Of a stretch of 64,000 bases of DNA, positions 1-64,000 are shown one piece after another. Position numbers and translations under genes: made by a program. The DNA comes from an uncultured Caldilineaceae bacterium (GTDB lineage: Bacteria; Chloroflexota; Anaerolineae; Caldilineales; Caldilineaceae): positions 5,187,405 to 5,251,404 of the forward strand of contig OX638330.1 in assembly GCA_951812725.1 (NCBI GenBank), given 5' to 3'. The notes beneath the pieces were generated by a model. It saw only the letters and a program-made list of their open reading frames with translations. It was not told where the DNA came from and made no database searches. Numbering within the stretch: position 1 is the first letter of the stretch; the number at the start of each line of letters is the position of its first letter.

Positions 1-536
1 ATGTTGGAGCGGGCATACTCCAGCGCGGCAGAGCGCGTCAACTGCACGACGCCGCCCTTGGTCGCGCTATATACGGCGAGCTCGGGCGTGCCGGTCATGC
101 CAGCATTGGAGGCCGCGTTGACGATGACGCCCCCGCCCTGCCGCAGCATCTGCGGGATCTCGTACTTCATTGAAAGCCAGACACCCTTCAGATTGACCCG
201 CATAATGCGGTCGAAATTCTCTTCCGTGCAGTCGGCGGTTAGGGACATATCGCCGAGGATGCCGGCATTGTTGAAGGCGCAGTCCAAACGTCCAAACACC
301 TCCACACAGCGATCGATAGCCGCCGCCACCGAGGCCGCCTCACCTACATCGCAGGAGACGAAGACCGCCTCTCCGCCTGAGAGTTCGATCAGCCGCAGCG
401 TCTCCTGGCCGCCGTCAATATCCACATCAGCGACGACCAGCTTGGCCCCGCGGCCAGCGAAGGCAAGGGCCGTAGCTCGGCCAATGCCGGAACCGCCGCC
501 GGTCACAAAGGCAATCTTTCCGTCCAGACTGTTCAC
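1..536 (-). CDS. SDR family oxidoreductase (partial, C-terminus outside window)
   Basis: The reverse strand reads from a GTG at 536 off the left edge, 178 residues without a stop. The N-terminal Rossmann glycine motif TGGGSGIG is at residues 12-19, an acidic D37 at the end of the second strand suggests NAD rather than NADP, NNAG is at 89-92, and the catalytic Ser143, Tyr156 and Lys160 (YSATK) are present. This is a classical short-chain dehydrogenase/reductase, cytosolic, normally about 250 residues. The GTG start is supported by AGGAG seven bases upstream. The substrate cannot be read from sequence. Because a rhamnose cluster lies further upstream on the same strand, a sugar or sugar-acid dehydrogenase is plausible, but this is inference. 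The IS982 remnant separates it from that cluster. Confidence 0.9.
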   Translation of the reverse strand, partial: MNSLDGKIAFVTGGGSGIGRATALAFAGRGAKLVVADVDIDGGQETLRLIELSGGEAVFVSCDVGEAASVAAAIDRCVEVFGRLDCAFNNAGILGDMSLTADCTEENFDRIMRVNLKGVWLSMKYEIPQMLRQGGGVIVNAASNAGMTGTPELAVYSATKGGVVQLTRSAALEYARSN

Positions 537-591
537 AGCGCTCCTTCCTTTTGTGCGAGGATTCGCATTCCCATGGCATGTCCCGCCATCG

Positions 592-775
592 TCAATCGGC
601 GGCAGCGACAGGCGAGTCCAGCAAGCCAAACTCCTCCAGGCGTTCAATCCATTGTTGCCGGAGCGGGCTGCCGCCGTGGTTTTCCAGCCAGTGGGCAGGA
701 TATAGTGAATCGCCCCCGGGCGATCATAATTCCCTTCCGCTATCTGCTCAATGACATCTGGTTTGCCTCAGCGGA
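592..775 (-). pseudogene. Degraded C-terminal coding remnant of unknown family
   Basis: On the reverse strand two frames join into a protein-like C-terminus: one frame reads PDVIEQIAEGNYDRPGAIHY, and after a one-base shift another reads HGGSPLRQQWIERLEEFG and ends at a TGA at 592-594. The upstream end is closed by a stop in frame near 776, so no start is left. The composition is protein-like and the piece lies just upstream of the partial SDR gene. I do not recognise the family. It could be chance, but the shared helical end argues for a broken gene. Confidence 0.3.
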
Positions 776-863
776 AAACATGTGTCACATCAAACGCAAG
801 CTCGACCAAGAGTTCACGAAGAAAAACCTTGCCGTTCTTGGTGGTCTTTCGCGGCCCTTCGCG

Positions 864-906
864 GATCAACAACGACTGCGTAACACCAGCACATTAGTTG
901 TTGATC
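864..906. other. Intergenic inverted repeat, 10-bp stem
   Basis: GATCAACAAC (864-873) and GTTGTTGATC (897-906) are perfect inverted copies around a 23-base loop. No T-tract follows on either side, so an intrinsic terminator is not supported. It lies in the gene-free stretch between the degraded remnant and the IS982 element, in which nothing else was seen. Confidence 0.4.
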
Positions 907-1058
907 AGTAAGCATGGCTTTCTCGCCAAGAAGTTGAAAAGCGTTGAACACAGCAAGATACTTCGAAGTGTAATTTGTGGCAATAGCTGCGTCAAGGCGG
1001 GAAAATGGAGCGCCCCCTGCCGCGATAGCGCCTTCTGCAATGTAAAGTATAATAGAGA

Positions 1059-2062
1059 ACCCGATGTGTGACTTTCAATGGGCAACCAGATCGTCCAGAT
1101 GTAGCGGAGGACGACCGAGTTGGAGGTTCATGAAGACACAGATAGTGTGAGAAAGCAGCTTGCGAATCAGACGGTGCAGGTAGTGCCACAGGTCATGGGC
1201 ACGCGTATTGGCGATATGGTAGCGTTCGGTCAGATGTGACCCCACAGTTTCAATCAGCTTGCGCCGTTGCTTACTGAATCTGCGGAGCGGGGCCCGGAAG
1301 GCGCACTTTCATGTTTTTGCGCGGGGGTGTGAGCAGTTCAACCCCTTTCTTCTTGGCCAGTTCTTGTTGGCGAAAATCGTCGATGAACCCTTTGTCTGCC
1401 AGCAGAACGCCTAGAAAACCGTCAATCAGGTCGTTGAGCAGTTGGAGGTCATGGGGTCGGGTTGGCAGGAGTGCGTAGTGAACAATCATGCCCGTGCGTG
1501 CAATGCGCAGCCCCATCTTGAAGCCATAGTAGTGCAACTGTTTGGCCGCGCAATAGCCATAGTCGGCATCCGGTTTGAAACAGCGGTCTCGCTGACTGCG
1601 TGTGTAGACACAGACAGGCAAGGGCATTGTATCGATGGTCTGCACAGCATCATCGGCCTGACCACTGACCTGCGTGAGTCGTTGTTGTATCATCCCCTTG
1701 ACCTGACACAGATTGGCTGCTTGACGCACGAAGCTGGTTCGGTCCCTGAGTTGCGGAAACCATGCTTAATAATGGGCGACGAAATAATCGAAAATCGCTT
1801 CATCCTTGTCGAGGCCCAGATACTCGCCACACACCTCAAGCGTGATTACCTCCTCATCGCTGAGCGCCGGCGCAAACCGCGTCTGCGCAGAGGGCGGTCG
1901 GCTACGATCGCTCGATACTGCTCACATACCAGACAGTAGACACTGATGTTAAAATGGTCTCGATCCATCGGTTGCTCTCCTCTCTATGAATAGTTTTTGG
2001 CCTATCTCTATTCTAAAGGAAGAGCGCCGATGGATCATCCCTTCATAAGTCGCACATTAGGT
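1059..2062 (-). mobile_element. IS982-family insertion sequence, decayed
   Basis: The element is 1,004 bp, which matches the usual size of IS982-family elements (about 1 kb). Left end ACCCGATGTGTGACTT (1059-1074) and the inverse of the right end, ACCTAATGTGCGACTT (2047-2062), agree at 13 of 16 positions. They start with ACC, as family termini commonly do. A single transposase reading frame fills the interior on the minus strand but is broken. I could not identify a target-site duplication in the bases next to either end, so the exact outer limits are uncertain by a few bases. Confidence 0.85.
1075..1968 (-). pseudogene. IS982-family transposase, inactivated by frameshifts and a stop
   Basis: Starting at an ATG at 1968, the reading must change frame within the first 45 codons to continue as ALSDEEVITLEVCGEYLGLD. 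It then meets an in-frame TAA after DYFVAHY, continues as WFPQLRDRTSFVRQAANL, runs intact for about 150 codons (1271-1729) with family motifs such as YGYCAAKQLHYYGFK and ADKGFIDD, and shifts frame again near 1275 to end in IANTRAHDLWHYL and a TGA at 1075. The total length of about 298 codons fits a full IS982 transposase (DDE type). With at least two frameshifts and one stop it cannot make active transposase. Confidence 0.9.
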
Positions 2063-2212
2063 ACAAAACTATAACCCGATACGTTAGACGAAGGTATTCA
2101 CTGTCGCTGCCGAATCCTTTTGCGCAGCGTCGATTTTCCCATTCACCATATTCTGGAGCAACCGATTGGTGTGCAATAGGCGGCCTATTCGTGAATGCGA
2201 AATTGTCTTCTA

Positions 2213-2353
2213 CTACGACCCAAATACGTCATCTACCTCCAACTTGAACCCCTCCAGCGAGGGCGATGTCAGTGTGTCGCCCTCTCCGAACGTGCCGATG
2301 ACCTCGTAGCCGTCGTCACCCAGCAGCAGGATGGTGATGGCGTCGGCGTCACC
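2213..2353 (-). pseudogene. C-terminal fragment resembling a Uma2-family nuclease
   Basis: Immediately after the permease stop, in a different reverse frame, about 45 codons read ADAITILLLGDDGYEV, IGTFGEGDTLTSP and LEGFKLEVDDVFGS before a TAG at 2213. The pattern of a short beta-rich tail with GxGDTLTSPxLxGFxLxVDDVF resembles the C-terminus of Uma2-family (PD-D/ExK-like) proteins, which are abundant in Chloroflexota and cyanobacteria. The rest of the gene is missing: sequence upstream in this frame belongs to the permease. It looks like a deletion scar at the 3' end of the transporter operon. The family assignment is from memory of the motif only. Confidence 0.45.
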
Positions 2354-3200
2354 CCTTGACCGCGCCGCCGGTCAGGCCGGCGACGACGAAGCGCTGGCCC
2401 AGGAAATATAGCACGACCGCGGGGATCGCCATGAGCAGAGCGCCGGCGCTCAACTCGCCCCAGCGATAAACATCCAGTTGGATGAAGCTGGCCAGCCCGA
2501 TCGGCATGGTCTGGGCGTTGGCCGTCTCGGTCAGGATGTAGGCATAGAGGAACTCGTTCCAGGCCAGGGTGAAGGCAAAGATGGCGGCGGCGGCGATGCC
2601 GGGCGACGCCAGCGGCAGGACGATCCGCACCCAGGCCCCGACGCGCGTGCAGCCATCGATCATCGCGCACTCTTCCAGTTCGACCGGAATGTTGTGGAAG
2701 TAGCCGCGCAGCATCCAGACACAGAAGGGAACCGTGAAGCTGGAGTAGACCAGCACCAGGCCCAGTCGGCTGTCTATCAGCTTGAATGTGGCCATCACAA
2801 CATAGAGGGGGATAAACAGCAGTACGGGCGGCACAAGGTAGGCGAAGAACACGGCCATTCCCAGACGTTGCCGACCAGGGAATTTCAGCCGCGCCAGGGC
2901 CAAGCCGGCGAAGACCGCTATCACGACCGACAGGAAGGTTGCGCCCAGCGAGATGGTCAGGCTGTTGAGCGTGAGCCTCTCAAACTGGAGAAAGGGTTGG
3001 GTGAACAGCCCCTTGTAGCTCATGAGCGTAGGCTCGGTCGTCCAGAAGAGGGGGATGCGCACCGCCAAGTCTTTGGGATGTTTGAAAGAGGCCAGCGCGA
3101 TCCAATAGGTTGGGAACAGGACCCAGGTGAGAATGAAGATCATCCAGAGCGCGCCGGCGATCACCTTGAAGCGGCGCTCCCATTTCAGTCCAAGCGTCAT
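2349..3200 (-). CDS. Carbohydrate ABC transporter permease, MalG-like
   Basis: This 283-residue inner-membrane protein has an N-terminal membrane segment (about 15-35) followed by five more hydrophobic segments. The EAA loop that docks the ATPase reads EECAMIDGCTRVGAW followed by RIVLPLASPG. Length and order are those of the MalG/UgpE half of carbohydrate importers. Its ATG overlaps the stop of the preceding MalF-like gene by four bases (ATGA), so the two are translationally coupled. No ATPase gene is next to it; a shared MsmK-type ATPase elsewhere is the usual solution. Substrate unknown; the closeness to the rhamnose genes suggests a sugar or oligosaccharide. Confidence 0.93.
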   Translation of the reverse strand: MTLGLKWERRFKVIAGALWMIFILTWVLFPTYWIALASFKHPKDLAVRIPLFWTTEPTLMSYKGLFTQPFLQFERLTLNSLTISLGATFLSVVIAVFAGLALARLKFPGRQRLGMAVFFAYLVPPVLLFIPLYVVMATFKLIDSRLGLVLVYSSFTVPFCVWMLRGYFHNIPVELEECAMIDGCTRVGAWVRIVLPLASPGIAAAAIFAFTLAWNEFLYAYILTETANAQTMPIGLASFIQLDVYRWGELSAGALLMAIPAVVLYFLGQRFVVAGLTGGAVKG

Positions 3201-4156
3201 GCCTCGGTCTCCTCTCTGGAAGAGATAAAGTGGTTCAACAACAACACGAGAATGACCAAAACGGGAAAGGTCAGCACGGCATAGACAGCGCCCCTGCTCA
3301 GGTTTTTGGAACCGGCCACAAAGGCCTGTTGGTAGGCGGCGATGGGCAGGGTGGTTGTCGCTTCACCAGGTCCGCCCTGGGTCAGCAGCCAGATGACGGT
3401 GAACTGGTTGAAGGTCCAGATGGTGGACAGGGTAACGGCGACCATCAGAACGGGGAAGACAGCCGGCAGCGACACGTAGAGAAAGCGATGGATGATGCCG
3501 GCGCCGTCCACTTTGGCGGCGTCATAGAGATTATCGGGGATCGGCGACAGGCCGGCCAGCAGTGTGATGGCGAAAAATGGAAAGCCTTGCCAGACGCCGA
3601 CGATGATCGCCGACGGCATGGCGTATTCGGCCTTTGCCAGCCACAGGATCGGCTTTTCGATCAGATGCGCCTTGATCAGAATGTAGTTGAGGACGTTGGT
3701 TGTGTCGTTGAAAAGAAAGCGCCAGGTGACAACGGCCGTCAGCGGCGGCAGCGCCCAAGGCAGCAGGACGGCCGCGCGCGCCAGCCCCCGCCCAGGCCAG
3801 TTCTCATTCAGCACGAGCGCGGTCGCCATGCCAATACAGACCTTGATGGCGACCGAGACGACCGTGAAATAGATGGTGCGGCCCAGGGCGTGCCAGAAGT
3901 TGCCCTGCGACAGGACCGTGACATAGTTCTCCAGACCGACGAAGGGCATATCCCTGACGGCCAGGAGCTTGGTATGCAGGCTGATCCAGATGGCATAGAG
4001 GGTCGGGTAGCCGATCAGGCCGATGATGGTGGCCAGCGCGGGGATCATCAGGGCGATGCCCAGAACGGTCTCTGTGGGTAGGCGCAGGCGCGACTTGGGA
4101 TCAGTCAGGCCCCGCGTTCCGCCGGGATCAGCGCGCTCTGCGCCTGCTTGCGTCAT
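3197..4156 (-). CDS. Carbohydrate ABC transporter permease, MalF-like
   Basis: This 319-residue integral membrane protein has a charged N-terminus of about 28 residues and six predicted membrane segments. The EAA motif reads NLYDAAKVDGAGIIHRF followed by VSLPAVFPV. Together with the downstream MalG-like protein it forms the transport pore of a sugar importer. It lies 110 bases downstream of its binding-protein gene, and that gap carries a strong hairpin (4211-4251), so permease expression is probably lower than that of the binding protein. Confidence 0.93.
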   Translation of the reverse strand: MTQAGAERADPGGTRGLTDPKSRLRLPTETVLGIALMIPALATIIGLIGYPTLYAIWISLHTKLLAVRDMPFVGLENYVTVLSQGNFWHALGRTIYFTVVSVAIKVCIGMATALVLNENWPGRGLARAAVLLPWALPPLTAVVTWRFLFNDTTNVLNYILIKAHLIEKPILWLAKAEYAMPSAIIVGVWQGFPFFAITLLAGLSPIPDNLYDAAKVDGAGIIHRFLYVSLPAVFPVLMVAVTLSTIWTFNQFTVIWLLTQGGPGEATTTLPIAAYQQAFVAGSKNLSRGAVYAVLTFPVLVILVLLLNHFISSREETEA

Positions 4157-4210
4157 AGCGTTGTCCTAATCGGTGGCGAGTGGCCAATAGTCGGATGAGG
4201 AGAGAGTGTA

Positions 4211-4251
4211 GAGGAGTGAGGAGGGAGAAAACCTCCCATTCCTCACTCCTC
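4211..4251 (-). terminator. Hairpin between binding-protein and permease genes
   Basis: GAGGAGTGAGGA (4211-4222) pairs perfectly with TCCTCACTCCTC (4240-4251), and GGGAG/CTCCC inside lengthens the stem. It lies just after the stop of the binding-protein gene in transcription order. There is no T-run, so an mRNA-stabilising or attenuating stem is more likely than a full terminator. The GGAGTGAG core recurs in other hairpins of this window. Confidence 0.6.
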
Positions 4252-4266
4252 ATTTCTCGCAGTTTA

Positions 4267-5670
4267 CTAACCGCCCAGGAAGTCCTCTCGGGCTTGCGCT
4301 ACGATATCGTGCGCCTCTTTCATCGCCTCGGCCGCTGACAGACCGTCGAGGATGACGCGTGAGGTGGCCTTGCCGGCCCAGGTGCCCCACAGGCTGGTCC
4401 ATGGCGCCGGCGTGGCCGGCCATGACTCGTCGCGCATGATGGGCACCACGTTTTCTACGACCTGCTTATTCCAACGATCTTCCGAGAAGTAGGGGTCTTC
4501 GTACGCGCCCATCAGAGCGGGGAAGAGATAGCTCTGGCCCATCTGCATCATCTTGATGTAGATGTCGGGCGACCACAGGTGGCGCAACACATCCTGGGCC
4601 TCATCCGGGAACTGGCTCTCTTTATTGATGCCGAAGGCCTGTCCGGCTTCGGTCTGGGTCTGCGGGCCGACCTCCGGCGTGCGCTGCGGCCAGGGGGCGA
4701 CGTAGGTCTTGTCCAGCAGATCCTCGATCGGCGTATCCCCGCGCCGCACGGCGGCCAGGATGCTGCCCGGGTTCATGGCCATGGCGATCTGACCGGTGAG
4801 GTAGCCCTGGTTGTTGCCGCCGCCCTCCCAGTTGACCGCGGCCGGCGGAACGACTTCATGCACGGTGTAGAGGTCGGTGTACCATTGCAGGGCTTCGATA
4901 TTTTCGGGCGAGTCCAGGGTGATGTCGCCCTCCTCGTTAAAGGCTGCGCCGCCGAAGGCCCACATCAGGGGTTGCAGGTGCATCAGGTCATCGGGCAGGC
5001 CGTAGGCGAATCCCAGACCGTACAGGTTTTCGTCGGCGTTGGTGTAGGCAAGGCCGAACGCCAGCATCTCCTCCAGGTCGCTGAAGGGCAGGGAGAAGCC
5101 GGCCTCCTCGACCAGATCCTCGCGGATGTGCATAAAGGCGGGGGCGAAGCCAATGTCGAGACAATAGCCCACGCCGTCGAGGGTGAAGTTCCGCTCAGCG
5201 GTGGGGTGCCAGCCACCAAGACCTTCGCCCACTTCATCCCAGACCTCCTGAATCGGCAGCATGCGGCCATCGCGCATGAATATCTGGGTCGCGATCTGCG
5301 GGGAGAAGATGTCGGGCAAGGTGCCGGCCTCGGCCGCGGCGGACAGCTTGGCGGCAAACTCCTGGAAGCTGCCGGGGATGGCCTGCACGTCGACAGCGAA
5401 GCCGATGGCGCGGCCGGCGTTCTGCGCTTCCTCGTTGAGGTGCAGGTTGATGTTCGGGTTGAAGAAGCGGGTGGTCCACATCCGCAACACCATCTGCTCC
5501 GCCGGAACTTCTACAGTGACGGGCTGGGTCGGTTGCGCAGGACAGGCGGCGGTCAGAAGACCTGCGCCGCCGGCGATGGCGGCGGTGCGCAGGAACTGCC
5601 GCCGGCTATGGCCCTTTGGCGCGCTTCTCTGATCATCGTTCATCTCAATCACGGAAACTTTCTCAGCCAT
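4267..5670 (-). CDS. Sugar ABC transporter substrate-binding protein (family 1), Tat lipoprotein
   Basis: This 467-residue exported protein has a twin-arginine signal (SRRQFLR at 22-28), a hydrophobic stretch and a lipobox LTAAC with acylated Cys43. It should therefore be folded before export and anchored to the outer face of the membrane. The rest fits an extracellular solute-binding protein of family 1, with lobe motifs such as YGLGFAYGLP and TGQIAMAMNPGS. The ATG at 5670 is chosen because AGGAG stands nine bases upstream; a second ATG ten codons later lacks a comparable site. It is the first gene of a binding protein-MalF-MalG operon. Confidence 0.93.
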   Translation of the reverse strand: MAEKVSVIEMNDDQRSAPKGHSRRQFLRTAAIAGGAGLLTAACPAQPTQPVTVEVPAEQMVLRMWTTRFFNPNINLHLNEEAQNAGRAIGFAVDVQAIPGSFQEFAAKLSAAAEAGTLPDIFSPQIATQIFMRDGRMLPIQEVWDEVGEGLGGWHPTAERNFTLDGVGYCLDIGFAPAFMHIREDLVEEAGFSLPFSDLEEMLAFGLAYTNADENLYGLGFAYGLPDDLMHLQPLMWAFGGAAFNEEGDITLDSPENIEALQWYTDLYTVHEVVPPAAVNWEGGGNNQGYLTGQIAMAMNPGSILAAVRRGDTPIEDLLDKTYVAPWPQRTPEVGPQTQTEAGQAFGINKESQFPDEAQDVLRHLWSPDIYIKMMQMGQSYLFPALMGAYEDPYFSEDRWNKQVVENVVPIMRDESWPATPAPWTSLWGTWAGKATSRVILDGLSAAEAMKEAHDIVAQAREDFLGG

Positions 5671-5887
5671 TTTGCCTTCTCCTTGCGTTTGGCAGGTGTC
5701 TTACTCTGCACAGGGATGCTGATCGACTGAATGATTACTCTGACTGTATTGCTGTCATCTACCCTCCTTTGTCTTTTTACAAAGTTGGTCTGCCAAGGGG
5801 AGAAGGCGGCGGTCAGCCCGCCCCAAGCGGAGTCTGGCCGTGCCCAGTGCGCTGCTACGCTGGGGCATTCCCCCTTGTCCACGTCGC

Positions 5888-6121
5888 TTATACACCTATC
5901 TTCATCGTGCGTGCATGCGCAATATCGTTGTCCGAGACTGGGCGGATTGGGGATGACGAAACCTCGATAATCGCGGCCGTGTTCCCGTCCAAAGTTTGGA
6001 ATTCTACTATGAACGCGCTTCCTCCAGGGTAAGCATGCACGATTGTTACTGCATCGGCCTCTTTAAGTCCGTCTGCTGGAATGTCTGCTGTGAGCGCGAT
6101 GCAGTCCAGTTCCTTAAACAT
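5888..6121 (-). CDS. DUF4926 domain protein
   Basis: This small 77-residue cytosolic protein has the typical DUF4926 pattern: an N-terminal ELDCIALTADIPADGLK, then the central VTIVHAYPGGSAFIVEF and a final VSSSPIRPVSD. The family is short, beta-rich and of unknown role; it is often encoded next to DUF6883. That partner is found here as a broken gene whose stop overlaps this start by eight bases. AAGGAG stands five bases before the ATG. Base composition is clearly lower in GC than the transporter genes around it, which suggests transfer. Confidence 0.8.
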   Translation of the reverse strand: MFKELDCIALTADIPADGLKEADAVTIVHAYPGGSAFIVEFQTLDGNTAAIIEVSSSPIRPVSDNDIAHARTMKIGV

Positions 6122-6368
6122 TTCGTCTCCTTAGCGGATAGGCCGTTATCAACCTGGGGATAGTACTCCCGTTTTCGACGACCCAAACGGTTCTGACAAA
6201 TGGATTTCGCCCGTCAGGTGATTCAAGCCTACCAGCCACAGTATAGTGAGTACCGTTTTCGGTTTCCACAGTTTGGGCGACAGAGTGACGCACGCCGTGG
6301 TACCGGAGCGCTTCAGCCAGCGCCTTCCAGCGATCTCTGTGAAATCCAAATCTTGAGAAGAATTCGGC
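6114..6368 (-). pseudogene. DUF6883 protein, N-terminally truncated
   Basis: In one reverse frame about 84 codons read AEFFSRFGFHRDRWKALAEA, then VETENGTHYTVAGRLESPDG and FVRTVWVVENGSTIPRLITA, ending in a TAA at 6114. This is the C-terminal half of a DUF6883-like protein (alpha-beta domain with a conserved RTVW...PRLxTAYP ending). Its N-terminus is replaced by the methyltransferase piece, which is joined in another frame near 6365. The overlap of its stop with the DUF4926 start shows the original two-gene unit. Function of the pair is not known to me; a toxin-antitoxin role has been guessed for such pairs. Confidence 0.65.
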
Positions 6369-6655
6369 CTGCCATCCATCCCCATTCTACTTGCGGTGAG
6401 GGGAACGGCGCCTGAGCCGGAAAAGGGATCAAGAAAGGTCTTCGCTTCAGCCTGGCCCAGGAAGCTCTGAACCAATCCGGCGGAAAACCCTTCTTTGTAT
6501 TTCATCCAACGCAGACCCGCAGCTTCCTTGTTCCCTTGGTAAGAGACCAGCTTCCTGCTCAGACTCTCCTTAACAGAGATACGGGACGCAAAGCGCTCAT
6601 ACAGGGACCTTCGAGCCTCTGTTGGCGCATCAACTGGATTCGCTGTGGAAATCAT
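6365..6655 (-). pseudogene. DNA methyltransferase N-terminal fragment
   Basis: From an internal ATG at 6655, about 95 codons read MISTANPVDAPTEARRSLYE, then SYQGNKEAAGLRWMKYKEGF and the S-adenosylmethionine-binding motif I, FLDPFSGSGAVPL. This matches the start of N6-adenine/N4-cytosine DNA methyltransferases. The protein breaks off after MGMDGRP, where sequence runs out of frame into the DUF6883 remnant. The catalytic D/N/SPPY/F motif is absent, so it is inactive. Upstream it is fused in frame to an IS982 transposase N-terminus, giving one 244-codon chimeric frame (6149-6883). Confidence 0.7.
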
Positions 6656-6691
6656 CTGTGTGACCCCGACCGGTTCCGACTCCGAAATGCC

Positions 6692-6883
6692 GCTATAGTA
6701 GGCTTTGAAATCGCGATAATGCGACTGGTGAAAATGAATTAGAATCGTCATCATTTCACTCATGCTCATACGAGGCGCCGGCCCTCGCTTCCGAGTCATG
6801 TCCAACAGCTTGGCATTCTCCCATCTCGTCAACCACTGACAGAAATCATCGACATGACAGAACAGTTTGAGTATACTCATCAC
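6692..6883 (-). pseudogene. IS982-family transposase N-terminal remnant (second element)
   Basis: The first 64 codons of the chimeric frame, starting at an ATG at 6883, read LFCHVDDFCQWL and MSEMMTILIHFHQSHYRDFK, the usual start of IS982-family transposases. The element differs from the copy at 1059-2062. No more of the transposase is present. A possible outer end of the element, ACCTGAATTCGG on the minus strand near 6972, is a guess. Nothing else is seen between 6884 and 7072. Confidence 0.75.
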
Positions 6884-7072
6884 TGAGCACCTTTCTTTTC
6901 TGGAGAATTTTGGTTGCAGAGCTACTTATTCTACCAGCTTGGTAAGGTGCTCACTAACTCCGAATTCAGGTTACATAGTTTCTAACAATAACATGGAAAA
7001 GCTTGCAGCCATTCTTGTTATGGTAATCTTTGCCTAAATGAAATTCAACTTATTGGAGCCAACCATAATGCG

Positions 7073-7876
7073 TTAGTAGAGGGCAATTTTCTTCTCTAGG
7101 GAGCCGAGTGGCTCACCAATTACCTCCTCGATGTGCTCTGGAATGGCAGGGTCATCAAAATACGATTTGAGGAAAATGCGCTTTATGCTTGGCAATCCAT
7201 AGGTGTCTAGAAGAAAAGAGACAAACTGTCCGCCGATCTCATAGACAGGCTCACCTGCGGCCTCTTCGGTCCAAAAGACGTCGTTCTTGCAGAGCCGACG
7301 CAGGAATCCGGGTTTGGCCTTGCAGGTATACTCTTGCCAGAGATTATTCATTGTTTCACACCCCTTCTCAGCGTCGACTCCCAAAATGTGCTCGAAGTAA
7401 ACGGCAACGCCTTCGTTCAAAAGAGAAGGCGCCTCCCCCACTTGATCAGCCCACCAAAAATGGATGACTTCATGGAGCACTCCCTCAAATACAATTGGGT
7501 CATCCCAATCCAATCCACGTGTGACCAAATGTAGGCCCGCAGAATTAACGGTTCCATAGAACATACGCGGTATATCTGGTCTGGCGAAGTCAGCCTTCGC
7601 AAGAAGGCCTGGAGCGTAAAGCCAAGTATTGACCCGGTGCTGACGTTCCTTATCTTTTATTTCTGAACCAATGTCTAATACCGCACGAACGCGCTGGTGA
7701 CACTGGTCAGTCATTCTGAGAAGACTTTCCATGCTTTTGGAAGTCGGGTTTGGTAGAGCAACATCAATGAAGAACAGACTCTCGGCTGTTTCCTCAACCC
7801 GCCAGTGATGGGCGTTACGATAACTGCGTAAGTCAAGGTTTCTCAATGCTATTTCTCCGTTATGGCAGCCCCCCAT
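7073..7876 (-). CDS. Putative zinc metallopeptidase, gluzincin-like
   Basis: This 267-residue protein without signal peptide carries HEVIH at 135-139 and, 16 residues later, NEG with Glu155 inside LLNEGVAVYFE. This HExxH...E arrangement is that of gluzincins of the MA clan (M1/M61-like, often called peptidase MA family), where two His and the distal Glu bind zinc and the Glu of HExxH is the base. The rest is not recognised. It is a lone gene in a low-GC patch full of broken genes, so probably acquired. Catalysis is inferred from the motif only. Confidence 0.6.
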   Translation of the reverse strand: MGGCHNGEIALRNLDLRSYRNAHHWRVEETAESLFFIDVALPNPTSKSMESLLRMTDQCHQRVRAVLDIGSEIKDKERQHRVNTWLYAPGLLAKADFARPDIPRMFYGTVNSAGLHLVTRGLDWDDPIVFEGVLHEVIHFWWADQVGEAPSLLNEGVAVYFEHILGVDAEKGCETMNNLWQEYTCKAKPGFLRRLCKNDVFWTEEAAGEPVYEIGGQFVSFLLDTYGLPSIKRIFLKSYFDDPAIPEHIEEVIGEPLGSLEKKIALY

Positions 7877-7960
7877 TTACTAGATCGTGAAATGGGAAAA
7901 ACAAGGTGCATCCAGACGGAAACAGTAGGCACAGAGGAGTGAGCGTAGTCGTGACATCAC

Positions 7961-8153
7961 CACCTGTCAGTTAGATTTATAGTTAAATCGTTTGTTTGCA
8001 GTTCAAAAACTACCCCAAATTAACAAAGCACTCGACAAGGGGAAGAATTAGAATTACAGGAGTAATCAAGCGGTCGGAAAATCACCTGTTGGTTAAGGTT
8101 ATAGGTAAATCTTTTGATTATCAATCAAAAGTTACCATAGTTTAATAAAGGAC
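7961..8153. repeat. Diverged AT-rich direct repeat (two 71-bp arms)
   Basis: The arm at 7961-8031 and the arm at 8083-8153 both start with CACCTGT, share TTATAG-TAAATC-TTTG in the middle and end in AAAG-AC; about two thirds of the positions agree. Each arm also contains short internal palindromes such as TTGATTATCAA near 8113. They fill the gene-free stretch 7877-8194, before the peptidase gene in its direction of transcription. They could be operator-like sites or a decayed duplication. Confidence 0.5.
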
Positions 8154-8194
8154 CGAGCCCTGCACGAAGCACACGCTGTCAGTCGTCCCCACCA

Positions 8195-8527
8195 TCAGCC
8201 AATCTGCCAGTGGAACACCTCCGGCCACCCATCAGGATAAGCGTCGTACGGATCGTAGTCATCCCCGCTATCGTCCTCCATGATCGGCGCCATGTACTCC
8301 TCCCAGCGCACCGACTCGGGGCTTTCAGCCAGGATACGGACTGCCTCGGCGTAATTCTCCGCCTCCATGTACAGGAACAGCTGCCGCTCGGCCATGAAGA
8401 TGCTCATGCTGCGTACGCCCGCCTGCTCCAGGTCGGCCAGCACAGCAGGCCAGACCTCCCGGTGGCGCCGCCGGTACTCTTCCTCCTCCCCCTCCTTGAC
8501 GTGCATGACAAAAGCAACCCGTTCCAT
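8195..8527 (-). CDS. rhaM: L-rhamnose mutarotase
   Basis: This 110-residue cytosolic protein fits the RhaM/COG3254 family in length and sequence: it begins ERVAFVMHVKEGEEEEY with HREVWP following, has the central MSIFMAERQLFLYMEAEN, and the C-terminal PDGWPEVFHWQIG. The enzyme interconverts alpha and beta anomers of L-rhamnose so that downstream enzymes get the right form. AGGGG stands six bases before the ATG. It is the last gene of a minus-strand set with an SDR (50 bases upstream) and an enolase-superfamily dehydratase, which supports L-rhamnose as the substrate of the whole group. Confidence 0.85.
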   Translation of the reverse strand: MERVAFVMHVKEGEEEEYRRRHREVWPAVLADLEQAGVRSMSIFMAERQLFLYMEAENYAEAVRILAESPESVRWEEYMAPIMEDDSGDDYDPYDAYPDGWPEVFHWQIG

Positions 8528-8576
8528 CGGTAACCCCTGTTTTCAGTGGTCAGAAACATCAACAGCCAATGCGACT

Positions 8577-9383
8577 TCACACCTCCATGCCGGGCACCGG
8601 GATCGTACTCAACATCCCGCCGTCGACGTCTAGCGCCGACCCGGTCAGGAAAGCGGCTTCGTCGGAGATGAAGAAGAGCACAGCATTCACGATATCCTGC
8701 ACGGTCGGGTTGCGCTGCAAGGGAATGTCGGCGGCCGTGGCTGCCAGGATCTCCTGCGGCTGCATGCCCGTGGCCTCCGTCTTTAGGTCGAGAATCGCCT
8801 GTCCCATCCCGGTTCCCGATACGCCGACCGGGCAGACGCAGTTGACCGTAACCTGGCGCGGCGCCAGTTCGCCCGCCAGCACCTTGGTCAGGCCAACAAC
8901 CCCGAACTTGGCCGCACAGTAGTGGGCCAACAGCGGGAACCCCACCTTGGCCGCGTCGGAACCGATGTTGACGATGCGGCCGCGGCCGCTGGCGCACAAC
9001 ATCGCCGCGGCTGCCTGGCAGCAGAGAAAGGTGCCCTTAAGGTCTACATCGAGCACCCAGTCCCACTCAGCCTCGCTGATCTTCTCCAGCGGGTTGAAGG
9101 CGATGACACCGGCCGAGTTGACCAGCGTGTCAAGGCCGCCGAAACGTTCCTCGCAGGCCGCCACCGCGGCCGCGGCCGACTTCGGCGACGTCACATCCAG
9201 CTCGATGGCCAGCAGATTGTCGCTGTCCAGGCCGTGTTCAGCATCTTGCAGTCGTTCAGGATCGATATCCCCAATCGCGACCTGCGCGTCGCGTGCCAGC
9301 ATGGCCTCCGCGATTCCCAGCCCGAATCCGCTCGCCCCACCGGTGATCAGCGCCCGGCGCGGGTTAGTCTGACTATTTGACAC
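8577..9383 (-). CDS. SDR family oxidoreductase, probable sugar or sugar-acid dehydrogenase
   Basis: This 268-residue classical SDR has TGGASGFG at 14-21, D39 suggesting NAD use, NSAG at 89-92 and the catalytic Ser142, Tyr155, Lys159 (HYCAAK). The start is GTG at 9383 with GAGGAGGGGAG just upstream. Between the rhamnose mutarotase and an acid-sugar dehydratase it is a good candidate for L-rhamnose 1-dehydrogenase or for the 2-keto-3-deoxy-L-rhamnonate dehydrogenase of the non-phosphorylating rhamnose pathway. Which step it does cannot be settled from sequence alone. Confidence 0.9.
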   Translation of the reverse strand: MSNSQTNPRRALITGGASGFGLGIAEAMLARDAQVAIGDIDPERLQDAEHGLDSDNLLAIELDVTSPKSAAAAVAACEERFGGLDTLVNSAGVIAFNPLEKISEAEWDWVLDVDLKGTFLCCQAAAAMLCASGRGRIVNIGSDAAKVGFPLLAHYCAAKFGVVGLTKVLAGELAPRQVTVNCVCPVGVSGTGMGQAILDLKTEATGMQPQEILAATAADIPLQRNPTVQDIVNAVLFFISDEAAFLTGSALDVDGGMLSTIPVPGMEV

Positions 9384-9472
9384 GGTCTCCCCTCCTCAAA
9401 ACGATCGGCAGCCTCCGAGCAGCGTAGGCAAATTGCTGGTTGCTAATCACCATCTCCTACCCACTGCCGTTC

Positions 9473-10600
9473 TCACTCAAACGAGTACTTGCGCACGATC
9501 TCTTCGCGCACGTGGACACCCAGCCCAGGCGTGTCGCGCACGGCCAGATAACCCCCCTCCTGCACCCAGGGATCGCTGACCAGCTCATGCTGCATCGGCG
9601 ACTCATGTGGCTTGAGGTCCATGCTGACGCCGTGGTCGGAAATGGCCAGCAGATGGACGCTGGCCGCGGTATTGAGCGCGCTGCTCCACGTGTGCAGGCT
9701 GAACTGCAGATTCTCTACCTCCAGCAACCGGATCACCTCGCGAGAGCCGGTGATGCCGTGGCTGCGGCCCGGGTCGATCTGGACCACATCCACGCCGCCG
9801 CTGCGGATCAGACGCCCGTAGCTCTCGACATCCCACTCATCCTCACCGGTCCCGATCGGCGTCGCCACCGCGGCCCGCAGCCGAGCATGCCCCTCCAGGT
9901 CACGCGGCAGGAGCGGCTGCTCAATCCAGCGCAGGCGGTACGGCTCCAGCTGGCGGAAGCGCTGGATCGCCGTCGGCACGTCCCACAGATTGCGCGCGCC
10001 GGGCGTATCCACGATCAGCTCGCGGTCATCGCCGATCACCTCGCGGATGCGGCGCACGTACTCGATATCGCGCGCGGCGTCCTGCCCGAAGACCGCGTCC
10101 GGATGCATGCCCCAACCCGCCTTGACGTAATGGTAGCCCTGCTCCACCATCCAACGGAATTCGTTCAACGTCCAGTCCAGGTCTTCCATGTCGAAGATGA
10201 ACGAGGCCATCGCCACCACCTTGTCATGCAACTTGCCCCCCAAAAGCTGGCAGACCGGCAGCCCCAACGCCTTGCCCTTCAGATCCCACAGCGCCATATC
10301 GATCGCGCTCACGCCAAAGGCCGCAATCCCTTCCGGGCCATACCACCAGACATGGGCCAGCATCTTATGCCAGGCGCGCTCCACATCAAGTGCGTCCTCG
10401 CCGATCAGCAGCGGCGCCAGCCCCTGCTCTATGATCAGCTTCGTCGCCAGCGCAGCCTCGCGAAACTGGGAGATACACTCGCCCCAACCGACCGCGCCGT
10501 CATCTGCCTCAACCCGCGCCAGGGTGATGTAGCGCTCAATGCCCTTATAGTGGGGTTCCGGATACGCGAGCGCGAATGCTTGAACTCTGCGAATTTTCAT
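9473..10600 (-). CDS. Enolase-superfamily acid-sugar dehydratase, possibly L-rhamnonate dehydratase
   Basis: The 375-residue protein has the mandelate racemase/muconate lactonizing fold: an N-terminal capping domain (1-125) and a beta-barrel. Magnesium ligands are Asp198 (LIVDTPG), Glu227 (WIEQPL) and Glu253 (TGEDE). Lys160 lies on the second strand, and Asp276 with His303 (SLHTWSS) forms the dyad of the mandelate racemase subgroup. Such enzymes dehydrate aldonic acids to 2-keto-3-deoxy acids. Next to rhamnose mutarotase and a GH106-like protein, L-rhamnonate is the best guess; fuconate, galactonate or another acid sugar are alternatives. Confidence 0.8.
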   Translation of the reverse strand: MKIRRVQAFALAYPEPHYKGIERYITLARVEADDGAVGWGECISQFREAALATKLIIEQGLAPLLIGEDALDVERAWHKMLAHVWWYGPEGIAAFGVSAIDMALWDLKGKALGLPVCQLLGGKLHDKVVAMASFIFDMEDLDWTLNEFRWMVEQGYHYVKAGWGMHPDAVFGQDAARDIEYVRRIREVIGDDRELIVDTPGARNLWDVPTAIQRFRQLEPYRLRWIEQPLLPRDLEGHARLRAAVATPIGTGEDEWDVESYGRLIRSGGVDVVQIDPGRSHGITGSREVIRLLEVENLQFSLHTWSSALNTAASVHLLAISDHGVSMDLKPHESPMQHELVSDPWVQEGGYLAVRDTPGLGVHVREEIVRKYSFE

Positions 10601-10732
10601 GGCTCTTCCCTTGTGGATTTATCGAGTTTGAGGCTTTAGTCCTCGGCAACAAGGCGGAAACGTGGGAACGCGGCGTCACCAAAAGCGGAACCACACAGCC
10701 GCAACTGAATCGCAAACCTGTACGTGGGGAGC

Positions 10733-10971
10733 AAAGACGTTCCTTCTCTCCTCATGATAGTCATATGGGCGGTCGGGCCTTCGGCCCTCCCTTGTGCAGG
10801 GGCTGCGCCCCCGCAACGCCCCCCTACAAAACCATGCCTCACCGACCGTGTGCCTTCTTCGCAACCTGTCGGCTGGCGAGCATGGCGGCGGCTGTACACC
10901 AGTTGCGTCACCAAGAGCCTGAATGGTTCCAAGGATGACTGGCTGGTCAAGTACTGTGGCTTAGTAGTTAC
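10733..10971 (+). repeat. Intergenic GC-rich repeat, copy A (subtype 1)
   Basis: A leader rich in TCTCTCC is followed by the shared core GGGCGGTCGGGCC-TTC-GGCCC, then GCAGGGGCTGCGCCCCCGC and CGCCCCCCTACAAAACCAT. Two tight stems are visible: GGGCC/GGCCC with loop TTC, and GGGGC/GCCCC with loop TGC. The 3' half (CTGTCGGCTGGCGAGCATG ... GTGGCTTAGTAGTTAC) is shared with copy D. It occupies most of the 405-base gap between the dehydratase and the GH106-like gene. Confidence 0.85.
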
Positions 10972-11005
10972 CTAAAAACTAGAAACTGACCACGAAAAAC
11001 CGCAG

Positions 11006-14000
11006 TCAAAAACTGCCCTCAACCACCGGCTTGGCGGTCAGCGTTGCCCGCATCGGGAAACTGACCGTAACCGGGCCAAGCAGCCCCGAAACCGTCTGCC
11101 CCGCAAAGACAAACTCGGACTCATAAGGTCCCGTGCTGAAATAGTTCGCCAACGTATTGTAGACGATCACTTCCAACTCGTTGTCACCCTCGCGCACCTG
11201 GTCTGTGATATAAAAGCGGTAGGGACGCGCCAACTTGACGCCCACACTCTGCCCGTTGACAGTCACCTCCGCCGTCGTATTCACCGCGCCCAGATCGAGA
11301 ACCACCTCCCCCTGCAACTGCTCAGACGTCAGGGTGAATCTCTTCTTGTAAACGGCGCCGCCGGAGTAATTCTCCAACGCGTACTGGCTCCAGTCGCCCA
11401 ACGGCAGCGACGCCTCAGCGCATTCGAAGCGAACTGGCTGGCGGATGGCCGCACCTGCATAAACACCGGCCTTTTGTTCAATGCGCAGCGCCACCTGGGA
11501 GATATCCGCCACTGGACCATCCAGCCGGATCTGTCCATCCCGGACTGCCGCTTCTACGCCGTCGACCCATACTTGAACGCCCTCGGCATCCACATCCAGA
11601 TGCAGCGTATGCGTTCCCGCCGGCGCCTCGCACCTGTACCAGCCGACCCGTTTCTCTTTGTGCGGCGCGATTTCATAGACCAGGTCGGACGGCTCGGCGA
11701 ACCAGGTCAGCCGCGCCGCCGCACGGTCTCGCACCGGTGTCGTCGACGGCGCCAGCAGGGCTGCATACGCCCGCAACGGCTGACCGGGCGGCTGCACGCA
11801 AGCGAGCAGGAGCAGGTTCAACCCCTCCTGCAGCACGACCTCTATCGCTTCCGGAACCGGCTCCCCGGATTGGTCCGGCAGCAGAGCTTCCCCGTTCAAC
11901 CACGCCTGCTCGACCTGCCCGCTGTCGGCCCCCAAATGCAGGACCCAGCGCCCAGCCCGCGGCGCCCGCACATGCGTGTACAGATAGCGCACGCGCTCTT
12001 CATGCTCGTCGGCAATGTCGAAACACAGGAATGAATCCCCGACCCCTTGGCTGCCGCCCCATACGTCGGTGCCCGGCTGCCCGAATTCCTGCGAATAACA
12101 GACCGTCTCCCAGTCCATTCCACCGGCGTCCAGCGCATCTGCGTCCCCGGCCATCAGAGCCGCCAGCTCCGGCGGGACCTGCCCGCGCTTGAATGGGCCG
12201 CTGGCCCGCCAGTAGGGGCCGAAGCTATAGGTGAAAACGGGCCAGCTGCCATCGTCATAGTCGCGGCTGTGCCAGCCCTGCACAACGTCCGCCGTCTCCT
12301 CCTCCCGGTAGCGGAACTGTCGCGCCTCCGCGCCGATCCGCTCGTCGCTTGCCGGCTCGCGGAAATCGCCCCAGCGGTTGTCCATCGTCGGCATCAACCG
12401 GAACGACCAGTCGCCTGTCAGGTGCAGGGGAGCCGCCGCCGGCCCGAACCGGGCCTGCGCGCCGTAGTCGCGCCCTTCATGGCGCACGCGCACCGACTTG
12501 AGGCCCCCGTCTCCGACAGTACCCTGCACCGCAACGCTATCGCCCGACGCTTCCACATGCGTGATCGCCCCCAGATTGTCCGCCGTCACAGCCGGTCTAT
12601 CCCCAGGCGGGCGCATCACCAGAACGATGCCCTGGTTGGCCTCCATCGTCAGCCGCACCGTCGTCCTGTCATCGGTGCAGCAGAAGCGGTGGTGGGGCAA
12701 CACCTCGCCGCTCCAGCAGTCCCAGATCTCCGGTTCGCCGCGCACGCGCAAGGTAAACGTCAGCTCTCTCCGCTTCGATTCGACATTGTAGAGGAAGTAG
12801 ATGTCAAGCTCGCCTGCTTTCTGATGCGTGTGGAAGACCTTCTTCTCTGAAGCGACCACATCGCGGTCGATCGCGGCTGCGATCGTGACCGCGACATCAA
12901 CGCCCCGCTGCTCCGCATGGGGCGTGCGCATCGTGTCCTGGCTGGGCAGGAAGATGCCTTGGCCGCCCTGCTCGTTGCTCCGCCGGTAAATGCTGTCCCC
13001 AGCCTGGGTATGCGCCTCTGAGCGATGGGCGGCCGTCTCGCTGGAAGCGATGCCAAAGATATGCTGCAACAGCGCGCACACTTCAGGATCATCGCGCCCT
13101 TGCTCCTGTGACGCACCGGGCAGCCGTCGGTAAGCCACTACCGTGCCGCCCCCGTCAAAGAACTCTTTGAGCTTTGTCAGCGTCTGACCCCGGATCGTCG
13201 TCATCGGCGGCAGCAGTACCGCCCGGAACTGTATACCTGCTATCTCCAGCGTCCCGTCGCGCACAACGGCCTGGCTGAGAAGGTTGTCGTCAACGAAATC
13301 GAAATCAATCCCCTTCTCATAGATCTGGCGGGCGAGCGCAAAGGTGGACATCGCGCATTCGTCGGCCGCACTCGTGAACGAGTCCCCCCGCAACCAGTTG
13401 GCGTGTACAGTCGTCAGCGGGTAGAGCAACGCCACATCCGCCGCGTGCGTTCCCTGGCTCATCACCGCGCTCAAGCGCGACACATAGTCCACAAAGGTCT
13501 GCCAGTGCTCCCAGTAGGGCTGGCGCCAGTGAATCGACGGCGGCACCCACTCATACCAGCCGCCCAGCGTGTTGTACAGCCCCCCGTGCTGATTGTACAG
13601 ATTCAGCCCATACGCATAGTTCTCATTCGTCCAGGCAACGTTCTGCTCCTGCGACATGCCCCAGCCCGACCCCCAGTAGACGCACATCGAAGCCCGCTCC
13701 CGCTCGTAAATGTGCAGGATCGAGCTGGACAGCTTGGCGTCGATGAAACAGCGCTGGCCGGGCAGGCTGGCCTCGGGATCCTCGTTGCCGGTGACGTGGA
13801 ACCAGCGCATCAGGCGGAAAAAATCGCCGTAATGCCATGTCTGCCCCAGCATATCCTGCCGTCCCCAGGTCGCGATCGTGCCGTAGCGCATGCCCCGCTC
13901 TTCGTGCCACGCGTACAGCGGCTTGTAGAAGTTCTCCTCCAGCGCGGCGGACATCACCTCGTAGTAGTCGCAGCGGATCTTGTCGGTGAAATCGCCGATG

Positions 14001-14815
14001 TCGTGGAAGAGGCCGACCAGCCAGGGCGCGGGGTCATAACCCTTCTCTGCCTTGAACCGCTCTACCAGCTCCGGCGCGTAGAGGATATTGCCCTTGAGCA
14101 CATAAATCTCGTCCTGCCCGTAGAGGGAAAGCGTGCCGGGTATAAATTCGCGCAGCCGCTCTTCGTGTTCCTGCCAATACACTTCGAGCCAGCGGGCCGC
14201 GACATGGGGATTGAGGTAATCTAGATCGTGCGGCTGGCTGGCGACAACCATCAGCAGCCAACCGGCCTCCGGCGCTGTCCAGCCTATCCGCCGCCCCTGC
14301 ACAGCCGCACTGAGATCCTGGTGCGATGCCGGATCCAACCGTCCACCGTCCGTGCGGTATGCCGCCGCCGCCAGAACGCTCTCCCCCGCCGGCACCTCGA
14401 TCTGCAAGGCACTGTTCCCATTCGAGCGCTCCTCGTGGATCACCAGGCGGCGGCCCGCCAACTCCGGCCGCGCGGCGCGTTCGGCCCGCAGCCGGTCCTG
14501 CCAGGATTCCCGTCCCTCCCAGCAGGAGAACCAGGCCTGCAGGCCAAGACGGCTATGTTCAGCCACCGAGTGGCGGAAGAACTCCCACCACTCTTCGCTG
14601 AAATAGGCCGGTTGCGTCCCGTACCGCTCGCCGTCGAGATAGCGCGGATAGTACCAAGTGCCGCCCACCCCTTTCTTTTTCAACTCCTCCAGCTGCCAGG
14701 TCAGACGCTCCTTGTCCAGCTCGCCCGTCTCCCAGAACCAGGTGACAAAGTCGCTGTACTCCAGGGTAGGCTGGCTGAAAAGTTGCAGCAGGGTGGAGTA
14801 GGAGGGAGCGTTCAT
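11006..14815 (-). CDS. Glycoside hydrolase, GH106-like alpha-L-rhamnosidase
   Basis: This large protein has 1,269 residues. The N-terminal part resembles the GH106 catalytic barrel (family opening DFVTWFWETGELDKERLTWQ, then GVGGTWYYPRYL). The C-terminal part is a beta-sandwich with PLGDWSQYALENYSGGAVYK, VVLDLGAVNTTAEVTVNGQS and GDNELEVIVYNTLANYF, typical of the galactose-binding-like domain of GH106. GH106 enzymes cut terminal alpha-L-rhamnose from pectic rhamnogalacturonan or ulvan-like chains. No signal peptide is seen, so it may act inside the cell on imported oligosaccharides. Neighbouring mutarotase and dehydratase genes fit release and oxidation of L-rhamnose. I could not assign the catalytic glutamates. 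Confidence 0.75.
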   Translation of the reverse strand: MNAPSYSTLLQLFSQPTLEYSDFVTWFWETGELDKERLTWQLEELKKKGVGGTWYYPRYLDGERYGTQPAYFSEEWWEFFRHSVAEHSRLGLQAWFSCWEGRESWQDRLRAERAARPELAGRRLVIHEERSNGNSALQIEVPAGESVLAAAAYRTDGGRLDPASHQDLSAAVQGRRIGWTAPEAGWLLMVVASQPHDLDYLNPHVAARWLEVYWQEHEERLREFIPGTLSLYGQDEIYVLKGNILYAPELVERFKAEKGYDPAPWLVGLFHDIGDFTDKIRCDYYEVMSAALEENFYKPLYAWHEERGMRYGTIATWGRQDMLGQTWHYGDFFRLMRWFHVTGNEDPEASLPGQRCFIDAKLSSSILHIYERERASMCVYWGSGWGMSQEQNVAWTNENYAYGLNLYNQHGGLYNTLGGWYEWVPPSIHWRQPYWEHWQTFVDYVSRLSAVMSQGTHAADVALLYPLTTVHANWLRGDSFTSAADECAMSTFALARQIYEKGIDFDFVDDNLLSQAVVRDGTLEIAGIQFRAVLLPPMTTIRGQTLTKLKEFFDGGGTVVAYRRLPGASQEQGRDDPEVCALLQHIFGIASSETAAHRSEAHTQAGDSIYRRSNEQGGQGIFLPSQDTMRTPHAEQRGVDVAVTIAAAIDRDVVASEKKVFHTHQKAGELDIYFLYNVESKRRELTFTLRVRGEPEIWDCWSGEVLPHHRFCCTDDRTTVRLTMEANQGIVLVMRPPGDRPAVTADNLGAITHVEASGDSVAVQGTVGDGGLKSVRVRHEGRDYGAQARFGPAAAPLHLTGDWSFRLMPTMDNRWGDFREPASDERIGAEARQFRYREEETADVVQGWHSRDYDDGSWPVFTYSFGPYWRASGPFKRGQVPPELAALMAGDADALDAGGMDWETVCYSQEFGQPGTDVWGGSQGVGDSFLCFDIADEHEERVRYLYTHVRAPRAGRWVLHLGADSGQVEQAWLNGEALLPDQSGEPVPEAIEVVLQEGLNLLLLACVQPPGQPLRAYAALLAPSTTPVRDRAAARLTWFAEPSDLVYEIAPHKEKRVGWYRCEAPAGTHTLHLDVDAEGVQVWVDGVEAAVRDGQIRLDGPVADISQVALRIEQKAGVYAGAAIRQPVRFECAEASLPLGDWSQYALENYSGGAVYKKRFTLTSEQLQGEVVLDLGAVNTTAEVTVNGQSVGVKLARPYRFYITDQVREGDNELEVIVYNTLANYFSTGPYESEFVFAGQTVSGLLGPVTVSFPMRATLTAKPVVEGSF

Positions 14816-14991
14816 TTTGGGAGTTCTCTGTCTTGAGTTTTAGGTCATGTCGGAGCGGGAGGGAGACCCCTGGGTAACAACTGCTGGATAGTTGCAGAAG
14901 GACGCTGCTACAGGCGGGGGCTATAATGCAGGCCAAAAGCCGACACTGTGGTAAGTATGTGTGGTTATTGTAAATGAACAGGTGGAGAGGG

Positions 14992-17928
14992 CTAGGGGCT
15001 TTCAATCAATATTTTCTTCAAGGGCCATAATGCTCTCCCCCCTTCGCCAACTAGCCTGTTTATAAGAGCGGTCGCTGGTGCTTCAGTTGTAGGATTGCTG
15101 TGAAGAATCTCGAAAGCTTCAACCCACTTGTTATCATGATTCCAATGCCACAGCGTTCCTTGCTCACTGCCGTGAACGCCGCTTTGAAGGAGATACAATC
15201 GGGCAATTTCTAAAGTTTCTTTTGGCGCTGCTTCTGCCAACTGAGGAACAGGCTTGAGGTTTTCATAATGCCATTCAAGAATCCCGTTTGTCTTTTCAAG
15301 AGTTTTCCTGACTCGCCGGGCAAGCCAGGCAGGCTCGAAAACTCCGTTGTCCAGATCGATCCAGAGGCCAAATTTCTCAAACACTTCCTGATTTTCTTGC
15401 TTCTGCAACAGCCAATCCCAGAGCTCTTTCAGACGATTCTTACTTTCCGGATTTCTTGCAAAGAACTCTTCCGAGTCATCGTTTAAGATGAAAAAGCGTC
15501 CGAGAGATTGGACAAAGTGCGCGTGTTGTTTCGGATTTTCCTTCTTCCAGAACGCCTGCAATAGTTGGTGGTCCAGGTCAAACTCTTTGAAGTGCATGAA
15601 GGCAAGCGCAAGGTGTTCGGCAATACCCTCAGCCGGCTCCTTTGTATGTTTTTGCCGAGGAGGAAAATCGCTATCTGTCAAAAACAGTGCTCGCTGATAG
15701 AGGTGCTGAATGGCAGGGTCGGAGATCATCTCTCCGTACAGTCTGGCGGAAAGGTACCCTTCCCACGCCGCTGAATAGAGCCAAGTCTTTGCTGCATCCT
15801 TGGAAAAGATTAGCGGTAAGAGTCTGCGGGTCCAATCCTTGTCGCGGAAGTATATGTTTGAAAGATAGCGTCCAAACATAAACATGAGGGCGCGCGTATT
15901 CTCTCTCAGTAATACCTCCTCGTACAGTTGTTTGACATCGCTTCTGATCTTGTCGCCGTCCAAGACGACAAATAGATAAAACACCTCGAAGGCTCTGCCA
16001 CGCACAGTGTTGATGGCCATGGTCAGAGGATCGGTTGCCCACCTACCATCAGCATCATCGTGCATCGCCTTGATCCCTGGTGCGCTCTCAGTAATCTTGA
16101 ATTGCTCGTCTACGGGCGATGGGTCGGGATGTGTAAGGAGATAAGTCACAGTCCCATAAATCTGGTCGCGATATCTGCCAAAGTCGACCCGCGTCTGGCC
16201 ATCCTGTTTAGTGAACAATTCGCGCAAGACATCGGCCATTGCTGAGTGAACGGCGTCCCAGTCGGCAAGCCAGGTATCGTGCCAACCAGACACTCTTTGC
16301 CCTCTTTCAAACGGTTCTCTCTTGCCAGAGTCTCTGATCGCGCAGCAAAGATCAATCACGCCATCCCAAATGACCTCTGAAGCGAGCTCCCTATGATTCT
16401 TGATGGCTTCCTGAATTCCAACAAGAAATGTGTATGTATAATGTTGATCAAGTGCAATGCGATCGAAGAAAAGAGAGGCATTCTCGGCGTATTGCTGTAA
16501 TCGCTCAGGCATATCCTTTTGCAGTCGATCTCCAACGCCGCTTGCATTTATTGGATTGTAAAAGTCATCTTCTGTGTTTCGAGCGTTCAGATCCGCTGGC
16601 GTCCACTCATAGCGAAGCCTCCTGGCAATCTCGGCTAGAGGCAATTGTCCAAATTCCTCTTGCGAAACGGGAGCTCGCGATGAGACAAATCTAGCTTCGT
16701 CATCCCCCATATCTATATCTGGGCGAGGTTCATAATCTGGATTGAGAACGAAGCCCTCTTTTTCAACCCTTTCTTTCAAATCTGGCAACTCGTCCAGAAA
16801 GGGCAGAATCATGGAGAGTATGTGCGAACCGTATTGTTTCTTTTCAGGTTGGCGGCCAAAGGTATCCAAAACTCTTTCGATGAAATGTTTTCTGCCTTCT
16901 ACCGACAGAATGTGGAATCCTTGTCGCAACGCCTTCTTGTATTCCGTCCCTGACGACACGTCATAATAGTTGTCAGCCTCAAATAAGGAGAAAAAGGCCT
17001 GTTTGAGATGGTCCTTCAGTGCCGACGGGCAAAGGCTCAATACATAGAATCTAAGCCTCCGTATCACGCGGCTGTCTGGAAGGGATACAAAGTGCCGCAC
17101 ATAAACATCTCTGACTATTTGAGCGTTGTTGCATCTCTTCCCAATCAGGCGGACCGCCAGTGTTTTGACTAATGCTGCAAGTTCACGCACTTCTTCCTGC
17201 CACGAATTGGCTTGGTCCAATTGCAAGCTGAAAAAATCTACTTCAAGTAGCCAGTAGTTGTTGGACGCAGTCAACACTTCAGATAGTTTCTGAATCGCAA
17301 GAGCCAATGCAGCCTCAGCATATTCAGTTTCCAGAGAAGCCAATAGGCTGAAAATATCAGTGCGCGTGAGATACTTCAGGTAGAACGGGTTGTTGCGATG
17401 GAGAGGCGCATTTTCAAGCTCTTCTTGAGGACGCACAGCCAGCACGGCCTCTGCGAGCACCAAAAGGTTTTCAAAATATGTTTCGTCAGCAAGAGTTTTC
17501 AGCATCTCCTCGCATTCGAAACTGGAATGGGTGTAAATTGCATCAATCAGTTGTATCCACCGCTCGGCTCGGATTTTGTCAACCACACGGGCCAACTGGT
17601 CTGCGGGCAGGGCGCTGCAGAGCCGTAAGAAACCGTAGGCAACCTCCTGGCTTCGGGTGTCGGTGGATATTGGCGTATCCAACATGATATCGACTACGAC
17701 GGCGGGCCGTTTTTCAGCCATGCGAAGGAGGTAATTGAGTTCGGGCGTTCTGGTCGTAAAGGGTGTTGCGGCTTCCTTCTTGATGGCATCCAGATAGCCA
17801 TTCCGCCAGAGCCAGTCCAACCACCGTTCGTCGGCTTTGTGGAAGAAATACCGCCGGGCGTCCAGGTCTACATTTATGAGCTCGTAAATCTGCTCTTTGT
17901 CCATTGTGGGTTGTACTTGGACTGTCAC
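14992..17928 (-). CDS. Large all-helical protein of unknown function in a defence-like operon
   Basis: This cytosolic protein of 978 residues starts at a GTG (17928); an internal ATG eight codons later is an alternative. It is almost wholly alpha-helical, with repeated amphipathic helices suggesting a HEAT- or ARM-like scaffold, for example ELNYLLRMAEKRPAVVVDIM near the N-terminus. I see no Walker, nuclease, protease or kinase motif. It is last in a tight set after a toxin-antitoxin pair and a HEPN-like protein, 24 bases after the latter. GC is well below that of the metabolic genes, so transfer is likely. A target sensor or scaffold for a toxic partner is possible but is inference. Confidence 0.6.
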   Translation of the reverse strand: MTVQVQPTMDKEQIYELINVDLDARRYFFHKADERWLDWLWRNGYLDAIKKEAATPFTTRTPELNYLLRMAEKRPAVVVDIMLDTPISTDTRSQEVAYGFLRLCSALPADQLARVVDKIRAERWIQLIDAIYTHSSFECEEMLKTLADETYFENLLVLAEAVLAVRPQEELENAPLHRNNPFYLKYLTRTDIFSLLASLETEYAEAALALAIQKLSEVLTASNNYWLLEVDFFSLQLDQANSWQEEVRELAALVKTLAVRLIGKRCNNAQIVRDVYVRHFVSLPDSRVIRRLRFYVLSLCPSALKDHLKQAFFSLFEADNYYDVSSGTEYKKALRQGFHILSVEGRKHFIERVLDTFGRQPEKKQYGSHILSMILPFLDELPDLKERVEKEGFVLNPDYEPRPDIDMGDDEARFVSSRAPVSQEEFGQLPLAEIARRLRYEWTPADLNARNTEDDFYNPINASGVGDRLQKDMPERLQQYAENASLFFDRIALDQHYTYTFLVGIQEAIKNHRELASEVIWDGVIDLCCAIRDSGKREPFERGQRVSGWHDTWLADWDAVHSAMADVLRELFTKQDGQTRVDFGRYRDQIYGTVTYLLTHPDPSPVDEQFKITESAPGIKAMHDDADGRWATDPLTMAINTVRGRAFEVFYLFVVLDGDKIRSDVKQLYEEVLLRENTRALMFMFGRYLSNIYFRDKDWTRRLLPLIFSKDAAKTWLYSAAWEGYLSARLYGEMISDPAIQHLYQRALFLTDSDFPPRQKHTKEPAEGIAEHLALAFMHFKEFDLDHQLLQAFWKKENPKQHAHFVQSLGRFFILNDDSEEFFARNPESKNRLKELWDWLLQKQENQEVFEKFGLWIDLDNGVFEPAWLARRVRKTLEKTNGILEWHYENLKPVPQLAEAAPKETLEIARLYLLQSGVHGSEQGTLWHWNHDNKWVEAFEILHSNPTTEAPATALINRLVGEGGRALWPLKKILIESP

Positions 17929-17952
17929 GGTAGCTTCTCCGAATCGATCAGA

Positions 17953-18468
17953 TCACTTGGGTGGGTCGCCGCTCAGGAAATGATCGATACTTCTATGCAC
18001 ATCAATGGGCCGAATCAATGCTCTCCGCATCGACGTTTCAAAGGCTTCCACCAACTCGTCGAAATCCCTTCTCGTGACGCTTAAGAAATCCAGCCTGGCC
18101 GAAGTTACTCCGTGATGGGCCAGATCGGATAGGTCACCAAATATTTTCCCAAGACCCACATCGAGGAAGACAGAGCCGTAGCTTTCAAAAGCCTTTTCAC
18201 GCGCGCCAATTGATCGTCTGACCCGACCGCTCATTATGGGATAAAGAATTTCTCGCAGCGAATGGGCGGCTTGCGCTATCCGGTCAGGGTTGTTCTCATC
18301 CTCTATAACTGACAACGCCCCTCGAAACATATCCGACGGTTTCGCTTGTAGTTGATCCAAAGCATGAAGTTCGTCCATGCGCCTGCAAAGCTCTTCTTGT
18401 TCCGGAGTTAAACGAACTGGCGTTGAAGACGTGTCACCTATCGGTTGCGGTAGCAACTCATCTGCCAT
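17953..18468 (-). CDS. HEPN-like helical protein with R-x5-H motif
   Basis: This 171-residue, mostly helical protein contains RIAQAAHSLREIL at 63-75: Arg63 and His69 are spaced R-x5-H, within the R-x(4-6)-H spacing of HEPN ribonucleases. A second His pair, DLAHHGVT, follows near 115-122. HEPN proteins often act as RNases in toxin-antitoxin and phage-defence systems, but the motif is short and the family is not recognised with certainty. It lies between the putative toxin (22 bases upstream) and the 978-residue protein (24 bases downstream), which implies one transcript and joint action. Confidence 0.5.
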   Translation of the reverse strand: MADELLPQPIGDTSSTPVRLTPEQEELCRRMDELHALDQLQAKPSDMFRGALSVIEDENNPDRIAQAAHSLREILYPIMSGRVRRSIGAREKAFESYGSVFLDVGLGKIFGDLSDLAHHGVTSARLDFLSVTRRDFDELVEAFETSMRRALIRPIDVHRSIDHFLSGDPPK

Positions 18469-18490
18469 TAGTCTCGATGAACCTCAATTC

Positions 18491-18838
18491 TTAGTCGGTC
18501 AGTCTGTACAGATTATACACCAGCCGATCAAGCCTCGCTTTAGGCTTGCCGGTGGCGGACGCATCCCCAAATTTGGAGGATATTGACTGAGCTATGATGC
18601 GGATGAAATAGCCATCGATCACGCGCAGCGAACTGTTCCGCAGATACTTGCAGGCCAGGCGGGCTTTAACGATTAACAGGGACGGTGTCTGCGTGAGGAT
18701 ACTGACGCGCCTGGAGGGCGTTGGCGGTACAGCCGCGATCACTTCTCGAAACAACTGCAAATCTGTGGGGAGTGACCTGTACTTTCTGGAGAGTCTTAAG
18801 CGTTCTCGCTGAAATTCACGTAGTTCGCTAAAGTGCAT
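18491..18838 (-). CDS. Putative toxin of a Panacea-type toxin-antitoxin pair
   Basis: This 115-residue basic protein starts MHFSELREFQRERLRLSRKY and continues RSLPTDLQLFREVI, a double-helix start reminiscent of RelE/ParE/HigB-like toxins, followed by strands including LLIVKARLACKYL and LRVIDGYFIRII. Its start lies 11 bases inside the end of the Panacea-domain gene, the usual antitoxin-first coupling. The catalytic residues of RelE-like mRNA interferases cannot be assigned, so the mechanism is open. The toxin call rests mainly on size, charge and the neighbour. Confidence 0.55.
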   Translation of the reverse strand: MHFSELREFQRERLRLSRKYRSLPTDLQLFREVIAAVPPTPSRRVSILTQTPSLLIVKARLACKYLRNSSLRVIDGYFIRIIAQSISSKFGDASATGKPKARLDRLVYNLYRLTD

Positions 18839-19481
18839 CGTCCGATTCGCTTACGGAGTAACTGTCATCTCGATAGAAAACAGTCTCGTAAGGAATCGGT
18901 TTCCCGTAGCGAGTGCATTTCCAGGGGATGTCATTGTGGGAGTACTCAGACAGATCGGCAGCACCCATGTCGGAGAGACGGGCCAACACCTGATCGATGA
19001 GATCGATGTCGCGCGCGCCCAACAGATCGGTATCTGGATGTTCGGTTGTGAGGTATTTTTTCTGGCTGTAGCTGTGGTAAACCAGCTCAGTCTTCTGGAC
19101 CGCCCCTTCCTCTTCTATGCAGTGCAGAATCCGGCCCAGATTGACTGATGTCGGACCGTAGCCGTCCTTGATGTAAGTCTCACCCATCAGGTTTTCTTCG
19201 AACTTCTCGTAGTAGTCGAAGTCGATGAAATAGAGGAGGCTGTTCAGAACGGCTTCGCCGACGTTCGGTTTGCCCCCGACCCTGTCGAGAACGTAGAGGA
19301 TCACCTGCCTGAATACGTCCGGGCGTTCCTCTTCGACGCGAATCAGAAGATCCGCGCTCTCCGGCGCTGCTTCGTCTATTACATTCCGGCGTGCGTGACC
19401 GGTAGCCCGCCCTTCAGTCAGCATACGCGGATGCCCCTCTCGTATACGTCTCAGTCCACGCAAACTTTGCCCAGGCAGCAA
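18828..19481 (-). CDS. Panacea/SocA-domain antitoxin (DUF4065)
   Basis: Of the 217 residues, about 55-200 match the Panacea (SocA-like, DUF4065) domain: VGEAVLNSLLYFIDFDYYEK, GETYIKDGYGPTSVNLGRIL and LSEYSHNDIPWKCTRYG are characteristic. Panacea proteins neutralise a wide range of small toxins encoded next to them. The open frame begins with a TTG at 19481; an ATG at residue 20 is an alternative, and the first 50 residues are not recognised. It is the first gene of the four-gene minus-strand group and probably autoregulates it. Confidence 0.75.
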   Translation of the reverse strand: MLPGQSLRGLRRIREGHPRMLTEGRATGHARRNVIDEAAPESADLLIRVEEERPDVFRQVILYVLDRVGGKPNVGEAVLNSLLYFIDFDYYEKFEENLMGETYIKDGYGPTSVNLGRILHCIEEEGAVQKTELVYHSYSQKKYLTTEHPDTDLLGARDIDLIDQVLARLSDMGAADLSEYSHNDIPWKCTRYGKPIPYETVFYRDDSYSVSESDDAL

Positions 19482-19535
19482 ACAATTTCTGGCTGCAGAA
19501 GCCAGGAGTTAGCAGAAGATATCGCGCCGCGGAGG

Positions 19536-20411
19536 TCACACCTTAATCGCGCCTGAAGTCAGTCCGGCCACAAACCAGCGGCTGGTGAAGACGAAGAGGA
19601 TAACCAAGGGGATCGAGCCGAGCAACAGCCCCGCCATTGTCAGCCCGTAGCGGGTGAAGTACTCTGTCTGATAGGCCCACAAACCCGGTGTCAAAGGCAG
19701 AAGCGCCTGCTTCTGGACAGTCAGGTAGGGCCAGATCAGATTGTTCCACGTACCCAGAATGTTCAGAATCGCGGCCACGCCCAGCATCGACTTGCTCAGC
19801 GGCAGCGCAATCCGCCAGTAGCCCTGCCACTCGCTCGCGCCGTCAATGCGCGCCGCGTCGAACAGCTCCTTCGGCAGGCTTTCAAAAAAAGTGCGCAGGA
19901 TAAACATGGCAAAGACCTGCCCGCTCGCGATCCACGGCAGAATCATCGCCCAATACGTATTCATCAGGCCAAGATCCTTCACCAGCACAAATGACGGGAT
20001 CAGCGTCATCGCCGAAGGCACCATCATCAGCGACAGCACCAGGTAGAACAGCACCTGCCGGCCCGGAAACTCCAGAATGCCGAACGCATATGCCGACAGC
20101 GACGCCAGCAACAGGACGCCCACAACCGTCACGCCGCTAATGATCATACTGTTCTTGATGAACTCCAGCACGATCTCAAAGGCAAACCCGTAATTCTCCC
20201 AGTGCAGCGGGAAAGTCAGCGCAAACGGCTGCCGGGCAAACTGCGGGATCGTCTTCAGCGAAATCAGGAAGGCCATCACCAGCGGCGCGATCCCCCCCAC
20301 CAGGAACAGACCCAATAACACAATCCGCCACCAGTCCCCGCGCAGAAACACGCCCACCTGCTCGCTTCTGGTCCGCCTGTACTGTAATCTCATCTCTGTC
20401 GCCGCACTCAT
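19536..20411 (-). CDS. Carbohydrate ABC transporter permease, MalG-like
   Basis: This 291-residue inner-membrane protein has a cytoplasmic N-terminus of about 25 residues and six membrane segments. The EAA loop reads ELFDAARIDGASEWQGY followed by RIALPLSKSM. It pairs with the MalF-like protein upstream and is the last gene of the operon binding protein-dioxygenase-MalF-MalG. The 68-base gap to the MalF-like gene consists of CCACTGA-type repeat units. No ATPase gene is nearby. Confidence 0.93.
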   Translation of the reverse strand: MSAATEMRLQYRRTRSEQVGVFLRGDWWRIVLLGLFLVGGIAPLVMAFLISLKTIPQFARQPFALTFPLHWENYGFAFEIVLEFIKNSMIISGVTVVGVLLLASLSAYAFGILEFPGRQVLFYLVLSLMMVPSAMTLIPSFVLVKDLGLMNTYWAMILPWIASGQVFAMFILRTFFESLPKELFDAARIDGASEWQGYWRIALPLSKSMLGVAAILNILGTWNNLIWPYLTVQKQALLPLTPGLWAYQTEYFTRYGLTMAGLLLGSIPLVILFVFTSRWFVAGLTSGAIKV

Positions 20412-20427
20412 GCCCTAACCCCCAATT

Positions 20428-20477
20428 GCCACTGACAACTAGCCACTAGCCACTGACCACTGACCACTGACCACTGC
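20428..20477. repeat. Degenerate CCACTGA/GCCACTA tandem spacer
   Basis: Seven-base units GCCACTG, GCCACTA, GACCACT follow one another across the whole spacer between the MalF-like and MalG-like genes. Similar spacers occur at 39809, 44119, 54931 and 59441. Confidence 0.7.
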
Positions 20478-20479
20478 CT

Positions 20480-21487
20480 CTAATACTCCTCAGTCGTAAT
20501 GTACTTCAAATTGATCATTGTCAGCACAAGCGTGAGGAGGAACAAGACGACGCCGATGGCGGAAGCGTAGCCCATCTTGTTGATGCGGAAGGCGTTGAAG
20601 AACATCCACATCCCCGGCACCATCGTGCTGTTGATCGGCCCGCCCTGTGTCATCGCAAAGACCGCGGTAAACTCCTGCACACCCCACATGATCGTCAGCA
20701 CCGAAATCAGCTTGATCTGCCCGGCGATCAGCGGCAGCTCGATCGACCAGAAGCGCCGCATCTCTGAGGCCCCGTCGATCATCGCGCTTTCCACGATCTC
20801 GTAAGGGATCGCCTGCAAGCCCGCCAGCAATATCAATATCGCTACCCCGTCCACCCATGGGAAATTGCGCAGCATCACCGCATACAGCGCCACATTCGGG
20901 TCCGACAGCCACGCCCGCGTCCAATCCTCCAAACCTGCCCATATCAAGATCGAATTCAGCGGGCCGACCTTGACATCGTAGATGAACTTCCACAGCATCA
21001 GCGGCACGATCGCAGGAATGACCACCGGCAGAATCATCCCCAACCGAAACGTATACTGCGTCCTCCCGCCCCGCAGTCGGTGAATCAGAACCGCGATAAA
21101 AAGAGACACACCAACCGTGGAGACAACATACCAGGCTGCCAGTTGCAGCATGTGGTCCATCGAGTTCAGAAATACCCGGTCTTTGGTGAAGAGTTGGATA
21201 AAGTTGCCCAACCCCACAAAATCCGCGGACAAGCCCGGCGCCCACTTGTACACCGATCTGTACAGCCCTAAGAGGGCGGGATAATACATGAAGACGAGGA
21301 GAAAAACGAAGGTGGGCGCGATCATAGTGTAGGCGACGCGCCCTTCGTAGATACGTCTTCCGAGCGGCTTTCTGCGTTCCTGTATGTCCACGGCCTGGGA
21401 CGCAGTATTGGGCAGGGCGGGCATCTCTTTTACAGCCATCAGCGCATCCTCATCCTTCAGTGATTCGTGAATAGTGAACTGTGCCAA
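20480..21487 (-). CDS. Carbohydrate ABC transporter permease, MalF-like
   Basis: This 335-residue integral membrane protein has a cytoplasmic N-terminus of about 50 residues and six membrane helices. The EAA loop reads EIVESAMIDGASEMRRF followed by SIELPLIAGQ. It begins only three bases after the dioxygenase stop, so the three genes are probably co-translated. It forms the pore of the sugar importer with the downstream MalG-like protein. Substrate unknown. Confidence 0.93.
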   Translation of the reverse strand: MAQFTIHESLKDEDALMAVKEMPALPNTASQAVDIQERRKPLGRRIYEGRVAYTMIAPTFVFLLVFMYYPALLGLYRSVYKWAPGLSADFVGLGNFIQLFTKDRVFLNSMDHMLQLAAWYVVSTVGVSLFIAVLIHRLRGGRTQYTFRLGMILPVVIPAIVPLMLWKFIYDVKVGPLNSILIWAGLEDWTRAWLSDPNVALYAVMLRNFPWVDGVAILILLAGLQAIPYEIVESAMIDGASEMRRFWSIELPLIAGQIKLISVLTIMWGVQEFTAVFAMTQGGPINSTMVPGMWMFFNAFRINKMGYASAIGVVLFLLTLVLTMINLKYITTEEY

Positions 21488-21490
21488 GCG

Positions 21491-22285
21491 CTAACCATTT
21501 GCATAGATCAGAGGCAGATGTTCGTCGTCTGCGATCACTTCACCCACGCGCAACCGCCCGGCCACCTCCGCCGGCAGCGCAGCCGACCGGCCGTTGTACA
21601 CCGCGCCTTCCGGCATGAACAGCATCGACAGCGCCCGCCGCGGATGGACCGTCATGTTCGGACCTGCAGCATGGGCGATCATCCCATTGATGAAGACGCC
21701 GTCCCCCGCCTTCACCTCCACCGCGGCCGGCTCGATCTCCCTCCACTCGGGATACGCCTCCAGCAGGCCGTCGATCTTCGCCTCGTTCAGGTTGCCGGTC
21801 ACGTCATAGCGGCTGCTCTTGTGTGTCCCCGGCAGGAAGTACATGCAGCCGTTCTGCAGCGTGGCATCGTCCAGCGCCACCCACAACATGATCGACTGCC
21901 GCGAGTGGAATGGGTCCATCGCGTTGTCCACGTGCCAGTTGGTTGGGTGCGCCCAAGGCTCCTTCACCAGCGCATGGTCGTGGTACAGGCGGATGCCGTC
22001 CACGCCTGCCAACTCTGCCGCCAGACGCCCCAGCCGTCGGTCCGTCACCAACGCTTTGATTTCTTCACTCGTCTTCCACAGGTTGACGCACTGTACGAAG
22101 ACACCTTCATAGTAATCGTCACGGCCCTGGTTGTGGCGTCCGTTGATCCTGAAGTGCCGCGCCATGCCGTCGGCCAGCGCGGCGCGCCATCTCTCCAACT
22201 CCTTCCCGTCCAACAGGTCACCAACGGCGAGGTAACCGTTTTCCCGGTAGAATTCGACCTGCCGTGCGGAAAGTGCGGTGTTCAT
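21491..22285 (-). CDS. Phytanoyl-CoA dioxygenase family protein (Fe/2-oxoglutarate)
   Basis: About 264 residues with the double-stranded beta-helix of the PhyH family. The facial triad is visible as WHVD (His and Asp near 118-120) and the distal His near 205 (MIAHAAGPN); the 2-oxoglutarate-binding Arg is in HPRRAL near 217. The start is placed at ATG 22285; a TTG one codon earlier is also open. Unusually, it lies between the binding-protein and permease genes of a sugar importer, so it may hydroxylate the imported compound. The substrate of bacterial PhyH proteins is rarely known. Confidence 0.88.
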   Translation of the reverse strand: MNTALSARQVEFYRENGYLAVGDLLDGKELERWRAALADGMARHFRINGRHNQGRDDYYEGVFVQCVNLWKTSEEIKALVTDRRLGRLAAELAGVDGIRLYHDHALVKEPWAHPTNWHVDNAMDPFHSRQSIMLWVALDDATLQNGCMYFLPGTHKSSRYDVTGNLNEAKIDGLLEAYPEWREIEPAAVEVKAGDGVFINGMIAHAAGPNMTVHPRRALSMLFMPEGAVYNGRSAALPAEVAGRLRVGEVIADDEHLPLIYANG

Positions 22286-22308
22286 CAAAGCGTCCCAAAG
22301 AGGAATAA

Positions 22309-22342
22309 AGGAGTGAGAGGTATGTAATCACCTCTCACTCCT
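22309..22342 (-). terminator. Hairpin after substrate-binding-protein gene
   Basis: AGGAGTGAGAGG (22309-22320) and CCTCTCACTCCT (22331-22342) form a perfect 12-bp stem with a 10-base loop, 20 bases after the binding-protein stop in transcription order. No T-run follows. It shares the GGAGTGAG core with the stem at 4211 and probably protects the upstream mRNA or weakens read-through into the dioxygenase and permeases. Confidence 0.6.
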
Positions 22343-22361
22343 CTTCACTCACTCCTCGCTT

Positions 22362-23852
22362 CTAACACTCCAACCCTTCCACTTCGATGAAGCGGTCAGC
22401 GTAGGCGTCGAAAGACTCCTGAATGATGTTCAGGGCGGTGTCCAGGTCCATCTGATCCAGCATATAGGAGCGCCAGGCTTGGCCGGTCTGCTCCGCCGAT
22501 TCCCCGTCCATCGTCACCACTTCGTACACGAACATCTGCGACTCACCAATCTGCTCCGTCAGCAGTGCAAACGCATCGCCGAAGCGGGGGTCGACCGGCA
22601 CGTTCTTGACATTAGGCATGGTGGTGCCGATCTCGGACTGGATCGTGTACAGGTTGTCCGGCACCGAAATCCAGCGCATCAGGTCGATTGCGGCATCGAT
22701 CACGCCGTCCTTCTCCGAACGGGTGGAGACTGCCACCTGGTCGCCCACGGGACCGCCAATCGGCCAGGCAGGTGTCGGCGGGTCGGTGGCATAGGCGCTG
22801 CTCTCTTTGGTCACAACCGGCGCGAAGAAGGTGCTCCACTCGAAGTCGACCAGCGGATCGTATTGCAGGCGGGGGAAGGACCAGGTGCCGTTTTCCATGA
22901 TCGGCTCGATCTTGTTCAGGAAGCGCGAATGGGAGTCGGTGGCGCGGGTGGTCCAGTCCGCAGGCCGGTATTGCACGTTCTCTTTCCACAGCTCCATCCA
23001 ATCCCGGTACTGGGGCAGGTGGGCGTGGAAGACGCCGTTTTCGACGGCGCAGGCAACCTCCTCGCGGGTGGCCGTGCCGCGGTCGGGGTTGACCTGCGGC
23101 TCGATCTCGCCGGCCATGAGCATCCCACCCATCTGCAGGCGGTACCAGTGGTCGGTATCGTCAACCGGGCCGGTCCAGCCGCCATAGGCGTCAATACCTT
23201 CATCGCGGAAGGCTTTGCAGACGGAGAGGAACTCGGCGTAGTTCTGGGGCGCTTCAAGGCCCAAATCGTTGAACCAGTCGACGTTATAGTAGAAGAAGGT
23301 GGTGATGAGGCCGAAGACGATGTTGTAGTAACCGTCGCGCATCAGCGTTTCACCGGTCGGGATCGGGTAAAACTGGTCGACCCACTTGTCGCTGCCGGGA
23401 TCGCCGGCCGGGATGTAGGGGTTCGGCTGGTTGAAGTAGGGCGTCAACTCTGTCCACCAGTTCTTATCCAAATCGTCCTTGATGTGCCAGTGCGGGTGTG
23501 TCGTGATGTGCGGAATCGTCCCCGCCGTCTGCTGCGCGATCGTCCATTCACGGCCGCTGATGCCCTGCGGAACGCGGATCCACTCGATGCTCACGTCGGG
23601 GTGTTGTTCCGAGTACCCGTCCAGCACCTCAAGGACCTTGTTGTGCGGCAGCGGGTTGTCTTCGGAACGTTCCATGCTCTGGGTGGGCGTCCAGCCGCCC
23701 CAATACGTAACCAACTCCTTGGGTTCGCCCATCGCGGCGTCACCATCGCCGGCCGGCGCTATCGGTGCCTGGCAGGCAGCAAGGCCTACGCCCGCGGTTG
23801 CGATACCAACAGTCTTGAGAAATGCGCGTCGAGAAACTGCACGGTCTGTCAT
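22362..23852 (-). CDS. Sugar ABC transporter substrate-binding protein, Tat lipoprotein
   Basis: This 496-residue exported protein has a twin-arginine signal SRRAFLK at 7-13 and a lipobox LAAC with Cys27. The mature part is that of a large family 1 solute-binding protein, with motifs such as VTYWGGWTPTQ after the linker and TAGTIPHITTHPHW. It is the first gene of the operon with a dioxygenase and two permeases. AAAGGAACGG stands upstream of the ATG. Its length, above the 420-450 usual for simple sugars, hints at an oligosaccharide or unusual glycan ligand. Confidence 0.92.
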   Translation of the reverse strand: MTDRAVSRRAFLKTVGIATAGVGLAACQAPIAPAGDGDAAMGEPKELVTYWGGWTPTQSMERSEDNPLPHNKVLEVLDGYSEQHPDVSIEWIRVPQGISGREWTIAQQTAGTIPHITTHPHWHIKDDLDKNWWTELTPYFNQPNPYIPAGDPGSDKWVDQFYPIPTGETLMRDGYYNIVFGLITTFFYYNVDWFNDLGLEAPQNYAEFLSVCKAFRDEGIDAYGGWTGPVDDTDHWYRLQMGGMLMAGEIEPQVNPDRGTATREEVACAVENGVFHAHLPQYRDWMELWKENVQYRPADWTTRATDSHSRFLNKIEPIMENGTWSFPRLQYDPLVDFEWSTFFAPVVTKESSAYATDPPTPAWPIGGPVGDQVAVSTRSEKDGVIDAAIDLMRWISVPDNLYTIQSEIGTTMPNVKNVPVDPRFGDAFALLTEQIGESQMFVYEVVTMDGESAEQTGQAWRSYMLDQMDLDTALNIIQESFDAYADRFIEVEGLEC

Positions 23853-24220
23853 CGTTCCGTTCCTTTCTTTAAAGTTGTGAAGTTAGGAATTCCGGTCTGA
23901 TCCGGCATGAATTCAGTCTACTGCGCGGCCGTCAATAATGAGGCCCGCAGCCGATCGTTGTTTGACCGTGGTAAATCGGAGGAACTGTCGGTTGTCTGCT
24001 GGAATAGGCCCTCCTTTGCCGCCGAAGGGGCTGTGCGATGTACTTCTGCTCCGCTGAAACGCGGGAGTAAGTATATTCAGATTAGCACCGTTTGTCTAAT
24101 AACTGCGGCTGATCGTTACAGCGGCTGACTTATCAACTCCCTATGCTATGGCTGTCGGAACGCCTGGCCTGCGCCGAAAGCTTATATGCCGTCAAGTATA
24201 AGTGAGAAGCTCCAGGCGTA

Positions 24221-24482
24221 AGAGGTGTTTCTTCTCTCCCTCACTCCTCTATACTTTCTCCTTGCATATGGGCGGTCGGGCCTTCGGCCCTCCCTTGTGC
24301 AGGGGCTGCGCCCCCGCAACGCCCCCCTCCAAAACCATCGCTCACCGACCGTGTGTGCGCATTCCAGCAGTGTCGCTCCAGCAACGCGGCTGCCGCCAAC
24401 CGAATACGCAATCAGATTGCCTGAATGGCGGCAGGGATAAAGGGCTGGTCAGAACAGGCACCGTATATGGCTTAGTAGTAAC
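24221..24482 (+). repeat. Intergenic GC-rich repeat, copy B (subtype 2)
   Basis: The same core as copy A (GGGCGGTCGGGCCTTCGGCC, then GCAGGGGCTGCGCCCCCGC) is followed by the subtype-2 half: CAGCAACGCGGCTGCCGCC, then TGAATGGCGGCAGGGATAAA and TGGCTTAGTAGTAAC. Both short hairpins of the core are intact. Confidence 0.85.
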
Positions 24483-24557
24483 TATGCCCTCAAGTATGAA
24501 GTGAGAAGCATCTGGCATAGGAGGTATTCTCTCTTTTCTCACCCCTCGCTACAGCGG

Positions 24558-24585
24558 TTGACTTAACAACCCCCTATGCTATGAT
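24558..24585 (+). promoter_or_regulatory. Sigma-70-like promoter for the DegT-dioxygenase operon
   Basis: TTGACT (24558-24563) and TATGAT (24580-24585) stand 16 bases apart, close to consensus. Transcription would start about 24592, leaving a leader of about 210 bases before the DegT gene that contains a GGAGTGAG segment. The diverged copy at 24125 has CTGACT and TATGGC and looks weaker. Confidence 0.55.
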
Positions 24586-24803
24586 TGTCGCAACGCGTAC
24601 CCCGCGCCGCAAGCTTTTGTCACCGCAAATGAGGAGTGAGAAGCTCTATAAGTGTGAGATATTCGCTCCTTTCTCGCACCTCGCTGTCGGCGCTTGCAAA
24701 AGCCTGGATACGAGATCGTTTCGCCATGCGTTGTCCAACACCTGTCGACAGTGTATAGCAGACGGGGTACCGGCCACAGACCACTACACACAGGAGTTGC
24801 ACG

Positions 24804-26087
24804 ATGAGCAAGTTAGCCCTACTCGGCGGCGAGAAGGCCGTCACCACCGAACCCCATTCCGCCGGCCACCACCGTTCACCCATGTGGGAAAGCGGCAAGG
24901 CCGCCGACTGGGATGAGTTCTCCGAGGCCTTCGCCAAAAAGATGCAGGTCGCCTACGCCCTGCCCGTCTCCTCCGGCCAGGTCGCTCTCAACTCCGCCCT
25001 CGTCGCTGCCCAGGCCGGCCCCGGTGACGAAGTCATCGTCCCCTCCTTCACCTGGATCGCCAGCGTAAGCTGCATCATGCACAACAACGCGGTCCCCATC
25101 TTCGCCGACGTCGATACCAAAACATACACCCTCGACCCGGAGGACGTGCGCCGCAAGATCACGCACCGCACCAAGGCCATCATCGCCGTCGACCTCTACG
25201 GCCATCCCGCCTACCTCAAAGAGCTGCTCGCCATCGCCCGCGAACACGATATCGTCCTCATCGAAGACTCAGCCCAGGCCACCGGCGCCTACGTCGACGG
25301 CGAGATCGTCGGCGGCATCGCCGACATCACCTGCTTCAGCTTCGCCGGCAAGCCGATAGCCGCCACCAGCGGCGGTGTCATGACGACCAACAGCCGTGAA
25401 TACTACGAGCTCGGCGCCCTGGGCGGGCAGCATCCCTCGACCCTGTCCAAGATCCTCACCAACTCCGAGCTCCTCAAGTACGCATCGACCGGCGGCTACG
25501 GCGACAACCACCGCATCGACCGCTACGCGATGACGGTGGCCTACGAGGCGTTGGAGACCTTCGAAGAGGCCAACGATGCCCGCATCGCCAACTGCGATCT
25601 CCTCACCCAGGAGCTGAGCAAGGTGAAGGGGATCACGCCGCCCCAAGTCGAGCCCGGGAACAAGCACGTCTACCACATGTATTCCAGCCTCTACAACGAG
25701 GAAGAGCTGGGCGTACCCAGGGAAGTCTTCGTCAAGGCGATCAACGCCGAAGGCGTAACCGCCCTCACCTACGTCAACAGCGCCAACTTCCTCTTCCATC
25801 CCGGCGGCAAGCCGATGCCGTCCGGCCCGATCCATCACCGCACCATCTTCCAGGAGAAGAACGTGTACGGGCACGGTTGCCCCTTCCAATGCCCCCATTA
25901 TGACGGTGAAGCGGACTACTCGATCGGCTCGCTGCCCGTTACCGAAAAACTGGTCGACCAGGAGTTCAACTTCCTGCAGCCGCATCTCTCCGCCCCCAAC
26001 GGCCCCGACCAGATGGAGCAGGTCCTGGACGCCGTGACCAAGGTGGTCGACAACATCGGCGACTTGGAAGGCTATCAGGTCGACTAA
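24804..26087 (+). CDS. DegT/DnrJ/EryC1/StrS family aminotransferase
   Basis: This 427-residue cytosolic pyridoxal-phosphate enzyme has SSGQVALNSAL (phosphate loop, near 56-66), SFTWIASVSC, Asp155 in EDSAQATGA, and Lys183 in FSFAGKPIAATSGG as the likely Schiff-base lysine. The family transaminates nucleotide-linked keto sugars or, as in scyllo-inosamine pathways, free keto-cyclitols. AGGAG precedes the ATG by nine bases. It heads an operon with two PhyH-type dioxygenases, which suggests modification of an amino sugar, an aminocyclitol or a small secondary metabolite. Confidence 0.9.
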   Translation: MSKLALLGGEKAVTTEPHSAGHHRSPMWESGKAADWDEFSEAFAKKMQVAYALPVSSGQVALNSALVAAQAGPGDEVIVPSFTWIASVSCIMHNNAVPIFADVDTKTYTLDPEDVRRKITHRTKAIIAVDLYGHPAYLKELLAIAREHDIVLIEDSAQATGAYVDGEIVGGIADITCFSFAGKPIAATSGGVMTTNSREYYELGALGGQHPSTLSKILTNSELLKYASTGGYGDNHRIDRYAMTVAYEALETFEEANDARIANCDLLTQELSKVKGITPPQVEPGNKHVYHMYSSLYNEEELGVPREVFVKAINAEGVTALTYVNSANFLFHPGGKPMPSGPIHHRTIFQEKNVYGHGCPFQCPHYDGEADYSIGSLPVTEKLVDQEFNFLQPHLSAPNGPDQMEQVLDAVTKVVDNIGDLEGYQVD

Positions 26088-26154
26088 CAACTGGCCATAG
26101 CGGTCATGCGCTGCCGCCGCGCCGTATGCGCGCGAGTGGACTGGAGACATTTCA

Positions 26155-26985
26155 ATGCTGGAAGAACTGAGCCACGACCAGTGGCAGGAATACGAGCGTG
26201 AAGGCTATCTACGCCTGGGACGCTGTCTGACCGACGATGAACTGGCGGCGCTGCAGCAGCGCATGGACGGGATCATGCTCGGCACCGCGCCGGTCGACTA
26301 TAGCCGCATGATGATGCAGCTGGACCGCATCCCCGGCAAGACCGATGCACCCGGCAGTGGAGGGAAAGGGCACAAAGGCGCCACCCTCCACTATCGCAAA
26401 ATCCAGGATCTTGAGTTCGACCCGCTCTTCCTGCGCTATATGCAGAAACCGCTCTTCCGCCACATCTGCAGCATGGTATACGGCGCAGACACGCCGGTCA
26501 CCTGTATGCGCGCCATGTTCATGAACAAGCCCGCGGCCGACCCGGTGGATGGCGGCGGACAGGCGGGGCAGACCACCGGCGGCACCCACCTCGTCTGGCA
26601 CCAGGACCGCTGGACCTATTTTGACCGCGACCCGCAGATCACGATCTGGACCGCGCTCGATCCGGCCACCGTCGCCAACGGCTGCGTCCACATTGCGCCC
26701 CGCCGCCATCACGCCCTGATCAACCCCAGCCACGTCTCCGGCTTCATGACAGATGATCAGGCCCAGTCCCTGGTGGCGGAAGCCGAAACGATCCCGCTCG
26801 AAATGGAGGCCGGCGAGGCCGTGCTGCTCCACAACTATCTGCCGCACAGCTCCGGCGTCAACAGCACCGCCATTGCTCGCCGCGCTTTCAGCGTCTGTTA
26901 CATGGATGCCGCCACCGTTGATTCCCACAACCATGAGTACTCGCTGATCTTCGGCGACGGCGCGCTCGACCCGGCGCGGCTATAA
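26155..26985 (+). CDS. Phytanoyl-CoA dioxygenase family protein
   Basis: This 276-residue Fe(II)/2-oxoglutarate dioxygenase has His149 and Asp151 (VWHQDRW), distal His231 (LPHSSGVN) and Arg242-Arg243 for the cosubstrate. A PhyH-typical ANGCVHIAPRRHH follows the first metal motif. It begins 67 bases after the DegT gene, with GGAGA before the ATG. A stem with the GGAGTGGG core follows its stop. The substrate is unknown; pairing with an aminotransferase and another dioxygenase suggests a short biosynthetic or catabolic route. Confidence 0.88.
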   Translation: MLEELSHDQWQEYEREGYLRLGRCLTDDELAALQQRMDGIMLGTAPVDYSRMMMQLDRIPGKTDAPGSGGKGHKGATLHYRKIQDLEFDPLFLRYMQKPLFRHICSMVYGADTPVTCMRAMFMNKPAADPVDGGGQAGQTTGGTHLVWHQDRWTYFDRDPQITIWTALDPATVANGCVHIAPRRHHALINPSHVSGFMTDDQAQSLVAEAETIPLEMEAGEAVLLHNYLPHSSGVNSTAIARRAFSVCYMDAATVDSHNHEYSLIFGDGALDPARL

Positions 26986-26996
26986 CGGCATTAATA

Positions 26997-27028
26997 AGGA
27001 GTGGGAAAAGAAAACACCTCCCGCTCCT
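26997..27028 (+). terminator. Hairpin after the first dioxygenase gene
   Basis: AGGAGTGGGA (26997-27006) and TCCCGCTCCT (27019-27028) pair over 10 bases with one G-U, loop of 12 bases. It belongs to the GGAGTGAG hairpin group and lies between two co-directional genes. Confidence 0.5.
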
Positions 27029-27107
27029 CGATTGCGGCCTTACCGGCACATACATTTGTCACCAACCACTTGTCACCAGCCACCACAGTTTCAGGCAGGA
27101 GAGTAAA

Positions 27108-27917
27108 ATGCAACCCGAAATCGCACTGGCTAAACGGGAACAGATGCTGCAGGATGGCTTCTGCTTTGTTGACGACATCCTCACCGAAGAGTTTCTGCAG
27201 GAACTGCGCGACGAATCGGAGCGCCTCATCGCCGCCCACGTGCCCCCGCCCGACGTGAGGTACCAGGGCCAGCACGTGGATGTAAGAGGTGAGGAGAACG
27301 ACGTCATCAGGAGGCTCCTGGAATGGCAGCCGGCGCGGCAGGCGCTCGACGAAATGGGGTTCGGCGACTTCGAGAGCACCGGCGGCATCATCATCCTCAC
27401 CAAAGATCCGGGCGAACCGGCCCTCTACTGGCACCAGGACTGGGGGAGCTGGGAGGATCCGATCAGCCTCACGCCCTGGCCGCAGCAGATCTTCGTCTCC
27501 TACTATCTGAGCGACACCAGTGTCGAGAACGGCTGTCTCAAGGTCATCCCCGGCACGCACCACAAGCGTATTACGCTGCATGATGAACTGGTGCCCGCGC
27601 ACGAACAGGGCGCGCGCTACATCGAAGAGGACCATCCGGTCATGTTCGGCGACCATCCCGACCAGGTCGATATATGCGTGCGCGCCCGTTCCTTTGTGTT
27701 GGCGGACGCCCGTATTCTTCACTCGGCCCGCCGCAATCTGACCGATGAACGCCGGACGCTGATCCTGGCCTGGCACCGGCGCCGCGACGAAGTTTGGGAC
27801 AAGCCCCCCGCCTACTGGCAGGGCGAGATTCCTGAAGCCCTTGCCAACCGCGACGCCAACCGGGAGTACGCGCGCTCGCGCATCCCCGGTGAATATCTCG
27901 AATTCAGCGACCAGTAA
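27108..27917 (+). CDS. Phytanoyl-CoA dioxygenase family protein
   Basis: This 269-residue PhyH-type dioxygenase has His109 and Asp111 (YWHQDWGSW), ENGCLKVIPGTHHKR, distal His205 (RILHSARRN) and Arg215-Arg216. CAGGAGAG stands six bases upstream of the ATG. It is third in the DegT operon, 122 bases after the previous dioxygenase, and is not a close copy of it (identity is mainly in the metal motifs), so the two probably act on different substrates or positions. Confidence 0.88.
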   Translation: MQPEIALAKREQMLQDGFCFVDDILTEEFLQELRDESERLIAAHVPPPDVRYQGQHVDVRGEENDVIRRLLEWQPARQALDEMGFGDFESTGGIIILTKDPGEPALYWHQDWGSWEDPISLTPWPQQIFVSYYLSDTSVENGCLKVIPGTHHKRITLHDELVPAHEQGARYIEEDHPVMFGDHPDQVDICVRARSFVLADARILHSARRNLTDERRTLILAWHRRRDEVWDKPPAYWQGEIPEALANRDANREYARSRIPGEYLEFSDQ

Positions 27918-28126
27918 GGTGCTATAATACTATGGGATAACCCCAACGGGGCCGGGAGCTTGTGAATCTCGTGAAAGAAGGCGAGCTTCCTGCCTTGCAG
28001 TTGCGAAGTCGTTGCAAAAGATCGTGATTTCAAGCGAGCGTTATACTGCGCTCAATTAGCGACGCGGTAGCGCATGCACCATTTGGTCCGCTTCCTTGGT
28101 CAGGCTGATTTTCAGGAGTGCACAAG

Positions 28127-28375
28127 CGAAGGTGATTTCTCTCTCCGCATTCCCTGTTTTTGGGCGGTCGGGCGCAAGCGCCCTCCCTTGTGCAGGGGCT
28201 GCGCCCCCGCAACGCCCCCCTCCAAAACCATCGCTCACCGACCTTGTGCGCTCATTCCAGCCGTGCCGCTCCAGCAACCTGGCTGCCGCCAACCGAATAC
28301 GCAATCAGATAGCCTGAATGGCGGCAGAGATAAAGGGCTGGTCAAGACAGGCACTGTTTATGGCTTAGCATTTAC
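28127..28375 (+). repeat. Intergenic GC-rich repeat, copy C (subtype 2)
   Basis: In this copy the first stem is GGGCG-CAAG-CGCCC instead of GGGCC-TTC-GGCCC: both arms changed together, so base pairing is kept. The second stem and the subtype-2 half (CAGCAACCTGGCTGCCGCC) match copies B and E. In the preceding 27918-28126 I see no gene, only a short CCCC/GGGG palindrome near 27940. Confidence 0.85.
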
Positions 28376-28923
28376 TCGTGGAGTTTGATTAGGGCGTAAA
28401 GGTAGGCTTATTGCACCTGACCCCTATGGAAAGGGAGTTGAGCGAAACGCTTGACCGGTCAGCCCATCTGCTGACCTGAAAGAGCGTCCAGAAAAACGTA
28501 AACCCTCTGTTCAAGGAAGCGATAATCGATCTTGATGAATATGCCAGGGATGATACCGATCAGGCCTACAAGATAGACATTGCATGAAATTTCTTGTTAT
28601 ACTTGCTTGCATTCTCCCATGGGACTCGCTGGATGGATATGCCCGGCGCGAGCAGAGGCAGAATCTCCTTGCAAGCCGAAGTCGCGTTGGCCGAACGGCG
28701 TGTGCCAGTACAGAGTGAAGGGCACCTATTGGGCCCACATCTATTTTCTTGCTCGTAAAAGGAGCATCGATTCCAGCAGAACCCCGACAGTTCCCCTGAT
28801 TTACCACAATAAGACTACGACTTTGACTGCAGGCCTCACCGCTGACAGCCGCTATGTTGACCGATTTCATGCCGGCTCAGATCGGGATTATTACGTCACC
28901 ACTTTACAGAAAGGAAAGGTACA
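28376..28923 (+). other. Gene-free stretch before the Cache-domain lipoprotein
   Basis: No convincing coding frame, RNA gene or repeat was found in these 548 bases. An open frame at 28580-28927 has a non-protein-like composition and runs across the ribosome-binding site of the next gene. The stretch probably holds the leader and promoter of that gene, but no clear -35/-10 pair could be placed. Confidence 0.4.
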
Positions 28924-29964
28924 ATGATGAGCCGTCCACTTTCTCGACGCGCATTCCTCAAGACGGCGGGTGTCGCGGCGTTAGGGGTAAGCTTAGCTGC
29001 CTGCCAGCCAATAGCCCCGATCAGCGACGGTGAAGCCGCGATGGGCGAAGTTACCGCCGCCCAGGTGACCGACCCCGAAAGCCTCAAGGCCTTCGTCCTC
29101 GGAGCGAAGGCGCGCATCGAGGCGATCACTGACATGAACGAAGGCGCAAAACTCAGGGAGGGGCTGAAAACCGAGGGCTACTGGAAATCCGGCTCGACCT
29201 TCCTCATCATCTTCCTCATGAACGGAGACGCGTTCATTCACGGAAACGATCGTGAAGCGGAAAGCAAAAACCTGATGGGCGTCGAGGACGAACGCGGAAC
29301 CAAGGTCATCGAGAAACTCTTCGCGGCCGCTGCCCAAGGCGGTGGCTTCGTCAGATACGACGACGAGGGCCCAAAGACGGCATACGCTGTCGAATACATT
29401 TCCGGGATCACCGCAAGACGATTCGTACTGGTCGGCGGCTTCTCGCAGGACGTCTCCAATGTCCCAATCCAGGTTGCGGATCTCCCCAAGCCCCCCGTTA
29501 CCGCGTCGGAAGTGGTGGACCGCGAGACACTCATCGCCTTTGTCGAAGCCGCGGCCGAGACCTACAGCAATGCCGTCTTGTCCGAAGGCTACAGCGCCCT
29601 CACCGGGGTCCGAAACGCCTTCCGCGTCGAAGGAGGGGACTGGAAGTCAGGCTCCATCTACCTGTATGTCGTGAGTGGCGGCGGCGTTACCCTGTTTCAC
29701 GGGTCCGAGCCGTTTCGCGAAGGCATTACCACGGACATGACGAGGACCGACTCCAAGGGCGTGAGATTCGCCGAGGAGTTGATCGGAGGCGCACGCCGCG
29801 AAGGTCGGAAGTTCCTGCGCTATCACTACGACAACCCGGCCATCGAAGGAGACGAGGAAACCGGTTCCCCGAAGCTCGGCTACGCCGTGAGCTTCCAGCC
29901 GCCCAACACGGAACAGAAGGGCGTCATCGGCTCTGGCATCTATATCGACACAGACGAGGAGTAA
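28924..29964 (+). CDS. Tat lipoprotein with two Cache-like sensor domains
   Basis: This 346-residue protein has the twin-arginine signal SRRAFLK (7-13) and lipobox LAAC with Cys27. Two similar halves follow, about 45-175 and 190-340; each has a helix ending near ATDMNEGAKLREG-like or YSNAVLSEGYSALTG segments, then GSxYLxxxxMxGxxxxHG and FVRYDDEGPKTAYAVEY or FLRYHYDNPAI, as in Cache_2 ligand-binding domains. Cache domains normally sit in chemoreceptors or kinases; here no signalling domain follows, so it may be a free periplasmic sensor or binding lipoprotein. AAAGGAAAG precedes the ATG. Confidence 0.7.
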   Translation: MMSRPLSRRAFLKTAGVAALGVSLAACQPIAPISDGEAAMGEVTAAQVTDPESLKAFVLGAKARIEAITDMNEGAKLREGLKTEGYWKSGSTFLIIFLMNGDAFIHGNDREAESKNLMGVEDERGTKVIEKLFAAAAQGGGFVRYDDEGPKTAYAVEYISGITARRFVLVGGFSQDVSNVPIQVADLPKPPVTASEVVDRETLIAFVEAAAETYSNAVLSEGYSALTGVRNAFRVEGGDWKSGSIYLYVVSGGGVTLFHGSEPFREGITTDMTRTDSKGVRFAEELIGGARREGRKFLRYHYDNPAIEGDEETGSPKLGYAVSFQPPNTEQKGVIGSGIYIDTDEE

Positions 29965-30477
29965 ACCTCGGCGCACGGGACCCCGCGCTCCCGATGCCGG
30001 GCTTCTCTTGCGGCAGGTTTGGTCGCTTTGGCACGACCGGCGCGGCGGTGTAGGCGGCGCCTATGGCCTGCCGCGCCTGTGCGGGCAGGGAGTCTTGGAC
30101 GATAGCGGCGTCGGTCTGTTCGAATGTAGCCGGTGATTGAAACTCTGATGTCTGCATTGCGCTGCCCTTACTTGACCGATAATCGTTTACAACCGTAGTT
30201 CAGTATGGCGCGGGCAACGAAAGTCTATGATCTGCCTTCGCGCATTGACCAGCTTAGGGCAATCGTTGGCCAAGGAATTGCCGGTCTCGCCTTCCCCAAG
30301 ACCGCATCGTAGCAGTCTGATCAACTCTGGAAGAGGAGCGAGTGAAGATTCTTCCGGATGAGCGCAGCTTGGGCGGGCAAAAGTGAAGACGCTCAAAGAT
30401 ATGAATTCCAGAGGGTAGCTCTTGCTCTATACTCCTGACTTTTCACTTCTCATCACTGTCCACCGGATACTGAACTG
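29965..30477. other. Gene-free stretch, no supported feature
   Basis: These 513 bases hold only short open frames. A 77-codon minus-strand frame (29924-30157) overlaps the Cache gene, and a 35-codon plus-strand frame starts near 30205 (ATGGCGCGGGCAACG); neither has a ribosome-binding site or a family I recognise. Possibly a decayed gene. Confidence 0.4.
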
Positions 30478-31464
30478 ATGCGATTTGCCCTCTTTGGCGC
30501 CGGCCGCGCCGGCACAATCCACGCCCGCAACATCGCCGCCCATCCCCGCGCCGAGCTCGCTTACATCTTCGACGTCGATCAGGCAGCCGCGCAGCGCCTC
30601 ACGGACGCCCGCGGAGGGAAGGTGCCCCACAGCGCGCAGCAGATCTGGGAAGCGGACGACGTCGATGCCGTCCTGATCGCCTCATCGACCGATACCCACG
30701 TCGACCTGCTCCGCCAGGCCATGCAGGCCGGCAAACCGACCTACTGCGAAAAGCCGATCGATCTCGACATCGAGAAAGTGAGAAATTTCGTGGACGAAGT
30801 GTCCGCGAGCGACCCGCCGGTATTCATCGGATTCCGCCGTCGCTTCCAACCTGAATTCCGAGCTATCCACCGGCAGGTCCGGGACGGCGCAATCGGACAG
30901 ATCGAGTCCATCCGTATCATTGCCCGCGACTTTGCGCTGGCTCCTCTCGCCTTTCTGCAGCGTTCCGGCGGCCTGCTGCGCGACAAGATGATCCACTACT
31001 TCGACCTGGCCCCATGGCTCGCCGCCGAGAGGCCAACCGAACTGTACGCAACCGGCTCCTGCCTCATCGATCCTGTTGTTGGCGAGATGGGCGACGTCGA
31101 CACCGCGGTGGCGGTCCTGCGCTTCCCCAGCGGCGCGCTCTGTACAATAGAGAACGGCCGGCGCGCGGTCTACGGCTTTGACGACCGGATCGAGGTTTTT
31201 GGCGCCGAAGGTATGCTGCAAGGCGGCTCGGCCCCCGCCGAGAATCTGGCCCGGTTCACCGCGACGGGCATCACGCAGAATCGCTTTCCTGACTACTACG
31301 GCGAAGAAAGCTTCGCCTACGCGCTCGACGGCTTCATCACCGCGCTCGAAAGCGGCGCGGCCGTCTCGCCCTCGCTGCAGGACGGCTACCAGGCCCAGCT
31401 GATCGCCGAGGCCGCGCTGGAGTCCATACGCACCAACCGGCCGGTGAAACTCCAATGGACATAG
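30478..31464 (+). CDS. Gfo/Idh/MocA family oxidoreductase
   Basis: This 328-residue NAD(P)-dependent enzyme has an N-terminal Rossmann fold with GAGRAG at 7-12, EKP at 91-93 with the conserved Lys92, and in the C-terminal domain RDKMIHYFD with Asp169 and His173 as likely catalytic residues. The sequence resembles inositol 2-dehydrogenase-like members that oxidise cyclitols or sugars. No ribosome-binding site is obvious at the ATG. It is followed directly by repeat copy D and then by a beta-propeller protein gene. Exact substrate unknown. Confidence 0.9.
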   Translation: MRFALFGAGRAGTIHARNIAAHPRAELAYIFDVDQAAAQRLTDARGGKVPHSAQQIWEADDVDAVLIASSTDTHVDLLRQAMQAGKPTYCEKPIDLDIEKVRNFVDEVSASDPPVFIGFRRRFQPEFRAIHRQVRDGAIGQIESIRIIARDFALAPLAFLQRSGGLLRDKMIHYFDLAPWLAAERPTELYATGSCLIDPVVGEMGDVDTAVAVLRFPSGALCTIENGRRAVYGFDDRIEVFGAEGMLQGGSAPAENLARFTATGITQNRFPDYYGEESFAYALDGFITALESGAAVSPSLQDGYQAQLIAEAALESIRTNRPVKLQWT

Positions 31465-31471
31465 AAAAATT

Positions 31472-31712
31472 GTAACTACCAAGCCACAGTACTTGACCAG
31501 CCAGTCGTCCTTGGAACCATTCAGGCTCTTGGTGACGCTACTGGTATACAGCCGCCGCCATGCTCGCCAGCCGACACGTTGCGAAGAAGGCACACGGTCG
31601 GTGAGGCATGGTTTTGGAGGGGGGCGTTGCGGGGGCGCAGCCCCTGCACAAGGGAGGGCCGAAGGCCCGACCGCCCAAAAAAACAGAGAATGAGGAGAGA
31701 GTAAACACCTTC
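31472..31712 (-). repeat. Intergenic GC-rich repeat, copy D (subtype 1, inverted)
   Basis: This is copy A in the opposite direction: it begins with GTAACTACCAAGCCACAGTA and ends with the reversed core GAGGGCCGAAGGCCCGACCG. Identity to copy A is very high over the 3' half, including CTGTACACC/GGTATACAG differences of a few bases. It starts eight bases after the oxidoreductase stop. With the following 120 bases it fills the gap to 31835. Confidence 0.85.
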
Positions 31713-31835
31713 ACTCGCCTCATTCAGGTTCGCAAATCAGTTGTGGCTGAGTAGTTACGAAAAATTGAACATTGGAAATGCGCCACCGCTTCGCCCTATG
31801 CGCCCGAAGGAGATCCCATCAGCTCGCGCCTGCCT

Positions 31836-33437
31836 ATGAACGCCAATACTGACCCTTCAGCGAACGCTTATCAACTCCGCGGCGGAGAGAGCGTCCTCCT
31901 CCTCGACGAAGCCCTGATCCAGGAGGAAGACGGCATCACCCGCGCCGTCCAGCCCTGCACCAAGACCCACTTCGTCATGGAGCCCGACCCGGACAAGCCC
32001 TGGGAGGCCTGCGGCCCCGGCATGAGCAAACGCATCCATCTCTACGGCACGGCTCTCTACGACGATCTGGCAGGCAAATACCGCATGTGGTATTTCGGCC
32101 GTATGGGCCCCCACTGGCGCGTGCCCGATGGCAACTATCAGATCCCCGGCCTCTATATCCCCCGCACCGACGAAAAACCCTTCCACTGCAACGGCGTCAC
32201 CGCCGACCGCCATGGACGCGCCTTCGTCGACAACGATCGCGGCGACCTCACCCTGTACGCCGAGAGCGATGACGGCATCAACTGGACCAAGCCGGAGTTG
32301 GGCATCTTCACATTCAACGGCAGCCCCGCCAACAACATCATCTGGGATCTCCACGGCGCCTCCGTCTTCATCGACCGCGACGAAGAGGAGCCGGACAAAC
32401 GCTACAAGGCGATCGGCTTCTGCCGCCGCTACCGCAGCATCTTCCTGCTCACCTCCCCCGACGGCATCCACTGGGACGACAACGTTACCGTGACCCTGCC
32501 CGAGCAGGGGCGCGTCCATAACTGTCTCGAGCCGGTGGTAAAGCGCAGCAACGAGGGCACATTTAACGTCACCTGGGACGCTGTCGATTCCATCTACCGC
32601 GCCTACTCGCTCCAGCGCTTTGACGATAGCGACAAGCGGCGGGTCATCTGCTATTCGGAAAGCCCCTCTCTGGCCGGCCCCTGGAAGGACTCCTACCCGA
32701 TCCTGGAGCCGAGCAACTGGGACGACGAGATCGCCCGGCGCAGATACAACGCGCTGCGCGCCGAGTTCCACAACATGTCCGCCTTCCGTTATGGGGGCCT
32801 CCATATCGGTCTGCTGGGCGTCCTCTACGTGACTGCAGAGCAGATCCCCGGCGAAAAGAACCAGATCCCCTGCGACGGCCCCATCGACGGCCAGTTCGTC
32901 TACAGCCGCGATGGCATCAGCTGGCAGCACGCCGATCGCGCCCGCACCGCCGCGCTCCCGCGCGGCGCCGGCGACGCCTTCGACAGGGGCATGATCATCG
33001 GCACGGCCAAAGAGCCGATCGTCGAAGGCGATGAAGTTCACTGGTACTACACCGGCTGCGAACACACCCACGGCGAGGTCAACATGGAGAAGCGCGTCAA
33101 GCGGCTGGGGCGCGCCACCTGGCAGCGGGACCGCTTCGTCGCGCTCGCCACGGCCGGCGAGGGTATGATCGTGACCAAGCCCTTGCACCTGCCCGCGGGC
33201 GCCGGCGCGCTCGAGCTGAACGCCGATGCCGCCGGCGGTCAGCTGCGCGTCGAACTGTGCCGCCCCGACGGGCGCGTTCTGGACGGCTACTCGCGCGCCG
33301 ACTGCCTTCCTCTGCAAACCGACGACCTGCACTGGCAGGTCAGGTGGCAGAACGAGCAACCAGCGATCGAGGGCGCGGTCCAGATCCGTTTCTTCCTCAA
33401 TCGCAGCAAGCTGTACAGCTTCACGTTCAGCTCCTGA
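31836..33437 (+). CDS. Beta-propeller glycosidase-like protein with SxDGIxW repeats
   Basis: This 533-residue protein has no signal peptide. It has recurring blade motifs ESDDGINWTKPELG, TSPDGIHWDD and YSRDGISWQHAD, resembling Asp-box or GH32/GH43-like five-bladed propellers, with a C-terminal beta-sandwich of about 90 residues (GALELNADAAGGQLRVEL). Two relatives are at 56074 and 57705. Such proteins may be glycoside hydrolases of uncharted families, but I cannot point to a catalytic triad. The start codon lacks a good ribosome-binding site, so an internal start is possible. Confidence 0.7.
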   Translation: MNANTDPSANAYQLRGGESVLLLDEALIQEEDGITRAVQPCTKTHFVMEPDPDKPWEACGPGMSKRIHLYGTALYDDLAGKYRMWYFGRMGPHWRVPDGNYQIPGLYIPRTDEKPFHCNGVTADRHGRAFVDNDRGDLTLYAESDDGINWTKPELGIFTFNGSPANNIIWDLHGASVFIDRDEEEPDKRYKAIGFCRRYRSIFLLTSPDGIHWDDNVTVTLPEQGRVHNCLEPVVKRSNEGTFNVTWDAVDSIYRAYSLQRFDDSDKRRVICYSESPSLAGPWKDSYPILEPSNWDDEIARRRYNALRAEFHNMSAFRYGGLHIGLLGVLYVTAEQIPGEKNQIPCDGPIDGQFVYSRDGISWQHADRARTAALPRGAGDAFDRGMIIGTAKEPIVEGDEVHWYYTGCEHTHGEVNMEKRVKRLGRATWQRDRFVALATAGEGMIVTKPLHLPAGAGALELNADAAGGQLRVELCRPDGRVLDGYSRADCLPLQTDDLHWQVRWQNEQPAIEGAVQIRFFLNRSKLYSFTFSS

Positions 33438-33607
33438 ATTCCCCGCTCTTCCAGATGACCTGCCTGGCATCAGCAGGATCAATGCCCCCAATCAGCCCTG
33501 CCCGACGTATAGCGCCAACTTTCAGTCCGAAAGTCTTCGCAGAACAGCCATAGCCCTGTCTTAGTTGCCGCGCGATCATGTCTCTCGACTGACATATTTG
33601 TGCAACA

Positions 33608-33675
33608 TTTCACCTCTATCATTGGCAGGTATGAGGGAAACGCCCTCAGACAAACGCAATATAAATGAGGTGAAA
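33608..33675 (+). promoter_or_regulatory. Nested hairpins that can cover the ribosome-binding site
   Basis: TTTCACCTC (33608-33616) is the exact complement of GAGGTGAAA (33667-33675), which contains the ribosome-binding site of the GTG start at 33678. Inside lies a smaller stem TGAGGG/CCCTCA (33632-33637 and 33643-33648) with a five-base loop. The outer pairing would hide the GAGG, so translation could be switched by structure. Confidence 0.5.
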
Positions 33676-33677
33676 CA

Positions 33678-34259
33678 GTGGCAAACAAGATAGTGTTGAC
33701 GAAGAATTATGTGCTGATGTTAGCGTTGACTGTCGTCACGGTGGCAATCGGTATTGGCGGCTGTACAATACCTGTCGGAACGGGCGAGCATCATGGCTCA
33801 GAACGCATCACGACCAGCCGCGGCGAACATGAACGTGAGGACGGCGCCGGCAACGGTGAGAGCAGCGAAGATGCCGGCGCAAGCGAAGGCGAAGAATCAG
33901 GCACCACCCTGACCCTGACCGAGCGATATGATACCGTTCGCAAGGGGGCCCGGCTGATTCTTGTCTATGACGCCGAGAGCAACGCCTTTAGCGGCACGGT
34001 GGAAAACACCACTGATAGTACCTTGCAGCAGGTTCGGGTTGAGGTTCACCTGTCGAATGGAGTCGAACTCGGACCGACAGCGCCGGTCGACCTCGCCCCT
34101 GGTCAACTCGTGGATGTTTCTCTTCCAGCAACAGACCAAGCTTTTGACGGGTGGACGCCCCACGCTGAAGTAGGGACGGGAAGCGGTGGCGAGGCTGGTG
34201 AACACGGTCCCGGCGGCGAAAATGGTGGAGACGGCGGCGAACACAGTAGCGGCGGCTAA
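33678..34259 (+). CDS. Small secreted or lipoprotein with acidic linker and FxLYD-like domain
   Basis: 193 residues: a hydrophobic segment (11-27) ending in IGGC (Cys29), a possible lipobox; an acidic Glu/Gly/Ser-rich linker (35-75); a beta-domain with FSGTVENTTDSTLQQVRVEV and LAPGQLVDVSLP, the pattern of FxLYD-type domains; and a Gly/His-rich tail (GGEAGEHGPGGENGGDGGEH). GTG start with GAGGTG nine bases upstream, which can be hidden by the hairpin above. It lies 106 bases before a two-component system and may be its target or sensor partner. The His/acidic tail could bind metal; this is a guess. Confidence 0.7.
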   Translation: MANKIVLTKNYVLMLALTVVTVAIGIGGCTIPVGTGEHHGSERITTSRGEHEREDGAGNGESSEDAGASEGEESGTTLTLTERYDTVRKGARLILVYDAESNAFSGTVENTTDSTLQQVRVEVHLSNGVELGPTAPVDLAPGQLVDVSLPATDQAFDGWTPHAEVGTGSGGEAGEHGPGGENGGDGGEHSSGG

Positions 34260-34314
34260 CGAGAGCGGGACGAAAGAAGCTGATATTTTTTCACTGGCGG
34301 ATATGTATGATATT

Positions 34315-34347
34315 CAGACGCGGTGCCCGGTATGGACACCGCGTCTG
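34315..34347 (+). terminator. Hairpin between lipoprotein gene and two-component system
   Basis: CAGACGCGGTG (34315-34325) and CACCGCGTCTG (34337-34347) form a perfect 11-bp stem with an 11-base loop. The stem ends 18 bases before the response-regulator ATG; no T-run follows. It could end the upstream transcript or act in the leader of the regulator. Confidence 0.55.
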
Positions 34348-34365
34348 TACAGTTTCAGTTGAGAA

Positions 34366-35049
34366 ATGATGATGCGTTACACGATTCTGATTGTTGAAGA
34401 CGATACGCGGATCGCGAACTGGCTGAAAATCTACTTTGAGCAGGCAGGATTTGCGGCCAAAGTCACCCATGATGGCAGGACAGGGCTCACCTTTGCCCGC
34501 ACCCTTGCCCCCGACCTGATAGTGCTCGATCTGATGCTCCCCGGCCTCGATGGCATCGAGCTCTGTCGCACTTTACGCCGCGAATCAGACGTACCCATCA
34601 TCATGCTCACCGCCCGCGAAGCCCATACCGACCGCATCAGCGGGCTCGAAAGCGGCGCAGATGATTATGTCGTCAAGCCGTTCGACCCCGAGGAAGTCGT
34701 GGCACGCGCCAAAGCCGTGTTGCGGCGGGTCAATGACAGAGTGCAGCAAGTACTGACCTGCGGCCGCATTACGATTGATGAGTCGACGCAGCGCGTGACG
34801 ATTGACGAGCAACCCATCAGCCTGAGCCATGCCCAATTTCTCCTGCTCGCCACCTTCATGCGCCATCCGAATCAGGTGCTCACACGCGACCAGCTAATCG
34901 CTCTCGCCTTCAATAACAGTTTTGATGGATACGATCGTGCCATCGACAGCCACATCCTTCGTCTGCGCAGGCAAATCGCTGTAGATGGCCGCCAGCCGAT
35001 TCAAACCGTCTATGGCACCGGCTACAGGTTCGTAACGGAGGATGGCTGA
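34366..35049 (+). CDS. OmpR/PhoB-family response regulator
   Basis: 227 residues: receiver domain (1-125) with acidic pocket Glu10-Asp11-Asp12, phosphorylated Asp54 (VLDLMLPGLDG), Thr81 and Lys103 (VKPF), then a winged-helix DNA-binding domain (about 130-225) with LTRDQLIALAF and the wing TVYGTGYRFV. Its stop shares a base with the kinase start (TGATG), so the pair is co-translated. Likely targets are the adjoining lipoprotein gene or the operon itself. Confidence 0.95.
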   Translation: MMMRYTILIVEDDTRIANWLKIYFEQAGFAAKVTHDGRTGLTFARTLAPDLIVLDLMLPGLDGIELCRTLRRESDVPIIMLTAREAHTDRISGLESGADDYVVKPFDPEEVVARAKAVLRRVNDRVQQVLTCGRITIDESTQRVTIDEQPISLSHAQFLLLATFMRHPNQVLTRDQLIALAFNNSFDGYDRAIDSHILRLRRQIAVDGRQPIQTVYGTGYRFVTEDG

Positions 35050-36467
35050 TGTCGCTACGCTGGCGCTTTCTGGGCGCATTTATCCTGCTTATCGTTCTTG
35101 TTGTCTCGCTCAGTTTGGGCGTCGGATACTTTACGACGCAGGCGCAACTGAACACATTTATTGGTGTGCTCAGTAGCGATGAAGCCAATGACTTAGCTCG
35201 CAAGTTGAGTCAGGCCTACACTTCGTCAGATGGCTGGGGAACGTTAGAGGCTGCTCTATCTGAGACAGGATACCCCTTCGAGCGCGGCGCGGAACAGCAG
35301 CGCTCCGAAGAAGCTGAAAAAAAGGCCTCTGAACTCTTCCATAGCGACTCTGACAGAGACCGTATACGCGTTGTCATTACCGATGTCGATGGCTATATCT
35401 TACTGGACAACTTCGCCGAGCTGCGACAGGGTGAGGCCGCGCCGGAATTGGATGGACAGCGTGTTGACATATTCGATCTGCGCACCGGCCAGTCTGTGGG
35501 ATATGCGTATGTTGATGTGAATCGTGAATTCTGGGCAACCGAATCGCATGGCTTTCTGCGAAACCTGCTTTACACCATCACCATCGGCGGACTGTTGACC
35601 TCTGCGATGGCGCTTCTACTGGCGGTATGGCTCGCCAGACGCATCACCGCTCCTGTCACAGCGCTGACCCAGGCCGCCCAGTCCATTGCGCAACGCAGTG
35701 ATACCGTTCTGCTGCCGGTTACCTCCCCGGACGAGCTTGGCCAGATGAGCGCGGCATTCAACCAGATGACAACCGCCCTCCAAACCCAACGCGACTTACG
35801 CAAGCGGCTGCTCAATGATATCTTGCATGAACTGAACACGCCTCTGAGCGTCATCCGTCTGGAAGCGCATGGGCTGCGCAATGGTTTGCAGACGCCCGCA
35901 CGAACAGCCGACCATATCATTCAAGAAGTGCAGCTGCTCCGTAACCTGGCGCGAGACCTGAACTGGCTGGCCGAAACCGAATCAGACGAGCTGCGGCTGA
36001 CGACTGAACCGTACCCGCTCCAGCAGCTACTCACCGCTGAAGCGGAACGCTGGCAGCCGCAAGCGCAGAGTCAGCAGATCACCTTATCGCAGCAACTGCT
36101 GCCTGAACTGCCGGTGCTCAATCTCGATCGCATGCGGATGAGTCAGGCGTTAGGCAATGTCATTCACAATGCGCTCCAGCATACAGAGGCGGGCGGCCGG
36201 GTCACGGTTGCGGCAACCTTGGAGAAGGACGAAAGCGTGGGAATCTCCGTAACCGATGATGGGGCAGGGATTGACGCGGCCGATCTGCCCCATATCTTCA
36301 ACCGCCTCTACCGCGCCGACCAATCTCGCAATCGCCGCACCGGCGGCATGGGGCTGGGCCTGACCATCGCCCGCGCCATTATCGAGGCCCACAATGGTAC
36401 GATAACCGTTACCAGCAACGGGCTCGGACAGGGGACAACCGTGCGGTTCGAACTGCCACAGTCTTAA
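35049..36467 (+). CDS. Sensor histidine kinase
   Basis: 472 residues: membrane segments at about 7-28 and 172-195 enclose a 140-residue outer sensor domain; a HAMP domain follows (196-248). The H-box is HELNTPLSV with His260, where Asn replaces the usual Arg of HELRTPL. The N-box is NVIHNALQHT (370-379), G1 DDGAGI (403-408) and G2 GGMGLGL (432-438), so the ATP site is complete. It should phosphorylate the regulator encoded just upstream. The signal is unknown. Confidence 0.95.
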   Translation: MSLRWRFLGAFILLIVLVVSLSLGVGYFTTQAQLNTFIGVLSSDEANDLARKLSQAYTSSDGWGTLEAALSETGYPFERGAEQQRSEEAEKKASELFHSDSDRDRIRVVITDVDGYILLDNFAELRQGEAAPELDGQRVDIFDLRTGQSVGYAYVDVNREFWATESHGFLRNLLYTITIGGLLTSAMALLLAVWLARRITAPVTALTQAAQSIAQRSDTVLLPVTSPDELGQMSAAFNQMTTALQTQRDLRKRLLNDILHELNTPLSVIRLEAHGLRNGLQTPARTADHIIQEVQLLRNLARDLNWLAETESDELRLTTEPYPLQQLLTAEAERWQPQAQSQQITLSQQLLPELPVLNLDRMRMSQALGNVIHNALQHTEAGGRVTVAATLEKDESVGISVTDDGAGIDAADLPHIFNRLYRADQSRNRRTGGMGLGLTIARAIIEAHNGTITVTSNGLGQGTTVRFELPQS

Positions 36468-36580
36468 GCGATTGCTTCAATTCGCAGTCCGCTATATATT
36501 TATGGCGACGCGAATACAGCGAATTTGCGATGCGCATAGCCCGCCGCCAGAGCCGGTAGACGCCAAAACTGGCAGTTGAA

Positions 36581-36613
36581 GGCTGGGGCATCTGCTGCTT
36601 ACTTGCCCCAGCC
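36581..36613 (+). terminator. Hairpin after the histidine-kinase gene
   Basis: GGCTGGGGCA (36581-36590) pairs perfectly with TGCCCCAGCC (36604-36613), loop 13 bases. It lies 113 bases after the kinase stop and about 40 before the next gene. There is no T-run, so termination would need Rho or another factor. Confidence 0.55.
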
Positions 36614-36654
36614 CGAATGAACCCGAACAGGTAACATACAGATCGAGGAATCCG

Positions 36655-37377
36655 ATGAGCCTGACAACCCAGGAAAAAGAATCCTTTGAAGCCAACGGCT
36701 ATCTGCTCAAAAAAGGTCTCGTCTCCCAGCAGGAGATCGGGCAGATCCGCCAGGAATTGCCAGACATCCACCGGCACATGGTGGCTGACCCGCCGCCTGA
36801 AGTCCATGTCGCCTGGGAGGACGAGGACGCGCCCGATGAGAGCAAGATCATCCGCCAACTGATGCACAGCGAGCTGGTCAGCCCCACCCTCAACCGCATC
36901 CTGCGCAGGGACACACTCGTCGAAATCGTAGCCGAACTGATGCACCCGCAGGTCGCCCTCTACCACAGCAAACTCCTGCCCAAAGAGGCCGGCATCGGCG
37001 CGGCAACGCCCTGGCATCAGGACTACGCCTACTGGAAAACCGACGAAAATCAGCCGATGATGCTCAACTGCCAGCTCGCCATCGATCCGATGACCCTCGA
37101 AAACGGCTGCCTGGAGTTCATCCCCGGCAGCCACCGCTGGGGACTGCAGGATCATGAGCGGCACCAGGAGACCTTCGGCATGTTCCTGCCCGGCCGCTAC
37201 TACAAGCGCGACGAGGGCGTGACCATCCCGATGGAGCCGGGCGACGGCATCTTCTTCACATCCCTCGTCATCCACGGCTCCGCGCCCAACCTGTCGCCCC
37301 ACCCCCGCTGGGCCAACACATTCGCCTACAATGTGCCCGGCAACGGCGAGCACCAGGTCCGCGAAATCCTGCGCTGA
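36655..37377 (+). CDS. Phytanoyl-CoA dioxygenase family protein
   Basis: This 240-residue PhyH-type Fe(II)/2-oxoglutarate dioxygenase has His121 and Asp123 (PWHQDYAYW), ENGCLEFIPGSH, distal His207 (VIHGSAPN) and Arg218 (HPRWA). GAGGA precedes the ATG by seven bases. It is short for the family but has all core elements. It is the fourth of its kind in the window and stands alone between the kinase and a peptide importer. Confidence 0.9.
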   Translation: MSLTTQEKESFEANGYLLKKGLVSQQEIGQIRQELPDIHRHMVADPPPEVHVAWEDEDAPDESKIIRQLMHSELVSPTLNRILRRDTLVEIVAELMHPQVALYHSKLLPKEAGIGAATPWHQDYAYWKTDENQPMMLNCQLAIDPMTLENGCLEFIPGSHRWGLQDHERHQETFGMFLPGRYYKRDEGVTIPMEPGDGIFFTSLVIHGSAPNLSPHPRWANTFAYNVPGNGEHQVREILR

Positions 37378-37380
37378 CGC

Positions 37381-37408
37381 CAGTGGTCAGTGAAGTCGCT
37401 GACCACTG
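37381..37408 (+). terminator. Hairpin after the dioxygenase gene
   Basis: CAGTGGTCAG (37381-37390) and CTGACCACTG (37399-37408) form a perfect 10-bp stem with an 8-base loop, three bases after the stop. The arms consist of the GACCACTG unit seen in other spacers. Confidence 0.55.
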
Positions 37409-37451
37409 GAAACCAGCCGCTGCAGTTCCGCCGCGTTACCTCCTGCCCAAA

Positions 37452-37480
37452 TTGGTTACATCGGTGGTTGTGTGTATAAT
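37452..37480 (+). promoter_or_regulatory. Sigma-70-like promoter of the first peptide importer operon
   Basis: TTGGTT (37452-37457) and TATAAT (37475-37480) are 17 bases apart. Transcription would begin near 37487, giving a leader of about 260 bases. The -10 is perfect; the -35 keeps TTG only. Nothing else is seen in the 369-base gap. Confidence 0.55.
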
Positions 37481-37746
37481 TGCCAAGCACCGATTCTGGA
37501 CAACGGGTGAGCCATCGAACCCTTCCCCCAATTGTCGAGGCTTTCCCCACTGCGGCCTTTCAAGACCTGCCCTATTTGTCCAGTTCTGCAATCGCAGAAA
37601 TCCGCCTAGTTTTCAATTCTTGTTTTGCTGTTTTCGGTTCTCAGCAACTTCATGCCGGTCAGGCGTAGCGCATGGGACTGAGAACGAAAAATCGACCACT
37701 GAACACGTGTAGTTTTGTATCCCACCAACCCATTGGAGGAGATTTC

Positions 37747-39729
37747 ATGACCCAGAGGCACATTTCACGACGAAGATTCTTGCAGGTATCCGCCTTTGCC
37801 ACCGCTGGCGCGGTACTGGCTGCCTGCGGCGGCGGCGATGCGCCCGCCGCGGAAGCGCCCGCTGCCGAGGCGCCGGCCGCATCCGACAGCGGCGACGCGA
37901 TGCCCGCATCCCAGTACAACGAAGCGCCGATGCTGGCCGATATGGTCGCCAACGGCGACATTCCCCCTGTCGACGAGCGGCTGCCCGCCAACCCGATGGT
38001 GATCCAACCTCTGAATGAGGTCGGTCAGTACGGCGGCACCTGGCGCCGCATCGGCGTAGGCCCTGGCGATGCCGGCATCTTCAGATATCGCCTCATGTAC
38101 CCGCAGCTGGTGCGCTACAACACCGACGGCTCCGATATCGGTCCCAATTTAGCCGAATCCTGGGAAGTCTCCGATGACGGCACCACCTACACCTTCCACC
38201 TGCGTGAAGGCGTTAAATGGTCGGACGGCACCCCCCATTCCTCCGGCGACTTCATGTTCTGGTATGATGACGTGCTCGGCGATGAAGACCTCGCCCCCAG
38301 CTTCCCCGTCTGGCTGACCGTCGGCGGCGAGCCCGTCGTCATGGACGCGCCCGACGATCTCACCATCCGCTTCACCTTCCCCGGCGCGCACGGCATCTTC
38401 ATGACCCTGATGGCCGGGGCCAACGGCGCTTCGATGACCTGGTATCCCAAGCACTACATGTCCCAGTTCCATCGCAACTACACCGACGAAGAAGAGTTGA
38501 ACGCACTGGCGCAAGAAAATGATTTTGAGTTCTGGCACCAGTACTTCAACAACCGGCTCACCCCCCGCCTCAATACCGACGTGCCGTGCCTCTTCGCCTG
38601 GCGCTTCACCAAGATTACGCCCGAAGTCCCCGTCGTGCTGGAACGCAACCCCTACTACTGGAAGGTGGACACCGCCGGCAACCAGTTGCCCTACATTGAC
38701 AAGGTTTCCACCGACATCGTCGAAGACTCCGAAGTCCTGAATCTGCGCGCCGTCGCCGGTGACATTGACATGCAGCACCGCCATATCCTGATGGAGAACT
38801 TCTCGCTCTTCAAGGAGAACGAGGAGGTCGGCAACTACGAGATTCTTCTCTGGAAGTACGGCGAGACGAGCGATGCCGTCATTTCCTTCAATCTCTGCCA
38901 TCCGGATCCGGTCCTGTTCGAGATCTTCAACGACAAGCGTTTCCGCTTCGCCATGTCGCACGCGATGAATCGCGATGAGGTCATCGAGGCCGTCTACCTC
39001 GGCCTGGGTGAGCCGGGTCAGCCGTCGCCGCTCGCCACCTCCCCCTTATACGATGAGGCGCAGGCCAAGAACGCCCTCGAGTACAACCCGGACCTGGCCA
39101 ACTCCATGCTGGACGAGATGGGCCTGACCGAGACGAACTCCGATGGCATGCGCCTGCGCCCGGACGGCGATCCGCTCAGCATCATCTTCAACTACGCCCC
39201 CGTCTTCGGCTCCTGGCAAAGCATCGGTGAACTGATGCAGAAGTATATGGCCGACGTCGGCGTGCAGTTGTCGCTGAAGGAAGAAGCCCGTCCGCTCTGG
39301 AGTCAGCGCGTCCAGGCCTCCGAGCACGATATGACCGTCTGGACCGGCTCCGCCGAGTTCAACCCGCTGATCGACCCGCGGCACTTCCTGCCCTTCTCTC
39401 AAGGCAGCTCCCACCACGTCGCCTGCCATGCCCTCTGGTACAATTCCGGCGGCGCCAACGGCGTAGAGCCGACCGGCGACCTGCGCACTACCATCGATCT
39501 CTACGAAGCGATCAAGGCCACGCCGGATGTAGACGAGCATAAGCGCCTCTTCCAGCAGATCCTCGATCTCAATAGGGAAAATCTGTGGACGTTCAGCATG
39601 GCGGTCGGCCTGCCTGCGCCCGTCGTCGTCAGCAAGAACATGGGCAACGTCCCGCGCGAGGGGGTCTCCTCCTGGCATCTGCAGACGCCCGGCAGCACCG
39701 TGCCCGAGCAGTACTATCTCAAGAGCTGA
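37747..39729 (+). CDS. Peptide/oligosaccharide ABC transporter substrate-binding protein (family 5), Tat lipoprotein
   Basis: About 660 residues from the ATG at 37747, chosen because GGAGGAG stands six bases before it; the open frame itself extends further upstream. Tat signal SRRRFLQ (7-13) and lipobox LAAC with Cys27, then an Ala/Glu-rich linker. The mature protein shows the family 5 fold: YTFHLREGVKWSDGTPHSSG, ERNPYYWKVDTAGNQLPYID, FRFAMSHAMNRDEV. Such proteins bind di- and oligopeptides or, in related clades, oligosaccharides. It is followed by two permease genes but no ATPase genes. Confidence 0.93.
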   Translation: MTQRHISRRRFLQVSAFATAGAVLAACGGGDAPAAEAPAAEAPAASDSGDAMPASQYNEAPMLADMVANGDIPPVDERLPANPMVIQPLNEVGQYGGTWRRIGVGPGDAGIFRYRLMYPQLVRYNTDGSDIGPNLAESWEVSDDGTTYTFHLREGVKWSDGTPHSSGDFMFWYDDVLGDEDLAPSFPVWLTVGGEPVVMDAPDDLTIRFTFPGAHGIFMTLMAGANGASMTWYPKHYMSQFHRNYTDEEELNALAQENDFEFWHQYFNNRLTPRLNTDVPCLFAWRFTKITPEVPVVLERNPYYWKVDTAGNQLPYIDKVSTDIVEDSEVLNLRAVAGDIDMQHRHILMENFSLFKENEEVGNYEILLWKYGETSDAVISFNLCHPDPVLFEIFNDKRFRFAMSHAMNRDEVIEAVYLGLGEPGQPSPLATSPLYDEAQAKNALEYNPDLANSMLDEMGLTETNSDGMRLRPDGDPLSIIFNYAPVFGSWQSIGELMQKYMADVGVQLSLKEEARPLWSQRVQASEHDMTVWTGSAEFNPLIDPRHFLPFSQGSSHHVACHALWYNSGGANGVEPTGDLRTTIDLYEAIKATPDVDEHKRLFQQILDLNRENLWTFSMAVGLPAPVVVSKNMGNVPREGVSSWHLQTPGSTVPEQYYLKS

Positions 39730-39735
39730 TAACTT

Positions 39736-39836
39736 CAGCGGCCAGTTGTAAGTGGTCGGTTGCCAGTATATTCACTGGTGACCGGCCACAGGCCGCTGGC
39801 GTTTTATTAACCATTAACCACTAACCACTGGTGTTC
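39736..39836 (+). terminator. Long nested hairpin and repeat spacer before the permease genes
   Basis: CAGCGGCC (39736-39743) pairs with GGCCGCTG (39791-39798), GTGGTCGGT (39752-39760) with ACCGGCCAC (39781-39789, one G-U) and CCAGT with ACTGG inside; GTTTTATT follows, so weak intrinsic termination is possible. From 39809 the spacer is made of AACCATT/AACCACT units ending CTGGTGTTCA before the permease ATG. Confidence 0.6.
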
Positions 39837-39837
39837 A

Positions 39838-40824
39838 ATGTCCTCATTCATCTTCCGCCGCCTCATCCTGATGGTGCCGACGCTGTTCATGATCTCGTTG
39901 ATCTCCTTCGTCATCATCGAACTGCCGCCCGGCGACTATATGACCTCCTATATCGCCAACCGTATGGCAATGGGTGACGACGTACGCCAGGACGAAATCG
40001 ACGCGCTCATCAAGCAGTACGGGCTGGACCAGCCCGCGCCGGTACGCTACGCCAAGTGGCTGGGCAACGTCTTGCAGGGCAATTTCGGCTTCTCCTTCGA
40101 GTGGTCGCTTCCTGTCAGCGACCTGATCTGGGACCGTCTCGGCTTAACGGTGGTGGTCGCCTTCGCCGCGCTCATGTTTTCCTGGGTCATCGGGCTTGTC
40201 GTCGGCGTACTCTCCGCCGTCTACCAGTATTCGATCGGGGACTATGTTTTTACCGCCCTCAGTTTTATCGGCCTCGGCACGCCCAACTTTCTGCTCGCAC
40301 TGATCATGATGTGGATCGCTCTTGCCTATTTCGGCGTCAACATCTCCGGCCTCTTCTCACAAGAGTTCATCGACGCCCCCTGGAGCTTCGCCAAGTTTGG
40401 CGATATGCTCAAACATCTCTGGGCGCCTGCTATCATCGTCGGTACAGCCGGCTCCGCCGGCCTCGTGCGCACCATGCGCGCCAATCTGCTCGACGAGCTC
40501 AGCAAACCCTACGTCGAGACCGGACGCGCCAAGGGCCTCAACGAACTCAAGCTCGTGCTCAAATATCCCACGCGCGTGGCCCTCAACCCCTTTGTCAGCA
40601 CCATGGGCTGGGCCTTGCCGCAACTCGTCTCCGGTTCCATCATCGTCTCCGTCGTCCTCAGCCTGCCCACTACTGGTCCGCTGCTGTTGCGTGCGCTCCT
40701 GACCCAGGACATGTACCTGGCCTCCAGCTTTCTGCTCATGCTCAGTACATTGACGATCGTCGGCACGCTGGTCTCCGACATTATGCTGGCGCTGCTCGAT
40801 CCCCGCATCCGGATGGGAGGCTGA
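39838..40824 (+). CDS. Peptide ABC transporter permease, DppB/OppB-like
   Basis: 328 residues, N-terminal membrane segment with FIFRRLILMVPTLFMISL, the family signature of DppB-type permeases, then PPGDYM and five further membrane segments. The EAA-like loop near 228-250 reads ARAKGLNELKLVLKYPTRVA. It forms a heterodimeric pore with the DppC-like protein whose start follows one base after its stop. The ATG is preceded by CTGGTGTTCA, where GGTG can act as a short ribosome-binding site. Confidence 0.94.
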   Translation: MSSFIFRRLILMVPTLFMISLISFVIIELPPGDYMTSYIANRMAMGDDVRQDEIDALIKQYGLDQPAPVRYAKWLGNVLQGNFGFSFEWSLPVSDLIWDRLGLTVVVAFAALMFSWVIGLVVGVLSAVYQYSIGDYVFTALSFIGLGTPNFLLALIMMWIALAYFGVNISGLFSQEFIDAPWSFAKFGDMLKHLWAPAIIVGTAGSAGLVRTMRANLLDELSKPYVETGRAKGLNELKLVLKYPTRVALNPFVSTMGWALPQLVSGSIIVSVVLSLPTTGPLLLRALLTQDMYLASSFLLMLSTLTIVGTLVSDIMLALLDPRIRMGG

Positions 40825-40825
40825 C

Positions 40826-42049
40826 ATGACCGCAGAACAGCCGACCACCGGCACCGTACAGACCGGCGATCTCCAGCAGGCGCCGCTCGACACCGACACC
40901 TATCTCCCCGTCGAGGAAGATGAAGAGCGCGTCTACGTCGCTACGCCGCTGCAGATGATGTGGTGGCGCTTTCTCAAACACAAAATGGCCATAGTTGGCG
41001 CCTTAGTCGTTATTCTCCTCTACCTGGTCGCCATCTTCGCCGAGGTGCTCGCTCCCTACAACCCCGATACCTACGAAGTCGCCCTCACCTACGCGCCGCC
41101 GCAACCGATTCACTTCTTCCACAACGGCGAGTTCCAGGGCACACCCTTCGTCTACGGCCTCACCCAGGCCCGCAATCCCGATACCCTGCGCATGGAGTTC
41201 CAAATCGACGAAACCGTGCGCTACCCTATCCGGTTCTGGGTCGAAGGCGATCCCTACAAGCTCTGGGGCCTCTTTCCAAACAGCCGCCATCTCTTCGGCA
41301 TCGGCGACCCAATTTTCGACGCCGCCGCCGCGGCAAGCCCAGACACCCCGTCCTTCTCCGTCATATTTCTGCTCGGCGCCGATAAACTCGGCCGCGACAT
41401 GTTCACCCGCATCGTCTACGGCTCCCGCGTCTCTCTCTCCATCGGCCTGATCGGCGTCGCGCTCAGCTTCATCTTCGGCGTCGTCCTCGGCGGCATCTCC
41501 GGCTTCTACGGCGGCGTTATCGACGTCCTCATCCAGCGCATCATCGAGTTCATTCGCTCCGTACCCTCTATCCCCCTGTGGATGGCCCTCAGCGCCTCCC
41601 TGCCACAGGACTGGTCCAGCCTTAGAGTCTACTTCGGCATCACCATCATCCTTTCGCTGATCGGCTGGACATTCCTCGCCCGCGCCGTGCGCGGCCGCTT
41701 TCTCTCCATGCGCGAGGAGGAATTCATCCTCGCCGCCCGCTTCGCCGGCGCCAGCGAAATGCGCATCATCCTGCGACATATGGTGCCCTCCTTCTTCAGT
41801 CACCTGATCGCCTCCGCTACCCTCGCCGTCCCCTCCATGATCCTCAGTGAAACCTCACTCAGCTTCCTGGGCCTGGGGCTGCGCCCTCCCGCCATCAGCT
41901 GGGGCGTCCTCCTGAAGGAATCCCAGAATCTGCGCTCGGTCGCGCTCGCGCCGTGGCTGCTGCTGCCCGGCCTCTTCGTCATCATCACCGTCCTCGCGCT
42001 CAACTTCTTCGGCGACGGCCTGCGCGACGCAGCAGACCCCTACCGCTAG
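40826..42049 (+). CDS. Peptide ABC transporter permease, DppC/OppC-like with large outer loop
   Basis: 407 residues, longer than the usual 280-310 of DppC proteins. The extra length lies between the first membrane segment (about 53-75) and the second: about 110 residues with PPQPIHFFHNGEFQGTPFVY and DPYKLWGLFPNSRHLFG, placed outside the cytoplasm. The C-terminal five segments and the EAA loop (AARFAGASEMRIILRHMVPS) are standard. The same extra region is present in the second importer (52711). It may contact the binding protein. Confidence 0.93.
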   Translation: MTAEQPTTGTVQTGDLQQAPLDTDTYLPVEEDEERVYVATPLQMMWWRFLKHKMAIVGALVVILLYLVAIFAEVLAPYNPDTYEVALTYAPPQPIHFFHNGEFQGTPFVYGLTQARNPDTLRMEFQIDETVRYPIRFWVEGDPYKLWGLFPNSRHLFGIGDPIFDAAAAASPDTPSFSVIFLLGADKLGRDMFTRIVYGSRVSLSIGLIGVALSFIFGVVLGGISGFYGGVIDVLIQRIIEFIRSVPSIPLWMALSASLPQDWSSLRVYFGITIILSLIGWTFLARAVRGRFLSMREEEFILAARFAGASEMRIILRHMVPSFFSHLIASATLAVPSMILSETSLSFLGLGLRPPAISWGVLLKESQNLRSVALAPWLLLPGLFVIITVLALNFFGDGLRDAADPYR

Positions 42050-42170
42050 CAGCCCTCAGTTTCCAGGTAACCACCCAGCCAAAGTCAATTCGCGCCCACG
42101 CCAAACAACCGTATCCCATGACCGCGAGCCTATCGCCCACGCTCGGCGTTCGCGACCCACAGTGCGCCGG

Positions 42171-42407
42171 GCGAAGGTGTTTCCTCTCTCCGCATTCCTC
42201 TATACTCTCTTCTTGCATATGGGCGGTCGGGCCTTCGGCCCTCCCTTGTGCAGGGGCTGCGCCCCCGCAACGCCCCCCTACAAAACCATCGCTCACCGAC
42301 CGTGTGTGCGCATTCCAGCCGTGCGGCTCCAGCAACCTGGCTGCCGCCAACCGAATACGTAACGAGATAGCCTGAATGGTGGCAGGGAAAGAGCGCTGGT
42401 CAAGAAG
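42171..42407 (+). repeat. Intergenic GC-rich repeat, copy E (subtype 2)
   Basis: Full core and subtype-2 half as in copies B and C. Homology to copy F also runs about 90 bases further upstream (from about 42082, AGTCAATTCGCGCC). It lies in the 637-base gap between the first peptide importer and the third sugar importer; the rest of that gap holds only the promoter below. Confidence 0.85.
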
Positions 42408-42533
42408 CGTAAGGGTCGGTCAAGTAATGGACTCCAGACGGCATCATTGGCAACAGAGCCGTGCTACAGCAATCCTGAAAATCCTTCAATCCTGCAAATC
42501 CTGATTCAGACAATACCCACTGCCGAAACGCGG

Positions 42534-42563
42534 TTGACAAGCAAAAAAATATAATCGTATAAT
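42534..42563 (+). promoter_or_regulatory. Strong sigma-70-like promoter of the third sugar importer
   Basis: TTGACA (42534-42539) and TATAAT (42558-42563) are both perfect consensus, 18 bases apart, with an A/T-rich spacer. Transcription would start near 42570, leaving a leader of about 115 bases. Confidence 0.75.
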
Positions 42564-42686
42564 CTCTACCTAACACCCCATCACTCCTGACAACAGGGCA
42601 CGCGGCACCAGATGCGGCGCCCTGCGCGCAATACAGTTCAGGCACGATCCGAACCGGATACCCGCAAAAAAGGAGAGACGATCCCG

Positions 42687-44069
42687 ATGAAAGACAATCC
42701 CAGTAGAGCCATGACACGACGTGACATTCTGAAGCTGCTCGGCGTGGGAACGTCCGCCGCCTACCTCGCCGCCTGCGCACCCGCGCCGGCAGCAGCCCCC
42801 TCCGATTCCGAGGAGCAGCCCGCCGCGGCCGACGAGGGACCCATAACCCTGCGCTTCGCACCCTGGCCCGGCGCTCCCTCACGCGAGCCGATCAAGGCCG
42901 TGGTCGACGCCTTTAACGATTCCCAGGACCGAATCGTCATCAAAGAAGAGGAGATGGGCGGCGAAGGCAACCACTACCAGAAGCTCAAAGTGCGCGCCGC
43001 AGCCAACGAATTGCCCGATATGGCCTTCATGCAGGGCAGCCACGACTACGTATCCTTCGTCACCGCCGGACTGCTGCATCCCATTGACGACATGATCGAG
43101 GCCGACTCGACCTTTGTGCGCGCCGAGAGAATTCCACCCGTCGCCGAATCGATCTTCCACGTTCTCGGCCAGACCTGGGGCCTGCCCAACGAGGCCGCCG
43201 CCTTTGGCATGTACTACAACAAGTCGATGTTCGACGAAGCCGGCGTCAGCTATCCCGAACCCGGCTGGACCTGGGACGATTTTCTGGAGAAGGCGATCGC
43301 CCTCACCAAAGGCGAAGGCGCCACCAAGCAGTACGGCTTCATCCAGAACTACGACGCCTTCCGGTCGATGGTCTGGGTCAGAACCAACGGCGGCCGCTAT
43401 TTTGACAGCGATGAGTTCCCGCAGACGATCAGCGTCGACAACGCCCAAGTCGTCGAGGCCATCCAGTTCCTCCAGGACCTGGTCTGGACGCACAAAGTGT
43501 CGGTCGCGGAAGGGCAGTTCGCCGCCGCCTCCGGCGGCATCGGCTTCGATACCGGTCGCGTCGCCATGAATATGGAAGGCAACTGGCGCATTCCCGGCTG
43601 GGTGCCCAAACTGCAGGACCTGGGCATGGAGTGGGATGTTGCCCCCCTCCCCGAGCAGGCAACGCAGACTACATGGCTCTCCGTCGACATCACGCCCATC
43701 TTCGCCATCACCGAATACCCCAACGAGTGCTACGAGTTCATCAAGTTCTGGAACAAAGAGGGCCAGCCCTATATGCTCAACCTCTGGGCGCGCTTGCCGG
43801 TCATCCCCAATGAGGAAACAAGGCAGCTCTGGGTCGACTGGATCGATGCCAAGGGCATCGGGCCGCTGGCCGCCGACGCCTTCTGGAACGCTTGGGATTC
43901 GGGCTGGGTGATGCCGCTGACACCGGCCTGGCCGGAGATCAACGGCGAGGTGCTGGGACCCGCTTGGGAGGAGATTTTCCAGGTCGAGGGCTCCAACGTC
44001 GCCAGCGTACTCGAATCGGTCCAGCCGCGCGCGCAAGCAATCCTGGATGAAAAAGGGCAGCCGTCCTAG
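42687..44069 (+). CDS. Sugar ABC transporter substrate-binding protein (family 1), Tat lipoprotein
   Basis: 460 residues from the ATG at 42687, preferred over earlier starts because AAGGAGAG stands nine bases before it. Tat signal TRRDILK (10-16), lipobox LAAC with Cys30. The mature protein is a family 1 solute-binding protein: LRFAPWPGAPSREPIKAVVD, EAAAFGMYYNKSMFDEAGVS and YPEPGWTWDDFLEKA are typical. It is the first gene of a binding protein-MalF-MalG operon with a consensus promoter, so it is probably expressed at a high level. Confidence 0.93.
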   Translation: MKDNPSRAMTRRDILKLLGVGTSAAYLAACAPAPAAAPSDSEEQPAAADEGPITLRFAPWPGAPSREPIKAVVDAFNDSQDRIVIKEEEMGGEGNHYQKLKVRAAANELPDMAFMQGSHDYVSFVTAGLLHPIDDMIEADSTFVRAERIPPVAESIFHVLGQTWGLPNEAAAFGMYYNKSMFDEAGVSYPEPGWTWDDFLEKAIALTKGEGATKQYGFIQNYDAFRSMVWVRTNGGRYFDSDEFPQTISVDNAQVVEAIQFLQDLVWTHKVSVAEGQFAAASGGIGFDTGRVAMNMEGNWRIPGWVPKLQDLGMEWDVAPLPEQATQTTWLSVDITPIFAITEYPNECYEFIKFWNKEGQPYMLNLWARLPVIPNEETRQLWVDWIDAKGIGPLAADAFWNAWDSGWVMPLTPAWPEINGEVLGPAWEEIFQVEGSNVASVLESVQPRAQAILDEKGQPS

Positions 44070-44076
44070 AACTCAT

Positions 44077-44121
44077 GTTGCCGTAGGCCAGCATCTACAT
44101 TGGCGGCTGGCCTACGGCAAC
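44077..44121 (+). terminator. Perfect 16-bp hairpin after the binding-protein gene
   Basis: GTTGCCGTAGGCCAGC (44077-44092) and GCTGGCCTACGGCAAC (44106-44121) pair without mismatch around a 13-base loop, eight bases after the stop. No T-run. It is the strongest such stem in the window. AACTGATCACCGACAACTGA-type units then fill the rest of the spacer. Confidence 0.7.
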
Positions 44122-44146
44122 TGATCACCGACAACTGATCACTGCA

Positions 44147-45067
44147 ATGGGTGTATCTTCGCAATTTTTGCCTGGAAGGCAGCGGCTTTCCAAGCAGGTC
44201 CGTGAAAACATAAAGGGCTATCTCTTCATTTCCCCCTGGCTGCTGGGATTCCTGCTCTGGGTCCTGGGGCCTATGGTCGCGTCACTAATCATCTCCTTTA
44301 CCGAGTGGAATATCCTCACCCCGCCCAGCTTTGTCGGCTTCGGAAACTATACCAAGCTGCTCGACCCCAACGTCTATTTTCTCAAGGCGCTCTACAACAC
44401 GATTTACATCACCGCCATCGGCGTGCCGCTGCAGGTCATTCTGGCCCTTTTTGTCGCCCAGTTTCTCAACTATCGCGGCCGCGGCGTCAACCTCTTCCGC
44501 ACTATCTTCTACCTGCCCATGGTTACGCCGATCGTCGCCAGCGCGCTCGTCTGGCTGATGATCTTTAATCCCGAATTCGGCCTCGCCAACAACCTGTTGC
44601 GCGTTTTCAAACTGCCGGAACAGCGCTGGTTCCTCGATCCGGACCTCAGCAAACCCCTCATTGTCGTCTGGATGTTATGGCACATCGGCGGCTCGATGGT
44701 GATCTTCCTCGGCGGCCTGCAGAGCGTGCCCGAAAGCCTCTACGACGCGGCCGAAGTCGATGGCGCCGGCCCGGTCAGGCAGTTCTTCTCGATTACCCTG
44801 CCGCTGATATCTCCCGTAATTTTCTTCGTGATCACCACCAGCATCATCGGCACCTTCCAGGTGTTCACCGTGGCCTTTATCACCACCGGCGGCGGGCCTG
44901 TCCGTTCCACCCTCTTCTACGTGCTTTATCTGTATAGAAATGCTTTCGAATATCTGAGGATGGGATTCGGCTCAGGGCTGGCCTGGGTCCTCTTTGTTAT
45001 CATCCTCGCGGTCACCTTGGTCCAGTTCAAACTGGCTAACAGGTGGGTCTACTACGAAGTCTCCTGA
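44147..45067 (+). CDS. Carbohydrate ABC transporter permease, MalF-like
   Basis: 306 residues with six membrane segments; the first lies at about 26-50 (FISPWLLGFLLWVLGPMVAS). The EAA loop reads SLYDAAEVDGAGPVRQF followed by SITLPLISPV. The start ATG lacks a purine-rich site and is preceded by CACTGCA from the repeat spacer. It forms the pore with the MalG-like protein encoded next. Confidence 0.93.
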   Translation: MGVSSQFLPGRQRLSKQVRENIKGYLFISPWLLGFLLWVLGPMVASLIISFTEWNILTPPSFVGFGNYTKLLDPNVYFLKALYNTIYITAIGVPLQVILALFVAQFLNYRGRGVNLFRTIFYLPMVTPIVASALVWLMIFNPEFGLANNLLRVFKLPEQRWFLDPDLSKPLIVVWMLWHIGGSMVIFLGGLQSVPESLYDAAEVDGAGPVRQFFSITLPLISPVIFFVITTSIIGTFQVFTVAFITTGGGPVRSTLFYVLYLYRNAFEYLRMGFGSGLAWVLFVIILAVTLVQFKLANRWVYYEVS

Positions 45068-45157
45068 CAGCGCGCGTCTCCGCTTTCGCCGCGGCCGCCG
45101 CCAGCGAGTATCCAAAAATTGACTGCTGACGACCGAATCGGAAAAACGCATACCGGC

Positions 45158-45991
45158 ATGTCCGCTTTTCGCCTCAGCATCCTGCCTCGCATCATCTTTC
45201 TGATCGTCTTTTCGGTCGTCATGTCCATGCCCTTCTTGTGGATGCTCTCGACCTCGTTGAAAGCCGAATTCCAGGTTCTCCTCTATCCCCCCCGCTGGAT
45301 CCCCAACCCCATCCAGTGGCAAAACTTCGGCGATGTATTTGTCAAGGCCCCCTTTGTCGTCTGGTTCGGCAATACCCTGTACATCACTGTCGTCAGCCTC
45401 GTCGGCACACTGTTTTCCGCCTCGCTGGTCGCCTACGGTTTCGCCCGCATCCAGTTCTGGGGACGCAACGTCCTCTTTATCCTTGTGCTCTCCACCATGA
45501 TGCTGCCCGACGTCGTCACGCTCATCCCCACCTTCATCCTCTTCAGCCGCCTCGATTGGATCGACACCTTCCTGCCCCTGATCGTGCCCGTTTTCTTCGG
45601 CGGCTCAGCCTTTTTCATCTTCCTCATCCGCCAATACTTCACGACCATCCCCTACGACCTCGAGGAGGCCGCCTTTATCGACGGCGCCTCCACCTTCACT
45701 GTCTTCTGGCGTATTATCCTACCGCTCGCCAAGCCGGTGCTCGGCACCGTCGGACTCTTCTCCTTCCTCGGCAACTGGAATGATTTCATGCGCCCCATGA
45801 TCTACCTCAACAGCCCTGAAAAGAAGACCCTGGCCGTAGGTCTGCGCTACTTCCAAAGCCAGTGGGGCACAGAGTGGGCGCTGATGATGGCAGCCGCCAC
45901 CATCATGATCGTGCCCGTCCTGATCGTTTTCTTCTTTACCCAGCGCTATTTCGTAAAGGGCATCGCCCTGTCCGGACTCGGCGGGCGCTGA
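45158..45991 (+). CDS. Carbohydrate ABC transporter permease, MalG-like
   Basis: 277 residues from ATG 45158; a TTG at 45119 would add 13 residues but the shorter form has the normal length for MalG proteins. Six membrane segments, the EAA loop DLEEAAFIDGASTFTVF followed by RIILPLAKPV. No strong ribosome-binding site is seen for either start. Last gene of the third sugar importer operon; no ATPase is encoded here either. Confidence 0.92.
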   Translation: MSAFRLSILPRIIFLIVFSVVMSMPFLWMLSTSLKAEFQVLLYPPRWIPNPIQWQNFGDVFVKAPFVVWFGNTLYITVVSLVGTLFSASLVAYGFARIQFWGRNVLFILVLSTMMLPDVVTLIPTFILFSRLDWIDTFLPLIVPVFFGGSAFFIFLIRQYFTTIPYDLEEAAFIDGASTFTVFWRIILPLAKPVLGTVGLFSFLGNWNDFMRPMIYLNSPEKKTLAVGLRYFQSQWGTEWALMMAAATIMIVPVLIVFFFTQRYFVKGIALSGLGGR

Positions 45992-46098
45992 GCGATACGT
46001 AGTTTCCGAACTCTTAGTCTATTAGCCACACCACGAACACGCGCCGTTCACTAAAAACCAAAAACTGAAAACTCAAAACTAAAAGAGGCCTACCCCCA

Positions 46099-47400
46099 AT
46101 GCGTACGCAACAACCGAACATCCTCGTCTTCATCTGCCACGACTTGGGCCGCTACCTGGGCTGCTACGGCGTCCCCGGCGTCCGCACACCGCATATCGAC
46201 GCCTTCGCCGCATCCGCGCTCCATTTCGAGAACAGCTTCTGCGTCGCGCCCCAATGCAGCCCCTCCCGCGCCGCCCTCTGGACCGGCCGCTACCCGCACG
46301 CCAACGGCGTGGTCGGGCTGGCCCACTCCGGATTCGCCAACGACCTGCATCCGGACGAGCAGCATCTGGCCCAAATCCTCTCCGCCAACGGATACGAGAC
46401 CCGACTCTTCGGTACGCAACATGAGGCCAACAGCCCCGAACGCTGCGGCTACCAGCATGCCTCTCCGCGGGGGGTCTGCGCCGAGCTGGCAACCGCGTGC
46501 TGCGGTTTTCTGGCGCAGCGAGAACAGAATGCGGCCCCGTTCTTCGCGCAGATCGGCTTTACCGAGCCGCATCGCCCCTTCCCGCATGACGTGCCGAAGA
46601 TCGACGCAGATACGGTCGCCATGCCGCCCTACCTGCCGGACATCCCCGAAGTGCGCGCGGATATGGTCGATATGGAGGCCTCGGTTGCTTCGATCGACAA
46701 AGCGTTCGGCAGGGTGCTCGAGGCGCTCGAGACCGCGGGGGTGGCGGACGATACCGTGGTTGTCTTCACCGCCGATCACGGCATCCCGTTCCCACTGGCG
46801 AAGATGAGCCTCTACGACGCCGGCATCGAAGTGCCGCTGCTCATGCGCATCCCAGGTTTGGAAGGGGGCCGGCGCTATTCGGAATTCGTCACCCACGTGG
46901 ACTTTGTGCCCACCGTGCTCGACATGTTGGGGATCGAAACGCCGGAGAATCTGCAGGGGGACAGCTACTGGAATCTGCTATGCGGGGATACCTACAACCC
47001 GAGCGAATACGTTTTCTCCGAAAAGACCTATCACACCTACTACGATCCCATGCGCGCTATCCGCACAGACCGCTGGAAACTCATTGCCAACTTCGAGTTC
47101 GCGCCCACGATCGAGACGCCGCCCGACTACGTCAGCAACGCCAAGGGATACCCTGAGACCAGCATAGCCCTCGACATACCCTACACCGAGATGTATCATC
47201 CGCTCTTCGAGCTGTTCGACCTGGAGCAGGATCCGTTGGAACAGAACAACCTGGCCGAAGACCCGGACTACGCCGGCATACGAGACGATCTGGCGCGGCG
47301 TCTGCGCGACTGGATGGAGGAGACCGGCGATCCTCTGCTTGAAGGGCCCGTGCCGCAGGCCGCCTACACCAATCGTATGCAAGCATTCAAGAGCATCTGA
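46099..47400 (+). CDS. Sulfatase (type I, formylglycine)
   Basis: 433 residues of the alkaline phosphatase-like sulfatase family. The activation motif is CSPSRAALWTGR with Cys53 to be turned into formylglycine and Arg57; Asp15 (CHDLG) and the FTADHG motif supply metal ligands. The pattern with CSPSRAALxTGRYPHxNG is close to N-sulfoglucosamine sulfohydrolase-like sulfatases. No signal peptide is seen. A formylglycine-generating enzyme is needed but not in the window. Lies after a sugar importer, so removal of sulfate from an imported sugar is plausible. Confidence 0.9.
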   Translation: MRTQQPNILVFICHDLGRYLGCYGVPGVRTPHIDAFAASALHFENSFCVAPQCSPSRAALWTGRYPHANGVVGLAHSGFANDLHPDEQHLAQILSANGYETRLFGTQHEANSPERCGYQHASPRGVCAELATACCGFLAQREQNAAPFFAQIGFTEPHRPFPHDVPKIDADTVAMPPYLPDIPEVRADMVDMEASVASIDKAFGRVLEALETAGVADDTVVVFTADHGIPFPLAKMSLYDAGIEVPLLMRIPGLEGGRRYSEFVTHVDFVPTVLDMLGIETPENLQGDSYWNLLCGDTYNPSEYVFSEKTYHTYYDPMRAIRTDRWKLIANFEFAPTIETPPDYVSNAKGYPETSIALDIPYTEMYHPLFELFDLEQDPLEQNNLAEDPDYAGIRDDLARRLRDWMEETGDPLLEGPVPQAAYTNRMQAFKSI

Positions 47401-47431
47401 GCATTGGCCGTAGAAGACTCCTGCGATCCTC

Positions 47432-48043
47432 TCAACCGCTTCTAACATCTCTGCCCCGTAAACGCGGCAGAATTCGCCCCGTCCGCCGGCAATATGAGCG
47501 GTACACTTCTCCGTACCGCGCCAGCAGAAGCGCCTCCTCCGTGCGAATTCGGCTGGTCACGTCCATGCAGGTCATGCCGATCCACAGGCCGCCCACCAGC
47601 CAATTGGCCGAAAGCAGCAGCGGCGCGCTGAGAATCAGCAAGAAAGCGCTGTAAATGGGATGCCGCAGCCAGCGGTACGGCCCTGTCGTCACCAGTTGAT
47701 GGTCAGCCTGCAACCGGGCCGCGTCGCTCCAGTGGCGGCCCAATTCGTTCTGCGCCCACTGCAATAGCCCAAAACCGGCCAGAGCCAGTCCCAGTCCTGC
47801 CCAGCGCAGACCATCCCCTACAGAGAGAGCAGCCCAGTTCAGCCACCGGGGCGCCACTAGATAGAGGAGCAACACCACAGGCGGCAGGATGATAAGAACT
47901 GTCGTCACCCGCTGTGCCAGCATGCTCTTTGGGGGCGATACCCGTGCCGGATCATCTGCCTCGTACTTGTGCGTGTAATAGCCCCGGTGCGCCACAAAAG
48001 CAACAAAAAGTACGGCCAGGATTATACGAAAAGAGATGTCCAT
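47432..48043 (-). CDS. Isoprenylcysteine methyltransferase-like membrane protein
   Basis: 203 residues with about four or five membrane segments and the ICMT/phospholipid methyltransferase signature GPYRWLRHPIYSAF followed by RIRTEEALLLARYGEVYRSY and the RTGR ending. The family uses S-adenosylmethionine to methylate carboxyl or amine groups of membrane-bound substrates; in bacteria the substrate is mostly unknown. Start 27 bases after the esterase stop, so the two are probably one transcript. Convergent with the sulfatase gene. Confidence 0.85.
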   Translation of the reverse strand: MDISFRIILAVLFVAFVAHRGYYTHKYEADDPARVSPPKSMLAQRVTTVLIILPPVVLLLYLVAPRWLNWAALSVGDGLRWAGLGLALAGFGLLQWAQNELGRHWSDAARLQADHQLVTTGPYRWLRHPIYSAFLLILSAPLLLSANWLVGGLWIGMTCMDVTSRIRTEEALLLARYGEVYRSYCRRTGRILPRLRGRDVRSG

Positions 48044-48069
48044 AGCGGATTCCTGCGATCAGTTACCAG

Positions 48070-49116
48070 TTAGTTGCCAACACCCGCCCCCAGCCACGTC
48101 CCGAACCATTCATGGCTCAAGCGGTGATTGTACCCGTGCGGACCGGGATGCACGCCCAGCGAGCAGCGCTCCCCGACCCCCAGCAGCTCGTACGCACGCG
48201 CCGCCGCGGCGAACTCCTCGCGTACAGCCGCTATCGGGAAAATATCATCCTGTTCCCCCGCGATCGCCCGCAGCGGCCGCGGCGCGATCAGAGCCGCCAA
48301 GTCCCCCATCTCCGCCCATTCCAGGATGCCGGGCACGTAGTTGCACTCGCAGTGATACAGGTCGTAGATCGACGCCCGGAACGAGCAGAGATAACAGCCC
48401 GGCACCGCGACGGTGATCCGCTCGTCGATCGCCGACAGCCACAGCGCGATCGTGCCCCCGCCCGAATTGCCCGTGCAGCCCAGAACGCCCGGCACCACAT
48501 CCGGCCGGCTCTGCAGAAAAGCGATCGCGCACATGCCGTCCCAGCAGCGTTCTCCCACCAGGTTGCGGCCCGCCATCTGGTAGGCGAACGCCAGGTGGCG
48601 GCAGGAGTTCTCGTGCACGCTGCCGCGCCCGTCCTCCGTCTGCCGCTCGCCGAATCCGCGCTGCTCCACCGCGCAGACCAGATAGCCGGCCTGCGCCAGC
48701 GCCTGCGCGTAGTTGTTGTCCACCTTGAGCCTGCTCTCCCGCTCCGCCGCGTTGGGATAGTTGCCCAATATCCACTGCACCGACGGATTGTGCCCGTGAA
48801 AGACTAGAACCGGCCGGTAGGGCGGCTCCGTATGGGGGACCAGCAGATAGGCGGGGATGCTCACGCCCTCGCCCGCGTCAAGAAGATACTTCTCCTCCAC
48901 ATAGCCGTCCCGTTCCACCGCTTGCAGCTTCTCCGCCGCCACCGCCGCGGGCGGCGTGCGTTCGGCCAGGCCGAGCAGCTCCAACGTCTTCGCGCGCAGC
49001 GCCCCCTGCCACGCGCCAAACTCTGTTTCCGTCCGCGCCTCGAACGCCAACCTGCGCGGCGCAGCCTCGTACACCGCATCAACATGCGCCTGCAAAAGAA
49101 ATCGGGAACTGCCCAT
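48070..49116 (-). CDS. Alpha/beta-hydrolase, acetyl xylan esterase-like
   Basis: 348 residues from ATG 49116, chosen because CAGGAGA stands eight bases upstream; the frame is open for another 33 codons. Nucleophile Ser in GNSGGG, acid Asp in GEQDDIFP and His in HPGPHGYN form the triad, and VLVFHGHNPSVQW is the oxyanion strand. The arrangement resembles carbohydrate esterase-like (acetyl xylan esterase/DUF1100-like) cytosolic hydrolases. It may deacylate oligosaccharides imported nearby. It diverges from the second peptide importer. Confidence 0.85.
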   Translation of the reverse strand: MGSSRFLLQAHVDAVYEAAPRRLAFEARTETEFGAWQGALRAKTLELLGLAERTPPAAVAAEKLQAVERDGYVEEKYLLDAGEGVSIPAYLLVPHTEPPYRPVLVFHGHNPSVQWILGNYPNAAERESRLKVDNNYAQALAQAGYLVCAVEQRGFGERQTEDGRGSVHENSCRHLAFAYQMAGRNLVGERCWDGMCAIAFLQSRPDVVPGVLGCTGNSGGGTIALWLSAIDERITVAVPGCYLCSFRASIYDLYHCECNYVPGILEWAEMGDLAALIAPRPLRAIAGEQDDIFPIAAVREEFAAAARAYELLGVGERCSLGVHPGPHGYNHRLSHEWFGTWLGAGVGN

Positions 49117-49256
49117 CGGGAAATCTCCTGTTCCAAATGTAAACTGAACGCTGCGCTGACCGTCCAGGGCGGGCGGCCTGATTCGAATCATACCCGCCCT
49201 CCGTTCGGACAGCAATCGCGCCGGCTACACACCGCTGTCAAGTAAATTTTCACTGG

Positions 49257-49285
49257 TTGACAGCCCAATCCGGCTACAGTACAAT
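49257..49285 (+). promoter_or_regulatory. Strong sigma-70-like promoter of the second peptide importer
   Basis: TTGACA (49257-49262) and TACAAT (49280-49285) are 17 bases apart. Transcription would start near 49292, leaving a 220-base leader with several short GC stems, for example CCGCC/GGCGG near 49380. Nothing else is seen in the gap 49117-49510. Confidence 0.7.
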
Positions 49286-49510
49286 GCGGCCCTACCGGCA
49301 GTATACATCCCAAGACGCTTGGCCGCGCCTGAGCGCGAAAGGAAATATCAGACCCACCCAGAACGCCAGACAATTCGCCGCGCCGCCTATGGCGGACGAT
49401 AGACCTTTTCATAATGCCAGGGGGCATCGATAAGCAACCCCGCAGGGCGGGTGTTACTCCTCGGTTTTCTCTTCAAACAGCTTTCCGCATCAAGTCAAAG
49501 GAGAAAGGTC

Positions 49511-51481
49511 ATGGCAAGACGCACGATCACCCGGCGTAAGTTTATGCAACTCTCAGCGGCCGCCACAGCTGGCTCACTGCTGGCTGCCTGTGGCGCCGGC
49601 GGCGATGAAGAACCGGCCGCCGACCAACCGGCAGCTGAGGCGCCCGCCGAATCAGCGGAGCCCGCTGCAGAATCCTCATCTCAGTACAACGAAGCGCCAA
49701 TGCTCAAAGCAATGGTAGACGCCGGCGAGTTGCCTCCGATAGATGATCGCCTGCCGGTCACCCCGCGCATCGTCACCCCCATCCATGAGATCGGGAACTA
49801 CAGCGAATCGATCCGCGGCTTCACGCTCAACGAGACCGACCGCGCCGCCCCTGCCTACATCGTCAATCGCGGCTTTATCGACATCCCCACCGACCTGGAG
49901 GGATTCGGCGCCGGGTTGCCGACCGGCGGCTGGGAACCATACCTGGCGGAAAGTTTCGAGTGGAACGGTGACGCCACCCAGCTCACGATCCATATGCGCC
50001 CGGGCATGAAATGGTCGGACGGCGAACCGTTCACTTCCGAGGACGTTCTCTTCCTGTGGGAGGATCTGTGGTTCAATGAAGAGTACACGCCCATAGCGCC
50101 TACCCGCTGCTTTGTGGATGGCCAGCCGGTGGTCCTGGAGACGCCCGACGATTACACATTGGTCTTCAAGTTCCCGGCCCCCTATCCCACCTTCCCCTTC
50201 CTGTTCCGCGGCCGCCTGCTTGCCACCACGCCCAAGCACCACCTCAAGCAATGGCATCCTGATTACACCGATGGGGCTGAATACGTCGATCTGAGAGAGA
50301 ATAACGACTATCTCGATCCCGATTTCCCCGGCGTAACTCCCTGGATCTCGAAGGGCTATGACGAATCAGGGCTGCGGCTGGAACGCAATCCCTACTTCTG
50401 CGCCGTAGATACCGCCGGCAACCAGCTCCCCTACTGCGACAACTACCTCTTCCCCTACGCCGGCACCCAGGAGAATGCCGTCCTGATGGCCATCGCAGGC
50501 CAGATCGATGTCGGTATTCGCAACATGCAGCTGTTCGAGAGCCTGCCGACCCTGCGCGAAAACGAGGAGCGCGGCGACTACCGGCTGCTGTTCTGGCCGG
50601 GCACCTCCTTTACCACCGGCAATCACATCACCATCAACTACCGTCTCCAGAACGAAAAAGACCAGGAGCTCGCCGAGTTCTTCCGCAATAAGTCTTTCCG
50701 CAATGCCCTGTCGATGGCTATCAACCGCGACGAGGTCAACGAAACGCTCTACTTCGGCGCCGGCCGGCCGTCCAGTTACGCCCTTGCCTCCTCATCCCCC
50801 TACTGGGATGATGACATGGATTCCATCACCATGGTCAACGGCCAGTTCGACTTGGCCCAGGTTGACAGTATCTTCGATGAACTGGGTCTGGAGAAGGGCG
50901 ATGATGGTATGCGCACATTCCCCAGCGGCGAGCCGGTGACGATCATCCTCGATGCCGCCACCGAGATTACGGTGCATCAGCAGGTCGCGGAAATGGTCGT
51001 GGCCGATTGGCGCGACGCCGGCCTCGACGCCCGCCTCAACGCAATCCAGCGCTCGGTCCTCTTCTCCCGCTGGCGTGCCGGCGAGTCCCATACCTACATG
51101 TGGGGCACCGATGCCAATGAAATTCCCCTGATGCGGCCCAACCAGCCGATCTTTACCCCCAAGGGGCACGCGCTTGATATGTTGCCGGTGCACTACAATG
51201 ACGACCCCGAGTGGCTGCAAGAACTCGGACCGCCCGAAGGCGGCGACGCGATGTTCGCCCTGCAAAATGAGATCAAGAAAGAGATCGACCCTGTCGAGAG
51301 CAAACGCTTGCACAAGGAGCTCTTCAAGTACCACACTGACTGGCAGTTTGACATCCATATTGTCGCCGACGTGCCGCTCATGGTCCTGGTCGCCAACCGC
51401 GTCGGCAACTGCCCCGAAGTAGCCAATGGTCTGCAGGACTTCACCTACGCCTATCCGGAGCAGTTCTACATCAAGTCGTAA
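49511..51481 (+). CDS. Peptide/oligosaccharide ABC transporter substrate-binding protein (family 5), Tat lipoprotein
   Basis: 656 residues from ATG 49511, chosen for AAAGGAGAAAGG just upstream; the open frame begins 20 codons earlier. Tat signal TRRKFMQ (7-13) and lipobox LAAC with Cys27, followed by a Glu/Ala/Pro linker. Family 5 motifs: LTIHMRPGMKWSDGEPFTSE, LERNPYFCAVDTAGNQLPYC and NALSMAINRDEVNETLYFGA. It is a paralogue of the 37747 protein and shares its linker end SSQYNEAPML nearly exactly. First gene of a complete importer with two permeases and two ATPases. Confidence 0.93.
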   Translation: MARRTITRRKFMQLSAAATAGSLLAACGAGGDEEPAADQPAAEAPAESAEPAAESSSQYNEAPMLKAMVDAGELPPIDDRLPVTPRIVTPIHEIGNYSESIRGFTLNETDRAAPAYIVNRGFIDIPTDLEGFGAGLPTGGWEPYLAESFEWNGDATQLTIHMRPGMKWSDGEPFTSEDVLFLWEDLWFNEEYTPIAPTRCFVDGQPVVLETPDDYTLVFKFPAPYPTFPFLFRGRLLATTPKHHLKQWHPDYTDGAEYVDLRENNDYLDPDFPGVTPWISKGYDESGLRLERNPYFCAVDTAGNQLPYCDNYLFPYAGTQENAVLMAIAGQIDVGIRNMQLFESLPTLRENEERGDYRLLFWPGTSFTTGNHITINYRLQNEKDQELAEFFRNKSFRNALSMAINRDEVNETLYFGAGRPSSYALASSSPYWDDDMDSITMVNGQFDLAQVDSIFDELGLEKGDDGMRTFPSGEPVTIILDAATEITVHQQVAEMVVADWRDAGLDARLNAIQRSVLFSRWRAGESHTYMWGTDANEIPLMRPNQPIFTPKGHALDMLPVHYNDDPEWLQELGPPEGGDAMFALQNEIKKEIDPVESKRLHKELFKYHTDWQFDIHIVADVPLMVLVANRVGNCPEVANGLQDFTYAYPEQFYIKS

Positions 51482-51489
51482 CAAAAGTA

Positions 51490-51595
51490 AGGAGTGAGAA
51501 ACTACGAGGAGTGAGTTTGGCCGCCGCTGAATCCAGGTTTTTGGGCATTCGGCGGCGGCCAAATGGAGAGGCGTTTTCTCTCCTTTCTCACTCCT
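51490..51595 (+). terminator. Two nested hairpins after the binding-protein gene
   Basis: Outer stem AGGAGTGAGAAA (51490-51501) with TTTCTCACTCCT (51584-51595); inner stem TTTGGCCGCCGCTGAAT (51516-51532) with ATTCGGCGGCGGCCAAA (51547-51563), 17 bp with one G-U. They start nine bases after the binding-protein stop. The outer arms are the GGAGTGAG motif. Confidence 0.65.
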
Positions 51596-51652
51596 CTTCA
51601 CTCTCTCCTCTCACGGCCACAGGCCGCGAACCACCGCAGTCCCGGGGTCCAG

Positions 51653-52651
51653 ATGCTGGATTACGTCATACGCAGAGTGTTGATAGCAATTCCCACACTC
51701 CTGCTTATCTCTTTCATCTGCTTTATCGTCATCAATCTCCCCGCCGGGGATGTGATCACCACCTATGAGCAAAACCTCATAGGCAACCTCGGCTGGGGTG
51801 AAGAGGAAGCCAGAATAGAGGGCGACAATATCCGCCGGGAGTACGGGTTGGATCGCCCGATACCGATTCAGTATTTCTATTGGCTTTTTGCCTTTCTGCA
51901 GGGCGACTTCGGCGTCTCCCTCGTCACCTACGACCGCGTCGCCTCCGAAGTCATCTGGACCAACTTGGGCTATACGATGCTGATCGCTTCGCTCTCTCTC
52001 GGCCTTTCGTGGGCCGTGGGCCTGCCGATCGGCATCTATTCCGCCACCCGTCAATACTCCGTGTCGGACGGCGTTTTTACCGTCATGAGTTTCATCGGCC
52101 TTTCCATGCCCGGCTTCCTGCTGGCGCTGGCCATCCTGGTCTTCATGACCTTCGTCCTCGACGCGCCCCTGCTCACCGGCCTCTATTCCCCCGAGTATGT
52201 CGACGCGCCCTGGAGTCTGGGCAAGGTCAGGGATCTCGCAGCCCATATCTGGCTGCCGGTTCTCGTAGGCGGCATTCCCGGCATCGCCTCCCTCATGCGC
52301 ATCATGCGCGGCAATCTGCTCGACGAATTGGGCCGCCAATACGTTGAAACCGCCCGCGCCAAGGGGATGGCCGAAAAGGTCGTCATCATCAAACACGCCG
52401 TGCGCGTCGCCATCAACCCGCTGATCAGCCTGCTCGGCATGCAGTTTCCGGAAATCATCTCCGGCAACGTTATCACTGCAATCGTCCTGGGCCTGCGCAC
52501 CATCGGCCCTACACTCAACTCCGCCCTCCAGGCCCAGGACGTCTATGTGTCGTCCGCCATCCTGATGATCCTGAGCGTCATGCTCGTCCTGGGTAACCTG
52601 GTCGCCGACCTGCTGCTGGCCTGGATCGATCCGCGCGTCCGCTTCGACTAG
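51653..52651 (+). CDS. Peptide ABC transporter permease, DppB/OppB-like
   Basis: 332 residues from ATG 51653; the open frame starts earlier but the family N-terminus (MLDYVIRRVLIAIPTLLLIS) begins here. Six membrane segments, PAGDVI after the first, and the ATPase-contact loop ARAKGMAEKVVIIKHAVRVA. Paralogue of the 39838 permease. The upstream region GGGGTCCAG offers only a weak ribosome-binding site. Confidence 0.93.
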   Translation: MLDYVIRRVLIAIPTLLLISFICFIVINLPAGDVITTYEQNLIGNLGWGEEEARIEGDNIRREYGLDRPIPIQYFYWLFAFLQGDFGVSLVTYDRVASEVIWTNLGYTMLIASLSLGLSWAVGLPIGIYSATRQYSVSDGVFTVMSFIGLSMPGFLLALAILVFMTFVLDAPLLTGLYSPEYVDAPWSLGKVRDLAAHIWLPVLVGGIPGIASLMRIMRGNLLDELGRQYVETARAKGMAEKVVIIKHAVRVAINPLISLLGMQFPEIISGNVITAIVLGLRTIGPTLNSALQAQDVYVSSAILMILSVMLVLGNLVADLLLAWIDPRVRFD

Positions 52652-52669
52652 CGCAACTTGCAACCGCTG

Positions 52670-52690
52670 CTACTGGCCGCGAGCCAGTAG
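52670..52690 (+). other. Hairpin in the DppB-DppC spacer
   Basis: CTACTGGC (52670-52677) and GCCAGTAG (52683-52690) form an 8-bp stem with a five-base loop, followed by CTACTGGTGTCCT directly before the DppC ATG. The stem arms and the start leader share the CTACTGG element. Confidence 0.5.
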
Positions 52691-52710
52691 CCACGAGCTA
52701 CTGGTGTCCT

Positions 52711-53862
52711 ATGAGCGCCTCCACCGATCAGATACACGGCGCGCCGCGCCCGCCGGCCGCTGATCTAGATGTGGCCTCCACCGAAGATGTGGCCTCGCGC
52801 GGTCGCATCCTCAGGGCGCGCATCATGGCCAACCGCCTCGGCATCATCGGCATCGTCTGGCTGGTGTTGATGGTCACTGTAGCGCTCTTCGCCGACTTCA
52901 TTGCGCCCTACAGCGTCGACCACGTACACAACGAAGCGCTGCGCGCGCCTCCCCAGCTCGTGCATATCTTCCGCGATGGTAGGCTCACCAGGCCCTTCGT
53001 CTACGGCTTCAAGAGCGAAAGAGACGCCCGCACCTTTCTCACCACCTATACCGAAGACCCGGAACTGGTCTACCCCATCCACTTCTTCGTCAACGCGGAG
53101 CCTTACAAGCTCTGGGGCTTGGTTTCGAGCAACCGGCGCCTCTTCGGCGTTGAGGAAGGCGGCATGGTCGCTCTCTTCGGTACCGGCAGGCTGGGTCGCG
53201 ACGTCTTCTCGCGCGTCCTCACCGCCACCCGTATCTCTCTCTCCGTGCCTATCATCGGTATGCTCATCAGCGTCATCCTCGGCTCCGCCATCGGTGTCGC
53301 ATCCGGCTACTGGGGCGGCGTGGCCGATATTCTCATCCAACGCCTCACCGAGGTGCTGATGTCCTTCCCGCGCATCCCCCTGTGGATGGCCCTCGCGGCT
53401 ACCTTGCCGCCCGAGCTCTCCTCTCTCCATCGCTACCTGGGCGTCACTATCGTACTGGCGCTCATCGGCTGGGCCGGGCTCTGCCGCCAGATCCGCGGCA
53501 AAACACTGGCGCTCAAAGAGTCGGACTTTATCATGGCCGGGCGCGCCGCCGGCTCCAGCACGCCAACCATCCTTTTCCGCCACCTTATCCCGAACTGCTT
53601 CAGCCATATCGTCGTCGTCGCCACCCTCTCCGTGCCCGGTCTGATCCTGGCCGAAAGCTCGCTCAGCTTCCTCGGCATCGGCATCACCCCCCCGCTCGTC
53701 AGCTGGGGCACCCTGCTCAAAGACGCCCAGTCCGTGCAGGTCCTCACAAAGCACCCGTGGCTGCTGGCCCCAGGCGTTTTCATGGTCCTGACCGTGCTGG
53801 CCGTCAACTTCCTGGGCGACGCACTGCGCGATGCACTCGACCCGTACTCCGAGATCAGATAA
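52711..53862 (+). CDS. Peptide ABC transporter permease, DppC/OppC-like with large outer loop
   Basis: 383 residues with the same extended region after the first membrane segment as the 40826 protein: PPQLVHIFRDGRLTRPFVYG and EPYKLWGLVSSNRRLFGVEE. The C-terminal half has five membrane segments and the loop AGRAAGSSTPTILFRHLIPN. Together with the DppB-like protein it forms the pore. The extension in both paralogues shows it is a stable subfamily trait rather than a chance insertion. Confidence 0.93.
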   Translation: MSASTDQIHGAPRPPAADLDVASTEDVASRGRILRARIMANRLGIIGIVWLVLMVTVALFADFIAPYSVDHVHNEALRAPPQLVHIFRDGRLTRPFVYGFKSERDARTFLTTYTEDPELVYPIHFFVNAEPYKLWGLVSSNRRLFGVEEGGMVALFGTGRLGRDVFSRVLTATRISLSVPIIGMLISVILGSAIGVASGYWGGVADILIQRLTEVLMSFPRIPLWMALAATLPPELSSLHRYLGVTIVLALIGWAGLCRQIRGKTLALKESDFIMAGRAAGSSTPTILFRHLIPNCFSHIVVVATLSVPGLILAESSLSFLGIGITPPLVSWGTLLKDAQSVQVLTKHPWLLAPGVFMVLTVLAVNFLGDALRDALDPYSEIR

Positions 53863-53920
53863 TGGCAACGTTCCGCTTCTTCTCCCGTCGACTTTGGCCG
53901 CTGGCAACCGGTAACTGACA

Positions 53921-54916
53921 ATGCCCGATTCACAACCAATTCTCGAAGTCCTCGATCTGCACGTACATTTCAAAATGTTGGCCGGCGTCGTGCGCGCAGT
54001 GGACGGCGTTAACTTTACCGTCGAACGCGGCCGCTGTCTGGGCATCGTCGGCGAGAGCGGCTGCGGCAAAAGCGTCACCGCACGCTCGATTTTGCGCCTG
54101 CTCCATTCCAGCCAGACAAGCGGCCAGATCCTCTATCACCCCGATGGCGACGACGAGCCCATCGATCTGGTAAACCTGGATCCCAGAGGGGATGCCATCC
54201 GCGCTATTCGCGGCAAAGATATCGCCATGATCTTCCAGGAGCCCATGACATCCTTGACGCCGGTCTACACCATCGGCGAACAGATCATGGAAAGCATCCG
54301 CCAACACCAGAACCTGTCAGAAGAGGAATCCCAGGAACTGGCCATTTCCATGCTCAACAAGGTGGGCATTCCCGATGCCGAACGCCGCTTTGGCGACTAT
54401 CCCCACCAGATGAGCGGCGGCATGCGCCAGCGCGTAATGATCGCCATCGCCCTCTGCTGTGAACCGCGCGTGCTGATCGCCGACGAACCGACCACCGCCC
54501 TCGACGTGACCATCCAGGCCCAGATCCTGCGCCTGATCCGCAGCCTGCAGCAGGACCTGGACATGAGCGTGATCATGATCACCCATGACCTGTCCGTCAT
54601 CGCCCAACTGGCCGACTTCGTCGTTGTCATGTATCTGGGCCAGATGGCGGAAAAGGCACCCGTCGTCGAGCTCTTTCAAAATCCCAAACATCCCTACACC
54701 CAGGCGTTGCTCCGCTCCATCGTGCGCCCGGATACCCCGCCGCGCGAGCAACTCCACACGATCAGCGGCTCCGTGCCCGATCCGCGCAACGCGCCCAGCG
54801 GCTGCCGCTTCCGCAATCGCTGCCCGTCCGTCCATGATCGCTGCCTCGAGGACCCGCCCGTCGTTGAATTCGGGCCGCAACATACGGCAACCTGCTGGCT
54901 CTACGTCGACGAATAG
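53921..54916 (+). CDS. Peptide ABC transporter ATP-binding protein, DppD/OppD-like
   Basis: 331 residues: Walker A GESGCGKS (44-51), signature MSGGMRQRV, Walker [13 protein letters not shown] and switch His in ITHDLSV. The C-terminal tail with [10 protein letters not shown] carries the cysteine motif of oligopeptide ATPases, which in relatives binds an iron-sulfur cluster. It works with the DppF-like ATPase encoded next at the inner face of the membrane. These may be the only ATPases available for the 37747 importer as well. Confidence 0.95.
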
Positions 54917-54930
54917 CCAGCAAGTCAGTT

Positions 54931-54969
54931 TCTGACCACTGACCACCAACCACTAACCACTGGTGTTCC
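54931..54969. repeat. GACCACT/AACCACT spacer with start leader
   Basis: TGACCACTGACCACCAACCA and following units lead into CACTGGTGTTCC directly before the ATG at 54970. The arrangement is the same as at 39809-39837. Confidence 0.7.
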
Positions 54970-56010
54970 ATGCCTGACACACCTATCCTGCAGGTCGAAA
55001 ATCTGAGTAAATTCTTCCCCGTCCAGCGCGGCCTCTTCCGCCGCACTGTGGGCCACGTCAAGGCCGTCAACGATGTAACCTTCACCGTCAACAAAGGTGA
55101 ATGCGTGGGCCTTGTCGGCGAGAGCGGCTGCGGCAAAACAACCGTCGCCCGCTGCCTCCTCCGGCTGGTCGAGCCGGACCAGGGCCGCATCCTGCTGCAC
55201 GGCGAACAACAGACCTTCGATATCGCCTCGGCCTCGCGCAAAGAGATGTTGGATGTGCGGCGTCAGATGCAGATTATCTTCCAGGACCCCTTCTCCTCCC
55301 TCGACCCGCGCTGGCGCGTCACAGATGTGATCGCCGAACCGCTGATCGCCCAGAAAATCGGCCGCGCCGAAGCCTCCAGACGGGTGCTCGAAATCCTGCC
55401 GACCGTGGGGCTCGGCGCACACTTTGCCGACCGCTTCCCCCATGAACTGAGCGGCGGTGAACGCCAGCGCGTCAGCATTGCCCGCGCCCTGGTCGTCTCC
55501 CCCCCGCTCGTCGTCGCCGACGAACCAGTTTCGGCCCTGGACGTGTCCGTTCGCTCCCAGATCGTCAACCTCCTGCTCGACCTGCAAAGTCAGATGAATC
55601 TGACCTACGTCTTCATCGCCCACGACCTCAGCATCGTCAAGCATATCAGCCATCGTATTGCCGTCATGTACCTGGGGCGGTTGGTCGAGTTCGGCACAAC
55701 GCAGCAGGTCTTCGAGGAGTGCAAGCACCCGTATACCAAGGCCCTGCTCGCCTCCGTCCTGATCCCCGACCCGACCCACCGTGAGCAGAGCTACGTCCTC
55801 GAAGGCGAGGTGCCCAGCCCGCTTAACCCGCCCAGCGGCTGCCACTTCTCCACCCGCTGCCCCTTCGCGCAGGAACAATGCTCAGCCGAAGAACCGGACC
55901 TGCGTGACATGGGAAACGGGCACTTGGTTCGCTGCCACTTCGCCGAAGATCTGGATCTCAGCGAAGGTGTCTTTGCCCTACCGCTTGCGACGCCGTCTGC
56001 CAGTGCCTGA
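54970..56010 (+). CDS. Peptide ABC transporter ATP-binding protein, DppF/OppF-like
   Basis: 346 residues: Walker A GESGCGKT (50-57), signature LSGGERQRVSIARAL, Walker B LVVADEPVSALD, switch His in IAHDLSI, and the C-terminal SGCHFSTRCPFAQ cysteine motif. Partner of the DppD-like ATPase. The start is preceded by CTGGTGTTCC. Followed after 63 bases by a beta-propeller protein gene, so importer and propeller proteins may be one operon. Confidence 0.95.
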   Translation: MPDTPILQVENLSKFFPVQRGLFRRTVGHVKAVNDVTFTVNKGECVGLVGESGCGKTTVARCLLRLVEPDQGRILLHGEQQTFDIASASRKEMLDVRRQMQIIFQDPFSSLDPRWRVTDVIAEPLIAQKIGRAEASRRVLEILPTVGLGAHFADRFPHELSGGERQRVSIARALVVSPPLVVADEPVSALDVSVRSQIVNLLLDLQSQMNLTYVFIAHDLSIVKHISHRIAVMYLGRLVEFGTTQQVFEECKHPYTKALLASVLIPDPTHREQSYVLEGEVPSPLNPPSGCHFSTRCPFAQEQCSAEEPDLRDMGNGHLVRCHFAEDLDLSEGVFALPLATPSASA

Positions 56011-56073
56011 TCGCCGCCAACTTCACCGGCCGCCTGCAACCGATCAGCGCCACCACAACTAAGGATCGATGTC

Positions 56074-57453
56074 GTGACCTTGCGCTCCCTCTTCTTCTTT
56101 GACGACTGGTGTCTGGCCCGCCGCGACAACGTCGCCCGCCGTCTGGGGCAGCCCGAATGGGTGCGGGATGCCACCTACGCCGACCCAACCGAAAACCCGT
56201 TCAGCTATCCAACCGTGCTCTACGACGACCAGCGCAAGCTGTGGCGCATGTTCTACCTCGGCCGCGAGACGATGCCAGGGGCGGTCTATCGCAAGGACGA
56301 GTGGTTTCTGACCGCCGAAAGCGAGGACGGCATCCACTGGGAACGCCCGGACCTGACCGCAACCGTTCCGCTGCCGTCGCGCATGCGTCCCCACGAGATC
56401 TTCGACCGGCAGCAGATGTCCACCGGCGGCTCGATCTTCCTCGATGAAAGCGCGTCCGAACGCCGCTTTAAGTGGCCCATTCTCGCCATCGAAGAGGACG
56501 GCCAACGCGCCTCGCGCCTGGCCTGGTCCGCTGACGGCTACAACTGGCAGATCGATCACAACTCGCGCTGGCATCCCGGCACGCCCGACCCCGGCTTCTT
56601 CACCTATCGCCATGCCGAACGCAACAGCCACATCACCCTGGCCCGCCCCACCCACGGCGACCGCCGCATCGCCCTCATGGAGACGCACGACTGGCGCACC
56701 TGGAGCGAACCGGAAGTCATCTTCCATCCCGACCCTCTCGATCCCCCCATGAGTGAGTCTTACGGGATCGTCGTCCTCCCCTATAAGGGAGTCTACGTGG
56801 GCATCCTCTGGATGTTCGAGACCGACCCGCATGACCTGCGGTGGCAGAAGCTGGAGGGGAAGATCTACGGCGAGCTCGTCTACAGCTACGACGGGATGCG
56901 CTTCCAACGCTCCCTGCGCCAACCATTTGTCGGCCTCAACGAGCCGGGCGAATATGGCGGCGGCGGCATCTATCCCTGTTCGATGGTGGTCGACCACGAA
57001 GGGCAGATCCGCATCTATTCCGGCGGCACCAAAGGGGAGCATTTCCAGGCGCGCACGCTCAGTCGTGACGAGCCCGACTACGCCGCCATCCTCATGCACC
57101 GTCTGCGGCAGGACGGCTTCGTCTATCTCGAGTCACAGGCCGGCGCCGGTTATCTGACGACGCGCTGGGTGCGAATCCACGACGAGCGCCTGCTGCTCAA
57201 CGTGCAGGCCCCATACGGCGAGGTGCGCGTCCAGCTATCGGACCTCGAGGGCACACCGTTGCCCGGCTACACCTTCGATGAGTGCCAGCCGTTCCGCGGC
57301 GACTCGACCGCCTGGCAGCCCCAATGGCAAGATCAGGCCGGCCTGGCCGAACACGTCGGCACACCGCTCCGCATCGACGTGCGCCTTTACCATGCCCGCC
57401 TCTACGCCATCCACGGCGACATCGAACTCGTCTACGCCAGCGACCTCAGATGA
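56074..57453 (+). CDS. Beta-propeller glycosidase-like protein with SxDGxxW repeats
   Basis: 459 residues from a GTG with AAGGA nine bases upstream. Blade-like repeats ESEDGIHWERPDL, WSADGYNWQID and YSYDGMRFQ, the open YxDxxRKLWRMFY segment near 50-60, and a C-terminal beta-sandwich (LLLNVQAPYGEVRVQLSDLE). Related to the 31836 and 57705 proteins. No signal peptide, so it acts in the cytosol, probably on material brought in by the importer upstream. Catalytic acids cannot be named. Confidence 0.68.
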   Translation: MTLRSLFFFDDWCLARRDNVARRLGQPEWVRDATYADPTENPFSYPTVLYDDQRKLWRMFYLGRETMPGAVYRKDEWFLTAESEDGIHWERPDLTATVPLPSRMRPHEIFDRQQMSTGGSIFLDESASERRFKWPILAIEEDGQRASRLAWSADGYNWQIDHNSRWHPGTPDPGFFTYRHAERNSHITLARPTHGDRRIALMETHDWRTWSEPEVIFHPDPLDPPMSESYGIVVLPYKGVYVGILWMFETDPHDLRWQKLEGKIYGELVYSYDGMRFQRSLRQPFVGLNEPGEYGGGGIYPCSMVVDHEGQIRIYSGGTKGEHFQARTLSRDEPDYAAILMHRLRQDGFVYLESQAGAGYLTTRWVRIHDERLLLNVQAPYGEVRVQLSDLEGTPLPGYTFDECQPFRGDSTAWQPQWQDQAGLAEHVGTPLRIDVRLYHARLYAIHGDIELVYASDLR

Positions 57454-57550
57454 GCAGGTGTTCGCGAGGAGTCCCCCGTACTTCCGACTTGGTCGTGCCC
57501 AAAGGCCTCGGGCGCGGGGCACGCTGGGAACTCGTGTAAAGCCAACTCTG

Positions 57551-57650
57551 TCTTATTCTGGCCAATTCACGGCTTATTCTGGCTTATTCTGGCTTATTCA
57601 CGGCTCATTCCGGGCTATTCCGGCTTATTCCGATCAATTCACGACCCATT
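57551..57650. repeat. Ten-unit 10-bp tandem repeat (GGCTTATTCT-like)
   Basis: Ten consecutive 10-base units follow each other with no slippage: TCTTATTCTG, GCCAATTCAC, GGCTTATTCT twice, GGCTTATTCA, CGGCTCATTC, CGGGCTATTC, CGGCTTATTC, CGATCAATTC and ACGACCCATT. It fills the middle of the 251-base gap between two propeller genes. Confidence 0.8.
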
Positions 57651-57704
57651 CTGTAACCCGCGGCGCCAACCCAATCGCAGTCCACCCTTCTCGGAGATCA
57701 GGCA

Positions 57705-59402
57705 ATGGCAAACGAAACACTCTACAACGGCATCACCCTCCCGCAGACCTGGCCGCCGCGCAACGTGATCGAAGGCTCGCGCGAGCCGATCCCCGTGCCC
57801 TATCTCTCCCATCCCCCACAGGTAATCCCCATCGACCTGGGCCGCCAGCTCTTTGTAGACGACTTTCTGATCGCAGAGACCTCCCTGACACGGGCTTACG
57901 GCAAACCGGAAATCCACCCGCAAAGCCCGGTGCTCAGCCCCGAAACCGACGAGGAGATGGATTCCGGCTACTGCCCGATGGCAGCGCCTTTCAACGACGG
58001 CGCCTGGTACGACCCGCAGGACAACCTGTTCAAACTATGGTATATGCCCGGCTGGTTCCACAGCACCGCCCTCGCCACCAGCGCCGACGGCATCCACTGG
58101 GACCGCCCGCAACTCGACGTCACGCCCGGGACCAACCTGGTGTGGCCGAACAACGATGGCTCTGACCGCGACGGCTGTCTCGTCTGGCTCGACAGCGACA
58201 CACCCGACCCCGCGCAGCGCTATAAGATGTTCCAGTTCTACCGCCACTACAAGCCCAAGCCGGGGCAGCCCCCCATCCCACCCGGCAGCTGGCCGACTCA
58301 AATGGCCAGGGGGGAGATGGTCTCCGAAGGCTGGGCCCAGGTCTCGCCCGACGGCATCCACTGGAGCGATCCGGTCATCACCACGCAGGTCGGCGACAAT
58401 ACATCCTTTTTCTACAACCCCTTCCGCCGCAAATGGTGCATTAGCATCCGCCGCGCCGCCCACATCGATGAGTCCACCAGGCTGCGCGCCCGCTTCTACA
58501 GAGAATCGGACGACTTCCTGCAGGGCGCGCAGTGGGACATGGATACCGACGAGGTCTTCTGGCAACGCATCGACCACCACGACCAGCCCGACCCCGCCCG
58601 CCCCAACCACCGCGTCGCCCTCTATGACGTGAACGTGACCCCCTACGAGAGCCTCATGCTTGGGATGTTCGCCATCTTCCGCGGCCCCGAAAATGACATC
58701 TGCGCCGAGGAAGGCGTCCCCAAAACCATGGACCTGGAGCTGGCCTACAGCCGCGACGGCTTCCACTTCAGCCGCCCGGACCGCACCCCCTTCCTCGCCT
58801 CCAGCCGCAAAATAGGCGACTGGAACCGGGCCTACCTGCACGCCTGCGGCGGCCTCTGCATGGTCGTTCACGACCGCATCTTCATCTATTTCACCGGGTT
58901 TTCCGGCCTGTCGCCCACACTGGGGACCAACGACATCGGGGATTCCGGCCTGTCGCGGCGTGTCATGTACGCCGGCGCCAGCACCGGGCTGGCCACCCTC
59001 CGCCGTGACGGCTTCGCAAGCATGGAAGCCGGCGCCGGGGGCGGCACACTGACCACGCGCCCCGTTACCTTCAACGGCGGCCGTCTTTTCGTCAACGTCA
59101 ATGCGCCGCAGGGCGAACTGAGGGTATCCGTGTTGGACAGTAACGGGGACACTGTGGAGGGGTTGGGCGCCGATGCCTGCGCTGCGCTCAGCCTGGACAG
59201 CACCTGCGCCGAGGTGAAATGGTCGTCCGGCGCCGATCTCGCCGCGTTAGCCGGTCAACCCTGCAGACTGCAATTCCATCTGCAGTCGGGGCAGCTCTTC
59301 TCCTTCTGGGTGACCGATGACCCCAACGGCGCCAGCTACGGCCACATGGCCGCCGGCGGCCCCGGCTTCACCAACGGCCGCGACCTGCCTCAATCCCAAT
59401 AG
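57705..59402 (+). CDS. Beta-propeller glycosidase-like protein with SxDGIxW repeats
   Basis: 565 residues; GGAGA precedes the ATG by nine bases. Repeats TSADGIHWDRPQL, VSPDGIHWSDPV and YSRDGFHFSRPD mark the propeller; RQLFVDDFLIAET near 47-59 is a start motif common to this group, and a C-terminal sandwich (GGRLFVNVNAPQGELRVSVL) ends it. Together with 31836 and 56074 it forms a three-member family in the window. Function unknown; a glycoside hydrolase acting on a sulfated or acylated glycan would fit the sulfatase and esterase genes nearby. Confidence 0.7.
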   Translation: MANETLYNGITLPQTWPPRNVIEGSREPIPVPYLSHPPQVIPIDLGRQLFVDDFLIAETSLTRAYGKPEIHPQSPVLSPETDEEMDSGYCPMAAPFNDGAWYDPQDNLFKLWYMPGWFHSTALATSADGIHWDRPQLDVTPGTNLVWPNNDGSDRDGCLVWLDSDTPDPAQRYKMFQFYRHYKPKPGQPPIPPGSWPTQMARGEMVSEGWAQVSPDGIHWSDPVITTQVGDNTSFFYNPFRRKWCISIRRAAHIDESTRLRARFYRESDDFLQGAQWDMDTDEVFWQRIDHHDQPDPARPNHRVALYDVNVTPYESLMLGMFAIFRGPENDICAEEGVPKTMDLELAYSRDGFHFSRPDRTPFLASSRKIGDWNRAYLHACGGLCMVVHDRIFIYFTGFSGLSPTLGTNDIGDSGLSRRVMYAGASTGLATLRRDGFASMEAGAGGGTLTTRPVTFNGGRLFVNVNAPQGELRVSVLDSNGDTVEGLGADACAALSLDSTCAEVKWSSGADLAALAGQPCRLQFHLQSGQLFSFWVTDDPNGASYGHMAAGGPGFTNGRDLPQSQ

Positions 59403-59440
59403 CCCGCAAGCCCGGCACACAGCAGAGATTCACTGCCGTT

Positions 59441-59480
59441 ACTGACCACTGACCACTAACCACTAACCACTGCCGTTTCA
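59441..59480. repeat. GACCACT/AACCACT spacer at a convergent gene end
   Basis: ACTGACCACTGACCACTAAC and further AACCACT units end in CTGCCGTTTCA, where TCA is the sulfatase stop on the minus strand. The same ACTGCCGTT precedes the stop of the dehydratase gene at 9473. Confidence 0.65.
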
Positions 59481-61196
59481 CTCCCGCAGCCGTTCAGCGG
59501 TCACGTAGTACGCGCCGGCCAGCGGATCTCCCTGCTCGTCACGCCACCAGCTCTTCACCGTGGTCGGCCCGCGCTCCACCGCCATCTCAAACGTCTGCCC
59601 CGTCGCGTCCGGCGCCACCGGCAGCGTCTGCTCGCTGCGGCCCACCTGCAGCCAGGCGGCGGAAACCGGCAGCGCCTTGCCCGCCGGCCAGCTGCCGTCC
59701 ACGCCCTGCATCACCGGCGCCGGATCCGAGATGCCCAGGCCGGACTCCTCCGGCCAGCGCCGCAGCGTAAAGCTGTAGAGACCGGCGCGCGCCGCTTCAA
59801 CGTGCCAGGTGCCGCTGTCCATCACCGGCCCGCGTATGCCGCGCTGGTTGTCCGCGTAGACCCATGCCCAGTCGCAGCTGCACAGCCGCGCCGGGTTCTC
59901 CGCATCGGAGCCGATCGTCAGGGCCTGATAGCTAGTGAGCGTACTGCCTACGTCATCCCACCAGGCCCCGTACTGCCCCCGCAGCCGCTTGATCAGCTCG
60001 GTATTGGCCGCGGCCACGTCCTGCTGCTGGCCCGGGTCCTCCCCAATGTTGTACAGCTCCCGCCCATCGACCAGCCGCCACTGCCCCCACATCACCGCCG
60101 CCCGGTCCCTGCCCGTAAAGCCGAATCCGGCGCCCTCGTTGGCGTGTCCATACTGCACCACCGAAGCCCGCTCCGCCACCGCCTTGTCCGGCCGCCGCAT
60201 GTGCGCAGCCAGCGACAGGCCGTCGCACGACCAGCCGTCCGGCGCCTGCAGGTCACACAGATCGATCAGCGTCGGCAGGATGTCGACCCCGCGCGTCACG
60301 CCGCCCACATCCCGGCCGCCTTCAAGCCCAGCCTCCGGCCAGCGAATGAAGCAGGGTACCCGGTGACCGCCTTCGTATAGCGAAGTCTTCCTGCCCCGCA
60401 TCCCCGCATTGTAGATCCCCTCTCCCATCGCCGTGCCATTGTCGGTCATGAATATCAGGATCGTGTTATCACGGATCTCGTTATCCTGCAGGAACTTCTC
60501 CAACTGCGCCATATTTTCGTCAATGTTGGCGATCATGCCGAAAAAGCTGGCCTCATCCCGCCGGATGCCGTCCACATACGGCTGCCGGTATTCATCGGGA
60601 ACCCAAAACGGGCCATGCGGTGCATTCGTCGCAATATAGGCAAAAAACGGCTCATCCCGATCATGGCAGCCCTGCATCCACCGCATCGCCTCCTCGAACC
60701 AGACGTCGGTGCAGTAGCCCCGGTACTGCTTGATCTCATCCTTATGGCGGTAGTGGTCGTCAAAATAGTCGTTCCCATAGTAGTCGGCCGCCGAGGTGAT
60801 GCCGAAGGCGGGATGATGGATCGTCTCATGGAAACCGCGGTCCTGCGGCCGGTAGGGATAGTTGTCGCCCAGATGCCATTTGCCGAAATGGCCGGTGTGG
60901 TAACCGCTGTCTGCCAGGATATCGGCCATCGTCGGCAGGTCCGCGCGCAGCAGCGAACGCCCCATACAGACGAACGTCGCCCCGTTGCGCAGCGCATCCT
61001 GGCCCGTCATCAATTCGCCGCGCGTCGGCGTACACATCGGCGCCACATGAAAATCGGTCAGCCGCACACTGTCGGCGTGAATGCGGTCCAGCGCAGGCGT
61101 TTTCAGAAGTGGATTGCCCAGGCAGGACAGATCCCCGTACCCTTGGTCGTCGGTCAGCACGAATATGATGTTGGGACGCGATTGCTTATCAGACAT
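59478..61196 (-). CDS. Arylsulfatase-like sulfatase (type I)
   Basis: 572 residues. N-terminal metal motif TDDQGYGD (15-22) and activation motif CTPTRGELMTGQ with Cys55 as future formylglycine and Arg59; MTDNGT gives further metal ligands, and GKWHLGD is the usual Lys/His motif. About 150 C-terminal residues form an extra beta-domain (GPVMDSGTWHVEAARAGLYS) seen in many arylsulfatases of glycan degraders. No signal peptide. It is not a paralogue pair with the 46099 sulfatase (different subfamily), so the two should act on different sulfate positions. Confidence 0.92.
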   Translation of the reverse strand: MSDKQSRPNIIFVLTDDQGYGDLSCLGNPLLKTPALDRIHADSVRLTDFHVAPMCTPTRGELMTGQDALRNGATFVCMGRSLLRADLPTMADILADSGYHTGHFGKWHLGDNYPYRPQDRGFHETIHHPAFGITSAADYYGNDYFDDHYRHKDEIKQYRGYCTDVWFEEAMRWMQGCHDRDEPFFAYIATNAPHGPFWVPDEYRQPYVDGIRRDEASFFGMIANIDENMAQLEKFLQDNEIRDNTILIFMTDNGTAMGEGIYNAGMRGRKTSLYEGGHRVPCFIRWPEAGLEGGRDVGGVTRGVDILPTLIDLCDLQAPDGWSCDGLSLAAHMRRPDKAVAERASVVQYGHANEGAGFGFTGRDRAAVMWGQWRLVDGRELYNIGEDPGQQQDVAAANTELIKRLRGQYGAWWDDVGSTLTSYQALTIGSDAENPARLCSCDWAWVYADNQRGIRGPVMDSGTWHVEAARAGLYSFTLRRWPEESGLGISDPAPVMQGVDGSWPAGKALPVSAAWLQVGRSEQTLPVAPDATGQTFEMAVERGPTTVKSWWRDEQGDPLAGAYYVTAERLRE

Positions 61197-61314
61197 GGAG
61201 TGGCCTTTCAGTGAAGCGGCGAATAGTGGGACAACCTCCCCCGCATCTTACATTGAACCCGCGCCATGCCGCAATCACCGCCGCTGAACCAGATCGAGCG
61301 ACAGTTCAGCCATA

Positions 61315-61490
61315 GTCAATTCGCGCCAACGCAAATCAGCCCCACCCTGCGACCGCGAACGTCTCCCGGTTTTTCTCTCATTCCTCACTCCTCTTCACTC
61401 TCTTCTTGCCTTTTATGGGCGGTCGGGCCTTCGGCCCTCCCTTGTGCAGGGGCTGCGCCCCCGCAACGCCCCCCTCCAAAACCCCGCCTC
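61315..61490 (+). repeat. Intergenic GC-rich repeat, copy F (5' part only)
   Basis: The upstream AGTCAATTCGCGCC segment shared with copy E, the TCTCTCA leader and the full two-hairpin core are present. The copy stops after CCCTCCAAAACC and lacks the variable half. It lies in the 437-base gap 61197-61633; the rest of the gap shows no feature. Confidence 0.8.
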
Positions 61491-61633
61491 GCCACCACCG
61501 CGCTGTTCTCTCGCCCCTATCCCCTACAGTTCCCCCCTTTCACACCAGTTGACACAGCCGCCCCTCCCGGCGAAAATGGTCGCATCAAGTTCGCGACCAA
61601 CACCCCGCGACCCCAGCCGACAGGAGGCATCCC

Positions 61634-62623
61634 ATGAGCCGCTTTGCCAACATCAGCCTGGTCAACTTCCCCACCCTACCCGGAAACGAGCCGGGACGGC
61701 TACAGAAAACCCTCGACCGCATGTGCAGCTACATCGCCGATGCCGCCCAGGAGCAGAGCGACATCGTCGCCTTCCCCGAAATATGCAACTGCCTCGACAC
61801 CGCCGACCCTCGGGACCCGACCGAGTCTCTCGACGGGCCGACCATCGCCGCGCTCTCCGAAGCCGCCCGCCAGCATGAGCTTTACGTCGTCGCCCCGCTC
61901 CTGCTCGCCGATGCCGGCCGCCGCTACAACTGCGCCGCGCTCATCGACCGCAAAGGCGAAATCGTCGGCGTCTATCGCAAAAACTTCCCCACCCACTCCG
62001 AGCTGGACGGCGGCATCACTCCCGGTGTGGAAACGCCCGTCTTCGAGACCGACTTCGGCCGTGTGGGGCTCTGCATCTGCTTCGATCTCAACTACTGGGA
62101 GGTTGGCTCCGGCCTCTGCCGCAACCGCGCCGAACTGGTGATCTGGCCCTCCATGTGGGCCGGGGGCCGCATGTTGAGCAAATGGGCGATGGAGTTTGGC
62201 TTTAATATGGCCGCGGTCTGGAAGGAGCAGTCCACCTTCGTCGACGTCGCCGGCCGCGAGATCCTTGCCGTCAAACGCGAAGCCAGAGACCGCACCGGCC
62301 GCTCGCCCGTGGTCACCGCCCGAATCGACCTCGACCGCCGCCTGCTGCACCCCGACAATAACCTGGAAAACCTGAAGGCCCTCTTCAAACGCCACGGGCC
62401 GACCGCAGCCTTCACCGAGTGGCTGAAGCAGGACTGCCATCTGATCTTCGGCTCGCAAGTCCCGGGCGCCTCCAGCGATCAGTTGATCGAAGAGTTCGGT
62501 CTTGAAACGATGCGCGACTACCTTGCACGCGTGCGCCGCGACCGCAAAGCCGCGCTGGCCGCGGCCGCCGAACCGGTCTATGCCAACGGACAAACCGTCG
62601 CACAGGACGGAGAGAGAATCTGA
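61634..62623 (+). CDS. Carbon-nitrogen hydrolase (nitrilase superfamily)
   Basis: 329 residues with the nitrilase catalytic set: Glu49 (AFPEICN), Lys116 (YRKNFPTHSE) and Cys149 (GLCICFDLNYWE). The superfamily cleaves amides, nitriles or carbamoyl compounds through a thioester on the cysteine. AGGAGG stands seven bases before the ATG. The stop shares a base with the following SDR start (TGATG), so the two are coupled and probably act on one small compound. Substrate unknown. Confidence 0.92.
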   Translation: MSRFANISLVNFPTLPGNEPGRLQKTLDRMCSYIADAAQEQSDIVAFPEICNCLDTADPRDPTESLDGPTIAALSEAARQHELYVVAPLLLADAGRRYNCAALIDRKGEIVGVYRKNFPTHSELDGGITPGVETPVFETDFGRVGLCICFDLNYWEVGSGLCRNRAELVIWPSMWAGGRMLSKWAMEFGFNMAAVWKEQSTFVDVAGREILAVKREARDRTGRSPVVTARIDLDRRLLHPDNNLENLKALFKRHGPTAAFTEWLKQDCHLIFGSQVPGASSDQLIEEFGLETMRDYLARVRRDRKAALAAAAEPVYANGQTVAQDGERI

Positions 62624-63423
62624 TGCTATTGACAGGAAAAACCGTCGTTGTGACCGGCGCCGGCGGAGGGCTTGGCGCCGGCATCGCCGCGGTCTGCAGC
62701 CGCGAGGGCGCCAACGTGGTGGTGGCCGACATCCGCGGGCAGGCAGCAGACGCCGTTGCCGACAGCCTGCCCGGCGACGCTCTGGCCGTACACTGCGATG
62801 TCGGCGACGACGACGCCCAATCCGACCTGGTGCAGAAAGCCGTCGCCGCATTCGGGCGTGTCGACGGCCTTGTGAACAACGCTGGCATCAACTTCGCCAA
62901 ACCGTTCCTGGAAACGACTGCCGCCGACTGGGAACACATCATCCGTGTCGACCTGCGCGCCGTCTTCTTCCTGACCCAAAAGGTCTGCCGGCAGATGCTC
63001 GCGCAGTCCCCCGGCGGCGGCAGCGTCGTCAACATCGCCAGCGTCCACGCCCACGCCGCCATGCCCGGCGCCGGCCCCTACGACGCAGCCAAAGCCGGCG
63101 TCGTCATGATGGGCAAAAGCTTCGCCCTCGAAATGGCCCCGCACAACATTCGCGTCAACGCGATCTCCCCCGGCCTGCTCGACACCCAGATCTGGCAGGA
63201 CCTGCAGGACGCCGCGCCCAGCCCGGAGGAGTGCCTGGACTTCTGGCGCACCAATATTCCCAGCGGCCGCGTCATCGCCCCCGAAGAGATAGGCGAGCTG
63301 GCCGCCTTCCTGCTCAGCGACCGCAGCGCCTCCATCACCGGCGCCAACATCTACGCCGACGGCGGCATGACCGCCCAGCTCATCAGCCAGGAGCCCTACA
63401 CCTCCAAGCCGATCGAAGGCTGA
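62623..63423 (+). CDS. SDR family oxidoreductase
   Basis: 266 residues: TGAGGGLG (11-18), Asp36 for NAD, NNAG (85-88), catalytic Ser140, Tyr153, Lys157 (PYDAAKAG). Similar in outline to 3-ketoacyl reductase/glucose dehydrogenase-like members. Translationally coupled to the nitrilase-family gene. The gap to the next gene (63424-63714) holds nothing certain apart from a TAATAT box near 63652. Confidence 0.93.
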   Translation: MLLTGKTVVVTGAGGGLGAGIAAVCSREGANVVVADIRGQAADAVADSLPGDALAVHCDVGDDDAQSDLVQKAVAAFGRVDGLVNNAGINFAKPFLETTAADWEHIIRVDLRAVFFLTQKVCRQMLAQSPGGGSVVNIASVHAHAAMPGAGPYDAAKAGVVMMGKSFALEMAPHNIRVNAISPGLLDTQIWQDLQDAAPSPEECLDFWRTNIPSGRVIAPEEIGELAAFLLSDRSASITGANIYADGGMTAQLISQEPYTSKPIEG

Positions 63424-63714
63424 GCGTAACCCGGGTCGCCTCCTCCGCGCTGCCCAATGCACAATGCGCAATAACGTAGACGGATCGTACCCATATTGCC
63501 CACGACACTACGCATAACAAACGCACGCGCATCCACCGGGCGGACTGCCCCCAAACACCACTCTATCTGCTCGCAGACTCGTCTGAAAAACACTCCATTT
63601 CGGCACAATGCCTGCGCGCATTTCAAGTTTTTCTTCAACTCTTTCTTGGTGTAATATACTGGTCTGACATAAACTCCTAAACCGTTTCAGTCTTTCAGCC
63701 GAAACAGCGCTCCC

Positions 63715-64000
63715 ATGACGAAACTCCTGTCTCTCTGGACAGACCGCCCCCGCTTCCATCATGATGTCAATATGCTCCTGATTGTCGTCGGCCTCGTGGC
63801 GGTCAGCTTTTTCGGCATCCAGACCTTTCTGAAGACCTTCTACGTTCTGCGCCTGGGCTACGGCATGGTCTTTTTTGGCGTGTTTAACGCAGCCAGCGCA
63901 CTGAGCTACATGGTGATGAGCCTGCCCGCCGGCGCCCTGGGGGGCGTGCTGGGCTTGACGCGCACGATGCGTATCGGCATCCTCGTGACCGTCCTGGGCA
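63715..64000 (+). CDS. MFS transporter (N-terminal part, truncated by window end)
   Basis: 95 codons to the right edge. After a short basic N-terminus there are hydrophobic segments at about 20-38, 48-65 and 70-90, and the loop LGGVLGLTRTMRIG follows the second, similar to the GxxxDRxGRR loop of the major facilitator superfamily. The remaining nine or so segments lie outside the window. Substrate cannot be read from this part. Confidence 0.7.
   Translation, partial: MTKLLSLWTDRPRFHHDVNMLLIVVGLVAVSFFGIQTFLKTFYVLRLGYGMVFFGVFNAASALSYMVMSLPAGALGGVLGLTRTMRIGILVTVLG

Follow-up and report, generated by a model that had tools for sequence, protein, structure and literature searches.

The locus described here raises a simple question: why do ten repeats, each about one turn of the DNA helix in length, stand in a row between two genes of a Caldilineaceae bacterium? 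The window (the whole stretch of 64,000 nucleotides that was analysed) belongs to a host genome of 5.95 Mb in a single contig, and the array sits in a 251-bp spacer between two co-directional open reading frames (ORFs). The array is probably a tail left behind by a bacterial gene of the Schlafen type that was lost from the locus. As far as sequence comparison goes, four points can be taken as established: a remnant of the gene in the window, relatives with an intact module, the family link, and the co-variation of repeat unit and winged helix. The features of the locus are the following.

56074–57453, + strand: upstream ORF, 459 aa ("propeller" is an earlier reader's label; no Pfam match at E ≤ 0.001)
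57477–57539, + strand: C-terminal remnant of a Schlafen gene (SLFN_AlbA_2-GHKL-wHTH), about 20 codons and the stop TAA at 57537–57539, reading RTSDLVVPKGLGRGARWELV*
57550–57652, + strand: 10/11-bp tandem array, ten units of consensus GGCTTATTC followed by T, C or AC
57653–57704, + strand: 5' leader of the downstream gene, with a Shine-Dalgarno-like GGAG at 57693–57696
57705–59402, + strand: downstream ORF, 565 aa (also labelled "propeller" by the earlier reader; no Pfam match at E ≤ 0.001)

The repeat array and its spacing

The ten units with TATTC, AATTC or CATTC reported in an earlier note on this DNA are all present. The NATTC elements lie at 57554–57651 (TATTC six times, AATTC and CATTC twice each) and start at 57554, 57564, 57575, 57585, 57595, 57606, 57616, 57626, 57636 and 57647. 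The same note's claim of an exact 10-bp period in perfect phase is wrong, since the spacings are a mixture of tens and elevens (10, 11, 10, 10, 11, 10, 10, 10, 11; mean 10.33). The top row of Tandem Repeats Finder for the array has a period of 31, that is, 10 + 10 + 11, with a score of 105, and the 10-bp row scores 88. The array is far above chance, with ten NATTC elements in about 100 bp. When the whole window was simulated 30 times with a third-order Markov model, the maximum was 3 in 21 runs, 4 in eight and 6 in one.

The idea of helical phase survives in a better form, in which the exact 10 bp is given up. Fourteen arrays from 13 genomes of the genus have three or more spacings each. Together they give 97 spacings, 49 of 10 bp and 48 of 11 bp, and the mean of 10.49 bp is about one turn of B-DNA; G008 contributes two arrays, and those of G012 (10, 11) and G002 (one 9) are too short for this set. 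Of 84 pairs of spacings, a fraction of 0.643 alternate between 10 and 11 (p = 0.0046 relative to independent draws). Without the two or three most regular arrays, p is 0.08 and 0.16; the alternation leans on a few regular arrays and is therefore only suggestive, and strict phase-keeping by this means was set aside. Other subfamilies have a constant spacing of 10 or a constant spacing of 11.

A genome-wide repeat family was also considered and rejected, as the array occurs only once in its own genome, apart from chance matches of 14–17 bp. No tRNA or Rfam element lies within the window, and the spacer had no match when searched against plasmids. With its period of 10/11, the array does not follow the 7-bp period of heptamers of the TAACTGA type. 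Degenerate 7-bp arrays are present at 20429–20476, 39808–39829, 54932–54962 and 59441–59472 of the window and in other 3' flanks, and such arrays, many of the ACTGACC/ACTAACC type, stand behind many stop codons of the host genome; 17 of 265 control 3' flanks from this genome have a best lag of 7 or 14 at a score of at least 12. They recall the TAACTGA repeats of PMC4679880.

Matches to the downstream ORF at E ≤ 1e-20 occur in 20 of 61 genomes (paralogues counted), and the nearest named relatives at the locus are Caldilineaceae bins, in which the identity of the downstream protein reaches 98%. The leader is similar across most relatives, as judged by eye from the spacers. A sulfatase gene (59478–61196, PF00884) is convergent to the propeller-like pair.

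A Schlafen-type gene at the locus

Just before the array, the DNA at 57485–57538 aligns with the 3' end of the Schlafen gene of G008 (L041) over 54 nt, ungapped, with six mismatches. The remnant peptide scores 90, and the best of 1000 shuffles scores 40. It occupies the same place as the ends of the intact genes in loci L036 and L044; the SLFN_AlbA_2 and GHKL/HATPase domains are absent from the window, and the C-terminal remnant alone has been kept.

A full-length, open Schlafen gene is present in four relatives (G014, G011, G007 and G008), and in each of them the array starts within about 10–35 nt of its stop. In G014 (L036) and G011 (L044), a 465-aa gene lies between both flanking genes with the array shortly behind it, and in G007 and G008 it comes after the first flanking gene and is followed by its own array and then by the contig end or an unrelated stretch. 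The intact gene at L036:3457–4851 matches PF04326 (SLFN_AlbA_2; E 1.6e-19) and PF13749 (HATPase_c_4; E 2e-20). Remnants of the kind seen in the window were also read in the spacers L035, L047 and L040, and more degraded ones in L037, L039, L042 and L054, one of which reads LPLVVSANME*TCWKRL*.

Of the 17 genomes of the genus, 13 contain the strict array pattern, and none of 24 other genomes does; read backwards, it has one match in the 41 genomes. All strict-pattern matches are at this locus except for a second one in G008, which is beside the upstream gene on a separate contig. This bin has two contigs, C167 (L087) and C7 (L104), each with a Schlafen C-terminus and its own array, possibly as two tandem Schlafen genes or as a strain mixture.

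In a FastTree phylogeny of the downstream gene with 14 genomes, to which the states were assigned by the authors, four genomes have an intact gene, one has the C-terminus only and nine have a remnant (one of them N-terminal), and these states are mixed over several branches; some nodes are weak, and the remnant in G013 is the weakest reading. Since intact and lost states stand side by side, the gene was probably ancestral at the locus and lost several times. Loci without the gene keep arrays with a longest chain of 2 to 12 units, so the relic is not visibly decaying. Unit number, which the earlier note had proposed to compare among relatives, varies widely, including at gene-less loci. Its concern that homologous spacers might lack the period does not apply to most relatives, where the period is present. 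Its other concern, that the stretch could be part of a decayed gene, applies in part: the array lies directly behind the 3' end of a decayed gene, and it would belong with this lost Schlafen gene and not with the propeller-like gene.

Alternatively, the array could serve the downstream propeller-like gene, as its operator or as curved DNA, and be under selection for that role. Its retention after Schlafen loss in several lineages would fit this, as would its modest predicted curvature. In a calculation with wedge values, the predicted curvature of the window array is modestly raised, at 88.7 degrees, a value that 4.2% of 500 dinucleotide shuffles reach. Among six related arrays, L041, L089 and L167 lie above at least 97% of their shuffles, and L136, L171 and L152 are unremarkable. 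Curvature was not retained as the main point, and any phased repeat is expected to curve somewhat. The array is also missing before the propeller-like gene in G004 and, on the available contig, in G007, and is down to two units in G002, while similar arrays stand behind Schlafen genes elsewhere with other genes downstream. A role selected for the propeller-like gene is highly improbable, and the array probably belongs with the lost Schlafen gene instead.

Repeats beside Schlafen-type genes elsewhere

Homologues of the intact gene were detected at E ≤ 1e-40 in 8 of the 251 genomes searched from the window's phylum, which we take to be Chloroflexota, and at E ≤ 1e-35 in 16 of the 64 searched from the phylum of G309; G309 is a bin titled Gemmatimonadota, and its group includes two bins titled Latescibacterota. 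After removal of duplicates, 27 close homologues have an identity of at least 45% and a matched C-terminus; five (L086, L087, L088, L094 and L104) come from the window-orthologous locus, so the 27 are not independent. An array within 210 nt 3' of the stop, counted at lags of 10, 11, 21, 31 or 33, accompanies 23 of the 27 at a score of at least 11 and 22 at a score of at least 12. The units differ among these homologues and include GTGCCTATTC, GGGCCTATAGG, GTTTTATTAAC, TTGGCTCAAGT, GGGCGCGATAG and others. The four without a 3' array by score are L144 (the gene matches in pieces), L163 and L169 (a single unit) and L168 (the array is at the ORF end). Compound arrays are seen in L152, L162, L164 and L170, in which stretches such as TTTGTAAATAAAAG lie between GGCTTATTC-like blocks.

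Outside the 27 are one member at a contig edge, those without a C-terminal match and six C-terminus-matched members below 45% identity. Among the six, L143 has an array, L101, L102 and L113 have a repeat at lag 22 (score 11–14), and L112 and L115 have none. The L101, L102 and L113 genes are a paralogue of 27–36% identity that apparently sits behind gyrA, with TTGGGATAA/TTGGGTTATTC elements spaced out after the stop; L112 and L115 are gyrase-adjacent paralogues without these elements.

Arrays of this kind are rare in control flanks. Among 265 3' flanks from the window's own genome, 31 reach a score of 12, six of them at lags of 10, 11, 21 or 31; leaving out the window array, which is one of the six, 5 of 264 flanks have these lags at a score of at least 12. 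Among 230 flanks in the matched loci, nine reach a score of 12 at lags of the 10/11 series, and seven of the nine are at Schlafen or window-orthologous sites. No 10/11-bp array was found 5' of the Schlafen gene in close members, where other lags occur (e.g., 23 in L165).

The wider family was taken from the best matches with a matched GHKL end, of which 70 were kept and 10 dropped. Repeats of 10–12 bp are found in 46 of the 60 genes with a C-terminal extension of at least 45 aa, compared to 1 of the 10 without it and 11 of 336 control ORFs. The repeat lies in the 3' flank of 31 of the 46 and in the ORF tail of 19, and some genes have it in both places; the 14 tailed members without a repeat by score include the gyrase-adjacent L112 and L115. 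A second set comes from the phylum of Breznakiella, in which 28 of 247 genomes match (33 matches at 30 loci; 27 kept and 3 dropped at contig edges). Here, repeats are found in 22 of 26 tailed members, 21 inside the ORF and 3 of 26 in the 3' flank, compared to 0 of 27 mid-ORF and 1 of 27 5'-flank controls (1 of 54 together). The sole short-tailed member, L216, also has a repeat, which brings the tail-less positives to 2 of 11 over both sets. The second set thus replicates the 10–12 bp repeats but not their 3' position.

Most of the repeats inside ORFs, also in the second set, have a length of 12 bp and could simply code for a linker. ORF repeats of 11 bp are found in L150, L151, L174 and L176 of the wider family and in L206, L216, L230 and L234 of the second set; they break the frame unit by unit and are therefore more easily explained at the level of nucleic acid. 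Long 12-bp ORF repeats, such as GTGCAAGCTGGG in L154, follow the GHKL part in the distant Schlafen-GHKL genes L154, L161, L105, L210 and L223. Members on plasmids and phages are mixed, with a 3' array in Runella, weak arrays in two Hymenobacter and several ORF repeats. L147, L199 and L204 of this group have no repeat by score, and L147 has an 11-bp repeat if the annotated ORF end is used. A scan of viral contigs with the Schlafen alignment confirmed nothing.

These counts bear on a neutral reading, in which a slippage-prone repeat arose by tandem duplication at a tolerant 3' position and then accompanied the gene through descent and transfer. The wide variation in copy number among relatives, even at gene-less loci, is what slippage would produce, and the same genome is rich in degenerate heptamer arrays after stop codons. 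Neutral slippage accounts poorly for a period of 10–12 bp in three phylum-level sets whose units are dissimilar, for the scarcity of repeats in tail-less homologues and for the low control counts given above (11/336 and 1/54). It is quite improbable.

The genes next to Schlafen loci vary. In six loci (L180, L182, L188, L191, L193 and L194), the next gene starts with MTE or MTD and then ITEA.TVQFPMV. Pfam recognizes HSDR_N in the next genes of L180 and L182 and in a different neighbor in L179, and a GmrSD gene is upstream in L185; the remaining Schlafen loci have other neighbors. PADLOC matches to pAgo models are weak. By a look at the sequence, L185 and L186 have sulfatase-like N-termini close to their Schlafen gene.

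The winged helix and comparison with known systems

A structure model built from a two-sequence alignment has a full-length mean pLDDT of 39.1, which is poor, and the C-terminus alone was therefore used. Residues 401–465 of the model form a predicted winged helix (helix-helix-helix-strand-strand; block pLDDT 71–86) with Z values of 10–12 to winged helices such as MecI and BlaI and likewise to Z-alpha and RPA32C; Pfam HTH matches of this domain are all below the cut-off.

The unit sequence tracks this winged helix and does not follow the other parts of the protein. In a comparison of 20 loci, in which the window-orthologous group is represented once, other close groups are retained and descent is not corrected for, unit similarity correlates with winged-helix identity at a Mantel r of 0.603 (p = 0.0002), compared to 0.306 for the GHKL part and 0.27 for the N-terminal part. 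The partial value is 0.556 for the winged helix given GHKL (p = 0.0002) and −0.125 for GHKL given the winged helix. The units of L086 and L089 were set by eye; with fully automatic units, the winged helix gives an r of 0.56 and the remainder of the protein one of 0.21. The varying domain includes the third helix (435–447 in L036), which we take to be the recognition helix. An Asp in this helix goes with YTAT in the unit in 8 of 10 cases compared to 1 of 10 otherwise (p = 0.005), a post hoc comparison without correction for relatedness. This tracking suggests that the winged-helix protein binds the array. Since gene and array are adjacent, the co-variation may also reflect joint inheritance of a block of winged helix and array, which could mimic a binding signal.

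Repeats that lie in or just behind an ORF and are more alike in one gene-relative orientation than reversed (0.626 vs. 0.477) would be present in the mRNA. This makes room for an RNA-level module, in which the Schlafen RNase would have its RNA ligand or antidote in the transcript repeats of the ORF tail or 3' UTR, much like a type III toxin-antitoxin system. The mostly intra-ORF position of the second-set repeats speaks for it and slightly against binding of the array as DNA, and Schlafen proteins are described as RNases (PMC12839542). Against it, no RNA fold is shared, and a conserved fold was rejected: the window array has a z of −0.26, five of six others lie between −1.7 and 0, and L104 alone reaches −3.6. 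The unit also tracks the winged helix and not the SLFN or GHKL part. The RNA arrays of type III toxin-antitoxin systems have repeats of several tens of nucleotides upstream of the toxin gene, and the repeats here are of 10–12 bp, 3' of the gene or within it. Overall, an RNA-level module is unlikely.

The best explanation, and a moderately probable one, is that the window array once stood at the 3' end of a Schlafen module, as a cis-acting array of binding sites for the winged helix, and was orphaned when the gene was lost. Such a module would consist of one gene (SLFN_AlbA_2, RNase-like according to the literature, a GHKL ATPase and a C-terminal winged helix) and the one-turn repeats behind its stop. 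The winged helix would bind one unit per protomer, and protomers would stack along one face of the DNA, whether the spacing is 10, 11 or mixed. The protein would then stay at its own locus and so hold the effector, or limit the expression of the effector or of the next gene, which is hsdR in several loci. In the window species, the protein is gone from the locus, and the array would go on evolving as a relic prone to slippage; it may still have some function as DNA upstream of the next gene.

A wider reading is more tentative, and the odds are somewhat against it. The Schlafen family as a whole may be built with cis-encoded one-turn sites at the 3' end of its own gene, either as non-coding 10/11-bp repeats or as 11/12-bp repeats hidden in the ORF, which would be read by its own winged helix. 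Array and winged helix together would be an exchangeable block that sets the specificity and keeps the RNase tethered to its locus, or silent there, until infection.

An array that travels with its gene in distant bacteria and tracks the winged helix would be a control site open to direct testing. A gene-linked array is also a way to find more Schlafen-type genes, and in the window an odd repeat becomes the recognizable scar of a lost gene.

Among the open-licence literature matches listed, no title or start of an abstract concerns arrays beside Schlafen genes. The comparisons that follow rest on parts of the papers cited. Bacterial Schlafen-type proteins are described as widespread auxiliary effectors beside defense systems, and RNase-minimal histidine kinase-wHTH proteins among them are linked to BREX and related systems (PMC12839542). 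The intact gene of the relatives has the same order of SLFN_AlbA_2, HATPase_c_4 and winged helix as these proteins, and some of its neighbors are likewise restriction genes (HSDR_N, GmrSD). Unlike these proteins, the window keeps only a C-terminal remnant, and the arrays have no counterpart in that description, whose main text contains the term "direct repeat" zero times.

RptR is also a repeat-binding regulator tied to type I restriction-modification loci, with its repeats upstream of the operons; it differs as a 79-aa helical dimer that uses three 9-bp direct repeats with TAGCTA, 5' in its own promoter (PMC12255303). The SARP/SARP-LAL regulators bind heptamers at steps of 11 (or 10) bp, that is, direct repeats one helical turn apart that are thought to be bound cooperatively on one face, as promoter-bound Streptomyces activators of another family and location (PMC5930380). 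In CarH, winged-helix domains are bound to tandem 11-bp direct repeats along one face of the DNA, but the sites are in promoters, with three to five repeats, some imperfect, of the form TnnACA (PMC9304148). By inspection, the GGCTTATTC units of the window, at a spacing of 10/11, lack the TnnACA of the operator form nnnnTnnACAn. The arrays described here belong to an unrelated protein, have another motif, reach up to 16 units in the longest chain and lie 3' of the gene or inside its ORF.
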